Part shown: positions 1-64,000 of the stretch, piece by piece
How positions within the stretch are numbered: position 1 is the stretch's first letter
How the letters are laid out: every line of letters begins with the position of its first letter
Translations under genes and position numbers: made by a program
The notes under the pieces: generated by a model
What the model was told of the DNA's origin: nothing
The model's input: the letters and a program-made list of their open reading frames with translations, nothing else
The model's database searches: none
Assembly (NCBI RefSeq): GCF_025024155.1
Contig: NW_026251730.1
Span: 310,001 to 374,000 of the forward strand
Reading direction: 5' to 3'
Source of the DNA: Gamsiella multidivaricata
Taxonomy: Eukaryota; Mortierellomycota; Mortierellomycetes; Mortierellales; Mortierellaceae
DNA: 64,000 nucleotides

Positions 1-14
1 TACAGTGGAGTTCG

Positions 15-296
15 ATGCAAGGCGCACTTGTTGTGTCGAATGCCTCTATCCAAAACGCACAGGGCTTGAACAGGATAAATATGCGGCTATTAGAGCAGCG
101 CGGCGCTGTGGGCAAGCCGATTCCACCTTCGAGTTTCCGCGAGGCCAGCAGGAAGCTTATCAGCATGGCGTCCGTGGCATCTAAACTCAAGTTGCCGTCA
201 AGCCGCGACACAGTGGATACCTTCCTCGTTACAGATTCTCCCGCTGTACAGCCAGCACAGCCGGTCGACTCTGCGGCTGTCTCTTCGCTTGCTTGA
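15..296 (+). CDS. C-terminal end of an unidentified protein, cut by the window edge
   Basis: A reading frame open from the first bases of the window ends at a stop near 296. An ATG lies at 15, but the frame is open upstream of it, so this is probably the tail of a gene that starts outside the window. The 93 residues after that ATG are mixed polar with an Ala/Val/Pro-rich end and no motif I recognise. It sits beside a decayed transposase on the other strand, so it may itself belong to a mobile element. It could also be a chance ORF. Confidence 0.3.
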   Translation: MQGALVVSNASIQNAQGLNRINMRLLEQRGAVGKPIPPSSFREASRKLISMASVASKLKLPSSRDTVDTFLVTDSPAVQPAQPVDSAAVSSLA

Positions 297-402
297 GATG
301 AATGTGATGCAATTACGAGTGCAGTATCTTGTCCAATAAAGCATGCACTAATAGCTAACATTCTGTACATCATGTTATATATGCACAATAGACATGGTAT
401 AT

Positions 403-1345
403 TTACCGTGTAATAATCTGATAGTTAGTTAGTAGTATTTGTAATGGGGATGTATTCCAGGGACGGACCAAGATGAAGATATCTGGCGTATACTTCATTT
501 TTATTAATATAAACCAGCAAATATGGCCGTTACTTACAAAGGACATAAAGGTTGCGTTTGTCTGCGTCCGCGGCATTACTGCATAACAACACCGACACTC
601 GAGCAACCTGAGTGGCCTTCTTGCCACGAATTGGACCGGTAACAAGGGTTTGTTGGACGGAGCCTTCAGAAAGAGACCCGTCTCATTGCAATTATAGATG
701 TTATCAGGGCCAAAGTCCTTGAGCGCCATGTGGATCTGTTCAACTTGAGTCTGATAGAGATCCACGTTGACCGATCCGCTTTCGCCATGGCCGATGTAGC
801 TCCTGAGCGCTCTCTGTCTCTTGAACTTTTGGAGTCAATTATTTGAAAAGGTAATCGGCTCTGGCTTATGTTCAGGACGAGAGAAATCTTTCACGAGGAT
901 CCACATCACCACAGCAGTTCCTTTCAGGCAATAGTCAGATTCGTTGATGCCTATCAAAGTATATGGATGAGGGAATGTGCTATCAGAAGCGAGCAACTGC
1001 ATGAGCTTCCATACCTAAGGATTCCTGGTGTTTATACCAGGTGTAAACAGCCTCTTCCACAACCGCCATTGGTCTTGACCTGTTGTGTACAATTGTTCTT
1101 GTTGCCACAGGCGGCAGTGTCCCCGCTGCTTGACGGATCTTGTCTTTCTTTTTAAGTATATTGGCGACTTTATATTCAACATTTTTGCGAGAGCGACATG
1201 AAAGGTATCTGAGTTTTGCTATCGCTCTGCATGGTATTCTGCACCTTATCGAGAAGCGTATACTTCGTTCGGGATATGTGTGATTTGGAAGCCGAGGTGA
1301 CAGGGTCAGAGCGTTCGATATCAGGTCGTTTGGGGGCCGGAGCCT
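403..1345 (-). pseudogene. Decayed pogo/Tigger-like (CENP-B-type) DDE transposase
   Basis: Read on the minus strand, pieces of a Tc1/mariner pogo-type transposase lie in order but in different frames. Near 1090-1000 is a CENP-B/Tc5-type helix-turn-helix segment (EEAVYTWYKHQESLG), soon followed by a stop. Near 800-660 is the start of the DDE nuclease domain (HGESGSVN, then IYNCNETGLF). The usual catalytic Asp of the NCDETGL motif is read as Asn. The frame then shifts, and a segment resembling the next block (GKKATQVARVSVLLC) follows in another frame. With in-frame stops, a frameshift and a changed catalytic residue, the copy is dead. Its termini and target duplication could not be placed. Confidence 0.7.
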
Positions 1346-1974
1346 CGACTAGATAATTACATCGTTTTAGCTGACAGATTCGAATAACATGAAGACTCAA
1401 GCTTATTATCCGAGGGCTAGGACCATACATGTCCCATCCCTTTTTCCCGCCCTGGTTCACTTCTGCACTTTCTAGCTCTCCTTTGAGAAGATAGTAGACA
1501 TTCACGATGCAAGAGCAGGATTTATTTCGTTTTTTCTTGCAGGTAGTTTCTGGATATTTCGCAATAAAAGAGAATACATATATGGTCCTGGCCCGAGGGA
1601 TAATACTACGTAAATCCATCGCGTTTCGTTTTTGCGTCTCCGCACTATAGCACAACAATGGGAAGGAAAGGGCGCTCACTTTTTGTCTTGTTTCTGACCC
1701 ATCGGAATAGTCGGAAGAGAAGAGGAAAGACAGAGAGAGGATGAGCCAGGAACAGGCGGACGGATGATGCGCATCAGTCCTCCATCCCGTTTGGGCGGAG
1801 TGACAACGAAGAATGGAACAGGGCTTCTCCACTTTGTGGCCCGGTGATGGCGTGATGTTCAACAGGATGAGTCGGTGGACGCTTTCAGCTGGCACAGACA
1901 CGGTGCCGTACCGACTTGAAGTCGAGCTAAACTCTCAAATAAAAGGGACGGGATGGCTCACGCATGCCTGCAGA

Positions 1975-1999
1975 GTAAAGTAAAGTAAAGTAAAGTGAA
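1975..1999. repeat. Pentanucleotide (GTAAA)n short tandem repeat
   Basis: About five copies of a GTAAA unit, the last with one substitution, lie in non-coding DNA. Confidence 0.8.
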
Positions 2000-2174
2000 G
2001 TGCAGTCGTAAGCAAAGGACAAAAGCTTATTTTTATTTTTACCGTCTTCTGTTGGCTCGTGCCAACTTTTGTGGCTGTACCTGCGTCCGATGAGTCCGTG
2101 GGCACATAAAAAAAAAGACGATTCGATTGAGAAGAGGGGCCAGTCTCCGCCCGTCCGTTTACCATGAGTCACCC

Positions 2175-2214
2175 CATATTTCACATTCCATCTTCATATT
2201 TCACATTCCATCTT
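2175..2214. repeat. Perfect 20-bp tandem duplication
   Basis: The 20-base unit CATATTTCACATTCCATCTT occurs twice head to tail without a mismatch. No function is apparent. Confidence 0.85.
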
Positions 2215-3467
2215 GTTTTAAAAAAAATAATCGGTTGGATTGCAGGGTACCGTCGTGAAAGTTTCATTTGCCCAGCCAGTCCTTGGAGCTTGTCAGGGGT
2301 GAGTACGGACGCAGACCGGGGGCATACTCTATTCATTTTGCCCAGTGACATCATCAATCGCTGTCTTTTTCGGTCCGTCTAACTAAGGTGAGAAAACGAG
2401 ATCTTCATCCCTACAAAAAAAACACATAATACTCTATTGCAGTCTATTAGCCAGTGAATCATTTTACACGGATCCTGCGTATCCCTATGGCCCATCTTCA
2501 AGTCCGTCGCGTGATACAGAACCCAAACGTATACACCAGGTATTCGCTCCGCACTCTATGCTGACCACTACGATACGCGTTCGAGAGGAGAACGTCTTGG
2601 CATAGTACAGCAGGCGCGAGGGCTGAGACGTCCACGAGTATTGTTGTAGGAGTGATTCAGACTGAGCGTGTCAATGGCTACGTTGCGTGCTATTTTCCTT
2701 TCGTCTAAACTAATAACTCCAGCATGTCTAACGATCAGCTCAGTGTTCGCCTCGAGAGCGCGTTCAGCCCAAAACTTTTCTTGACGGTGGTCCTGAAAGT
2801 CCTTGAATGCTTTCGCGATCTTCTTTCATCGATGATCACGGATACTAGGTGACTTCAAAAGCAACTCGAAATCTCGCAGGACTCCCGATCGGTAAGATCA
2901 AACTGACGCAAATAATACGTGTTCCTGGCCTGCCACTTTATTGAGCGTCCAACTCCTGTATACTGATGGCACCGACGTCTTGCGAGTTCAAGCAATGGTT
3001 GACAGAGTACAATGGAGTGTTGAGACGAAGCGTAATACTGAAGCGTAATGCTGAAGTGCCGTCGTGTGCGTGATCAAGACGATATAGTGCGGGACATCTA
3101 GTCGCGACTGTATGTAGAAAACGTTGAAGCTCAAGGCCCTTTGAACTAGAGGTTGTATTGACAAACGGCGAACATTGGTTTGTAGAGGGAAGAGTAATAC
3201 GTACTTTAATGATCCAAATTTCGATTCAGCGGCTGTCCTTGAAAATGAAGAGGCCCCACCCCACAGCACTTCTAACGGTATCTTGTAGTCGATTTGCGCC
3301 TGTCGTAAAACGCCTAACCTTAAATAGACCCGTTGAACGCGGTTTATGACGATGCATCCTCCTCTTCAGCAACCATCTCTTTCCTCTGTTGAATATACTC
3401 CCGCGCTTTTTCTATCGCATCCCTCCGTTCTCTCTTCTCTCTCACTCCAACTCTTCACAGCCCAAGC

Positions 3468-3663
3468 ATGGACACTTCTCACAACCCCCAAGCAATCTAC
3501 TCCATCTCCCCGAGATCAGACTCATCAGTCGCTTTGTATCTGCGGACGATCCCTCCCCCCTGCGCTCGAGTTTTTCCAAGAACCGGGTCAAAGGCCCTCG
3601 CCCCCCCAGTTTTGATACGCTGTCGATTTCAAGGGCCACCGGCACCTTGCTAAACTGGAACTG
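3468..3663 (+). pseudogene. Possible frameshifted remnant of an F-box gene start
   Basis: An ATG at 3468 begins a short frame (MDTSHNPQAI). In the neighbouring frame, LLHLPEIRLISRFVSADD follows. Put together, the two resemble the N-terminus of F-box genes in this window, such as 41052 (SSQKALELPEILDAIARS). A pyrimidine-rich leader like those before the intact F-box genes lies upstream. Nothing after about 3663 continues the protein. This is inferred from pattern only. Confidence 0.3.
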
Positions 3664-3939
3664 AAAGCAAGCGTTATTTCCAAGCATGGGCCTCACATCC
3701 GCACCACAAAAAAGCTCGAACTCCCCTAGCTACAGCTAGATGCCCCCTGCTTAATCCCCGTATCAGCAATATGCGAGCTCTCAACATAAACTGCATCCAA
3801 AGATCACTCGATATCGCGTTCTGTCTTTGAATGTAACTTCACGCGATTGACATTCATTAAAGATGGAGGAAACTCAGACCTATCTTCTGGTCAGTGTATT
3901 CGTCCCCAAGTCGTCCGTCCCTTGAGCCACTATCTTGCA

Positions 3940-3944
<5 letters not shown>

Positions 3945-3977
<33 letters not shown>
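3945..3977. repeat. Poly-T tract of 33 bases
   Basis: An uninterrupted T run lies downstream of the minus-strand GIY-YIG gene. On that strand it reads poly-A. It may be the trace of a retroposed tail or simple slippage. Similar long tracts recur at 8967-8989, 16466-16491 and 48298-48332. Confidence 0.9.
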
Positions 3978-4090
3978 CGAAAACGCTACTACTTTATTTT
4001 TTTCTCTACAGAAAATGCGGGCCATCGCATTGAATCTCCACACCGACAATAAGTAAAAAAACACACACAACCCGTTGGTACTCCTTCCCC

Positions 4091-6291
4091 TTATCCAGGA
4101 CCATAGACATGTTCCATGTAAGCCATCCAGTGTACAATCACCCTCCGCACCTGTCCCCACGCCTGCTTCATCTGCTTCGATTCACTCAACCCAGGCTGAT
4201 GGGGTACCTTGAACCACTCGCGATGGTTGGTTTTGCATGCGCAGATATGGTCCTTGTCATGATAGGGCTTCAACTCAATATGGATCAATCTCTCCACCCG
4301 GTGCGCGTAACGGCATCGCAGACCCGTCACCTCATTATCGCCCGCAACCATCATCACCGTCTCTGACAAATCGTTCTCATCCTTGGGTGCTAGGGACCCT
4401 TGCTCGGGGAAGACCTCGATCAGTCGAGGTGGGGACCCACATTTGTCGGACCATTCACTCATACGCCGGAACACGTTGTCGGTACGGCCCACTTTGAACA
4501 ATGTGTGAGAGTCCGTGACACGAGCTGTGGAGGCGAATAAAGAATAAAAAAAAAAAAAAAGAAGAAAGGATTGCATGGCCGGTTAGTTATCAGGCGAACG
4601 AACACAATGCCTACAGGAATAATAGCTGGAACGATGGCAGTCGGCAGTCGAAACACATACTCTCAAGCAGTTGGTAAGCATAGATGTAACCCGGCTTGTC
4701 CGTATCTGAGACAGGCCTCTCCATAGCCTTTCGTAGCTTGTTCTGAACATAATCCGGGAGATTAGGGTTGACCCAGGCTATTATTCAAATAGAACAACAG
4801 TGGTTAATAAAAAATAAAAAAAACTCTCGCAATTAGACGATGGCCTACTGTGAATAGATCTCCCCCCAACTTACAGGATAAATCCAGCCATTGGAGCATG
4901 ACTCCTCCCTTGCCCTCGATGTGAACAACGACCTCGTCGTCCTCATTGACCTCATGGTCATGACACATCAGCACCTCGCCCTTCTCAATAGGTCTGTCCA
5001 GCTTGACCTTGCGCTTGCACCGATGTCCGTTCGAGTTGAATCCATGACACTGGTTCGGGGCCTCGTCCGGTGAATCCTTCAAAGACAGCTCACTGATGTC
5101 CTTCGTCACCGAGTCCGCACTGTCCACCGACGGCCTATGCTCGTTCGACGACTTTGATGGAAGCTCTGGCAGCGGCTTCTCCTGAATATCTGAGTCGCTC
5201 TTCTTGATCTTGTGGAAGAGCGACTTGAACATACTCCTCACTCCAGTCTTCTTCGAATCCTGATCAGACTCATCCTCGTCGCGGAAGAGGAAGCTCTGCA
5301 TACGAGCACGGTACTTGAAGAGACTCGAATGTTTCTTCTCACCATTGCTAGACTGGACAGGCGATACGAGGTCGCTGCTGCTGCTGTCCTGATGTGTCAG
5401 CTTGTCCCTGACCGAGGACAGGATCTTGAGGGTCGACTCTGGGATCTTGACCGGCGCCGGAGCAGCCACCCAGAATCCGCCTGTGGGGCGACCGGTCTTT
5501 GAGCTCGCCTTTGTCTTGTTCTTGGGCGGTGCAAGGACAGCTGTGGTGTTGACGATCTTGGACTTGGTGCGCTTGAGCTTGGCACCCAGTGGACGGTTAC
5601 TGGGCCTGGGAGGCAGCGCTGGGTCATCGGGCTTGATCCTGACTGAGGCCATCTTTCCAGACAGCTCATCCAAATCCTCATCCGTGTCGTCCTCGTCATC
5701 ATCATCGTCGTCGTCGTCGTCCGAGTCGCTGTCACTGTAACCACCGCTATCGGATGGTTGGTAATCATCGTCTGAATCCGGTTCAAATTCCTCGGACGAC
5801 TCGACTTGTTTCTTGGCCTTTGTCGTCTTTGTCGCCGCCTTCTTTCTGGTCGCAGGCACCTTCTTCGCGGACGTTGTCGTCTTTGATGTCTTGGACGATG
5901 ATGCCTTGGATACCTTGGATGAGGAGCCTGTGGGGGAAGGCGTGCTTGCAGAGAGCGGGGTGGGCACAGGGACAGGGGCAGGAGCAGAAGCAGGAGCAGG
6001 TTGATTATCTGCGACCGCCGACTTCTTGATCCCGAGGGCCTTCAGAGCTTTGTTTGTCTTGGATTTTTTGGTCATGTCTGCAGGCGTCGGCTGGGTCTCA
6101 CCCTCTGAATCCGTGAAGGGCGAAGCACCGGGCTGACGGTGGAGACCCCAGAGTCCATTAGTCGAGTCCGCTTGCTGCTTGTGCTTCTCTGTGCAATATC
6201 CGTCGAGTTTACCACGGCGTGTGCATCTCTGGCCAGTCGAGATAGCAATGGCCTTGCAGCGACCGGGGTCCGTGTCTGGGCTGGTACTCAT
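4091..6291 (-). CDS. GIY-YIG / T5orf172 (DUF1766, Mug113-like) domain protein
   Basis: The gene has three exons, 6291-4875, 4777-4661 and 4524-4091, with GTAAGT and GTATGT donors, CAG/TAG acceptors and consistent phase, giving 655 residues. The N-terminal two thirds are low-complexity: Pro/Ala- and Ser/Lys-rich with a long Asp-rich run. The C-terminal domain shows the GIY element (GYIYAYQ, exon 2) followed by FKVGRT (exon 3). It ends with a His/Cys-containing block and EWFKVP, as in T5orf172/DUF1766 members of the GIY-YIG superfamily. These are known as DNA-binding or nuclease-like domains, and yeast Mug113 is a meiosis-induced relative. Two cysteine-histidine clusters, near residues 12-36 and in the last 80 residues of exon 1, look like paired zinc knuckles. 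Whether it cuts DNA is unknown. Confidence 0.85.
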
Positions 6292-7046
6292 GGCGGGCCG
6301 ATGAAGAGAATTGAATAAAAAAAATACTCGCTGTCTTCAACCGCACGCTTGTGATCGCTGAGTCCTCTTCGGGCAGTGGCAGGATGGGGAATGAGAGAAG
6401 GGAGAATGCGAATGAAGGTAACCTGCTCTCGCGTGCAATGATGACAGGTTTTGACTTGACTTTTTGGGTTGACACCCTCCGCCGCCCTTCGCCCCTCCTT
6501 CCCCTGACTATTTTTCTTTCATACCCCATGCACGGATGAATGGGCTGGGGAAAGCACGCTTGCCCAATTGGCTCTCAACTTTCCCGATGGAGTGTTCTGT
6601 GCCTCCAATTGGCATAACTCAATTCAGCTAAATTGATAAATTTTCTTATGTGCCGCTGTATTTGCACCAGGGGATACACCATAGAACAGGGCCACTTCAT
6701 CGACGCGGCCCCACATCGTTCTTTCCAGGCACAGCAGACGTGTCGACATCCCTTGTTTCAGGAACACATCATCACCACCCAACAGGACGCGCTCAGCCTA
6801 GACACGCAAAGGAGACCAATACAACAAAAGACACATAAAACCGCTCTTTAATTCAAGTAGCTTGGATTGTGCGCACTACAGCTCCAGTCTAGTTGCAGTT
6901 AGCCAGGGCATCGCCATGCTGGCCATAGTGCTTAATAATAGTTGTATCGCGCTTGCATGTCCTGTAACATATCGCTCAACTATAACCGTAAAAGAAATGC
7001 GAGGCCGATTAGTAACTATCGTTCTTCAATTGTCTCTTGCAGCAGA
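6292..7046. other. Intergenic stretch, probable promoter of the GIY-YIG gene
   Basis: No supported gene. The part next to 6291 should hold the promoter of the minus-strand GIY-YIG gene; the part next to 7047 is the 3' side of the ArfGAP gene. ORFs are short and overlap. Confidence 0.5.
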
Positions 7047-9529
7047 TCAATAAAAGGTGGAAGTGTGCCGCACCTTTCCAGCTCCTGTTTGAACCGCATT
7101 CTTCAGCGTCGCCAGATCAGCCTGGCTCAGCTTCTTGGCAAGGTCAGATCCCGAGATATTGCTCAATGAAGACAATGAAACTAAGCGTTACAAGATCATC
7201 AAGATAATGTCAGCCCTCTACTCTGTTCATCAATCACCAGTACGGTGCAAATACCGTCCATCTCTTTTCTCACCATCGCTGCCTAGAGTTGGGGAATCCT
7301 CTGGTCGGCCAAAGTACTGGTTACTGCTGATACTCGTCGCGCCCGAGAATGACTGTAAACGACTACTGGCCTCGGCCTGGGCTTCTGAGTCGTAGTTGTT
7401 ACGCCCAAAGTACTGGTCCGAGGATATTGCCTTCTGGTTGCCAAACTTTTCTCGGGCAGCAGTAACATTCTCTACTTGTTGAGATCAAGACGGTCCGTGA
7501 GCGAGAAATTCATAGTTGGATTCGTGAAACCAGTCGGCACAGGCACCAGTTCTCACCTTCTACCTGAGGCGAGTAGCCACCACCTGTGCTTCCGAATCCT
7601 GAACGAGTGCTTGTGGGTTTCGAGGAAGGTGCTGCTCCGAAGCCCATGCGACCCATGCCCATGCCCAAGCGCTCGAGTTCTTCCGACGACACCCTCGATT
7701 TATCCGCAGTATTGGCCTGATAATAATTTGACATGGTAGAGCTCTCGCTACCCTTTGGAGCATTGGCCATCTCCTCTCTTGCCTTTTCTGCAGCCAGTTT
7801 TTGTAGACGCTCCTCCTCCGCAGCCTCGAAACCAAGTTTCTCAATCCTCTCGGCTTCTGCTCTGGCGCGGGCTTCTGCCTCCTCAAAACTGATAGCCCCA
7901 GTTTTCTTGGCGCCTAACTTCATAGGCTTGGACGCTGTCCCTGTCTTACGAGCGGATGTGAGAGTCGATTTGACTGGTCGAGCAAGGGTCGAGGGACTGC
8001 GTGCAACTGATCCGAACCCTACACTGGGCGGTACAGTGGTCTGGGGTGATGTGGCACTGCTTAAAGAAGTCTTCTTGGGCTGATTCCAGTTCTCAAAGAA
8101 ATCATCATCTGCAGTGGCCGTTGCTGGCGTCGATACTGTAGATTTGTTATGTGATTCCTCTGAGTGACGCTCGAGACCTTGCTTGCCAGGATGCCTACGT
8201 TATTTGGATCAAACGATGCGGATTAGCATAAACGCTTTATGCAGCCGCATCACCAACGAAATAAAAATGCAGGAATGTGCTGAAAGCAGTTCGCCTTCGA
8301 TCTGCTGCCATGGGCAAACAGAAAATAGGAGCAAAAAAGGAGATGGCAGGGTATTGTGCATCTTGAGCCAACAATTCAAGGTAATAAATGAAGAGTTCAG
8401 TATATACTTACGCAAGCAAGTCCTCCTTGACCTTCTGGGCCAGCTTTTCCTTGTAAGCGATGGCGGCCTTGCTCGAATACTTTGTCTTTGCATCCTTGCT
8501 GTCTGTGCCCGGCTGCTTGGCAAAGTACTCCCGTGCAGCTGCGTTACCTCCGACTGTCATTGTCCGTAGCTGCTCCCATGTCCACTTGTCTAGCACTGTT
8601 GATCTAATCAGCACAAGAAAACCTCCCCATGTACAGGACAAAGGAAGAGAAGGATAGTGTCAGGACAACTTTTCTTTGAGAGCATTGGTCACACACAAAA
8701 GGCCCGCGCGCTGTGCTCGGGATTTGGTGTGTGGGAAACACAGCCAGGTGCACAATACTCATATCTCCCAATGGGGTCACTCTGCCAGTTATGAGCACCG
8801 CAATAATACGAGCATCTCAAACGCTGTCCAAACGGTGCTCTCGAACTGGACTTAGCCACGTAGACATAGCCCAGCAACACCATCCATGTGAGCACCAACA
8901 ATCTGCCGATAAAGAAGATAAAAAATAGCGCAACGCTCTCAGCGCATCCCTGAGGAACACGTTTGAAAAAAAAAAAAAAAAAAAAAAAAGGCGAGTAACC
9001 AAATGGACAATATACACACTACACATCACTTTTACCAAGAATAGCTTACCGGACAAAGCTGACATGGGTGCCAAAGCTGCGGTGAAGAGCACCACAGTCC
9101 GTGCATAGAAAGATTCCGAATGGAATGCTGGTCCAGCAGTTCTGGTCAATGCTTGCATGGCAATCGAAGCAGTTCTAAGGGGGGAGAGGGGAAGGGGGGG
9201 CGAATGAGAGGGGTACGCAAACAAATGAATTCCACATCAACATCAGCATCACTCGAAAGTTGAGCCATTGTCTCCTTCCCCGTAAACCAAGCAACCCAAG
9301 GGCGGATATACGGGTGCTGTTGGCAGAGTTAAATGCTGCTGGCACGCTCCACATTTTCGCTGGCTCCTGCTTGCTGGGGGAGGGCTCTCAATGGGGGGGG
9401 GGGGGGGGAAAGTGGTGGGGGGATCTGTGACTGAGTTGTGGGGGAGTGAACCGACTGTACCTTATTGGCTCGGTGCAAGGACAGCTTCTTGAAGACGTCC
9501 TGGATCTCTTGCTTGGTGGGTTCAGACAT
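7047..9529 (-). CDS. GLO3: ArfGAP of the Glo3 / ARFGAP2-3 type
   Basis: Six exons join in frame to 451 residues: 9529-9461, 9174-9050, 8603-8412, 8194-7557, 7471-7274 and 7180-7047. The protein activates GTP hydrolysis by Arf1 on COPI vesicles at the Golgi. The N-terminal ArfGAP zinc finger shows CFDC and CTDC pairs, then LHRSFGTHVSFVR with the arginine finger. Next come WTWEQLRTMTVGGN and a Lys-rich region. The middle has the basic KLGAKK element and a coiled Glu/Ala-rich helix. The C-terminus has two copies of the Glo3 motif (AISSDQYFGR and SISSNQYFGR), which mark this subfamily rather than Gcs1 or Age types. The gap between the two cysteine pairs is 18 residues instead of the usual 16. Intron 1 holds a 16-base G run and intron 2 a long A run. 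Confidence 0.93.
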
Positions 9530-9886
9530 GATGGAAAGATATAGGAGACTAGCTGTCTGTGTAAGGTGGTGGTTTCTGTTAGGGTCGAGAGTGAAGGGTG
9601 AAGGGTGATGTGAACGATTGAAGGAGCGATCGAGGTCCTCGAAATATTTCAAGGAGTCGTTTATTGGAGAGAGTCCTGGTCACGGGGTGCAGAAACGATC
9701 TACGCGCACGCGTCCCAGTTCGCGTCCTCAACTTGCTCTCCAAAAATCGGACTTCAAGGTTTATTACTATGGACATATAGACAAATATATATAGAGGTAG
9801 GAAAGGCACAATATGGGGCCGGCTGAATATGTATATGTAGTGTGTATGTAGGAGTCATCCAGAACGAGGGCCCGGTCCGTGCCTCT

Positions 9887-10556
9887 TTAGATCTCGTACA
9901 GTCCCTGCTCGTACGTGAGCCCAACGCCCTTATGGAAGGGATACAGTCGCATGCGGACATAGTACCGCCATACCACAAAGTACATGTACAGGTTCAGAAT
10001 AAAGTCGATGACCAGTCCTGCGATAAAGATCATGATGAACTGGTCGATGGGCGTGTTGCAGTAGAACGCAGCAGCCGTGCCTTGAGGTGTGTAGCCCTTG
10101 TCGTTGACGGCGCCCCAGCACTCGGATGCGATGTGGGACTTGTTCGACTCGAGCTGGAAGGCCATGACACCGACCCTGGCGGTCGCCAGGAATGCGACCA
10201 ACCACTGAACAAAGACAAACATCCTCGTCATCATGTACGACCACTATCATTGTATAGGGGGTGAAGATAGAGAAAGGGTGTTAATTAAGAAAGAGAGATC
10301 AACTGGCGAGTAGCCTCCCAAGACGCTGGCGAGTGCTTCACGTTACATTGCACATCCCGAGGAAGGCGATTCCTGCAGTGACAGCTTGGATCATCGAGAA
10401 CCCTGCAAAGAGGAGGGCCATGGTCGAGGAAAAGAAGTAGGGACCCCAGAGGAAAAGCAGAATTCCGCCGATGACGTTGAGTAGGACAACCAGGCCGGCG
10501 AGCCACATTCCGCCTCCTCGAACTGGGAACACCAAGCAGCAGTTGTTGCACCACAT
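9887..10556 (-). CDS. Small four-helix membrane protein of unknown function
   Basis: Two exons, 10556-10347 and 10243-9887, join in phase 0 to 188 residues. The cysteine-rich N-terminus (MWCNNCC) could be lipid-modified. Four hydrophobic segments follow, at about residues 17-37, 45-69, 77-97 and 132-158. A loop with two cysteines lies between helices 3 and 4, and the C-terminus is short, Tyr-containing and soluble. The layout resembles tetra-span families such as MARVEL-type proteins, but I see no diagnostic motif, so no function is assigned. It lies upstream of the ArfGAP gene on the same strand with 357 bp between them, so each is likely transcribed separately. Confidence 0.75.
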
Positions 10557-12246
10557 TGTTGATAGCCTTGATGTGTGTTGCTGAGTTGATTTAACGCTTT
10601 CGCTGAAGCGTTGGAGATTGAAGGGGAGAAAAAAAGAAAAGAAAAAAAAAAGAAGTCGTTACGAGGGAGGCCGATTGTTGTGAGAGATGAGTGTCTGGGA
10701 CCTGAGAGGGACGGAGGGGCGGGTCGGATGTGCAGGTGTGATGTGGAGGCAAGAAAGCGGTAGATAGCCGATAGACAGATTGCGCCGGTGAGGAAGGTGA
10801 AAGACTAGGGTGGCCAAGCGCGTCCGAGGTCGTTCAAAGAGAGGAATTATCGTAAAGGTCGTGGAAAGCTGGGGGGGGGGCAAGTATCATAACAATCACA
10901 ACAGTGGCAAATGGAGGGTGTATGGAGGAGGGGGAGGAGGAGGAGATGGGGAGGAGAAAAAAAAAAAGGGACGAGGAGCGAAGGAGTGGGAAGCAGAAGA
11001 AGATTGCGGATGAGATATATAGGGTCAGCAGAAGGCAGACAAGCCATGGCAGGTCAGGGCAGGGGGGGAGATGATGATGATGATTGTGGGCGGAACCCCT
11101 CCTCGCGACACGCAGGTGCCTGTTGTTTATCTGTTGGTCCGTCTGCGAGCGGCAAAGACTGCTGGTGTGTGATGTCGTTGTAATTTTAGACCAGCAGAGG
11201 GAGACTCCGACCGTCATATGGCCCATGGTGTCGACATTGTTTGTTAGGCGCGGTGGTTGGGGAGTGACCCCTCCCGCGACGTGGGGGATAGTCGGTCTAC
11301 GGAGCGATGTTTGTGCAGTGTAGACTATGTGCAGTAGTACAGTCTTGGCCGTACCTTTCCCTGCTCCCCTGCAAAATAAAAAATAAAAAAAGGGGTGGCA
11401 CAGACCAGCTGACAGCATCCGAACCACAGGACGGTACAAACGCGTAGGGGCGATATAAGGTTTGACCCCTATTTTCCGTGTCCTCTGACCTCGCCCATAC
11501 ATATACACACACACACACATACACACACATCCTACGCCGATCGTTTTTATGTCACCCTTACCGTCCTCGCGTGCTCCTCAATAAATACTGTACGTTGAAC
11601 ACCAAGGACTGCAACAAAAGAAAACGAAAGCCCAAACCTGCTTACACCCCCAACACACCCCTAGTGATTGGCGGCTCACCATTTGCCTCGTCTGCTTCAA
11701 GGCGTCAATAGTCTGCACTTCAACCTGTGCCCGAGTCCCTCGCATGATCACCACTCGCTGCATAGGGGCTATCTTTTGGAACGTTCGACATGGATGTGGG
11801 GTGAAGCAGCACGTACGACTGGCACTGGAGGTGTCAAGTCAGCTCTGGCATATAAAGTCATTGGAAATCGCTGTTGATGATCGGATCCATTGACTATAAG
11901 ACAAGTTGAGTACTAAAGGCTGGTAGTAGCTAAGGAGATTTAATGAAAGATTGCGAGTATGTCTGCGCAAGAACCAGATTGATTAAGCAATAAACGTGTT
12001 TTGCTGTGCACTCGGCTTCATTTTTAACGGTTTGCAACTGTACAACGGAAAAAAAGAAGAATGAGTAACAAAATGAACTAAACATATGGGTGCAAATATA
12101 TAAAAGCATGGGAGAACCTTGTTTTAGAATCTGAACGTGTGGCAAACGACCGGCTTCTAGTCTAATTGAGGGGAACGTTCGCAGCTCTTAAAAAAAAAGT
12201 TAACTCACAAGGCGATTTGGAGGATGCAAAAAATAAGAATATAAAC
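10557..12246. other. Intergenic stretch rich in purine/pyrimidine tracts
   Basis: It contains G-rich and A-rich runs on the plus strand (10630-11080) and a CA repeat. The longest ORF (10834-11526, minus) is only the complement of these tracts. I see no supported gene. Confidence 0.5.
11505..11530. repeat. (CA)n microsatellite
   Basis: An almost pure run of CA/AC dinucleotides with one interrupting T. Confidence 0.85.
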
Positions 12247-12829
12247 TCATTGTGCATGGGTAATAGATCTCTCCTTTTGGGACCGAACATTGTGTGCAAA
12301 CACGAACTCTGTTGACTTAGCATGCCAGACAATTAATGTCAAACCATCAAAAAGGATGGCTGGATCCTGTAAAAAACTGTTGTATGTATCGCCAATGAGA
12401 TGCCGGTCCTTTATAACGAGTCCAAAGCACCTGGGTACAGGATGTCTGAGACGAAGCTCAAGGAGAAGTGGCCATGGGTCAAGATCGCCCGCAACTACGA
12501 TGGGGATGTAGCGAAAAATAATATACAACAAATTCAAATATCAAACAGACCCTGGCAACAGCAGCGTCAAGAATAGCTACTCAGGATGTGAGCTTACCGC
12601 TTGCTAATCTGCTGCGCGTTTAAGAATTGATCCGCATGCGTCAGTCAGTCGGATATGACCATTGACATGGATGCCCTTCTAGCACAGAAGTAATAGACAA
12701 CTTGCGAAACTCAAACTTCGGACTGAAATTCAATAAGGTTCGCGTTTTTTTTTTTTTTTTGCCCAATTTCGAGGGTCGAAACTTGGCACTCACACCCAAG
12801 TTCCATGCGCAATGCATTGGCTCATATCC

Positions 12830-13156
12830 TCATTTTTTTTTTGGTGGCAACAAACGACAACCAGCGTAGCATGTCTCCCTGTCTCTTTCTGTCAAGCCCA
12901 GTCCATTATCACCCAGTCCATGTTCTTCACGCTCTGGTATGACAGCCTGCTCAGCCAGGTTGTCTCTTTGATCGCGCTCGAAACGAATCTGTTCATCGAG
13001 CTCTTCCGGTAGGATGTCGATGTCATGATCCAGCAGGTTGACATCGCTGCCAACATCGTCACTGTCGCTGTCGGTGTGGTTGTCATTGTAAGTAGTGTGG
13101 TTGCCGAAGATATTGCTGTCGCTGTCATTGTCACTGCGGGGTATGCGGAGTGACAT
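12830..13156 (-). CDS. Possible small hypothetical gene, Asp/Ser-rich
   Basis: An ATG at 13156 opens a 108-codon frame whose first 60 residues are rich in Asp, Ser and Asn and whose middle is charged (PEELDEQIRFERDQRDNLAEQ). It ends in poly-Lys encoded by an A run, which suggests that the real gene splices out before that point. A second minus-strand frame at 12537-12247, preceded by TTTTTACAG-like acceptor sequence, could be a later exon, but no join can be proven. It resembles no family I know. Biased composition alone could produce it. Confidence 0.25.
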   Translation of the reverse strand: MSLRIPRSDNDSDSNIFGNHTTYNDNHTDSDSDDVGSDVNLLDHDIDILPEELDEQIRFERDQRDNLAEQAVIPEREEHGLGDNGLGLTERDRETCYAGCRLLPPKKK

Positions 13157-13840
13157 GTTTTTTTAAGAGGAAGGAGCGGTTGAGTTGGCGTCAGTAGTGG
13201 CGAAATAGGAAAATGAGATGTCCCTACCCTTGCGGCATACTTTCCACTCGGTGTATATATCTTTTACTTTTGTGTACACGCTGAACTTGGGCAACCCTTT
13301 CGCAATGAAGTTCGACCTTGAAAAACTTTATTTCACTTTGGAAAATGGTTTCGCAAACTGTCTAATGTGCCTGGACTCTCCTGGATATAGCTATCGTACT
13401 ATTCCGCTGTCTATAGTGTCTATAGTGTCTATAGTGGTTGCGCCTTTGTTTCCTGCACGATAGACCACGCTTCGATTAGTAGCTTTGTTCCGACGCCATG
13501 TACACTTTTTTTTTTTCTTTAAAAAAAAAAAAAACCATGAAAAACCCTGCCCAAATCAACATTGACGGGAACGAAAAGGGCGGAAAAAGTCAAATAGTCA
13601 AATAATCAAATACCGGCCTATGTTCTCGACTGCTGAACTTCGTGGCCAAAACTCAACATGTCGCCTTCACTGAAGGCACAGGCGTCCTAGAAAATGGTGG
13701 CGAAAGGTCAATTGAGTGCATGGGTGGTGCAAGAACAATTGAATACCTAGATGACAAAAGTCAACTGAGAAAATGGTGGCAACTTCCATTTATGGCTAAG
13801 ATGCGCGACCCAAGCGGTCGAACACACAGAAGCTATTCTT

Positions 13841-13850
13841 GCATATAAGA
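13841..13850 (+). promoter_or_regulatory. TATA-like element of F-box gene A
   Basis: CATATAAG lies about 155 bp before the ATG and is conserved at the matching place in F-box gene B (24171-24180). A pyrimidine-rich leader follows in both. The assignment rests on position and conservation between the two copies. Confidence 0.5.
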
Positions 13851-13998
13851 AGCTCAACTGTCCCCCGGTCTCTTCATATCCTCATTAGCGCCTTTAGTTT
13901 TGATCGCAGCCTTCCTTCTATCAGCTATCCATTCTTCCTTCGCACCTTGCTTCCTTCACCATCTACTTTTTCAATCACCCCTACCCTCCACGCCAACA

Positions 13999-15717
13999 AT
14001 GGAAAAGGAATCCATCTTTGACAGCCCTCTGGTCAAGAGCGAGGTTGCAAAATACCTCTCCAACAATGATCTAGCACAGTGTGCTCTCGTCTCCAAGAAG
14101 TGGTCTGCCTGGTTCCTTCCTGCCCTCTGGCGCTCCATCAAATTCGAGCCGCCATCAACGATCTCACCTGAGGGTCTGAAACGACATCAAGATCATATCC
14201 AGTCCCTCCAAGGTTGTCAAATTAACTTGGCGGCTCGGCCCCACGTTTGGTCATATCCTAACCTCACGTCGCTTGAGTTTGGACCCGGTTTCGGTCGCCA
14301 CGGTCGTCGAGTGGACCTTGCGACCTTGAAAATGGTGGCAGGATCGCCTCATTTGGAGCATCTCAAGATATCGCTCAATCTCGACCATGTGGATGTCTAC
14401 CAAGAACTGAGGCGGGTTCTTCAGTCGCTGACTCGGCTAAAGAGCTTGGAATTGCACCTCACTGAATTTATCGATCTGGTTGTCATTCAGGATATTCTGG
14501 AGATATGTAGCCGAGTCAAATTCCTATCAGTATTTCTGGATGGCGCGGCCTACGCTATCCCAGGAGACGAAGGAGCTCAGCTCAAGCTCGCAACGGAGGC
14601 CATGAAGCGCATGCAGGACACCCAGGTCCAGCACTTGGAGTTCCAGGCGACTGACGAGATCCTCGAATTGTCGATTTTGCCATTGTTTTTAAAGAAATGT
14701 CCCATGTTGGAGAGCCTCAGCCTGCCATCACTGTGCCAGGAGCAGACAATGGAACAAGTGGTAGAGATAATCAAGGAGAGAACATGTCCGAGACTGAAGC
14801 ATTGGAGCCACGGTCGTATTGGCTACAGCGGAATGGTGGAAGATCTTTTCTTGGAAACATTTCGAGCAACCAAGTCTGGCACCGGCGAGTACGGCAGTGA
14901 TAGAGATTGGATGGAAGGTGGTCTGAAGACGATCGCAGTGGGGTACCTAGTGGCACTGGACGAACGCGTAATTCGAACAATCACGGAGTATCATGGTACG
15001 ACACTGACAACCATGAATACTCCCGGTTTCACCATGGACCTCCCATCCCTCACGCTACTTTTGAGCGAACTCCCAGCGTTGAAGTCCTTCAAGGTTATGG
15101 TCACTTTACCATACGCATCGACGTACGATCCGGACTTGGAGTTGACAAAGAAGACTTCGTGGGCCTGCACTGGGTTGAAGCATCTAGAGTTGAACTTCAA
15201 CACTACGGGAACCTTCAGTTTCCCTGGAGGAAAACGCTGGGATGTTTCAGTAGAGAAGGACTGTACGGACTATTTGTTTTCACAGATCGGGAGCTTGACG
15301 CAGTTGGAGGAGCTGGTCCTGAAATCGAGCGGCTTCGATCCATTTGTCTTGAAGAACGGATACCTGACACCGTTGTCTGGATTATCGAATCTCAAATCAT
15401 TGCGCCTGCCACGGCAATGCAACATACGTATGGGTGCAGAGGAGGCAGAGTGGATGGCCGAGAACTGGACAAGTCTGGTTTATGTCGCGATTGAGGTACC
15501 GCCCAGAGCTCTCGTATCAGATGGAAAATCGCGCGAGGCATTTGAGGCAACGTTGAAGGAGAAGCGGCCAAGCGTCGAGATCGGTCCTAGTCAGCCTTAT
15601 TCTCGCATGTGGTACGGAGGGGGTTTCGGCGCTCAAGCTGCTGGATTTGGTGGCTGGGATGTACAGAGTGGATTCGTCCCATTCCCTTGGATACGCCGAA
15701 CAATGAATATCAAATAA
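13999..15717 (+). CDS. F-box / leucine-rich-repeat protein, copy A
   Basis: This single-exon gene encodes 572 residues. The start is the ATG at 13999, in the context CCAACAATGG, which is identical in copy B; the frame upstream is open but lies in the leader. Residues 8-45 form an F-box-like segment (VAKYLSNNDLAQCALVSKKWSAWFLPALWRS). The rest is made of irregular leucine-rich repeats (LTSLEF, LEHLKI, LKSLEL, LESLSL, LKHLEL, LEELVL, LKSLRL). Such proteins usually recruit substrates to SCF ubiquitin ligases through Skp1; the substrate is unknown. The C-terminus is Gly-rich. Copy B is nearly identical over the first two thirds and differs more towards the C-terminus. Confidence 0.85.
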   Translation: MEKESIFDSPLVKSEVAKYLSNNDLAQCALVSKKWSAWFLPALWRSIKFEPPSTISPEGLKRHQDHIQSLQGCQINLAARPHVWSYPNLTSLEFGPGFGRHGRRVDLATLKMVAGSPHLEHLKISLNLDHVDVYQELRRVLQSLTRLKSLELHLTEFIDLVVIQDILEICSRVKFLSVFLDGAAYAIPGDEGAQLKLATEAMKRMQDTQVQHLEFQATDEILELSILPLFLKKCPMLESLSLPSLCQEQTMEQVVEIIKERTCPRLKHWSHGRIGYSGMVEDLFLETFRATKSGTGEYGSDRDWMEGGLKTIAVGYLVALDERVIRTITEYHGTTLTTMNTPGFTMDLPSLTLLLSELPALKSFKVMVTLPYASTYDPDLELTKKTSWACTGLKHLELNFNTTGTFSFPGGKRWDVSVEKDCTDYLFSQIGSLTQLEELVLKSSGFDPFVLKNGYLTPLSGLSNLKSLRLPRQCNIRMGAEEAEWMAENWTSLVYVAIEVPPRALVSDGKSREAFEATLKEKRPSVEIGPSQPYSRMWYGGGFGAQAAGFGGWDVQSGFVPFPWIRRTMNIK

Positions 15718-15888
15718 ATAGTGAGTGGTAGTAATACTCAGGTTTTTATTATTTTGGGAATAGGGTAAAAATTATGTTTCGAACTGGGTGTCTAGTCAGT
15801 TCGTGATTAATGGAGGCCGAACCGCATAGCGGATATGTGTCAGACATTGCGCTATCCAGCGTGGCTCCGGGGGATGGGGATATATGTA

Positions 15889-16783
15889 CAGTCCACTCCC
15901 GGATTAGCCGACAAAACGTCGCTTTAATCCGAATTTTCGTATTCTGTCAACGTCTGCCAATACAAATAATATGAGTGCTATCCCGTCCCTGTCTTCCTCC
16001 CATCCCCCATCCCCATCTCCACATCCACATCCAGATCCTCTTCCGAAGCTAAGACAAAGTCCTCGACGGCGACCGAGGTCATGGTGACAACGACCAAAGC
16101 TAGGGTGAAGTCTCCGACAACAGCAGGGGCATTAACAACCACAACCACAACCACAGCCGTATAAAAACTAACCAAACATCCTGCAAGGAAACATCCAGCG
16201 GCTAAGTCAAAGACGGCCACTCCATCGATAGCTTCAGCAGCTGAAACATCTACCAAAAAGAAATAGCGCAGAGTTATTTCGTTGGCCTTGAAAGCAGATT
16301 TCATCAAGGGTTTACGCACCGAACAACAACAGACAGGGGTATCCATCCTGCTGTGCTGCTGATGGGTTGGACAAACAGAAGCCGTTTATGCTGCGTAAGG
16401 CGAGTTTGCTCTGGAAAGCGCGCGTTTATCTACTCTACTTGCAGCCAAGCACAATCCTTGCAGCACTTTTTTTTTTTTTTTTTTTTTTTTCCGGCTTCGA
16501 TAAGCTGCTCTCCGTCCTAGAAACCTGGATTTGGACATGAAGGCAAGACTCAAAATTTTTCATGATTGGACAGGGTGCCGCGCTATGCTTCTTGATCGAA
16601 AGAAGCCTGGACAGTCTCTTGATCTCCGTGTTGCAGACCTGATGGCACTTGATGGAGGAGACAAGATACCAACTGTCTGACAGCGAGTGCCAGTCAGAGG
16701 AACGACAATAAATATTTTAAGTTTTGTTATACTTTTTGTATTGACAGACATTGACAGTTGTCGGCTAATCTGGGAGCGGACTG
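15889..16783. mobile_element. MITE-like element with pogo/mariner-style inverted ends
   Basis: The left end CAGTCCACTCCCGGATTAGC and the reverse complement of the right end CAGTCCGCTCCCAGATTAGC match at 18 of 20 bases. Both continue into CGACA and a shared inner block around TGTCAACGTCTGCCAATAC. The left end follows a TA dinucleotide, as expected for Tc1/mariner elements, but the right end is followed by TC, so the duplication is lost or was never there. The 895-bp interior holds a 26-base T run and Thr-rich or Val-rich ORFs but no transposase. It sits exactly at the junction between the two tandem F-box units. Confidence 0.55.
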
Positions 16784-16814
16784 TCCTCAACAACTGAACT
16801 TTGTGACCAAAGCT

Positions 16815-16823
16815 CACAGGCGT
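16815..16823 (+). repeat. Target-site duplication, left copy (CACAGGCGT)
   Basis: The nine bases directly before the left TIR are identical to the nine directly after the right TIR (24035-24043). The same nine bases occur once, uninterrupted, at 13677-13685 in the paralogous unit. Confidence 0.9.
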
Positions 16824-17490
16824 GAAGCTCTGAACCCATCCCCCTTTGTTCAATTTTTCACTGCAGAGGGGCTGGGACAAAATCTTTCACTTTCTTATGG
16901 GGTCACCCTTTAGTCCATTTTGCCCAAAAAAGGAAAGTGCTCGGTGGTTTTTTGTTCACGTGATCGTACGCGGGCTGCCCAAGCTTATTTCTTGCATCCT
17001 CTTCCTTCATGTCTCCTGTTACAGTGACAATCCACCTGATGAAGAGACCCGGCGCACGCCTCGCAAGTGCCTTCCCAAAACTCCCAACACTCCTGGAACC
17101 CTCCGCAGGACTTACAAAGCAAGGACACATTTTGTTACAGGAGTTGGGAGTTTGTAGCTGTTGGGGTTGTCACCCTTCCTGACGTCCTGACCCTCAATAC
17201 TGTATAGCGCAATGACATACCCACAGGTCTGATCTCCTTCAGCGCCAATATTCCCGTCGCGTCGTCCTTAGGAGGGAGTAATCCAGTGAGTACATACCGA
17301 TGATTGGCATGACAACAGTCACTCATTTCCAAGCACAATCCTAACGAACTTCTTGTCCTTTTATGTTTTTCTCTCTATAGGATACTCCGCAAGGAGCTAC
17401 TGAAGCCCCGCCCGTCCTGACTGGAGCGTGTTCCACTCCAGCGGCATCAATCTCCTTGCAGCTCGCCATGGCGTTCACCGCTGCAGAAGA
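16824..17490 (+). repeat. Left terminal inverted repeat (667 bp)
   Basis: Position x here pairs with 40858 minus x in the right TIR without any length change. No mismatch was noticed in the stretches compared, and three pairs of translated frames are identical. It contains the ATG at 17468 in a strong context (GCCATGGCG) and an intron-like segment 17286-17380 (GTGAGT to CTATAG). It also holds a hairpin-forming CTGGAG/CTCCAG pair near 17420-17442. The inner boundary is where the two coding frames diverge, after MAFTAAEE. Confidence 0.95.
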
Positions 17491-20100
17491 GTCCTTGCCA
17501 AACCCTTTCTGGTTGCCTGAGGAAGAACGTCAGTCTGGACAAGAAGCACATTCTTCACTGTATTTCCGCCTCCGGCGACTACAAGATATCGATTCGCCTG
17601 GACATTCTCGTGGACTCACAACACCATTTACATATGGAACTGTGCCGTCGTCGCTTGCACGAACAGTGGTATCATCTGTGCGCCTTTCTTCGCCACTTCG
17701 GCGGACTGTGTCGTCGCCAATTCAAATTGATTCTTCAGATTCGGACGCGTCTTCAGATGATTATGATTCCACGCCTAAAAAAACTTTCTCCACGCCCATC
17801 AAGCGAATGTCAACATGGAGGGAGGCTGATTGCACCCCACCGCCATATATCTCGACGCCAACATCGTCTCCCTCCACGTCCATGCAGCCGGAGCTGTCGC
17901 CCCTGCAGTTTCTATCTTCGCCATCGCATATTGTACACCAGATACATATACCATTAGTTCAAGAGCACGAAGACGACATTAGCGATTACTCTGTAAGTTA
18001 TTTCAACTAATGACACAGTCATTTGTATTGTAACATTTTAATCATCCTTTGCATGTTGTTTTACACACGCTGTATTCTTTTTTTTCAGACCTCCCCACTT
18101 ACTTTGAGGTCACAAGCCATCAGCACTTGCAAACAAGTTTTCCGCTGTGCACCAAAGGAAGAGCAACTGGAAGTTCTGTATAACATTGAAGCAAAGCACG
18201 ACTGTGTCTTAATTGCTCCTTGTGGCTGGGGCAAGACTTTAGCGTTTTTCCTGCCTATGGTGCTCTGGCCTCGCTCAGTAACCGTCGTCATCTCACCGCT
18301 GATATCTTTGATGGAGGATCAACAGCAGGTAGCTTTCAAGTACTCTTGTAACTGTACGATTGCATATGCCTTCAATAAATGTGTCTATGTTACACGACTG
18401 ACCCCGTCTTTGGATCCTGCCCTACAAATCGATAGAAGCTGGCCGCGGCCGGCATATCGTACTTCGTTCTAACTGGCGCCAACTCGGATGCTATTAACAA
18501 GGGTACGATCCAACGCGCACTAAATGGCGAGTACAGGGCTGTCTACTTCACCCCCGAGATCATTTTCAGCGGCAGCAAGGCAAATTTGCTTCAAGATCTT
18601 TGGCGGAACGAGCAATGGCGATCATTGTTGGCCGCAATAGTGATCGATGAAGTGCACTGCGTCGAGAAATGGGTCAAGTTTCGCGAGGACTATACACGCC
18701 TAGGTGATCTGCGTGTCTGGGCACCTGGAGTACCATTTGTAGGGCTAACAGCGACTCTCACAGCGGACGCTATCCTAAAAACTAAGGCCAAGCTTTTTTT
18801 GTCCAAGGCAACGACGATACGTGTGAACGAGGTTCGCACGAACTTGCGCCTCGAGGTGCACACTCAGCCCAAGGATGCCATGAAAGGCCTCCATAGACTT
18901 TTGCACAAAGAGAAGACCATCGTCTACTTTGATTCAATCGCTGTTCTCATCCGTGTTTTCAAATGTCTGCAGTGGATAAGGCCCGACCTGCAAGGAAAAC
19001 TTGGGTTGTACTTTTCAACCCTAGATGAACAGTACAAGAGGACGACCATGAAAAAATTTGTAGATGGGGACATCCTGATCCTGCTGGCTACCGAGGCTGC
19101 AGGAATGGGTGTCGACATACAGGATGTTGTTCAAGTGATTCAGTACGGGTAAGTTCATATGTTAATAGCATGGAAATTGAGCAATCAGAACGAAACAAGT
19201 TGTCGTATATTTGGGTCGTCAGTCCGCTAGAACGACACTTCTTAATAAAACAAGTAGACCAGAGCAATACCGAGTCACTTCAGCTCAGCCTTTCAAGACT
19301 GAGCTGGAAGGGGCCGGTTCTGATCTCTATATCTTGTGAGCCCAAAACATAACACAAGTTATTATCTCTAAAATATTTCGATATGCACTTGTGAATCATT
19401 TAGTTTTCCAAGGGACATGACAAGCTTGGTGCAACGGTTTGGCCGTGCAGCGCGACGCAAGGATATCAACGGCCGTGCGATTCTCTATGCTCCGCCAGTC
19501 TCTCACAAGACTGTTTCAGATGCACAAGTCCGCCAGTTCCTCCTGGATCACCACAGCAAAAAATGTCTTTGGAGGTTTATCGATGACTTGTTTGGCAACG
19601 AGATTCGTGTTTGCAACAACAACTGTTCAGCATGTCATACTGTTAATTGTCCCCCTCTACTCCCTAGTCGCATTGTCGCCAAATCTGTCATCAGAGGAAG
19701 ATGGCCGAAACGCTCGAAAGAGGAGAAGGCTCTGGCATTACGGGAACTGATATCATGGAGGAAGGATGCCTTCAAGAGGTGGCAAGCAACACAACGTTAC
19801 GCCAATGGTGCAGAAACCGGGATCCTGCCGGACATGACTGCCAAGAAGCTCTCGCAGCAATTCTCAGGGATCAGAACTGCTGAGGCAGTCGCAACCTTCG
19901 CATCTTCTTCCCTCTGGTTTCCTCGTGGAAACCCTCAGAATTGGTTCGTCGAGATCGCACAGCTGCTGGCTAAGATCAACAAGAATATTGATGATGGTCT
20001 CATACCAAGTAGCCAGCTGATAGTGGCGTTGGCTCCAGACCTACCAAACGACGGCTCTGACGGCAATGACGATGGAAGTGATGACGGGGAGGATAGATAA
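17468..20100 (+). CDS. RecQ-family DNA helicase of the transposon
   Basis: Exons 17468-17992, 18089-18328, 18436-19148 and 19404-20100 join in frame to 724 residues. After a Ser/Pro-rich N-terminal 170 residues, the helicase motifs come in order: APCGWGKT (Walker A), VVISPLISLMEDQ, DEVH in VIDEVHCVEKW, GLTATLT, then TIVYFDS, ATEAAGMGVDI and QRFGRAAR. A cysteine set (CLWRFIDDLFGN, then CNNNCSAC) matches the RecQ zinc-binding domain. No HRDC domain is seen. RecQ enzymes unwind DNA 3' to 5'; here it may serve transposition or repair of the donor site (inference). The start lies in the TIR. An upstream open path (ATG 17009, exons 17009-17153 and 17227-17285, then 17381 onward) would add 97 residues shared with the partner gene. 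Confidence 0.85.
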
Positions 20101-20311
20101 TTTTGTCCGCGTACCGCAACCAGTTGCCCACTCTATTCCCTCCACTTCCAACTCCTCTTTCCTCCTCCCTTTATTTTTACATCCGCTATTCCTTACTTTC
20201 TTCTTCTATCCTTTGTTTAGTTAGTCATGCTTTTTTTAATACTTTCATCTGCGTATTCAGAGCAGTATAACGGCAACAATAACAAAGTCATGTTCAAAAT
20301 AGTATTATATT

Positions 20312-23300
20312 TTAATTCTGATCGATAACATTTTCGAGATCCTCGGCTTCTTCAATGTCCACAGCATTACCCCACAGTGATGTATGATTATCAAAAAATC
20401 TTCCTATCGCGCCTCCGACCATCTTCTCTTCGCCAACACGCTGAAGATCAACCACCGGTGGTCCTTGTTCGCACTCGCCGGAAGTCCATAAAATGCCACA
20501 GCCTTGGAAGTTCTCCTGGATCCTCGAAATATCCAATGCAGTCGACGGCTTTTTGTGTCTAGTGCTGTTGGAACGAATGCCGACCTCTCGTTCGAACATC
20601 CGTGAAATGACCTGAAAGGTTTTGATGTTGGTGGAAATGGCGTCCTGGAGGTATTCCCAGCTCATGTTCGAGCCTTTGGCTGAAAAAATGGCTTTGATGA
20701 GATAGTTGTGGTTTTCCTGCATCATGTCCGTTGCCATCCATCCACCAGCGACGCCTTTCGGGTTCACAAGCATACTTGACAGGACCCTTCTCGCCCATTC
20801 ATCTGTCCAAAGATAGCGAATGCCATAGAGGAGGCGTAAAAGCTCTAGGGCATAATTGGTGTTGCCACCCCCATGCATCATTATAACGATGAATGGCAGC
20901 AAATGCTTGATGCGGCCAATATCGCCAGCTTTGATGGCCGCGCCAAGCTCAATGTAGACGGCTACATCGCGCAGGAAAAGAAGAGCGTTGGTATTGGCGG
21001 TAGTACAGGGAAGGCCAAGGAGCAAAGGCGAAGGCTGAGAGCAATATGACTTGGTGATGCTTTCTGTAATGCTCTGAACAGAAAGCTCCTTTGATACACC
21101 ACGATCCCGCAAAGACTGATAGAGCAACTGCACCTTCGCATCAAAGACTACCCGCAAGAGCTCATCGGTGGCGTGAAAGATGATCTTGTCCCTGCTTAGG
21201 CCCTTACGGTTCAGCAGACATGCAATCGATGCCAGGGTCCCAGGAAACTCTTTGGAGCCAAGGTGAGTCCTCCAAATGGTACCACACAAATTCATCTCCA
21301 AATGAAAAAGTTGGAGAACAGGATGTACCTGTCAAGTTTGAGGGATACTTTTAGTTGTCAAGGAATGTATATACAGGGCTATGCTCCTGTGTAACAATCA
21401 AGCACCTTCTTTCCGCCTCACATCACTCTTTATTAACTTTGACTTTCACGTACCCACGACAGGCTATGGTAGGGATCAGGATCGAAGCACCGGTGGACCT
21501 TGAGCGTCAGCAGCCTTGACACTGTCATTTGATCCCCAGCGAAAATTGTGTTCTTGGGATCGGCAAACCAGGCTTTTGGTAAATTGAGACCGACCTCCGT
21601 AATCCTCTGCAACACTGACAGGTTTCCTGCAATGGTAGACTCGTCTAGCTTCATGACTGGAAGTGGGAAAACAGTACTCTTGGTGAGGTCAAGTTGCTCG
21701 ACAGGAACAACAAGAATGACGGATGTTGTTGATCCTTCCGGTAACGAGCGCACAATGGAGTCCGAAACATGCGATTGGCAAGCATTTACAAAAACCTCAA
21801 GGTCGCCGTTGTTGGGGAAAAAAAGGTTGGCATCTGCCTCCGGCCTCTCCTCCACTGGACGAAAAAGAGTAGGTGCGGGCTTGCTCTTTTCTGAGGGTAA
21901 AAGGATGATGGTGGCAGCAGTGCCATTGTCGAAAATATCCCGTTTGTTGACGCGCTGATGATGGTGCTTAGCGGCGATATTGATATTATCGTAAACGACA
22001 TAAAAGTCGTTCTCCTTGACTGCCTGTATTACACGCCTGCACGCATCCCTGGTCAGCGACTTGAGGCAATTGCGAACTTGATTGTACGAGATCGAAAGCC
22101 CAAGGCCAGAAAGGACCTCAAGAACTCTCCTCGGACACCCAGTGCAGTGCAGAAAAATGCCAAGGATTGTCTGGAAAGCACTGGCTTTTTGTGACGACAT
22201 AAAGAGCAGCATTGCTGAAATGCAGCCGCGGACTGATGATGGCTTCCGAGCACGGTGACGCCTCAGTGCTCTTTTTGTGAGATTTTGGACAGGTACATCC
22301 TCTTTGAGCACGCCCTTCAAGAAACGCGTCAGGTACTTTGCGCCACCGCCTTTGCCACTGGTGTTGGGACCTCCATCCATATGTGCCTTGTCCTCCACCA
22401 TTCCATCATTCTTGTCATCTGCCGTGCCAGCAGCGTAGCGATTGAGGAAACCAAAGTCGTCAAGCAAGTAGCCGGCGATCTTCTCCTCTGTGACATCGGT
22501 ATGTGGAAGCCGCCATTCTTTTTTGACATCATTGTCACCCAGATGCCTGAGAGTGCGGTCGACGACGACATCGACGGCACTGTTGACAAACGATTCGTCC
22601 CACCGCTCATGCCTTTTGTCGTGTCGGAGCTGCTCGTCCCAGATCTGTATAAGTCGCCGTGGACCATGTGCCTCGTAGAACGGATTGGTGTAGTCAGTAG
22701 CTGTCTTGTCGTCAGACTTGAACAACTCAACAAGGAATCTAGGCAGGGACAAATCCACTGCTTTAATACATTCTAGAACCGTACAAAGTTTGTCTGACAT
22801 GGAGGACTGAAAATTATACATCCATCTGTTAGAAGCTAAGGCACTGAATACTGTAGCTCGTTTCATTTTCATCAAAGTCAATGCATTTTAAAATTCAAGT
22901 TGGCTGCTTACACGTGTTTTGCCACTGGAAGCTGAGATCAGCACAGTTGGGTCAGATCCTTGGCTCGTTGAGTCAGATCCTTGGCTCGTTGGGTCAGATC
23001 CTTGGCTCTCCGTCGAAGAAGAGCTGACCATCTAAGTAAACAATAGGATGTATAATGAATGATGAGTTCTTGACCATATCAGGTTCTCGCCAGAGAGCAT
23101 AAACATTTAAAACAGTATGTCTCATACCTCCAAGGCAAGTCGCTGTCGCTCCATCTCGGTTGCCCTAATATTGGCCAACTGTTTTGAGCAATACATTTAG
23201 CAAAACGCATATTGCATTAATAGGTCTGATCTTTGTCCACAAGTAACGCTTGACAACCTACACGTTTGGCAGATGGCGAAGCTAAAGCTGCAGGCACAAT

Positions 23301-23390
23301 TTCTTTGAACGCGCGAATACTTATGCCTTGGTCCAAGGGTGATTTGGCCATGTTGACTGCGAACGATTCTTCTGCAGCGGTGAACGCCAT
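20312..23390 (-). CDS. DUF6589-like protein, candidate DDE transposase of the element
   Basis: Five exons, 23390-23262, 23178-23128, 23031-22912, 22806-21454 and 21328-20312, join in phase 0 to 889 residues. The first residues (MAFTAAEES) come from the TIR and equal those of the helicase. The core resembles proteins annotated as DUF6589, which are expanded in basidiomycetes. Key blocks are VVYDNINI, AGDQMTVSRLL, FHLEMNLCGTIW and WMATDMMQENHNYL. They offer two aspartates and a glutamate in an order that would suit a DDE/RNase H-fold nuclease. The family name is from memory and the catalytic role is inference. The N-terminal part has a three-copy SQGSDPT/SQGSDST repeat. No zinc finger or chromodomain was noticed. 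Confidence 0.7.
22946..23008 (-). repeat. Three 21-bp coding repeats in the transposase gene
   Basis: Three consecutive 21-bp units, the middle one with a single change, encode SQGSDPT-like heptapeptides. The unit length keeps the frame, so copy number can vary without breaking the gene. Confidence 0.85.
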
Positions 23391-24034
23391 GGCGAGCTGC
23401 AAGGAGATTGATGCCGCTGGAGTGGAACACGCTCCAGTCAGGACGGGCGGGGCTTCAGTAGCTCCTTGCGGAGTATCCTATAGAGAGAAAAACATAAAAG
23501 GACAAGAAGTTCGTTAGGATTGTGCTTGGAAATGAGTGACTGTTGTCATGCCAATCATCGGTATGTACTCACTGGATTACTCCCTCCTAAGGACGACGCG
23601 ACGGGAATATTGGCGCTGAAGGAGATCAGACCTGTGGGTATGTCATTGCGCTATACAGTATTGAGGGTCAGGACGTCAGGAAGGGTGACAACCCCAACAG
23701 CTACAAACTCCCAACTCCTGTAACAAAATGTGTCCTTGCTTTGTAAGTCCTGCGGAGGGTTCCAGGAGTGTTGGGAGTTTTGGGAAGGCACTTGCGAGGC
23801 GTGCGCCGGGTCTCTTCATCAGGTGGATTGTCACTGTAACAGGAGACATGAAGGAAGAGGATGCAAGAAATAAGCTTGGGCAGCCCGCGTACGATCACGT
23901 GAACAAAAAACCACCGAGCACTTTCCTTTTTTGGGCAAAATGGACTAAAGGGTGACCCCATAAGAAAGTGAAAGATTTTGTCCCAGCCCCTCTGCAGTGA
24001 AAAATTGAACAAAGGGGGATGGGTTCAGAGCTTC
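23368..24034 (-). repeat. Right terminal inverted repeat (667 bp)
   Basis: It is the inverse of the left TIR, equal in length, and contains the ATG (23390) of the DUF6589-like gene. It ends with GAGCTTC against the right target-site copy. Confidence 0.95.
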
Positions 24035-24043
24035 CACAGGCGT
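24035..24043 (+). repeat. Target-site duplication, right copy (CACAGGCGT)
   Basis: It is identical to the left copy. The bases that follow (CCTAAGAAAATGGTGGCGAAAGG) match the uninterrupted site in unit A apart from one base. Confidence 0.9.
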
Positions 24044-24170
24044 CCTAAGAAAATGGTGGCGAAAGGTTTAAATGAGTGCTTCGGTGGCAAAAATCAACTG
24101 AGAAAATGATGGTAACTTCCATTTATGGCTCAGATGCGACCCAAGCGGTCGAACACACAAAGGCTTTTCC

Positions 24171-24180
24171 TACATATAAG
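24171..24180 (+). promoter_or_regulatory. TATA-like element of F-box gene B
   Basis: CATATAAG lies about 170 bp before the ATG and about 137 bp inside the right edge of the transposon insertion, so the core promoter was left with the gene. Confidence 0.5.
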
Positions 24181-24344
24181 ACGCTCTTCATATCTTCATT
24201 AGCGCCCTTTAGTTTTGATCGCCACCTTCCCTCTATCAGTCATCTATTCTTCCTTCGCATCTTGCTTCCTTCCCACCTTGTTTCCTTCCCATCTTGCTTC
24301 CTCCGTCATCTACTTTCAATCACCCCCTACCCTCCACGCCAACA

Positions 24345-26093
24345 ATGGAAAAGGAATCCATCTTTGACAGCCCTCTGGTCAAGAGCGAAGTTGCAAAATA
24401 CCTCTCCAACAATGATCTAGCACAGTGTGCTCTCGTCTCCAAGAAGTGGTCTGCCTGGTTCCTTCCTGCCCTCTGGCGCTCCATCAAATTCGGGCAACTT
24501 TCATTCGGGCAACTTTCAACGATCTCATCTGAGGGTCTGAAACGACATCAAGGTCATATCCAGTCCCTCCAAGGATATCAATTTAACTCGGCGGCTCAGC
24601 CCTACGTTTGGTCATATCCTAACCTCACGTCGCTTGAGTTTGGACCCGGTTTCGGTCGCCACGGTCGTCGAGTGGACCTTGCGACCTTGAAAATGGTGGC
24701 AGGATCGCCTCATTTGGAGCATCTCAAGATATCGCTCAATCTCGACCATGTGGATGTCTACCAAGAACTGAGGCGGGTTCTTCAGTCGCTGACTCGGCTA
24801 AAGAGCTTGGAATTGCACCTCATTGAATTTATCGAACCGGTTGTCATTCAGGATATTCTGGAGATATGTAGCCGAGTCAAATTCCTATCAGTATTTCTGC
24901 AAAGCGCGACCTACTTTATGCCAGGAGACGAAGGAGCTCAGCTCAAGCTCGCAACGGAGGCCATGAAGCGCATGCAGGACACCCAGGTCCAGCACTTGGA
25001 GTTCCAGGCGACCGACGGGAGCCTCGAATTGTCGATTTTGCCATTGTTTTTAAAGAAATGTCCCATGTTGGAGAGCCTCAGCCTGCCATCACTGTGCCAG
25101 GAGCAGACAATGGAACAAGTGGTAGAGATAATCAAGGAGAGAACATGTCCGAAACTCAAGCATTGGAGCCATGGCCGCGTTACCTACAGTGGAATGTCGG
25201 AAGATCTTTTCTTGGAAACATTTCGAGCAACCAAGTCTGGCACCGGCGAGTACGACAGTGATGGGGATTGGATGGAAGGTGGCCTGAAGACGATCGCAGT
25301 GGGGTACCCAGTGGCACTGGACGAACGCGTAATTCGAACAATCACGGAGTATCATGGTACGACACTGACAACCATGAATACTCCCGGTTTCACCATGGAC
25401 CTCCCATCCCTCACGTTGCTTTTGAGCGGACTCCCAGCGTTGAAGTCCCTCGCGGCTACGGTCACTTTACCAAACGCATCGACGCACGACCCGGACCTGG
25501 AATTGACAAAGAAGACTTCGTGGGCCTGCACTGGGTTGAAGTATCTAGATGTGACCTGCAACACTACGGGAACCTTCAAGGTCCCTGGAGGGAAACGCTG
25601 GGATGCTTCGGCAGAGAAGACCTGTACGGACTATTTGTTTTCACAGATCGGGAGCTTGACGCAGTTGGAGGAATTGATTCTGAGGACGGGCATGTTCGAT
25701 CCATTTATCTTGAAGAATGGATACTTGATGCCGTTGTCTGGATTGTCGAACCTCAAGACATTGCGCCTGCCACGGCAATACAACATCCGTATGGGCGTCA
25801 AGGAGGCAGAGTGGATGGCCGAGAACTGGACAAGTCTGGTTTATGTCGCGATTGAGGTGGTCTCCAGGGCTCTTGTATCAGATGAAAAATCGCGCGAGGC
25901 ATTTGAGGCAACGTTGAAGGAGAAGCGGCCAAGCGTCGAGATCGGTCCTAGTCAGCCTTATTCTCACATGTTGTTCGGAGGAGGTTTCGTCAACAATAGA
26001 CTTGGCGGATACAACAATGGATTTGGCGGCTGGGGTGTACAGAATGGATTCGTCCCATTCCCTTGGATACGCCGTTCAATGAATATCAAATAA
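24345..26093 (+). CDS. F-box / leucine-rich-repeat protein, copy B
   Basis: This single exon encodes 582 residues from the same CCAACAATGG start as copy A. The F-box-like N-terminus is identical to copy A through residue 48. Then a 15-bp unit is duplicated (24489-24518), giving FGQLSFGQLS where copy A has FEPPS. The LRR region is largely the same, with scattered amino-acid changes that cluster in the C-terminal half, and the Gly-rich tail carries a short insertion. The frame is intact, so the gene probably still works despite the 7.2-kb insertion about 300 bp upstream. Confidence 0.85.
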   Translation: MEKESIFDSPLVKSEVAKYLSNNDLAQCALVSKKWSAWFLPALWRSIKFGQLSFGQLSTISSEGLKRHQGHIQSLQGYQFNSAAQPYVWSYPNLTSLEFGPGFGRHGRRVDLATLKMVAGSPHLEHLKISLNLDHVDVYQELRRVLQSLTRLKSLELHLIEFIEPVVIQDILEICSRVKFLSVFLQSATYFMPGDEGAQLKLATEAMKRMQDTQVQHLEFQATDGSLELSILPLFLKKCPMLESLSLPSLCQEQTMEQVVEIIKERTCPKLKHWSHGRVTYSGMSEDLFLETFRATKSGTGEYDSDGDWMEGGLKTIAVGYPVALDERVIRTITEYHGTTLTTMNTPGFTMDLPSLTLLLSGLPALKSLAATVTLPNASTHDPDLELTKKTSWACTGLKYLDVTCNTTGTFKVPGGKRWDASAEKTCTDYLFSQIGSLTQLEELILRTGMFDPFILKNGYLMPLSGLSNLKTLRLPRQYNIRMGVKEAEWMAENWTSLVYVAIEVVSRALVSDEKSREAFEATLKEKRPSVEIGPSQPYSHMLFGGGFVNNRLGGYNNGFGGWGVQNGFVPFPWIRRSMNIK

Positions 26094-26403
26094 ACAGCGA
26101 GTAGTAGTAATACTCAGGTTTTTTGCGAGAATATGATAAAGATTATGTATCGAGTTGAGCGTTCAGCCAGTACGCGATTATTGGAGGTCGAGCCGCATAG
26201 CGGGTACGTGTCGGACATTGTGCTATCCAGTGTGGTAACGAGGGGATGGGATTGTATGTAGACAGGTAGTCCCGCTGCTTTGGAGGGAGGAGGAGTTTCT
26301 GGCAAACCAAGTCCGATATTGTGACGGGAAACTTGGTGCAAACCCCGTTTGCGATGAGAGTTGCGACCAGCACACGACAAAAAGACTCTGAATCAGAAAA
26401 GCG

Positions 26404-27802
26404 ATGAAGAAAACGAACGCCTCTGGAGGCCCATGCACACTCAGGATTGCGGTCGTCGGTGAGTGATTCAGGATCCGAATCAACCCCATGAATCAGATGC
26501 GAGTGCTCATCCTCTCTCTTGAATATCCTAGGCGGTCCTCAGTATGATCGGCTCTATGAAAGGCTAGCACTCTTTGAACGGGAGACCGGACACCATGTCG
26601 AGATCGTCTTTCGCGGTTCCCATCCAGAGCTCAATGACTATCTGACCTCGACTTTTCAGCAATATGATCCAGCCTTTTCGGCCGAGTCACCGATCCCAGA
26701 GCCAGACCTGGATCTGGTGTCAACACACATCAAATACGCGCCCTCTCAGGCCTATTTCTTGCAGGACCTGGGTGACGATCTCGTCTCAGCGCAAGAGCAG
26801 AGCGAATTCCTCGAATCCGCAATGGAAGCCTCCAAGGTTCAGGGCAAACTGATGCAGTTACCACGAATGGTCGATAGCAGAGTCTTATTCTATCGCGCGG
26901 ATATCTTTGAGCGACTCGGGTTGGCCGCCCCAAGGACATGGCAGGACCTCTTGACAGTTGCGAGCAAGGTCCGGAAGGCAGCGCTGCCAACACCCACGAA
27001 CGCTTCAGGCCCAGGAACAGATGTCATACAAGGATATGTCTTCCCTGGCAAGCAGTCGGGACTGTTTGGGACGTTTTATGAGCTGGCCATGATGGAGATG
27101 GAGCACTCAGAAGCGTTATTTGATCAACAGAGTCGGCCAGTCTTTCAGGAATCTGTAGTTGCGAACGTGCTGAGGTACATGCGGGAGCTAGTGACGTCCA
27201 ATGCAGTTCCGCAGGACATTGAGGAATACTACTTTGACGAAGTATCAGCGCTGTTCTCAGAGGGAAAAGTAGCCATGGTTGCGGATTGGCCCTCGTTCTA
27301 CGAGGGAATGAAAGCAAAGTTGAAAAGCCAAGAGCCAGACGCTAGAATCAAGGTGATGCGATACCCAGTGGGCGCCAACGGGAAGCGATCGGCCTATTCG
27401 GGTATGCACTCCTTTGCAATCCCCAAGAGCTGTCGACACCGTGAAGAGGCTGCGGAATTGCTCAAGTTCCTGGTGCGAGACGATCAGCAGTGGATCGAGG
27501 CATCCGAGTCTGGCAGTTTCCCGACCAAGAAAGCGGCCTTGCAACGGCTCTTGCAGGAGACTGAGGCGAAAAACGTGGCAGCAAGTGGGGGCTCAGGATC
27601 AGCGGAGCAGCAGTTGGATAGTGAGAGACTGAACTGCCTTGTGGAGACGGTACAGAACGACATGGCGATGTTTCCGCACTTGAGATCATATCCGGAGCTG
27701 GAGGACGCGTTGTACCCAATGATCCAGGACGCGATGATGGGCCGTATATCCCCAGAGGAGGCTGCGCGAAGGATGCAGGCTAGGGCCATGCAATCGGTGT
27801 AG
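26404..27802 (+). CDS. Bacterial-type ABC transporter solute-binding protein (family 1, sugar type)
   Basis: Two exons, 26404-26458 and 26532-27802, join in frame to 441 residues. The intron is 73 bp with GTGAGT and CCTAG. The mature fold is that of extracellular solute-binding proteins that feed bacterial sugar ABC importers: TLRIAVVGGPQYDRLYERL, then FERETG, an LPRMVDSRVLFYRADIF block, APRTWQDLL, VAMVADWPSFYEG, and MHSFAIPKS with a typical repeat of helices to the C-terminus. The N-terminus (MKKTNASGGPC) has no convincing signal peptide or lipobox. No permease or ATPase genes lie nearby. The intron and fungal neighbours argue against contamination; transfer from a bacterium is the likely origin. 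What it binds and where it acts are unknown. Confidence 0.85.
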
Positions 27803-28725
27803 CTGTAGACGAATGAAATAAAGCGGACATGCAAAAAGAGCAGTGACTTTATACAATTCGACTACATGCTATGGATCATATAGAGTATCGATGTCCCTCC
27901 TACTGGTGGTGAATCAGGTCGTCTTCTTTTGCCCCTGGATATGAAAAAGAAAAACCATTTTAGAGCATGTGGTTATTAGGGGATGTGAAGATAGAGGATG
28001 TGACAGGACCTGGCGGTGAGGGCGATGGTGGATGGGAGCTGGCGTCCAGCAGGAGAAACTAATTTTACAGTGTTCTATTTTTACAGCCCATTTCAGGCAG
28101 GCCCTCTTTCGTGTGTTGTGTTGCGTGCACCCAAAGAGCGGGTACGCCGGAGTGTATTTCTGCGTGTATCCATCCATCCATGCAGTTTTATTGTTAGACC
28201 ACAAGGCTAATAGTGCATTAAATTGAATCTACATCCCCCATCCTTCCTCTCCTCTCCTCTCTAAAAAAATAACAAATAGACAAATAGCGCAGGCACCGAG
28301 GGCGGACACACACTGACGCCCACAGCGACCCGTTCGATGCCCATCGTTCCCACTCTTTTCTTCCCTTTCGTCCCTTTCGTCCCTTTCGTCTCTTTCTTCC
28401 CTTTCTTCCCTTTCTTCCCTTTCTTCCCTTTCTTTGCTCCCCTGCCTCCCTCTTTGTTTCCCTCATCATTGGTCTGCATTTTTTTCCCTTCTTCATTGCT
28501 CAGTCTTCGTTGTTCAAATCGCCATATCACTATATCACTATTGGTGTCGTCCCTCGACCTTCATTCCCCCGCCCTTTAATCCCCCCCCTTCCTCCTCCTG
28601 TGTTCTCAGCCCACATCCTTTATTCACACTCACTCATCGTCAAGTCTCACTCGGTGTTCACTCCCCTCCCCATTGCTGATTACCTCTGAACCAAACCCTG
28701 ATCAGAAGACACTTCCCCCAAAAAC
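27803..28725. other. Intergenic region with polypyrimidine leader of the chitin synthase gene
   Basis: AATAAA at about 27818 fits as a polyadenylation signal for the solute-binding gene. From 28330 to 28725 the plus strand is strongly C/T-rich and probably forms the promoter and 5' leader of the chitin synthase gene. No gene is seen. Confidence 0.6.
28361..28434 (+). repeat. Decamer tandem repeat TTCCCTTTCG/T
   Basis: About seven copies of a pyrimidine decamer, in two variants, lie some 300 bp before the chitin synthase ATG. A structural or nucleosome-excluding role is possible, but nothing in the sequence proves it. Confidence 0.8.
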
Positions 28726-31700
28726 ATGCTTCCTGCTCAGGATCTGGTCGCACTGGCCAGGCACGAGAACACAAATAATGAGCCCCCGACACAGGACAAG
28801 ATCTTCAATGTCCTCACAAGACGGCACCAGCTGGGGCTGCCTTACACCCGCATCGGCACTTCTACATTGATCGCCTTGAACCCAAACCAGGCCCTCAACA
28901 TCTACACCGAGGCCACTGGCCAGCAATATATCGATCAGGCAATGGGAAGTAGCAGTAACAGCAGCACCAATGCTCCCTCCATAACCGCCTCGACCTCCTC
29001 CCTCGAGCCACATGTGTATGAGTTGGCAAGCACGATCTACTACCACATGCGGAGAACCGAGCTGGACCAGGGCGTTGTTCTGAGGTACGCTCGGTGCAAA
29101 AGAGTTCCCTGTTCTCATTATGTTTCATCTGAATGCACTGGTCCTTTTTAGTTTGTTTGAACCTTGGAGAGCACCCAGGGGGGTGGGGGGACGGTGTCCT
29201 TTTTATTTGATTTGACGATATTCCTCAACCTTATTGTCAGGAAAACTAACATCGTCCTCCCTTTTTACCGGCGACCAGCGGTATCACCGGTTCTGGAAAG
29301 ACCACGTCCCAGCGCTATCTGGTCCAGCAACTGATCCGTCTTGGCACAAAGAGCAGCCAGACCTCAAAGATTGGGACCCAGGTCAGAGCCGCAACCGACA
29401 TCCTCGAGGCCTTTGGCAACTGTCCCTCAGACCATGGCCCGAATGCTTCCTGTCACTCCCTGTATCTGGAGCTTCAATTCAAGGCTCGAGGACGACTCTT
29501 TGGCGCAAAACTTCTTCCTTTCATGCTCAACCAAGACAAGGTTACCAATGCGCAGAGCCACTTGGGATCATTCCAGATTTTTTATTCTATGTTCAAGGAT
29601 GTCTCCAGCGAGGACCGGAGGCGACTTCGACTCGGCAACAACATCACGGACTATCCTTACCTGCCATATCGCCCTCACATGGAACACATGACCAACAACC
29701 GGGATCTCACACCAGCGTTTGCAGCAATGGGTTTCAAGCCAAAGGCAATCTCGCAGATCTGGCAATTACTTGCCGCTATTTTACACTTGGGCAGGATCGA
29801 TTTCATTGACTCTTCGGAAGGCCCGACGCTCATGGCGACCGTGCCGCGCCAGAAGCACATTTTTGACCTTGTAGCCGATCTGCTCGGCGTCGAAGAAGGT
29901 ATGGCTGACGGATTTACAATATCAGAAAAGGGGACGAACGATTCATTCTTTTTCCGTTACCCGCTATAAGAAACTAACAGTTTTTTTATTATTTTTTATT
30001 CCAATGCGCACTAGATGCGTTGCAACAGGCTCTTTCATACAAAAGAAAAATGATTTCAGGGGACATGTGCACGGTGATTCTTGACTCTGCTTCTGCCAAA
30101 AAGCAATGCGACAGCCTGGCCCGTGCACTCTATAGTCTGCTGTTCACCTACATGGTTGAGGCTATGAACACACAGATGTGTCGGCGACAGGAAGATCAAG
30201 TTTCATTCATTGGAATTCTGGATATGCCTGGATTTGACAGCCATTCGCCCACTGGATTCGAGAACTTTTGCACCAACTTTTGCAACGAGGCTCTCCAGGG
30301 ATTCCTGCAGCAAAAGCTTTTTATCGAGGATGTTCAGACCATGGCCACGGACGGTCTTCAGGTTTTCGAACCCCTCCTGAATGAGAAAAACCAGGAAACT
30401 ATCGACCTCCTCTGTGGACTCGACACTCTGACGGATGCATCCCCCAGAGGTTTAGTCCGCTTCCTTCATGACTCCACATTGAAGACAAGCAAACAATCCG
30501 GCGATGCAGAGTCAATCTCCATGCTCCCTGGATTGAACCGCACGTTCCAGTCCAACTCCTCGTTCATCAGTGGATCGACCTACGCATCGTCCTTTGGAAT
30601 CCGTCACTACACAGGAGATGTGCACTACAACCTGGAGTCATTCTTCATCAAGAACCAGGATATTCTATCGCCTGATTTTGTATCGTTGTTCCAGACATCC
30701 ACCAGCCCCTTCATGCTGCAAATGCTCGAGTCCAACCCAGCACTCGTGATGGAGAGCCATCCCCGATCCAAAGAAACGATTGTCAAAGCACAGCTGTCGA
30801 CAATGCCCATGCGTCAGCCAAGTGTTAGGAAGCCCAAGCAGGCACAGGTCCAAGCCAGGAGGAGAGGAAAGGCGCAGAACGAGGTCTCTACTGTCATCAA
30901 GCAGCTCCACTCGACCCTCAGGGATATCTGTACATCCCTGGATGGCACCCAGATCTATCAAGTCATTCACATTCGCCCCAACAACAGGATGATGGAGGGT
31001 CTTATCGAGTGTGACCCAGTCATAGTGCGTGCGCAGATCGAATCCTATCAACTGGCCATTCATGTGCAATCGAAGATGCAAGCCGAGTACTGTGTCTCCT
31101 TTGATCATGGATCGTTCCTGCAGCGATACCGAGTTCTCTTCGAGCGATGGGGTTTCAACATCGACCAAAATGCCTCGGATGTGGAGCGGTGCAGAGCCGC
31201 AGTTGGCCTGTTGAATTGGGAGATGCCATTGGATGGCGCTGTCGGGAATGAGTACGTCTGGATGTCGCTTTCTACGTGGAAGACGCTTGAAGATGGATGT
31301 ATGGCTATCGAGAAGACTGAAGGAGGGTCCTTGGCCTTTGAAGTCGATGCGGACGAGCAGCGTGAGTTTTCCAACCTGATGTTACCACCAGCAAAGGCAT
31401 ACCAGCGCCCGGGCGAGGAACTGAATGCCAATACCCAACTTTTATCAAGCAAGCGATCAAGTGCACAGTCAACCGCCTCTGACTACTCGGACGCATCGCA
31501 TGCCTCGAACACGTACCCGGCAGCCCAGTCCAGATTTGCTGGCTCCGATCAAAGATTCCAACACTTTGGTAACGATTCAGAGTCCCAATTCTTTGATAAC
31601 AAGACCGTTGGTACTCCAGGATCGGAGAGTGAGAGGTAAGCAGGGCTCCGATCATACTAGAATCGATATGAGAACAACAACGCAACCGACTATTTGGGTT

Positions 31701-34700
31701 TCGGCTATACTAACAACATGTCTGCCTCTATTCGATAGACAATTGATGTTCCAAGGACACGAAAAGGGTGAGTCGGAAATCAGGAGGAAGCCTACGTTGG
31801 CCCTCAATCGCACCAAAGCCGACGAGTCAGTGCAGCCTCCCAAAGCCAGGACAAAGACACGCCGCATTTGGGTTTCTTTTGTATGGCTGAACACGTTCTG
31901 GATCCCGTCATTCTGTCTTAGTCTGTGTGGAAGGATGAAGCGCCCAGATATCCAGATGGCATGGCGCGAGAAGGTCACTCTGTGCCTGATAGTCTTTTGG
32001 CTATCGGCAATCGTCATCTTCTTCATCATTGGTCTGCCCAAGGTGATCTGCCCAACGTTCAATGAGATGTACAATCCGGACCAGATCCAGTACCATACCA
32101 ATGAAGCGGACTTTTGGGTCTCGGTCCGGGGAACTGTGTACGATATCTCCAAGTTTGCTAGGAACGACCACTCAGGAACACATTCGGGCCAATACCCATC
32201 TTCACCACCCTACATGGCCAATATCGCTGGGCTCGATCTGACTCCTTTGTTCCCAGTGGATTTCCGCTGGGCGTGTCCCAATCTTGTTACCGCTCCCCTA
32301 CTGTTGCTCCCAAAGGACCCCATTCAAAATCTGGGAATGCCGATACATGGACCCTCGTCTACTAACGGGGATACTAGTCTTCCATGGTACAGCGATCCAG
32401 AGTTTTATCCGAACACTGCCTTGCCCAAGCTGAACACCATGAAGAAGGGGATGATCGCTATCAAGCCAGAGGACTTCACGAACCAAACGGGTCCCAACAC
32501 CTGGGCCATGATCCATGACAAGATTTATGACCTTACTACGTATATTGTGAACGCGAACCCACCCAGTGGATTCATCCCCGACCACACATTCCAGCCATTC
32601 CTCGACAAATCGGTCGTCGATCTCTTCATAAACAACCAGGGCACCGACATTACCAAGCAGTTCAAGCAGCTCCCCCAACAGCTGCAGGCTGATACATTCA
32701 CCTGTCTCGATCGAGCGTTCTATGCCGGCGTCCTGGACGAGCGCAATACCGTTAAGTGTCAATTCGGTAACTGGGTCCTGGTTGCAGCTTCCGCACTGAT
32801 GGGAGGAGTTATTTTGATCAAGTTTTTGGCTGCTCTGCAGTTGACCTCCAAGCGGGAACCCATCCACTACGACAAGTTCGTCATCTGTCAGGTCCCATGT
32901 TACACCGAGGGCGAAGACTCGCTCAAGAAGACTCTCCAGTCCCTTGCAGCACTGGAATACGACGACAAACGCAAGTTACTGCTAGTTATTGCGGATGGAA
33001 TGATTATTGGATCTGGAAATGAGCTGCCGACTCCCAAGATTGTGCTTGATGTCTTGGGCTGGCAGCCAACGGAGGGCGTCGAGGTCGAGCCAGTTACATA
33101 CAAAGCCCTGGGCCTCGGTGGTCAGCAGCTCAACGCCTGTAAGGTGTACTCGGGACTTTACGAGTTCGAGGGACACCTGGTTCCGTACCTGGTTGTCGTC
33201 AAGGTCGGCATGCCCAACGAGACGAGCAAACCCGGAAACCGTGGAAAGCGCGACTCCCAGTTGATTTTGATGAACTTCTTGAACAGTATCCACACTGGCA
33301 AGAAGATGTGTCCTCTCGAGCTGGAGATGTATCACCATATGAAGTATGTCATCGGAGTTCACCCGAATCTCTACGAGGTAAGTCTTTGGAGAGAAAGAGA
33401 GAGAGAGAAAAAAAAGAGAGAGAGAGAGAGGAGAATGCTTTTCTCCTTCGCGATAAAGATATGACTAGTTACTGACTGATGTCCCGGATATTCGTTGCTT
33501 CTCGATTTCTTCTTCTAGTACATCCTGCAAGTTGATGCCGATACAGAGGTCATGCCTGATTCGCTGAACCGACTTGTCGCATGCATGGTTGCCGATTCCA
33601 AGGTCATTGGACTCTGCGGAGAGACCCAGGTTGCAAACGAGGATAATTCTTTCACGACCATGATCCAGGTCTACGAGTACTACATCTCTCATCACCTAGC
33701 AAAGTCGTTCGAGTCCCTGTTTGGAAGCGTCACCTGTTTGCCTGGTTGTTTCTCCATGTACCGTATCTTGACCGTCGCCGGAAAGCCCTTGATCGTGTCG
33801 AACAACATCTTGCGCGATTACAGCCACAACGATGTTGATACGCTCCACAAACGCAACTTGCTGTCTCTGGGTGAGGATCGGTACCTGACGACGTTGATGA
33901 TGAAGTACTTTCCTGGATACAAGCTCAAGTTCACGCCGGACGCCACCTGTAAGACTGTTGCCCCCGACAGATGGAGGGTGCTCTTGTCTCAGCGTCGTCG
34001 CTGGATCAACTCTACTATCCACAACCTGGGCGAGTTGATGGTGCTCTCTGAACTCTGCGGATTCTGTTGCTTCTCGATGCGCTTCATTGTCTTTATTGAT
34101 CTTTTGGGAACGTTGATCCTTCCTGCCTCGTTCGTCTACCTGGTTTACCTAATCGTTGTGGTCGCTACCCATTTACAGCCTCTGCCGATCGTAGCCGTGG
34201 CGATCTTGGCTGCCGTGTATGGTCTACAGGCCCTCATTTTCATACTCAAAGGTGCTTGGCAACATATCGGATGGATGATCATTTACATCATTGCGATGCC
34301 CTTCTTCTCGGTGTTTATTCCTCTGTACTCGTTCTGGCACTTTGACGACTTTTCCTGGGGTAACACTCGTCAGGTGGTTGGAGCAGATGGCAAGAAGACG
34401 GTTATGGCTGCCGACGCTCAGACGCGCTTCGATCCCAATTCCATCCCGCTCAAGAGTATGGAGGCCTTTGAGGCTGAGAGGATGATGCAGTTGGAAGGAA
34501 GCGGCTACTATAACACACATGATGGATCGGGCTCAGTGGTGGGCAGCAGCTACCAGGACGAGACGGGATCGACGATCATGCACTCACGATACGACCACTC
34601 GACCTTACTTGGTAACGGCATTCAATCGAACCAGTACAGCAGACTGGACTCTCTTCACGGACGGTCGCCTTCGCCTTACTTTGACCACGACGGCAGCAAG

Positions 34701-35666
34701 AGTGTGATCTCTGGTTTTGGCGGTGATGAATTGGCGCACGACTACTATCGGGACTCGAACGCGATCGATCTCCGATCTGGACGCCAATCTCGCCTGCCTT
34801 CGCAGACTCCCACAGGCTATATTTCCGCCACTGCAGGGGGACACCTTCGCTCGGCCTCACCTTCGCCTGCACAGTTCTATGCCGAACAGCAACAAGGGCC
34901 TGGTCTTGGACCGTTTATGGACTCACAGGGAATGCTCATGCCTGGACAACGAAGCCCATACGTGTCACAGCACCAACCACAGCAGCGTGCGCCCGGCGAC
35001 ATGATCGAAATGAATCAATTTGCGGCACCAATCGGCCTCGGAGTCGCAAACATCGGTATGGGAACCCCAGTCATGAGCTCACCAGGCCTGGTAGCTGTAC
35101 CTATGATGGGATCTCCTCAACTGCAACAGCAGCAACTGTATAACGCACATTTGGAGCAACAGCTTCAACAGCAACAAATGCAGCTCCAGCAGCAGCAGCA
35201 ACAGCTTTTGGCGCAACAACAACCCCTTGGGATGTCGACCCCGATGATGATGGGTATGGGCTCTCCAATGCAGCCACCATCGCACCAGCTTGGCGGCTTC
35301 CCTGTGACGACAATGGGATCTCCACTGCTGAGCACAAATCAGCTGCATATGATGGGCTCCCCTGCGCTGTCGACGATGTCCTCGCCCCGTAGCGGTTCAG
35401 TTGTTACGGGAGCAAGTGGTGGAGCTGGAGCTGGAGCTGGAGCTGGAACTGGAACTGGACCGACGGATGCGGAGCTGGTGAGCAAGATCCATGAGCTACT
35501 CCAGGGCGTGGATCTGATGACGGTTACGAAGAAGAAGATCCGACAGCAGCTGGAGGGTGTTTATGGAATCGACTTGACACTTAGGAGGGATTTTATTAGC
35601 AGAGCGATTGATGTGGAGCTGCAGGATCTTAACACGGCCTCGTTGACGTCGACACCTCCGTTGTAA
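28726..35666 (+). CDS. Chitin synthase with N-terminal myosin-like motor domain
   Basis: Exons 28726-29084, 29279-29898, 30015-31635, 31739-33377 and 33519-35666 join to 2,128 residues. The motor domain has a P-loop GITGSGKT (about 121-128) and a switch-II-like DMPGFD followed by [12 protein letters not shown]. Membrane helices and a cytochrome-b5-like block ([15 protein letters not shown]) lead to the GT2 chitin synthase domain, which keeps [14 protein letters not shown] (about 1532) and QRRRW (about 1571). Further membrane spans are followed by a disordered Gln-rich tail and a C-terminal DEK_C-type domain (last 55 residues). It makes wall chitin from UDP-GlcNAc at the plasma membrane; the motor is thought to tether or deliver it along actin. 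It belongs to the fungal class V/VII group. The intron before exon 5 holds a GA-rich run. Confidence 0.95.
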
Positions 35667-35671
35667 AAAAA

Positions 35672-35674
<3 letters not shown>

Positions 35675-35703
<29 letters not shown>
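35675..35703. repeat. (ATC)n microsatellite
   Basis: Nine to ten ATC triplets follow an A run just after the chitin synthase stop codon, in its likely 3' untranslated region. Confidence 0.9.
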
Positions 35704-36398
35704 TTCTCTACTTTGTATCTACATTTTGCATAATAAAAGGACGAGTTCAGCATACAACGAGCGATTTGATCGTGAATGGCATGGGTGCATGGATGCATGG
35801 GTACATGGGTGAAGCAAAAAATTAAAGATGGTTCGACGCGTCTTGGGAGGTTCGCGGATCGCGGGAAGGAAGGTCCCTCCCCCTTTTGTCCCAGATGTGC
35901 GCTGTATGCGTTGTGTTCCTGAGGAACGTTGTACTTGGAAATACGGTTCATAAGGGCTCTCTCTGTACGCCACCATTTTTAGTTCGCTGCTCTCCGTGTT
36001 CCCATCCCTCCCCCCGCCTCCCCCCCAGTGGCGGACGCCAATTGGTCTTTTGCAGCGCACTTACGGGGAACAGCACCTGAATCGAAATAGTCGGGTGTGC
36101 AGTGCAGACTGCAGAGTATGGCGTGGAGAAGATCACATCATCTGGTGAGAGTATAAGAGCGTTCTACCGCCTTCTTCATCATCTTTCCATCTTCATCCCT
36201 CTCCCATCTGACTCTTCCCCCCTCTCCCTCTTGCCCCTTCCCCGCTGTTTGCTGCTTGCTTGCACATTTGTCCCATCAAGTGTGCACCTAGCTGACTCGT
36301 CGTTCTTCTGTACTCTGGCCCTGACCTGATTCTTCCCCTCGCCTTCCTCTACTCCCGATCCACCTCTCCATCCCGGTCCCCCTTCGCTCCCCAAGCCC
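35704..36398. other. Intergenic region and promoter of the KH-domain gene
   Basis: A TATA-like GTATAAGAG lies at 36151-36159 and is followed by a C/T-rich leader up to the ATG at 36399. No gene is seen. Confidence 0.5.
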
Positions 36399-39300
36399 AT
36401 GCACTCTCACAACATGCACCCTGACAACTCTCTCCACGCCTCCGAGGCACCAGCCTCTGCTGCCGCAAAGATGCAGATGCTGCACCAGGCTCAAGCCCAA
36501 GACGAATCCGCCGCTGCCTCTGCCGCTGCCGCGACTGCCGCCGCCGCCGCCTCTGCTGCCCTAACTGACGACGAACCCCTGCCCGAGCCCGCATTGATCA
36601 AGCAGTCGACCCCTCGTAAGGCCCAGGGTCTCGATCTCGATTCGATCTCCATGTTCCCCTCTCTCGGTTCCTCCTCTGCCCGTCCAGCTGCCACGACCTC
36701 CACCTGGGGTGCTGGTCCTTCTTCGCGCGTCAAGTCTGCGGCCGGTAGCAAATTGGGTGCCGTCGGTGATCAGCGTCGCTCGCCCGCTACAGCTGCCGGT
36801 GCCTCTGCGTCGACGCCCCCACGTATTTCGAGCTCGGGTAATATTCAGGAACGTATGCAGATCCCCACGGTTCAGATCCCTAGTTTTGGAAAGGCCAATG
36901 TCGGTGATATCGTCAAGACCGCCATGGCTTCGTCCGGGGCCCGCATCGAATCGACCAAGTCCCAGGCTACTGGTTTGACGACCTTCTTGATCTCTGGAAG
37001 ACCCGATGCTGTTGCCAAGGCCCGCCGCGATCTTCGATCCAGCTTTGCCAAGAAGGTGCGTGAAATGATGCCTTTTTTGTTGAAAAGGAAAAAAAAAAAA
37101 AAAAGGAAAAAAGAAGTCCGGGAAATGCTATGGTATTCTGACATCCAGATCGTATTGTCGAAAAGACATCATCGAGTTGTTTGTTATGATCGCTATATTT
37201 ATGCTGTGGGAGGATTGATGATATAAATGAAAATAGGGGAACCTGTGTCTTTTTTCTACTAGATACTAACCCTCCAAGTTTCTTCTAATTACTTCTATCC
37301 AGGAAACTATCAAATACCCTGTCCCAGCGTCTGCCTGTGCTCATATTCTCGGTTCCAAGGGTCGTACATTGCAGGGTATCCAGAGTAAGACCGGCGTCAG
37401 AATCGAGGTTCCTCGCCGTGAGCACCAGGAGACTACCTTTGAACCCGCAAATGCCAACGAGGACGACTTGGATGCTGAGGAGGAAACGGTGTCGATTGAT
37501 ATCGAGGGTGATGTTGAGAGCATCAAGGCCGCCAAGGAAGAGATTGACGCCATTGTCAGCAAGGTAAAGACAATATACATTGGCACACTTTGTTGAAATG
37601 ACCAAAAATCACCCACACCCCGTACTGACATTACTCATCTTGCGTTAATTCAGGTCTGCCGCATCAACTACCGTTTGACCACTGTTCCTCCTGCGTACTA
37701 TCCCTTCATCGCTGGCGCCCGCAACGCTAATGTCCAGGCGATCCAGCAGGAGACCAACACCAGGATCAACATGCCCTTCCACGTCTCAACTCAGGATGAT
37801 GATGACGAGGAGGAGACCAAGGACGTTGCCATCGTCATCCAGGGTGATCGCAAGAACATTCGCAAGGCGATTGAGTTGATCGAGAATAACTATCGGGACG
37901 TCGAGCACTCCACCCGCACCATGACCATCAACATCCCCAAGCGTCAGCATCGCTTCTTGGTCGGAACAAAGGGTGTGCACATCAACGAGATCCATGCCGC
38001 TACTGGATGCACGATCGAGATCCCCCCTGTTGACTCCTCCTCAGATTCGATTGTTGTTCGTGGACCCGAGTCGGAATTGATCTCTGCCTTGACCTTAATC
38101 ATGGAAAAGGCCAACAGCTCTGTGGTCGAGGTGGTCGATGTCGCCGCTGCCCACAAGGGTGGCAAGGCCGATCATGCTCGCCACGTCACCAGGTATTTGA
38201 GTGCCCGCAGCAGGCTGCGAAAGATTGAGCAAGAGCACGAGAATGTCCAGATCAGCATCCCCAGGTCCGAAGGTCAAAGCTCTGTAACGATTGAGGTCGT
38301 TGCCAAGGCGCGTTCGGAGGCCGAGGCTGCACGCCAGAAGGTCCTTGACGCTGTCAAGGCCATGAGTCCTGCTCTCTTTGATGTTGTCCACGTTGAGCCC
38401 CTTCTCCACCGCCACATTGTCGGCCGCAAGGGCCAAAATATCAACCGCATCCGTGAGGCCCATGGTGTCGAGGTCATTGTCCCTGATGCCCAGAGTGACT
38501 CGCCCGAGATTGTCTTGGTTTACGAGATCACATCGGACGCGGATCTCAAGGACTCTGCCAAGATTCGCGCCGCCCTGGAAGCGGTCAAGCAGGAGGTCGA
38601 CAAGCTTGCGAACGACGCTACCGACTTTTCCACCAAGATTTTGACTGTTCCTGCCCGTCTGCACCGTAACATCATCGGTACCAAGGGGTCAACTTTGAAC
38701 GCTATCATGGGTCTGGAGCCCGCCACATCCGTCCGTTTGGGACTTCCACGCGCTGGATCTGCTGACGACGCTAAGAAGCCTGCCCTGACCGAGGACTCGA
38801 TCGTTATCAAGGGACCCAAGGATGAGGTCGAACGAGTCGCCCGCGAGATCTTGGCTTTGGCCGAGGAGGCCAAGCACCAGCAGATCATGAACGGTTACAC
38901 TGTCAACTTTGATATCCCCGCCACCGCCTCGCCCCATGTGATCGGAAAGGGAGGCGCCAACATCAGCAGACTGACGGAGCAGTTCCAGGTCAAGTTTGAT
39001 TTGAACGACCGTGCCAGTGGTGCTGACGAGAAGAGCAAGAAGTCTGGCCACGAGATGATGGAGGTCACGATTCAGGGAGTCAAGAAGAACGTCGAGGCCG
39101 CCAAGGAGACGATCCTAAAGATGGTCGAGCAGATTGCTGATGCCACTGTTGCGAAACTCAACATCCCTGTCGAGCACCACAGTGCATTGATCGGTGCCAG
39201 GGGTCACTATGTCCGCCGTTTGGAGGAGAAGTACGGGGTCAGGATTCAGTTCCCCAAGGCTGCAGAGTTGGAGGACGATGAGGACAAGTCCAAGTTGAAC

Positions 39301-40662
39301 GTAGTCATGGTCAGTGGTGGAAAGAAGGGCGTCCAGGGCGCCAAGGAGGAGCTCCTCGAGTTGCTGGATTATGAAAAGGAGAACAACAACACGCTGGAGA
39401 TGGTGGTTGAGCCCAAGATGCTCCCACACATTGTCGGTCGCAGTGGTGCGAAGATCAACGAGATCCAGGAGGCCTCCCAGACCCGGATTGACATCCGTCG
39501 CTCGGGCGAGACCGAGGAGAAGCGCGAGGTCCGCTTGGTGATCAGTGGACCGAAGGCCGGATTGAAGAAGGCTCAGAAGGCGATCCAGGAGATTGTCGAC
39601 GCACAAAAATCCCAGGTCGAGGAGTTGGTTCATATCGACAACAAGCACCACAAGGTTCTGATCGGTCAAGGCGGATCGACTTTGCGCGAGATCATTGCCA
39701 AGGCCGGCGGGCCCGCCGAGATGTCGGCTCAGGCGTCGTTGGTCAAGTTCCAGAACAACAACAACGCTGTCCTCCTGAAGGGCGACAAGACTGTTGTAGA
39801 GAAGATCAAGGCCGAGATGCTGGCGATGGTTGCAGAGCAAGACAACTGGACCACGTTGACGATCAGCATCCCTGCGGCCCAGCACCGCCAGATCATCGGA
39901 CCTCAGTTCTCGAACGTCAAGGAGATCGAAAACCGCCACAATGTCCGCATCCAGTTCCCCAACAACAAGAACAAGAAGGAGGGTGGCAAGGATGCTGCTG
40001 CCACTGATTCTTCTGCGGAGGCGATTGCTGCCAATGACTGTGTGACGATCAAGGGTCTCCGTGAGAACTGCGAGAAGGCCAAGGTCGATCTGGAGGCGAA
40101 GATCAAGAATTCTGCCAGCCGTTCGTTCACGATCCCTAAGCGCTACCGTCAGGCTGTCTTTGGCGATGGTGTTTGGAAGATCCGCAACGAGTTCAATGTT
40201 GTTGTCCAAGTTCCTCGCGGCGAGGGCGGTCGTGGTGCCGGTGGTGCTGGCAAGCGCATTGATGCCGACGACGAGAACGTGACGCACGGCATCACGGACG
40301 GTCTCTCCTGGGAGTTGTACGATGTTTCGGGTGCAGCCGATGAGGAGGGTGATGCGCAGTACACGGTGCAGCTCCAGGGAACGGACGCTGCGTGCGAGGC
40401 CGTGGAGAAGCACCTTCAGGGCCTGTTGAACAAGGCTCGCGCTTCGACGCATGTGCTCAAGATCCGTGTGCCGACGACTTTCCACGGATTGATTATTGGA
40501 TCTGGTGGTAACAACATCAAGCAGATCGAGGCCGAGTCGGGCACGTCGACGAAGATTGCGAGGGGCGAGGAGCTGATTACGATTAGCGGACCGAAGGAGG
40601 GTGTCGAGAAGGCTAAGCAGGCGATCGTGCGTATTGTCAACACTTCGGACAAGCGCGCGTAA
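36399..40662 (+). CDS. SCP160: Multi-KH RNA-binding protein, Scp160/vigilin family
   Basis: Three exons, 36399-37055, 37303-37563 and 37654-40662, join in phase 0 to 1,308 residues. After an Ala-rich disordered N-terminus come about a dozen consecutive KH domains. GxxG loops are visible as ILGSKG, LVGTKG, IVGRKG, IIGTKG, VIGKGG, LIGARG, IVGRSG, LIGQGG and IIGSGG. At least two further repeats have degenerate loops (IIGPQF and VFGDGV). This matches vigilin/Scp160, an ER- and polysome-associated protein that binds mRNAs and affects translation efficiency and ploidy. Introns are confined to the first quarter. Codon use is strongly biased to C-ending codons, consistent with high expression. Confidence 0.93.
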
Positions 40663-41051
40663 AGAAGACGGACGAAGGAGCGGATGGCAGTGTTTGGTTT
40701 TGAAACAACTATTTTCTTGTGTAGATAGCCTCGCCATTGTAAATATAATTTGTTTGTATACAACACGAGCGGGGCAATGAAGGGCCGCCAGGTCCTTGAG
40801 GCTGTACAGATGACGCAAGGATTGTTTGTCTAGCGGTAGACCTTCTGGCGATGCTGTGAAGGTGGCCGTGGAGAGAGAGCATCAGAGAGATTGGATGCGA
40901 TTGATCTTCTTAGAACTGCCCCGTGGGGCCGTTTATTGAATCCCAGGCCTGCGCCGCAGCAGAGCCGAGGGGGCTGTGCTTTCCACTGAAACTTTAATAT
41001 GAAATGTGGTCATCACCATCTCCATCACACTCCTCGGCTCCTCCATGCACA
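40663..41051. other. Intergenic region between the KH gene and an F-box gene
   Basis: It holds the 3' end of the KH gene and the promoter of the next plus-strand gene. I see no further gene or tRNA. Confidence 0.5.
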
Positions 41052-42710
41052 ATGTCCAACTCCTCCCAGAAAGCACTCGAACTTCCCGAGATCCTCGACG
41101 CCATCGCGCGCTCTATCCCTGTATACGACCCACCGACTGCATTCTTCAACTTTTCCAGCGAAGACCCCCGTATCTTCACCCCACACAACCTCCTACCCTG
41201 CACTCTGGTTTCTCGTCTCTGGCACGCCTGCTTCATCCCCTATCTCTATCACCACCTCTTCGACGACAGTCAATCCTCCATCCTCCGGAAACGCCTTGCG
41301 CCATTTCGTAAACATTCCCATCACTTCCGGTACTACCACTCCTTCTCTGCTCGCAAGGTCTATGAACTGCCCTTTGAGATATCATTGCCGCCCCGGAATC
41401 TCGTCAGCTTGTCCCTGCACCGCCCTAGCGATGCCCTACTGGACTTGTTGATCTGGAACCAAGGTTCACAGTTGAGGGAGTTGTCATGTAGCGGCGACTG
41501 GACAACCATACTGTTTAAATCATTGCATCAGGAGGCATTAATGAATCTCCCATGTCTTCAAGAGCTGGTTTTGGTGAGGTGGACTTTGTCGAGTGATTTC
41601 ATGTATGGGATGCTGAGCACTTGCAAAAGTTCATTAAAGCGTCTGAGAATCGAGTCTGTCTCTGGTCTCTACGAAGATCTATTCTTCGATCATGAAAAAA
41701 ATTACAGCGGACCCGACGACCATATCAGCAGCGCCATCGCCTCAAAGATCAGGGCCCCGAGATTCCAGATGACACAGCTTACATCCCTCGCCTTAGCCCT
41801 GGACTGGGTCCAATCCACGAGCTCAATTTTCTTTCCTTGCGTCTGCCCGGCTCTTGAGCGCCTCGACTTGACAGTCGACACCGAATCCTTCGATTTCCTT
41901 CAACTCTCCCGGAACCTCCGCTTGTACTGCCCCAATTTCCACACCCTGCGCTACAAGGAAGGGTACTCAATGGAATACGAACACGGCTGCTTCCCGGTAC
42001 CTGACATCTACGCCGGACTCTTCAAGAACTGTAGTCTCAATGGCCTGAAATACGCTTCCTTGGGCCTACCCATGGGCCTGAATGACCTCATGTTGGACGC
42101 ATTACTGACCCACGCGGCAACACTCGAGACATTAAAACTTCGAAACAAATACTGGAATAATAACGGCCGTGCATTCAGCAGCCTGGAGATGTCTCAAGTC
42201 CTTCACTTGCTGACCAACTGCCGAAACCTCAAACACCTGGTCCTGAACGGAACCAACTGTTCCGTCCGGACTTTGGAGGACTTGTGCACGCAGCCATGGG
42301 TATGCACAAAACTCGAGTACCTGGTCATTGACGGATACATCGACTCCCCGCCTTTACAGGAGCTCAGTCGCTCCGACCTCCGACCACATCAGGCACTGAA
42401 GGAAGTGCAACAAAGGGTTCGTCGTCAAGCGGCTCAATTTCCCGAGGTGGATCATGAGAAGTACAAGGACGATGGACAGGGATGGTACATGAGATGCGAC
42501 ATGGATCCGCTTGGTTTCTTAAAGGCAAAAGAGGATGAGGATATCAAGCGACGGTTGTTTGTCCACATGGCCGAGATCAGCGGTGTCAAGGGCGTCAAGT
42601 ACCTGAGACTGAGGCGCACAGAGTTCTTTGCGGAACCTCCATCCTTGGCTGGCCCAGAAGACGACGTTATAGGACGGGCATTCGAAGAATTTGATCTTGA
42701 TAAAGAATGA
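41052..42710 (+). CDS. F-box / leucine-rich-repeat protein
   Basis: This single exon encodes 552 residues. The start was chosen at ATG 41052 because an F-box-like segment follows at once (LELPEILDAIARSIPV, then LLPCTLVSRLWHACFIPYLY). The frame upstream is open for 16 codons but lacks family features. The rest is irregular LRR (LVSLSL, LQELVL, LKRLRI, LERLDL, LKHLVL, LEYLVI). Its sequence is only distantly related to the tandem A/B pair. It is presumably an SCF substrate adaptor; the target is unknown. Confidence 0.8.
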   Translation: MSNSSQKALELPEILDAIARSIPVYDPPTAFFNFSSEDPRIFTPHNLLPCTLVSRLWHACFIPYLYHHLFDDSQSSILRKRLAPFRKHSHHFRYYHSFSARKVYELPFEISLPPRNLVSLSLHRPSDALLDLLIWNQGSQLRELSCSGDWTTILFKSLHQEALMNLPCLQELVLVRWTLSSDFMYGMLSTCKSSLKRLRIESVSGLYEDLFFDHEKNYSGPDDHISSAIASKIRAPRFQMTQLTSLALALDWVQSTSSIFFPCVCPALERLDLTVDTESFDFLQLSRNLRLYCPNFHTLRYKEGYSMEYEHGCFPVPDIYAGLFKNCSLNGLKYASLGLPMGLNDLMLDALLTHAATLETLKLRNKYWNNNGRAFSSLEMSQVLHLLTNCRNLKHLVLNGTNCSVRTLEDLCTQPWVCTKLEYLVIDGYIDSPPLQELSRSDLRPHQALKEVQQRVRRQAAQFPEVDHEKYKDDGQGWYMRCDMDPLGFLKAKEDEDIKRRLFVHMAEISGVKGVKYLRLRRTEFFAEPPSLAGPEDDVIGRAFEEFDLDKE

Positions 42711-43784
42711 TAAAAGCATCCGATGCAGCTTTTGTCAACGTTGGCCCTTTCCTATTCAAAATTTCGGAGGAGGACGCAGAAAGATATAGAGGGGTGTGTG
42801 TTTTTTTTTAAAGTGATAGGGTGCCCATGAAAAATGAAAATTCGGAGTTAATTTTCACAATCCCCTTACTATGTCCCAAATTTTGACGCGTCGAAAGTTC
42901 GCGAAAGGGCTCTGGACACGCGTCAATTTCTTTTCTTGCGAAAACCTGCACCGGCACGCATTAACGGGAGACCAAAGCACTTTTGCGCCAGCAACCAAGC
43001 AGAAATAGGGTATGCACTCGTTCTTGAAAGACGCAGTTAGCGTTTGATTTTGATGAATATGCATCCTCTATCGATGAAGCGTGTACGGTAAACTTGAGAA
43101 CATTTTACTTCAAGCCATGAAGCCTCAAGTGATCGCGCTTGCTTGCCGAACATCGGGCATACCGGGGTGATTTCGGTACTGAATCATCAAGGAGTTCAAT
43201 ACGATCATTGCCCATGGATCTGTTGCTCCGCATGCTTCCATGCTCCAGTGCATATAATTACAGGCTCCCCCCCCCCCCCCCTTTTTTTTTTTTTTTTTTA
43301 CTCTGAAAAAGGGATCATTGCACCGAGATTCACTTGTTCTGATAGCTGCTGCATAGTGCTCTGAGAAGCAGACAACAAAAGGATCAAGTGTGAATAGAGC
43401 GGATATTGTACGAGGGTCCTAGGATATGCCTCATTGGCCCCATTGGTTCAACGCTGGATCGAGCGCCAGAGCTCGCTCACAAAAAGCACGAACCAACTGT
43501 GATAGACACGACAGGCTCCAATAAGGTCGGCTTGGAGGGGATGTCAGATACTGTCGGTCAGGGTGCAAGTAATTAGGGTTTCGAGGAAAGAAGGGGCTGT
43601 GAGTCAATGCGTACATACATCGCAGGCGTCTATGTTCGATAATACAGCCCAGTTAGACTTTTGGCTTAGGCTGCTCGCTGGGCTAAGCACATCACACTAA
43701 CTTCACAAGATCTCAATGCCATAGACTAACAGTAAAAAGCTTTTTTATTCATTTGAAAGGTGTCAAAATTTTTGTTGCTCGATC
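42711..43784. other. Intergenic stretch without a supported gene
   Basis: It contains a C run followed by a T run (about 43267-43299) and short ORFs on both strands. I looked for tRNA-like cloverleaf boxes and found none convincing. Confidence 0.5.
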
Positions 43785-45535
43785 TTACTCGGTCTTCTTC
43801 TTGCTGTCACTTGGACCAGCGGCAGCAGAGGATGATGATGATCCTGCAGCTTCCTGGGGTTGATCGTCCGTCTTTCCGAAGTACTTGAAGTACAGCTGCT
43901 TCACTTGTGAGGCAGCAGCGTCCGCAGTGGCGGCAAAGGGTACAGATCCCTGGGCATGATCGCTGGACTTCTTGCGCTCTTTCATCTTGATCTTGCCGTC
44001 CTTGACTTCCTGAGCCGTCTGCAATGCTGCCAACCTTGAGGTATGTAAGAACGCCCTGCGCGAGATGCCTGCATTGTCGAAGTATACCAGTGTAAAGTTC
44101 TTAAATCCCTCCAATGCCTCTGTAACCAATTCCTTGACGTCAGGTCCCAATGCCCTTCCGGCCAAATCTTGCGTGGCAGAGATGGCAGGTGCAGAAACGA
44201 TTCCAATGGAATCTTCGGCAGCCTGGATCAAGACGCCTGCAGAGTTGAGGATCGCGTAACAAATGTTTTGCATGGTTGAGTACGACTGGGGGTCATCCTT
44301 GGAGGTCCAGTACTTGATGGCGCGATAACCCGAGCTGAGGGCCTTGGAGATAATGGCGGATTTGATACGACTGGTAACACCGAAGGTGACGCGGCTGACT
44401 TTGGCCACATTACGGATACGGTTCTTGATGAAGGGAGAGATCTTGAGTGGTTTCTGCGTCTCAGGAATCTTGGAGTTGAGATACGCACCTGACCTATTTA
44501 CACATATATGTGAATCTCGGCTGGTTAATAAAGGGCTTGAAAATAGCGACTGCATGAGTCCGGAACACAGGTCAGAAAGAAGGTCTTACGTGGTGATGCC
44601 GCCAGCAACAACGGTTGCGCCCTTGACGAGGTTCTCACTAAAGTATTGAGAGACGCTGGTAAGGTAGTCGGCCATGTCGTCAGCGGACGGGACAGAAATC
44701 TTGAGCTTTAGTGGTTTGTCCCCCTAATTGTCACAGGCCATAGCGGATTGGTGAGTTCATGAAAGCTTTTCTTTTTTTTTTTTTCTTTTTTTTTCGATTC
44801 AAATTAAAGATGACACCCTTACGTCTTCATCACGAGGTTCAACTGCCTCGATAATGACAGGCGACTTCTGGTTCTCGGAAAGCGAGACAGCATCATCGTC
44901 TTGCACCTCCACATCCTCTTCGTCCAAGACACCATAAATCTGTCCGACATCATCGACGAGAGCGAGTTGATTTCGGAGCTGGTACTGGTTTGTGTACACG
45001 ATTCTGTCTGTCAGCAGGTTCTCCAGTGCCGCAATATCTGACTCGGATGCGCTGTAGAAAAAAAGACGAGCCGAAAAGAACATCAACAAAATGTTAATGG
45101 CCAGTGCGCTCATTTTTTGTGTGTGACGACATGCAGCGGTCATCATAGCCACCAAAAATCAATCATTTTCATCAGAACTTACTCTGGCAACAGCAGCTCC
45201 AAGTATCCATTGCCCGCAACAGTGAACCGCCATGTCCTATCGTCAGTCTTCTGTGCCGCCGACCTGGGCATCAACGGGTGAGTGATCAGACTCTTGGAGG
45301 ACTTTGTTGCCGTGTCGTTGGTCTCCAGAGTCAAAAAAGTTGTCAAGGGCGCCTTCGAGCCATCGGTTCCCTCTGGGATCGGGATGTTTCCTGGAAGTCC
45401 AGAAGAGTAGACGCGCAGTTCGCCTGTGCCGATCAGTTTCTTCTCGGAGGTGGCACTGGTGAGCTGGTAGATGGTCGCATGAGGGACTGAAAGTACGACC
45501 TGAATGGTGGTCGGTATATCTGTAGTTGAGGACAT
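43785..45535 (-). CDS. Spartin / senescence-domain protein
   Basis: Four exons, 45535-45183, 45051-44823, 44723-44590 and 44493-43785, join in frame to 474 residues. The N-terminal third is a beta-rich region (IQVVLSVPHATIYQL, then WRFTVAGNGYLELLLP). It is followed by an acidic linker and a C-terminal senescence/spartin-associated domain of Ala/Gly-rich helices (GATVVAGGITTSGAYL, and the region around SAIISKALSSGYRAIKYW). Spartin relatives act on lipid droplets, endosomes and mitochondria. Plant members respond to senescence and dehydration. The tail is Ser/Ala-rich with lysines. A long mixed T tract lies in the intron before the third exon. Confidence 0.85.
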
Positions 45536-46553
45536 AGTGGAAGGATGATAGTTGGATAGTGGGGTAGTTGGATAGTTAAGGAATAAAAAGAAGAAACAGA
45601 AAAAAAAAGGGTTTATGTAGGCGTGTCTTGGGCCAATCAGAATGCATCCAATTGAGCGCCACCAAAATTGTAGGGTTTGGCATGAGAAGCTCAAAGGCCC
45701 AATGGATGCGAGTAGAAATCATCGAGTGCAGAGGGTGCGGTGCAATAAAAATAAAGGAGCGGCTATTGAGTCGTCTAAAGCTGACAATGATACTTGATTA
45801 AAATGCGCCAGCTCGAGCAGTCGATAAGAGGGCGTGGGTTTTGTGGAGTCGTAGGAGTAGCAGAGAGTAACCCTGCCTTCTGGATAAAGAATACCGAAGA
45901 AAAAGAAAAGCGCAGTTCATGGGGACGAGATGTTGATGGCTACAGATAATGACACGCGTGTGGTATTGCTGTTGGACGCCGAAAGAAAGTGCCATTATAC
46001 GTCGTTCGAATAGCTTCTAGGAGAAGTGTCGTTAGGCATCAAGTCAATATGCATGCCATGGTAAGCGAATGCATGCCGCCTAATTACATAGTCCATCCAC
46101 CATTATATCGTCTTACTTGCTCACTGCATCTCCCTTGACCTCCACTCTTCCGTTGTCGTGGATGCCTATACGCTGAACGTTCATCCACCAGGTGTCCTTC
46201 TATGCCTATGCACCACTGTGTTGCCCTGCCGACCAGTCGCTCTTACTTCGTTCCCATTGCTTCTTGAGGGAACTGCTGGACAAACAGCGGTCTAGGTTAC
46301 TGTACTACACATTTCATGTTCTAGACCAATTTCCTGATCTTGGTTTAAGCATGCTGCGTGCATGAGTATATGTAAACTTCCACAATGTTTACACCACATT
46401 TTAATCTCCTGCGCCTCCGCGGACTTTTCGGTGAGGGCACATGGCTTGGTGGGTGGATGCATATATAGCACAGCATCCATTTATTGATATCCCTGCAATC
46501 GTCGTTATCACCTTTTCCTTCTTTCATCCTGCCTTCCCCACTTGATCAGCACT
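45536..46553. other. Intergenic region between divergent genes
   Basis: Divergent promoters of the spartin-type gene (minus) and an F-box gene (plus). A TATA-like ATATATAG at 46460-46468 lies about 90 bp before the F-box ATG. No other gene is seen. Confidence 0.5.
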
Positions 46554-48182
46554 ATGACCAAGTCCATCTTTGCCTATCCCGAGCTATGCTATGCGCTTGC
46601 CAAACACTTGCCCCACTCGAGCCTGGCCGCCTGTCTACTGATCAACCGATCCTTTTATAGCACCTTCCTGCCATATCTGTACAGTTCCATCGAGGTGCAC
46701 GATTTCCGGCGCTACCTTCCAGATCCGACGCCAGCAGCACCGAAAGAGGACAACGACAAAATCTACGAGAGGTTCCCTGCAGAGCCCGCCACAGAAGTGA
46801 ACTTTGCTTCGCCATCCTTTGCCAGCCTGCGCGCGCACGGCCAGTTGATCAACTCTCTCTCCTTGTTCTTTAACGAGAAGCTGACGTACAAAGAAGAAAT
46901 GCGGTGGAATCAAGTCGACGAATTCTACTACTACGACAACGATGGCGATGAGGGTGTCAATGAGGTTGGCGACGAAGAAATATCACCGAGCGAACGCAAA
47001 GCAACTTTCGCAGGCCTAGTCCAGGCAAGCATCCTTCTTCAAGTCGTGCAGTCCTGTCCCAACCTCAAGTCTTTGGAGATCCATGGCCTGAACCCCGCTT
47101 CGCCTCCTCGCCCACATTACGGAACGTGTGGACAGGCGGCAATAGGGCGGCGGAAATATCTCAATAAACAAGAGTCCCAAGACAAGGCCATTGCCATTAT
47201 CATCAAGGAGGCTGCCGCATGCTGTAGCCAAGCAAAAGGTCAGGCTGCCAGAGGCATTCAGCGCTTGGTCATCTCGAACTCGTGTGGGTTCGCACAGCAG
47301 TCTCTTCAGGCCATCCTCGAGACGTCTCTGGCCATATCGCTCACGGAATTGGATATTCAATGCTGCGGATTCTTTCGCACTGAGGAAATGCATCTCCTTC
47401 TACGATCGCTTCCAAACCTGAAGCACGTCGATTTCCGCTGTCGAGACGCGGAGTCGGATCACCTGGGACCCTATGCTGGTCTGCTACCCTTACGAAACAA
47501 GGCTCCAACGACGACGGCGGCGGCAGTGGCAGCGACAGCAGCGACAGCAACAGTATCAACGGCAACAGCAACAGAGACAGCAGTAGCTGCCGTAGCTGAC
47601 AACACGGCTTTTGGAATCACGACAGAACCGCCTCAGTGCGCATGTTCGAACACACTTCAGACACTTCGCATCGGTGTTAGCAATGCCAGCGTGGACCCGA
47701 CGTACGATGACAGTTGGTACGGGCATAGATCCGGTTATCAGTCGTGGATTTATGCTGCACAGATAACGTGGATGCACGACGATCCCGAGAATCCCATGGT
47801 CCACAAGCACTTTCCTGAGGCTCTGCACTGGTTCTATGACTATATCGCAATATTTCCATGTCTGCGGGAGCTGTGTCTTGAGAGTGTCGCTCCCTTGTAC
47901 CATAAATCCCAATCATTGGACCTGGCTTTGAGCTCTGGACTGGATAGGTGGGCGACGCTGAAGGCATTGGAGGTACTGGACATCGAGAAGCTGGACCACG
48001 CGGTGGGAGTGGACGAGGTGCAATGGATGGTCAAGAACTGGCCAGCGCTGAGAGAGGTCCGCGGATTGGTCTATGCTACAGACGAGATTCCTTCGGATGC
48101 TGCTCTTTGGCTACAGAGCACTCGGCCGGACATTGCGCTGCCGGTGTCGACGATTTCAAGGTCAAGCCAACAAGAGCTGTAG
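46554..48182 (+). CDS. F-box / leucine-rich-repeat protein with Ala/Thr-rich insert
   Basis: This single exon encodes 542 residues from ATG 46554 (ACTATGACC). The first 45 residues form an F-box-like segment (AYPELCYALAKHLPHSSLAACLLINRSFYSTFLPYLY). LRR-like segments follow (LKSLEIHGL, LTELDIQCCGF, LKHVDFRC, LRELCLESV, LEVLDIEKL). Between about residues 318 and 360 a repetitive Ala/Thr run is inserted, encoded by ACGGCGGCA- and ACAGCAACA-type triplets. It has probably grown by slippage. The function is inferred only from the family, as an SCF adaptor. Confidence 0.8.
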   Translation: MTKSIFAYPELCYALAKHLPHSSLAACLLINRSFYSTFLPYLYSSIEVHDFRRYLPDPTPAAPKEDNDKIYERFPAEPATEVNFASPSFASLRAHGQLINSLSLFFNEKLTYKEEMRWNQVDEFYYYDNDGDEGVNEVGDEEISPSERKATFAGLVQASILLQVVQSCPNLKSLEIHGLNPASPPRPHYGTCGQAAIGRRKYLNKQESQDKAIAIIIKEAAACCSQAKGQAARGIQRLVISNSCGFAQQSLQAILETSLAISLTELDIQCCGFFRTEEMHLLLRSLPNLKHVDFRCRDAESDHLGPYAGLLPLRNKAPTTTAAAVAATAATATVSTATATETAVAAVADNTAFGITTEPPQCACSNTLQTLRIGVSNASVDPTYDDSWYGHRSGYQSWIYAAQITWMHDDPENPMVHKHFPEALHWFYDYIAIFPCLRELCLESVAPLYHKSQSLDLALSSGLDRWATLKALEVLDIEKLDHAVGVDEVQWMVKNWPALREVRGLVYATDEIPSDAALWLQSTRPDIALPVSTISRSSQQEL

Positions 48183-48295
48183 TAGAGTGGCATAGACGAC
48201 ATTGGAAATGCATACCTGTATCAATATTGAAGCCGACACATTTATTCTTTAGCTCTTCTACTCCTCGTTCTTGATGTCCATGTTCAGAGTATCCT

Positions 48296-48334
<39 letters not shown>

Positions 48335-48762
48335 GTAGAGCGAGCTTATTAACAATACTCGGCGCACGACGAAATTTCTTGCAAGTCTACGCTCGAAAGA
48401 AGCTGCAATGGGATTGATCTCATTGAATGTCTATCTCTCCAAACGGGACTTCATGAGCACCCGCTGTTCCAAAGATAAATTGCTGAGCGCCTCCGAGTAT
48501 AAGACGGAGTTGCTCTCCGAAGAAGGCTTGGCATTGATTTGGCCTTTTTTCTGCTGTACAGAAAGACTAACGAGTTCGAATATAAAAATGAACGAAAAAA
48601 CTCTGTTGCATCCGGCCTCTTCATGGTTTGATTCTTCTATAGCTTTGTTTTTACTGTCATACACTCGACTCTTTCGCCGCTACTTCTCCTTCGCCTATCT
48701 TATTCCAGTGACTCTACACTGCGATATAGCCATCTTTCACATTACCTGCCTGATCTACAAAA
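48183..48762. other. Intergenic region with a 35-base T tract
   Basis: The T run spans 48298-48332. The remainder holds short ORFs only and the promoter side of the small secreted-protein gene. Confidence 0.55.
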
Positions 48763-48996
48763 ATGGAGTCCCTCCGAACCTACACCGTCGTCATCGGCTT
48801 GACCGTGTGTCTCTCTGTCATGCTGCGCCGCGCGAGTGCAGTTCCCATGTATCCGTGCTCCAAGGCTGGAGACTTCTTCCCAGACCAGACCAACTCTCGC
48901 TCATTCTGGGTATGTGGCGATAATAAAGACGCAAAGGAGTACCACTGCCAGAATGGTCTAAAGTGGGACCAAGAACGTGGCTGTGTGAAGGACTAA
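48763..48996 (+). CDS. Small secreted CBM14 (peritrophin-A type) chitin-binding protein
   Basis: This intronless frame of 77 residues starts at ATG 48763. Residues 1-26 form a signal peptide with a hydrophobic core and an ASA cleavage site. The mature 51 residues are a single chitin-binding type-2 domain, with cysteines at 32, 51, 62 and 74 and the hallmarks FFPD, FWVC and NGLKWD. The two outer cysteines of the full six-cysteine form are missing or replaced. In fungi, secreted CBM14 proteins such as the Avr4 group coat wall chitin and shield it from host chitinases; insects use the same fold in gut linings. Here it could protect or organise the fungus's own wall (inference). It lies between two F-box genes. 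Confidence 0.85.
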   Translation: MESLRTYTVVIGLTVCLSVMLRRASAVPMYPCSKAGDFFPDQTNSRSFWVCGDNKDAKEYHCQNGLKWDQERGCVKD

Positions 48997-49140
48997 GGTG
49001 CCGTCAGGTCAAGGTACTGCACATTAGCCTCTTTTGTATGTACTATGGGGCATAGTAGCGTTGTTGATGTTCGATCACTCCACACCGACGCGACGCGAAA
49101 CAGGAAACCCTAAAATAAAAACCATATTAAAACGGCCTCT

Positions 49141-49150
49141 GTATAAAAGT
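49141..49150 (+). promoter_or_regulatory. TATA box of the F-box gene at 49284
   Basis: GTATAAAAGT lies about 140 bp before the ATG and is followed by a C/T-rich leader, the same arrangement as at the other F-box genes of the window. Confidence 0.55.
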
Positions 49151-49283
49151 CGCTTCGGTCGCAGGGATCGCTTGTTCTCTCCATGTGATGCATCATCATT
49201 ACCCTCTTACTCTCCCTCATTCATCCCTCCAAACCCCCTCAACCCCCAGCTTCCCCACTACATCATCCGGACGCCGAAGTACG

Positions 49284-50909
49284 ATGGAGCCTAGCAGAAT
49301 CAATGTGTTCGATATTTCGCTAGTCCTTGACGAGATCACTCGGTACCTGACCTTGAAGGACCTGTCGCGCTGTGTTCAAGTCTCCCAATCCCTTTGGTCC
49401 GCATTCATCCCTTATCTCTGGCGCAACATCCACTTCACTAGCCTCACTACCCAAGAGCGGTGCAACCTCATACACCCAAACTCACCCTTTCTTCTCTTGT
49501 CCGAGTCTACTCCTGTTGGTCGTCGAGAATACTGCCGCAGCGCCGTCCGATCTGTTCGTCTCGTTGCTCCTCTCCCGGCCTGGCCACACAATCTCGCCAG
49601 CGGCCCATGTTTCTCGAACCTCATTCGGTTCAAACTCCAGAACCAAATCAAAGGCAGGGGCGAGGAGGAAATAATCGCTGCTGTGCCTCGTATCCTAGAG
49701 TTCCTGGCAGCGCATACGACGCTGCGCGATATCGAGCTGTCTCATCTGGAAATCGGATCGGATTTCATGGACATGTTCAACATCGTGATGGATCAGTTGC
49801 CAGGCCTGACTAGACTTGTACTGTTTGTCAGGGGCAAACTGACCCTCCGGGACCATCTGTTGATGCTCAAGCAAGGCCAGCGACTCGAGGAATTTCATCT
49901 GTCGATCGATTCCTCTCTCTATGAGTACCACGAGCTGGACCACACAGAAATCGAATTGTACGAGCAAGGAATGCGAGAGATGAAAGCTAAGGACAGTAAG
50001 ATCAAGGATTTGTGCCTGAATACAGAGATGTTTGTACGGATTATGCCCGATTACCTGCAGCGATGTGTGCACCTCGAACGATTGGCCATACGGACTATAT
50101 CTGTTGTGCAGGCGACAGTTGACCTAGCGGATATTGTGAGGGATCATTGCCTTCGATTGAGGCATCTCGATATCAGGAATATGCACATGAGCGGCACGAC
50201 TCAGGCATCTATCATCGCGGCATGTACTCCATCTGCTGCACAACCGCATCGACCTGGTCTGGAGTCCTTAAAGCTTTGGCTCAACATCACCTCAATGGAT
50301 GTGGTCCTGCAGTCAGTTTTGAGTCATCGCACGACATTGACGTCGTTGTCGGTCAGTCAACGCAAAGGTCTCACAGCTATAGGGTTGCAACAGATCGTCA
50401 CCAACTGTGCTAACCTCAAGTCCCTAATCGTCAAGTTGACTTTCATGGATACCCTTCTGATCCCGATGGACGACATCAAGGATATCACATGGAGCTGCCG
50501 CAACTTAATAACATTCGCATTGCTGACCGTTGACCATTGTACGGCTACCGGGCGAGATCCAGCGATACAATATCTGGAGTATCTGTACACGCAACTCGGA
50601 ACCATTCCGACACTGGAAGTCGTGTCATTCCGAATGGGCCACGCAGGGTGGATCCCACAGAGGTCATTGTTCCTAGATGGATTGGAGCAGCTCTACAATC
50701 TGAAGCGGATGCGGATCTTTGGGTTCCATAAAGAGGGTGCCTCTATGCTGAGGAGGCGACATATTGAGAGCATGCTGGAAAACTGGCCACGACTAGAGCA
50801 GCTGGCCGGGCTCCTAGACCATTACCGAACATTCGAGCTGGCGTCCTGGCTAATGAAGGCGAGGCCGGATCTAGAGCTCAGTGCATTTAGCGATGGATTA
50901 AATCAATAA
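49284..50909 (+). CDS. F-box / leucine-rich-repeat protein
   Basis: This single exon encodes 541 residues from ATG 49284 (ACGATGGAG). The N-terminus is F-box-like (ISLVLDEITRYLTLKDLSRCVQVSQSLWSAFIPYLWRNI), and irregular LRRs follow (LRDIELSHLEI, LTRLVLFV, LERLAIRTI, LRHLDIRNM, LKSLIVKL, LEVVSFRMG). The first 40 residues are close in style to the A/B pair, although the rest differs. The stop codon lies 36 bp from the stop of the convergent channel gene, so the two transcripts probably overlap at their 3' ends. Confidence 0.82.
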   Translation: MEPSRINVFDISLVLDEITRYLTLKDLSRCVQVSQSLWSAFIPYLWRNIHFTSLTTQERCNLIHPNSPFLLLSESTPVGRREYCRSAVRSVRLVAPLPAWPHNLASGPCFSNLIRFKLQNQIKGRGEEEIIAAVPRILEFLAAHTTLRDIELSHLEIGSDFMDMFNIVMDQLPGLTRLVLFVRGKLTLRDHLLMLKQGQRLEEFHLSIDSSLYEYHELDHTEIELYEQGMREMKAKDSKIKDLCLNTEMFVRIMPDYLQRCVHLERLAIRTISVVQATVDLADIVRDHCLRLRHLDIRNMHMSGTTQASIIAACTPSAAQPHRPGLESLKLWLNITSMDVVLQSVLSHRTTLTSLSVSQRKGLTAIGLQQIVTNCANLKSLIVKLTFMDTLLIPMDDIKDITWSCRNLITFALLTVDHCTATGRDPAIQYLEYLYTQLGTIPTLEVVSFRMGHAGWIPQRSLFLDGLEQLYNLKRMRIFGFHKEGASMLRRRHIESMLENWPRLEQLAGLLDHYRTFELASWLMKARPDLELSAFSDGLNQ

Positions 50910-50945
50910 AAATTACGTTCACTTTACTTGTATGTTGATATTTTT

Positions 50946-53900
50946 CTATGAGGGCCGTTGCGGCGATTGCCGCAGTAGAAGTTCTAGCATTAACGTCATC
51001 TGGTCTAGTTTGCTCTCAATGCCCTTCATATTTTCTCGCAATTGCTCCGTATTTGTCTGGAGAGTACGTAGCTCCGTCTCCATAAGTCTCTGCCGCTCGT
51101 CCTGGTTCACACGGCTCAGGATGCTGACATGATCTTGGGCAAACAAAGCATCATTGCTCACGTCCACACCCTGACCGCTCTCGCTAATCTCTTCCTCGTC
51201 TCTCTCGAACTTGTCGTCAACACCGTTCCCGTCTTGATCGTTCGCAGAGCGAAGAAAGTTAATCGTACGCGTAGTGCTTTGTCTGGAAGGACGTCTTTGT
51301 CTCGTCCTTGGCGGTTGTGGCTGTGGCTGCGGTCGCGATGGTAGCTGCTCCAGCGGCGACTGAACCAATTTTGCCCCTCCCTCACTCTGCGGAATCGTGC
51401 TTGCGATTGACTGGAAATCTGCGAAATAGTTGCCTGTGCCTGTATTTTGGCGCGAATATTCACTCGAAGTAGCCAAAGGCGAGCCGATCACGGTCGTCTC
51501 TGTGAGTGAGTATGGGATCCGAGGCGATTTCATCGACTGCTGTCCCGCCAACGACAAATCGACGGCAGCACCATCCGATGAGTCTGCGTTTTCGTTTTGC
51601 TCCTGTACGGCCGGTACAGCCGCTTCCGTTGTCAGTTGATCTAGCTGCCATCCCGGAGAAGGAGAACGAACGGGCGTGATCACAATAGAGTGTTGGTGTA
51701 CCTGTGGTTGTAAATTGTCGTCGCGATCGATCAGAAATGGATACTTGTTCTTATATGCCTGGACAGTCCGAGGTGAGGCTGTGTAGTAGATGTACTGCGG
51801 GAACCAATCGAACCGTTGCCGAAGCCCTGGTGCTGCGTAGGATAGGTTTTCGGCTGCCTCAACAGACCGAAGGCGGTTATCAAGCCAGACAAGGGGTCCA
51901 TCATTGTCGCCTGCTGAAAAGGCGACGTTCATGAGCGCGATAAGAACGTTGAGTAGTAGGATCACGTTAATAAAAAAGTATATGGCAATCATAACATGGA
52001 ATGCCCAGTCTTCGCCATCCAAATCCTTCGAAACAGGATCGTATCGGCCAGCCTATGATACAAGAAAGAATATGTTAGTGAAAAGCTCGACTAAAGCACT
52101 CTATACAATATCTCTTTTTTCAGTTCGTACCATGAAGAAGTATGTCGCCGATATTGCGCCAAAGAAGTTCCCAGGGAAATCAGTGTCTCGTTTAAAGCAA
52201 GTGCCGAGCAGTGATATCGAGTTGCCATTCGTGTCGGTAGTAATACAGTCGTGATTTTCGGCGAGCAGTAAGTGAAGAAACGAGTGTGTAAACGCAAGGA
52301 CGATCAAGGCAAAGATAGCGAAGAATACGCGGATCTTGATGACAATGCTCAGGATGATTGTCACAATATTGCAGACGCTTCTGATCACGCGCATCTCGAA
52401 TAGCTGTGAATTTCATGAAGATGTAGATAGGTTAATCAGATGGCATCCGATTCTGAAGTATCCATATGAATAGCACAGGGACACGGCAGCTTACGAGGTG
52501 GATGTAGATAAAGAGAATGGAAAAGCTCAGTACACGAGAATCCCCAGGCTTATCCGTATTCTCAACTTGAGGTATGTTGATAAGCAACTGGATACTTCCA
52601 ATGACAGGTAGCAAGAAGACCAGGACATCCACGACATTGTAAGGTGTTCTAGAGGCAGAAGAATATCGAGCGTCAGAGTGTAAGCAAGAACTTCATATAT
52701 GGATCACGAAACAAGTTTTCATACTTCACGTATTTCCAGTGGTCCGCCAAGAATTGCTGCAGCTCGAGATATAGGAACATACAACCCATGGAAACCACGA
52801 TGATGAGGGGCCCTCTAAGATCCGTCAGCATCATGTTCGGGTATACTTGGATCAAGGTTACTGTGAGAACAAGCGCGTAGTACAACAGTTGGCCAACAAA
52901 TCGCAGGCCCCAGGGCATGCATGCGAATGAGTTCCTAGCGTATCGAAAAGTATTGAGAAGAACAGAGGGTTAGAAGGATTTGGCATGAATCCATAAACGG
53001 ATATTGGATGGAATTCTCGCGAAAACACACACCATTTGTACTCAAGCAGGGCCTCGACAGCAGGGTTGTCATAGTACTGGAGCTCCGTGAAGTTGGCCCG
53101 GATGGTTTGCCTGCTCAAAGGGTTCAGCTTGTATACCATCAGGTCAAACGCCATCCTCGCCATGGCCACATCCGTTGAAATGTCCCGCTTCCCAGTAGAT
53201 GTACCGTTGCTTCTCGTATGCCAAAGCAGAGCATACGGCGCCACATAAACATGTCGCTTGAATGTCTCGTTGAGAGGATCGACCGATCTCTCTTCTGGGA
53301 CATCGATATGGGACGAAAAATCCTTGGCACAAATTCGTGGTAGCTGCGATTTCAACTGAAAAACTGAATTCGGGTACTCGTAGATCGGGCGCCTGCGTCG
53401 ACTGACAGCAGCCATATTGGCCATATCTATGCCGAACCGGGGAGGATGTGCAAGCACGGAGTTATTCACAACAAAATCTCTGTCCTTGATGGGGATGAAA
53501 GCTGCCCGACGGATGATATTGATTGCTGTTTCTGGATGGTAGACGACCAGTAGTGGCAGACAGTCTAGCACAAGCAGCAGAAAGGCCGGATCCTGTTGTA
53601 ACTTCGCCTCTCGAATGCAATAATCGATCAGTTGCTCGGCCATAGGCAGGCTGCGGGGTTCTTTCTTGGCGTTCTTAATCAAAAAGTAAATCGGGCTCTT
53701 GATGGGCGAACCGTCGGAATCGCCACCAACACTGCCGAGAGAAACGCATCGTGGGATCCATTTCCCGTCAGTTGAGCTAAAGATGGCACCCATTATATCA
53801 GAGCATCCTCTCCATTTCGATGCCCAAGCAATTTTTGTCATGACGTTATACGTTGTAGTTCCCTCGGGTGGATCGTGGTTGATGTGCTTGACTAGATATC

Positions 53901-56900
53901 GTATGATCGCCTCTTGACCACTGGCGCTCGCGTCCGAGTAGCAGGAGATCAGCATAGGGATGCTATTGATGCAGTAGAGCGTCTCCTCTCGCGAAAACCA
54001 GTTGTTCTTGGGGATCCGCACGCAGACAGTTCGACTCCTATTGGCCTCATCATCGAACCACACAGATAGGATCGCCTCTCCATGGACGCATACACGCGTC
54101 TCCAGCACTGGCTCTGCATAGCTGCACACTTCGCCGTTGTTTCTGCTACGCGGACAGACCCAGGTCAATGCCAGCTCGCATCGGTTATCGGGAGTGACGT
54201 CGGGCAGATTCCATACTTGAAAGCCGGTGGAGCTGAGAATGATGAATTGAGACCAAGATGCAAGAAAAGACGCCTGAACATAGTGTTCTGCGTCTTCATC
54301 TTCCTCTTCGAACTGCATCCATGGCTCGGGTATGATGGTCAGCAACTGTTGAACAGATCCGTGCTGGTCAACCGAGACTAAGACTACGCGCACAACCTTT
54401 CGCTGTCGACTATCAACCTCCCTTTCCTCAAAATTAACCACCAGACGATACTCAGAGTTGGATTCAGGAAACTGGTAGACGTGATTGCTGAGCTCAATGC
54501 TCTCCTTATTTGCGCACCCATCATCGCAATTCGCCAGATGACCTCCGGAGCTGAATAGACTAGGCTGTGGTATAGCAAATACCTCCATCTCATTGCCGTT
54601 GACTGCCATCATAACGTGTTCCATGCCGTGGGATAGCGCAGCTCCTTCGGACAACTTAGCGACACGTTGGATGGAATAAGTCGATGACGGAAACTGCCTT
54701 CCAGCGCATCGTTGGAAGGAGAGATTCAGCGCATCCATGATAACCGAGGTCTGCTCGATACTGGAATTGCCAGTGGTCACCAGAAGGCTCTTGTCCTCAT
54801 CCAGGAACTGGATATCCAATATGCGTCCGCCATGGATCACAGTGCTGCAGACCTCGATCCCCGATTCCATAAAGTATGTCCTGATCCAGTCTGACCCCGC
54901 TAAGGCCAGCAACTTCCCTCTCCTTGAGACCGAGAAAAGCCCAATTTCATTCTGCACCCGGCTACTTGGATTGGTGACAGAGATATATTTGCGGTTCGCA
55001 CCAGTGGCGAGGTCCCAGATAGAGATGTTCTGGGCATCTTCCCACCATATGAACAATGGACCCTCTAGACTACGGAAGAGCGCCCGCAGTTGCTTCGTCC
55101 GAGACTTCATAGAACAGAGGCCGCCAATCGCGATCCCGTAGAGTCGCTCCCATCTCTCTGAGGCATCGTAAATTTTGATCCTCGATTCATCGCATGCAAT
55201 AAAATAATCACCTGCTGACGAATCATCCGCTGGAGTCGATATGTTGTGTCTCGTGCCATTGAATATGTCTTTAGCCATGAACTTGCCGTATCCAACAAAA
55301 TGCGCCATCGATCTGTGTATGGACGTATCTTCAATGAGGACTGTGGTCGTTGCGAGTTCCTTCAGTTTTTGTGTTTCTGTAAAGTTAGCCTTGACATAGA
55401 AGAGTCGGAATGGGAAGCTGAAATTATCCAGTATTTTCTCTTCTGGCGCAAAGTCGTCATCGCGGGGTTGCTGGTACACCGCAATGCTCGACCCATCAGA
55501 CGATAATGCAATCTTGAATAGCCGCATGTTGTTGAACTGTCCCTCTTGTAGTGGAATGCTGAACGTAGCTAGTGGTGGTTGACTCGTGATATTTGATCGC
55601 CGTCTCTGGTCATGCGACTTGTCGGGTGTTGATGGCAAAGCGGTGACGAGGTCCCAGATCCCAATATATGCTGTAGTCAATGTTGAGGATAGGACCGCAA
55701 CGTATTCTCCAGAAGCAGAGACATCCATGGCGAAGATCTGGGCCATCGGCGCAAATTGTACCCCGTCTGAGAATTGCTGTTGACACGTCCTAACGTCTAC
55801 CATCTTTAGTTTTCGCCCTGGTGCCTCGACAAGATAGTCTAGGATACGTTCCAAAGTACGAGAATATTAGTTGCCAATTAGCTCTTAAACACTGAAGACC
55901 GTAAAGCCCACGATGAAGACAAGAAATGCACAGACCTTTAATGCTACTGGATAAATCCGATCCAAGTTGTTCCAGTTGTAGGTAGTGTACGACGATGCGA
56001 TCATTCAATTGAGCATTTGCTTCTTGTGTATTTTGTACATCAAAATACGAGCGAAGTTGTCCTGAAAGACGGGCGAAGACTGGGCTACTAAACTGGAGGT
56101 GCACCTTCTGTTGCAATCGCAGCCGAATCCTGCCCGTTGTAGCTGCTTCGGTCGTAAGTATTTACCTCTGCTGAGAGCATATCAAGCAACGAGGGCTGAG
56201 CGCGAAACCCTTAAGTTACCTATTGCCTCGATTTGAGCCTCTGACATTTCTGCCCACAGCTTGTACTAGCAAGGGCGAGGAACAATAACGGTCGTTCGTT
56301 GGTCAACTGCTCACATGCATACGGTATGAGAAACCAACCGTACTGTAGGCATGAATGCATGCGCACCTTCATCTGGGGCACCTCGACCTCGAAAACAAGC
56401 TTTTTGAGAAGCGACTGACCGAGGGGTTTTGGCGAGATGCACCACACGATGGTGTAGTACCCTTCCTGCAGGGCCCCCTTGGGTATTCTCGCTTCGAGCT
56501 AAATTTTTGGTTAGATCAAAAATTCAATTTTCAGCCTCACTCCTTACTAAGATTCACGCTGTTTTTATAGTGCGCGAATGTGCCTGTCCTTACGTCGAAG
56601 CTGCCATCGCCTCGAAAGCTCTTCCATGTACGAGGTCTAAACCACAATGGGAACCATAATAGTTTTGTCAGAGCTGTAAAAGAATTGCTTGGTACGAACA
56701 ATCTTCCTTTGTACATTAATCGACAAGTCATACCTGATAGAAAATGTAGACCCTGGCTCTCCGTTAAAATAGACACGGTTCGCTAATGCGGGCGATTGAT
56801 GGCGAGATTCGTAAGCGTTGCCGAGGATACAGGTAGAGAGAAATCATTCATTTGGTTTCAAGCTTGATTAATGCTTACGATGCAACCGGTGTTCAGGCAT

Positions 56901-56984
56901 GTCTTGGCCCTCTGGTCTTGCGGGCAATTCCTTGTCTTCAGAATCCTCGGGTGTCATCATCCGATCCGACTTGACGAGATCCAT
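50946..56984 (-). CDS. Beta-propeller protein fused to a TRP-like ion channel domain
   Basis: Eleven exons join in consistent phase to 1,708 residues: 56984-56879, 56782-56734, 56636-56594, 56498-56367, 56259-56220, 56142-55936, 55838-53033, 52934-52725, 52648-52495, 52403-52131 and 52052-50946. The first 200 residues are beta-rich and unassigned. Residues of the 2.8-kb exon include WD40-like blades (YIGIWDLVTA, ISIWDLATG). C-terminal to these are about six membrane helices. Before the last helix lies a pore-like segment (GNFFGAISATYFFMAGRYDP), as in TRP/polycystin-type cation channels. The long cytosolic tail is Ser/Pro/Gln-rich and ends in a short coiled coil. It is probably a plasma- or vacuolar-membrane calcium-permeable channel (inference). 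The gating signal is unknown. Confidence 0.75.
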
Positions 56985-57463
56985 GGTGCATCAAAGGGAT
57001 GGTATTCAGTGCTGAGCTGAGGGAGAGTGAATCAAATGGAAAGAGAAGGAGAGAAAGAGGGAGAAAGTGACCCGTGGGCTTCTTCAGCCCATTTGGGTGG
57101 CAAGGAATGGCATGGACCGAAATCCCGCCGGTTGTATCACCTTACGATTAGCTTGTGCCACCATCTCAGTGAACTGGGAATTGAGAGCACCCCTTTAATC
57201 CATACCATGTAAGGTGTAAGGTTCATCGCTTGCTGGAAGTTTATCATGTATCTAGACCTGTTTCTAACACTCTTTGACATAATAGGTGACGCCCTGGTGG
57301 GGAGGAGCACTTGCAGCCATGCCTGTTCATTTTGTGCCCATGTGGCTGTGCGAATTCAATTTATTTTTTCCGTACCGGGCTTGAAAATGTCTGTTCAGGA
57401 TCTACATGTAAAGCAGAGAAAATTCCTCGAGCTGCTACCCAGATTGTTCAAGCACTAGCATTG
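56985..57463. other. Intergenic region upstream of the channel gene
   Basis: It holds the promoter of the channel gene and the 3' side of FANCD2; both lie on the minus strand. No gene is seen. Confidence 0.5.
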
Positions 57464-57515
57464 CTAATCCTCTTCATCCTCTTCTTCTTCGTCTTCTTCG
57501 TCTTCTTCGTCCTCT

Positions 57516-57547
<32 letters not shown>

Positions 57548-60500
57548 TTCTTCCTCGTCTTCATCTTCGTCTTCATCGTCATCCTCCATAGCCGTATCGT
57601 CAATATATGGATTCCTGACCCGGCGTCGCCGCTCGGTTCTCTCTTCCTGCTCTTCGATCGCTCGGTCGCCGTATCCATCTTCTTCCAGCACATTATCCTC
57701 ATCTGCTTCCTCTTCTTCAGCAGTGATCCGTCGAAGATGACGTCTCGGACGTGAAGATCCTTGGTCACTCTCATCTCCATCGCCAGCCAATTGATCCTGC
57801 TCCTCTTCGCTCATGTCGCTGTTAGTAATTTGACTGGAGTTTAACCGATACACAAAGTAGGAGTAGCGTAAGTACATCATCGTAATCTCAGCTAGCGATG
57901 AACAGACTACCAGAACATGTCGTTAATACCTCTTTGTGTGAATGCGCGACTCGCCATCCTCCTCATCTTTCCGCGGCATCTTCAACTTAGCTCGCGAACT
58001 AACCACCTTTCGTTCCTTCTTTGAGCTTGCAGATGTTTTGAGCGTCTTGCGCGGCGCAGATGTCGACTTCGCACTTCCTGAGCGTCCCCTCTTCTTAGAC
58101 GTTTTAGCGGAAGACTTTTTCCTTTGGCTCTCAGCATCACTTGTTGCGTCCTGATCGTCAGCATCGTCTTCGCCGCCCATATCCTCATCTTCAGACATGG
58201 TCGGCAGCTGTGAGCTGATCTCTTCACCTCGCAAGTTGCGATGCTTGAGGTTACCAAGCCAGAAGGCTGCGCCAGCATCGTTGTTCTCCAGCATCAGCTT
58301 CACCTCGAATATGAGTGTCTCCATAGTCTTTTTGATTGCAGGCACCATAGCCATCAGTGTTTGCTCTCTTGAAGCTTTGGCATGCCCACAAACATTCTAA
58401 AGATTAAAAGTACAGCTAATATTAACCTTGGCCTTTCATTTCAACTGCGAACGGAACATCTGGAGCATGTCGCAACATAACTACCTGTAAGGAACGAGTT
58501 CCGGCCTGCAAGTAATTTTTAAATATTTTCGCAACCATGTCCTGATGGCCCCGAAAGTGGATTCCTAGAAAGGGCAGTACTCGCTTTATGAACTGCTCCA
58601 TGAATGCTTTCGAGTGCTTCAACGTGACACTCAGTACTTCACGCTTATCACTCGACTTTACAAATGCAGCCAGCCTCTGAAAGCAGAGACACAGCCCTGA
58701 GATGTGCTCAAATGCGGCATGAGTATCATCAAAATCATCCTCTGCAAACTCGCCAACTAATGCTGCCAGCTGAATATGCAGCACCTATTCATTTTTCAAA
58801 AGTAGAAACAAACTCAATGCGATCAGAACCAAATAAAGACAGAGACACTCGAATTCCTATCGGCCATGTACCTTGGTGTATATGGTAAAAGTATTGGGGG
58901 TGAGCATTGGATGCAATTCTGCACTGCCATCATCCTGATTCAGAAAAGATGGCAACACCCTTGTAACGTATTCGTTGATCATCTCTAGTCGCACATCGGA
59001 TTTTCCAATTTGCTGCCCAAGTATATAAGCCAAACGATCTGACTATAATATCCAGTTTAAGAGAAACCATATTAAAATCCGCAGAAAAACCCTGTTATGT
59101 AGAACAAATGGAAAAAGCGCTGGTCCACATAATACCTTGATAGCCATTGTTGACGGCCATTTGTGCGAGAGGAACGTTGTCGAAAGTTTGGAAAGTTTTA
59201 AGGATGTCTCAATGTTCTTGGGAACCATGTCCAGCACCTTCTCTAAAACCTCGAGCAGCATGGCTGAGCTCTCAAAGCTGGGCATCATTTCGTGCCAGGT
59301 AGATAGAGAAGAGAAGACCTCCACTGCAACTTCAGACAAGTTAATTGAGCGTTTTATCTGCTTAATCTGCTCTGGTGTCTTCATATCCTGAGCAAGAGAT
59401 TTCAGCAACTCCTATAAACGTTCAAGAGAGAACAATTGACATGATTAGCAAATTGGTCTGGCGCGACAGCAAGCGATTGTAAAGGACGATGAAATGCAGT
59501 ATTCTCAGAACATACGAGACGCAGCTCTTTCTGATCGCTTCCCTTGATCTCATTCCACGAGAGCAATACGTGTAGCACCTTCAAAGAAAGATTTAGACAG
59601 TCGAGAATGATCGCGGTGTCCAACAGCCGTCCGCTGTGGTCTGTAGCCTACAATACAAACAGTAAAATAAATTATTATCGTTAACTGGTGTATACACTGC
59701 TGCCTCGATTATCTTGCTCCATATCGCAAGTAAAATTTACCTCATCTCTGTTGGACAGCATGCGAAGAATCATCCTTGCTTTGGTCACGACGTGAGGCGC
59801 GATCCTCAGAATCCCACGCACAAATTCCGTGACATCCATGCGGGCCAGCATAGCGTTGTTTGTCGAAAGCGCCGTAGCTTTCTTTCCAAAAGACGCATGG
59901 GATACAGATGCTGGGAGTTTGAACACAACTTTGGCATGGAGATCCTTCAGCAGAAACTGCAGCTGCGGGTAGTGAAGGTGGACATTCTTATTCCGAGTGA
60001 CTTCGACGATCTCAAAAGCATCACGGGTTATCGGGTCGTGGACGCGTAGGACATGGAAGACATCGATCTATGAAAAGTGAAATGAATGTAGTACGGGTGT
60101 TAGAGCGCAATTTAATATAAGTTTCCAGTGCCACCTGCTTCGTTGTGCATATGCACTGTGCTGTACCTCGAGCTCTCGCAGATACGGCGCTAATGATTCG
60201 TATGTTACGACCTCGCTGGAGCACACAACAAAGGGCTTCGGTCCACCAACCACATTCATTGTCCGCGATGATTGTTTCCCCAGAACAGCTGTGCTTGTAG
60301 ACTGAATTGAAAGAGAATTCGCCATGGGTTTAACCCCTCTAGGCATATCCTTCGCTTTAGCATGACTAGCCTCGAGCGGTTTGAACCCTGGCACGCATTT
60401 CAAGACGTGTCGCAGTATGTCTTCCAGTTCAGATATTTGCTGCAGTCGGATGATGATTCGAGCTATACCCATTACGATAATAACATATTAGTAAATTATC

Positions 60501-63500
60501 AGGATAAATGATCAACCTTTGGAGGATACAATCCTTTAAATCAACAGTGCAAAATCTACCCATTGTTTGATCTCCTGCATCGTACGAGAACGCATTTGAG
60601 ATTTCGCGGAACCTAGCGCAGAATTTATTCACCGTAAGAGCCATGCGCAGCGCTTATTAGACATCGTGAAAGAAGCAGCTGGACACTTACCAGTTGATAG
60701 CACAGAGGAGTCCTTGGGCAATGGTATGGCAGATTTCAGTGCTGTAGACCTCTGCTATATCCTAGTGAGCCAAGCGTCATATGCCGCAATGCTGTCATCG
60801 TCAGGGTCTTTATTCCATTAGTTAAAGATCGTTTCGGCACGCTGAGTGATACAGTAAACTTTACCTCGAGGTATTCTTGTTTAAACATGGTGATACCGCA
60901 GCCAAGAAGCCCATCAATATCGTCCAAACCATTCCCTCCTGTCGCTTTCTCCGTGGCCTGCAGCAGCTTGAATAAAGAACAGAGGTATACAGTCCCATCG
61001 GAAGTTTCAATGGTTGTGCCTTGTGTTGCGGAGCTCAGCAAGTCTGCACATAGACTCGGTATGATGGCTATAGCGAGCTCTGACTCCTAAGCACAAAAGT
61101 TGCATCGAGCCGATTGATATGGTCAGTCTGGCACGCAGGTAACTCCCTTCCTCAAATGAAACGAACGCCATAAATATTGGGCTATAGCGTAGATGCATAC
61201 CGGTCCATCAAGATTCATCCAACACTCCAAGGCAATGTTCCGATTACGTCTCATTGGAAACGTCTCGTTGACACCGCAAACAAATGTCGCTGCGAACTGA
61301 TCCGAGAACTCTTCCTTGATCCAGAGCACCAATTTTTGGTCAAGCTGGCCAGAAAGAACGAGGCTCGCCAACTCATCGTATGTCAGTGCCAGACAGACCT
61401 GTAAATTTTTTAAAAAAGATTTAGTTCAGAACAAGATCTCGAACCTGACCCCATTGTTCGATATAGCATTGACTATAGATAAAATTACCGACGACTTTTG
61501 GCACGCATCCCTGATCATTCGAAGGTATGAAACTGAGATTTTGAGAAAAGGGTCCGACTCTGCTTGATGATGACTAGTCGCAGCTTGACTTGAAGAACCA
61601 CGGCCATTGTCGACGCCTTCTCGGACCCCAAATGACTGAACCATTGCGATCGCTCCCATGACTCCAATCCTTTTGTAACCCTCCATGGGGTTCGAGAGCT
61701 GTTTCCGAATTAGGATATTTAGGTCTGTGAGTAACGTCCCGCTGTTGCCTGCAATCTCATCCTAAGACGACCCATAAACACAAAAGGAGCAAGTTTTTAG
61801 TATTCAGCGTAAGCATCATAGAATCAGTCGTTATTGTTAATCGATTCATATGGCGTACGAACATACCTCCCGTGCAAGAGATCCAAGGACTACAAAAAAT
61901 AATCGAATCTGCTCAGGCGAAAGATTGTCGAGATAGTCCAGGACACCTTTGATGAATGTACTGTATTCATTGAGGGTTGCTCTTGAAGTATTCACAATGG
62001 TCTGTAGTACGGCCAATGAAGAGTCGATTTCCACCGCTGATCCACTTCCAATATGAACAAGTAGCGAGCCAACAATCTCCTGTCGGTAATAGGCATCTGA
62101 GACTTGAAAAGCGCTGGTGTACAGGATAGAGGCAGTCCGAGCAACGATCGGGTGACTATGGCTAAATCGCAAGAGATTTTCCGAGATTGAGAGGATGGCA
62201 GGCATGTACCTGAGGGTAGACGAAAATTGAATGCCATGTTAATAGCTTTTACGACGTTGTTCATCATTTCAAAGTTGTTCGAAGTACTTACTCCCTGAGT
62301 GATGCACCGTGTACAAGGATCGCTTCCTGTAGTAGCTTTTTCGTCAACATGCCGTCAATAATCTTTTGCCGGATCAATACCTCTACCTTCTTCTTGATGC
62401 TGACAATTGAATGCAGAATAAAGATAACCATAACATCTATCACTTTATGCAATCCCTATTCGACAAAAGAAATATAGTTGATAAACTATGACATTTTTCA
62501 CAAAGAAGACAAACTCATAGGATGTAGCAACATACGGGCTTAGGAATGGCAATCAGCGCCTTATACCATGCATCGGTGACGAACTTCTGGAATCTGATAC
62601 CGGTTTTCAGTGCATCTATTGGAAACAAGCAGAAAAATCAGTATCTACTATTGCGCCATGATGATAGCGTATTTAGTAGGAGGTAGGGCGGATACATACC
62701 GAGAATCAAGACCTCTGGCGTCTGACTAGAGGCCCCTTTTCTCGATTTCAGATTATGATTTCTTTGGAGCCTGTTGATCGAACCAAAGTCAAGATTGGAA
62801 CGAACAGTGCCGATGACTTCACCGACTGTGTCTGGCTCAACAGTCTGCAGCAAAAATTTGATGACAATAGGCAAGTCATCGAGTTCTGCAGACTCCAGTT
62901 TGTCCATCACATGGCGCCTAGCACTGATCTAAGGGTTATAGGAGAACTTACCGTGTTAGTGATTGATAGACAGAAATAATGATATGCAATCTCATAACAA
63001 TTTGTAATCTATTACCAATATATCCGACTGCAAGTTGAGGTTCGACAGAGCATCCAAGATCGGTACCATCAGCTCTGAGGTACTCTCCATCATCTCGATA
63101 AGCCCACTAACTACAGTCTAACGAAGGAAGAAAGAGACATGAATCTCAGTCGAACAGACTGAAATGCTTAGGCAAGTCGCCTGGTACAAAAGCGGCGCTT
63201 TACCCTGTGTTCAGAATCGGGAACGATCTCCGGCAGACTGGTAATAACATCCCTTTGAATAAATACTGGAGAAAGACTAACAATCTACCATGTTTTCAAT
63301 ATGGAACCCATTAGCTTAAACTTCTTTTAAACTCGCCCCGGCGACTAGCCACAAAGCCAGTCTCCTAGACCTCCACTTTAATTACCTCTAGTAGCTTGGC
63401 GGAGAGCTGTTTAGGCTTACTGACATTGTCTAGCCACTTAAATTGCTGTAGAATGAGCTTTGGGATAGGAGAATCTTTTTCGCTAGAGCCATCCGAAAGG

Positions 63501-64000
63501 GGGATGTGATACAAATTGGTTACTCTCTCGACGTCCTTAATAGCTCTGTCGAATAGAATTCCATGATATGCACCAGTAGCTTACTCGTCATCCAGGAATT
63601 GAAGTATCCTGTCCAGTAATCCTTCCATGACTTCTGGCTGCAAAGCATCAACGCCTAAAAGCATGCGGATCAAACTTTCGCCTAATGAGAACCTGCATAA
63701 TATTGAAAAAAAAGATTCCAGTTGTTAGATATCATCCCTTTGCATCAAAATTCAAGGCTAAAGGATATGAACATACGATGACTCCTTATCAGCGGAGAAA
63801 GATACGGGTATAAGAGCAGCTTTCAAGTTCTCGTGCTCTTCCAGATGTTCCTGCAGGCCCTCTAAGAATGACTCAACGCCATATGTTCCTGAGGGCGAGC
63901 GTTGAAGAAGTCGAGCTGTTTCGCGCTGGAAACGGGAGGGTTCAACCTGAAGCTCATTAGGAATGCCATTCGTCCCGAGGATCAGTCCTGCTTGCTCGCA
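57464..64000 (-). CDS. FANCD2: FANCD2, Fanconi anaemia DNA crosslink-repair protein (5' end beyond window)
   Basis: Many short exons on the minus strand give a protein similar to animal and plant FANCD2 along its length; the first 40 or so residues and the start lie past 64000. Recognisable blocks, N to C, are FQRETARLLQRSPS, DLPIVIKFLLQTV, VVGSLL-type helices near 62060, GVLDYLDNLSPEQIRLFFVVL, LIRKQLSNPMEGYKRIG, then near the end FMEQFIKRVLPFLG and FWLGNLKHRNLRGEEI. The lysine of YKRIG (codon 61672-61674) aligns with human Lys561, the monoubiquitination site. After the conserved part come a Lys-rich basic stretch and an acidic Glu/Asp tail ending at 57464. With FANCI it clamps DNA at interstrand crosslinks in the nucleus. 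Exon limits between the named blocks are approximate. Confidence 0.92.

Follow-up and report, generated by a model that had tools for sequence, protein, structure and literature searches.

A 64,000-nucleotide stretch of the Gamsiella multidivaricata genome, here called the window, contains a DNA transposon that combines a RecQ helicase gene with a gene for a DUF6589 protein. Which kind of transposon carries this pair, which protein would mobilise it, and is the helicase a partner or a passenger? A search against the organism's own genome (37.5 Mb, 180 contigs) placed the window at C96:310001-374000. The coordinates originally given for ends, duplication and both genes were confirmed: the element spans positions 16824-24034 (7,211 bp) and is bounded by inverted repeats that are perfect over 667 bp, the first mismatch appearing at their 668th base, and by a 9-bp target-site duplication (Table 1). 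The same search yielded four full-length copies, on C96, C95, C1 and C148, each 100% identical after rounding. Their flanks all differ, and a distinct 9-bp duplication borders each copy (CACAGGCGT, ACATTTCTG, TGCCTGGCC and CTAAATACT), thus the copies arose by transposition and not by segmental duplication. In a base-level comparison of the C95 and C1 copies with the window copy, zero and one base differences were counted, respectively, hence the movement was recent. The inner part of the C148 copy is in opposite orientation. An intact empty site was not found: the joined flanks, compared with a tandem paralogue at 13677, match it (76.9%) starting at the duplication's first base, but not across the duplication. 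Tandem paralogues, F-box/LRR-like by the look of the sequence, flank the element at window positions 13900-15717 and 24294-26093. Rfam matches were absent between 15500 and 25500.

Table 1. Features of the transposon, in window coordinates
Feature	Position	Strand	Remarks
Left target-site duplication	16815..16823		9 bp, CACAGGCGT
Left terminal inverted repeat	16824..17490	+	667 bp identical to right repeat; starts with GAAGCTCTGAACCCA
RecQ exon 1	17468..17992	+	begins MAFTAAEES; start codon at 17468 and first codons within left inverted repeat
RecQ exon 2	18089..18328	+	Walker A region, GWGKT
RecQ exon 3	18436..19148	+	DEVH box
RecQ exon 4	19404..20101	+	GRAAR motif, cysteine cluster, stop
DUF6589 exon 5	20312..21328	-	third catalytic candidate, E756
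DUF6589 exon 4	21454..22806	-	D373 (YDN) and D525 (GDQ)
DUF6589 exon 3	22912..23031	-	splice model
DUF6589 exon 2	23128..23178	-	splice model
DUF6589 exon 1	23262..23390	-	begins MAFTAAEES inside right inverted repeat
Right terminal inverted repeat	23368..24034	-	667 bp, pairs with left repeat
Right target-site duplication	24035..24043		9 bp, CACAGGCGT

Both genes are open and convergent. The RecQ model has four exons on the plus strand and encodes 724 amino acids, the DUF6589 model five exons on the minus strand and 889 amino acids; the splice sites of both models were chosen from the sequence alone. Pfam assigned DEAD (3.7e-21) and Helicase_C (5.1e-16) domains to the RecQ protein, an SF2 core with WRN, RecQ1 and BLM as best solved relatives. 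The original prediction had credited the helicase with a RecQ zinc site. A four-cysteine cluster, C-x15-C-x3-C-x2-C, is visible by eye at the expected position, but no match to the corresponding family, PF16124 (RecQ_Zn_bind), appeared at E<=1. A repeat of about 155 bp in intron 3 of this gene (window 19200-19354) has copies of 88-89% identity on C166, C45, C40 and C66 and no Rfam match.

The transposase is very probably the DUF6589 protein, judging from its predicted fold and a conserved D-D-E triad. Pfam identified the protein as PF20231 (E=2.6e-88). For two predicted models, nearly all of the structural matches listed were DDE recombinases (Hermes, Tn5, RAG1, P element), and the triad D373/D525/E756 was observed to be near-invariant in a comparison of 165 homologues. 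The suggestion that the DUF6589 core is the nuclease was thus borne out as far as the predicted fold and the conservation of the triad can show. Closest in fold is Hermes, a hAT transposase, with which the protein has an RNase H-like core and, ahead of the Glu, a long helical insertion in common, whereas hAT Pfam families were not listed for it. hAT elements make 8-bp duplications and are not known to carry a helicase gene, while the duplications here are mostly 9 bp. Mutator-like elements have the repeat length and the 9-bp duplication of this element, so that a diverged MULE transposase might be considered. However, no MULE Pfam family was obtained at E<=1, the DUF6589 protein being listed only with PF20231 and a DUF2053 match below the cut-off, and we regard this origin as very improbable.

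Related elements also occur in the same genome. The elements on C99 and at C96:37783-43099 are two copies of 99.9% identity with perfect repeats of 420 bp and the duplications GAGGGGTCG and GGTCCATGG; the C118 element has perfect repeats of 629 bp and the duplication GGGAAATTC. On C147, an outer element with the duplication TTTAGGGGT carries two further elements, both nested in the final ~20 bp of its right end (C147:7771-25623). Their duplications are GGAACGAGC and GATGGGAAC, the latter being one G short on one side, and the nesting suggests a preference of these elements for one another's ends. The C22 element has an 8-bp duplication, TGGTGGCA. At C22:51249-55700, its right repeat is broken by a second insertion flanked by GGAGACCCC. 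One end of this insertion resembles the ends of the DUF6589 elements, and an open reading frame in it matches NDC10_II PF16787 (E 7.5e-9), which we take to be perhaps part of a tyrosine-recombinase (Crypton-like) element. The element ends are of two related types, GAAGCTCTGAACCCA and TAGGCTCG, followed by CCA; common to them are GCTC and, a few bases on, CCA. In support of the original prediction, further DUF6589 genes in this genome thus lie between inverted ends with 8-9-bp duplications, on C99, C96, C118, C147 and C22.

Insertions could be read to both ends at 11 of the 17 DUF6589 loci of the genome, a count that leaves out C15, C147:190-194 kb, C94, C125, C137 and C149. An exact 9-bp duplication was present in nine of them, including all four insertions of the window element; of the remaining two, one had 9 bp with a one-base gap and the other 8 bp. 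The duplications bear on KolobokH, a RecQ-bearing Kolobok described, in the accounts available, only from fungi. Like the present element, KolobokH is a fungal DNA transposon with a RecQ helicase, yet the two differ in duplication length, gene layout and the C/DxxH motif. Kolobok duplicates TTAA, which none of the 11 insertions did; their duplications were 8-9 bp long and varied in sequence. The RecQ gene is convergent on the other strand here and not downstream of the transposase domain. C/DxxH, given in the available descriptions as a motif between the second D and the E of the hAT, P, MuDR, Kolobok and Dada group, is not shared among the DUF6589 proteins: the pattern occurs somewhere in 63 of 154 sequences, with 22 of 154 in the best common column. 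A KolobokH affiliation is hence extremely improbable, the duplication length alone already speaking against it.

The helicase was proposed as a mobilised partner, and the genome-wide pairing upholds this. The 17 DUF6589 loci were merged from 24 PF20231 matches, and in 16 of them a RecQ match lay no more than 2 kb away, in convergent orientation every time; the sole exception is a 174-bp match on C149. Conversely counted, eight of 24 merged RecQ loci had no DUF6589 neighbour. The pairing count used 42 of 59 RecQ matches, leaving out the 17 weakest, whose E values were 1.2e-6 or higher. In a Mantel comparison of their distance matrices (nine pairs, one genome), the two proteins co-diverge with r 0.95, and with r 0.92 (p 5e-5) after removal of one near-duplicate pair; the test omits the three further copies of the window element and C96 as duplicates, as well as C94, C125 and C137. 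Relative to the C22 element, dN/dS was 0.30 over 688 RecQ codons and 0.13 over 754 DUF6589 codons, dS being close to saturation. Paired inheritance was observed, and RecQ is a long-term partner of DUF6589, not a passenger. A comparison of locus tags by eye across species revealed no neighbouring DUF6589 and RecQ genes. One pair, P0009 and P0166 of Linnemannia gamsii, lies on contigs of equal length, 126,007 bases, and so probably on a single contig. At C117:277497-279065, a RecQ open frame of 619 residues lies without a DUF6589 match, at distances of 0.54-0.65 to the transposon RecQs and 0.75 to the presumed host RecQ; this gene appears to be a solo or captured helicase. Subtelomeric RecQ helicases were dropped as a comparison, since the portion of their description available does not place them inside a transposon with inverted repeats (PMC4522978).

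RecQ and DUF6589 of the window element both start inside the inverted repeats and have their first nine residues in common. The same was observed for the C99/C96 elements, with 54 common residues, and for the middle C147 element, with 29. Such starts were present in four of seven elements checked, so the feature is not universal; they were not seen in the longest reading frames of C118, the inner C147 element and C22, the last being interrupted. As each inverted repeat of the window element holds one start codon, a single promoter sequence probably serves both genes and is kept identical along with the ends.

Gamsiella is placed here in the Mortierellomycota, which older schemes put within Mucoromycota. 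The original prediction knew of no described superfamily with this gene pair. This was not supported: in the portions of the literature available, Academ copies from fungi are described as carrying PF00270 and recQ_fam (RecQ-family helicase) domains, as here, and as often annotated as host genes, the transposase domain being unnamed in that description (PMC6416283). AcademH, a lineage of Academ (Kojima 2020, Mob DNA 11:15, as reported via PMC10045372 and PMC10799480), encodes a helicase and makes 9-10-bp duplications (PMC10045372); it has been found in Basidiomycota, Ascomycota and Mucoromycota (PMC10799480). The present element resembles AcademH in its helicase gene, of RecQ type as in fungal Academ, in its 9-bp duplications, in its occurrence in a fungus and in its predicted membership of the DDD/E superfamily by fold match and triad; a difference is the 8-bp duplication of the C22 relative. 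From the RecQ-family helicase of Academ together with the helicase, duplication length and occurrence in fungi of AcademH, the element and its gene pair are very likely AcademH, an assignment by architecture and published descriptions and not by transposase sequence. A match to an existing superfamily was thus found on architecture, by description, and the RecQ/DUF6589 pair itself is not new.

Alternatively, a DUF6589 transposase with RecQ could define a DNA-transposon superfamily of its own, apart from Academ. In the open-access literature, outside of which most subscription papers lie, DUF6589 was not found named as the AcademH transposase; 'DUF6589' was absent and 'PF20231' occurred only in an unrelated nanophotonics paper. 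The comparison with Academ was moreover one of published descriptions. Since helicase type, duplication length and fungal occurrence fit the published Academ/AcademH descriptions, we consider a separate superfamily quite unlikely. A broader proposal is unlikely as well: that in such a separate DUF6589-RecQ superfamily the convergent genes share promoter and start exon within the repeats, homogenising ends, promoters and N-termini, and that DUF6589 genes of mushrooms are unrecognised transposases. In an alignment search aimed at animal Academ proteins, the best 120 of 249 matches were all fungal PF20231 proteins, with no animal relatives and none named Academ among them.

With considerable confidence, we therefore read the locus as a 7.2-kb transposon with long inverted repeats and 9-bp duplications, very likely an AcademH, with DUF6589 as predicted DDE transposase and RecQ as likely dedicated helper. 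In this reading, DUF6589 would bind the element ends, which have GCTC and the CCA a few bases later in common, cut them through the D373/D525/E756 site and join them to the target at positions 9 bp apart on the two strands, a stagger that repair would convert into the duplication. RecQ may unwind or remodel DNA at the ends or during repair. Should DUF6589 be the AcademH transposase, a mechanism would be at hand for a curated Pfam family whose function is unknown, and many 'hypothetical' genes of Mycena, Armillaria, Lentinula, Schizophyllum and Mortierellaceae would become recognisable as transposons in genome annotation. The four near-identical copies at unrelated sites, with open genes, also lend themselves well to a first examination of the function of a transposon-borne RecQ.
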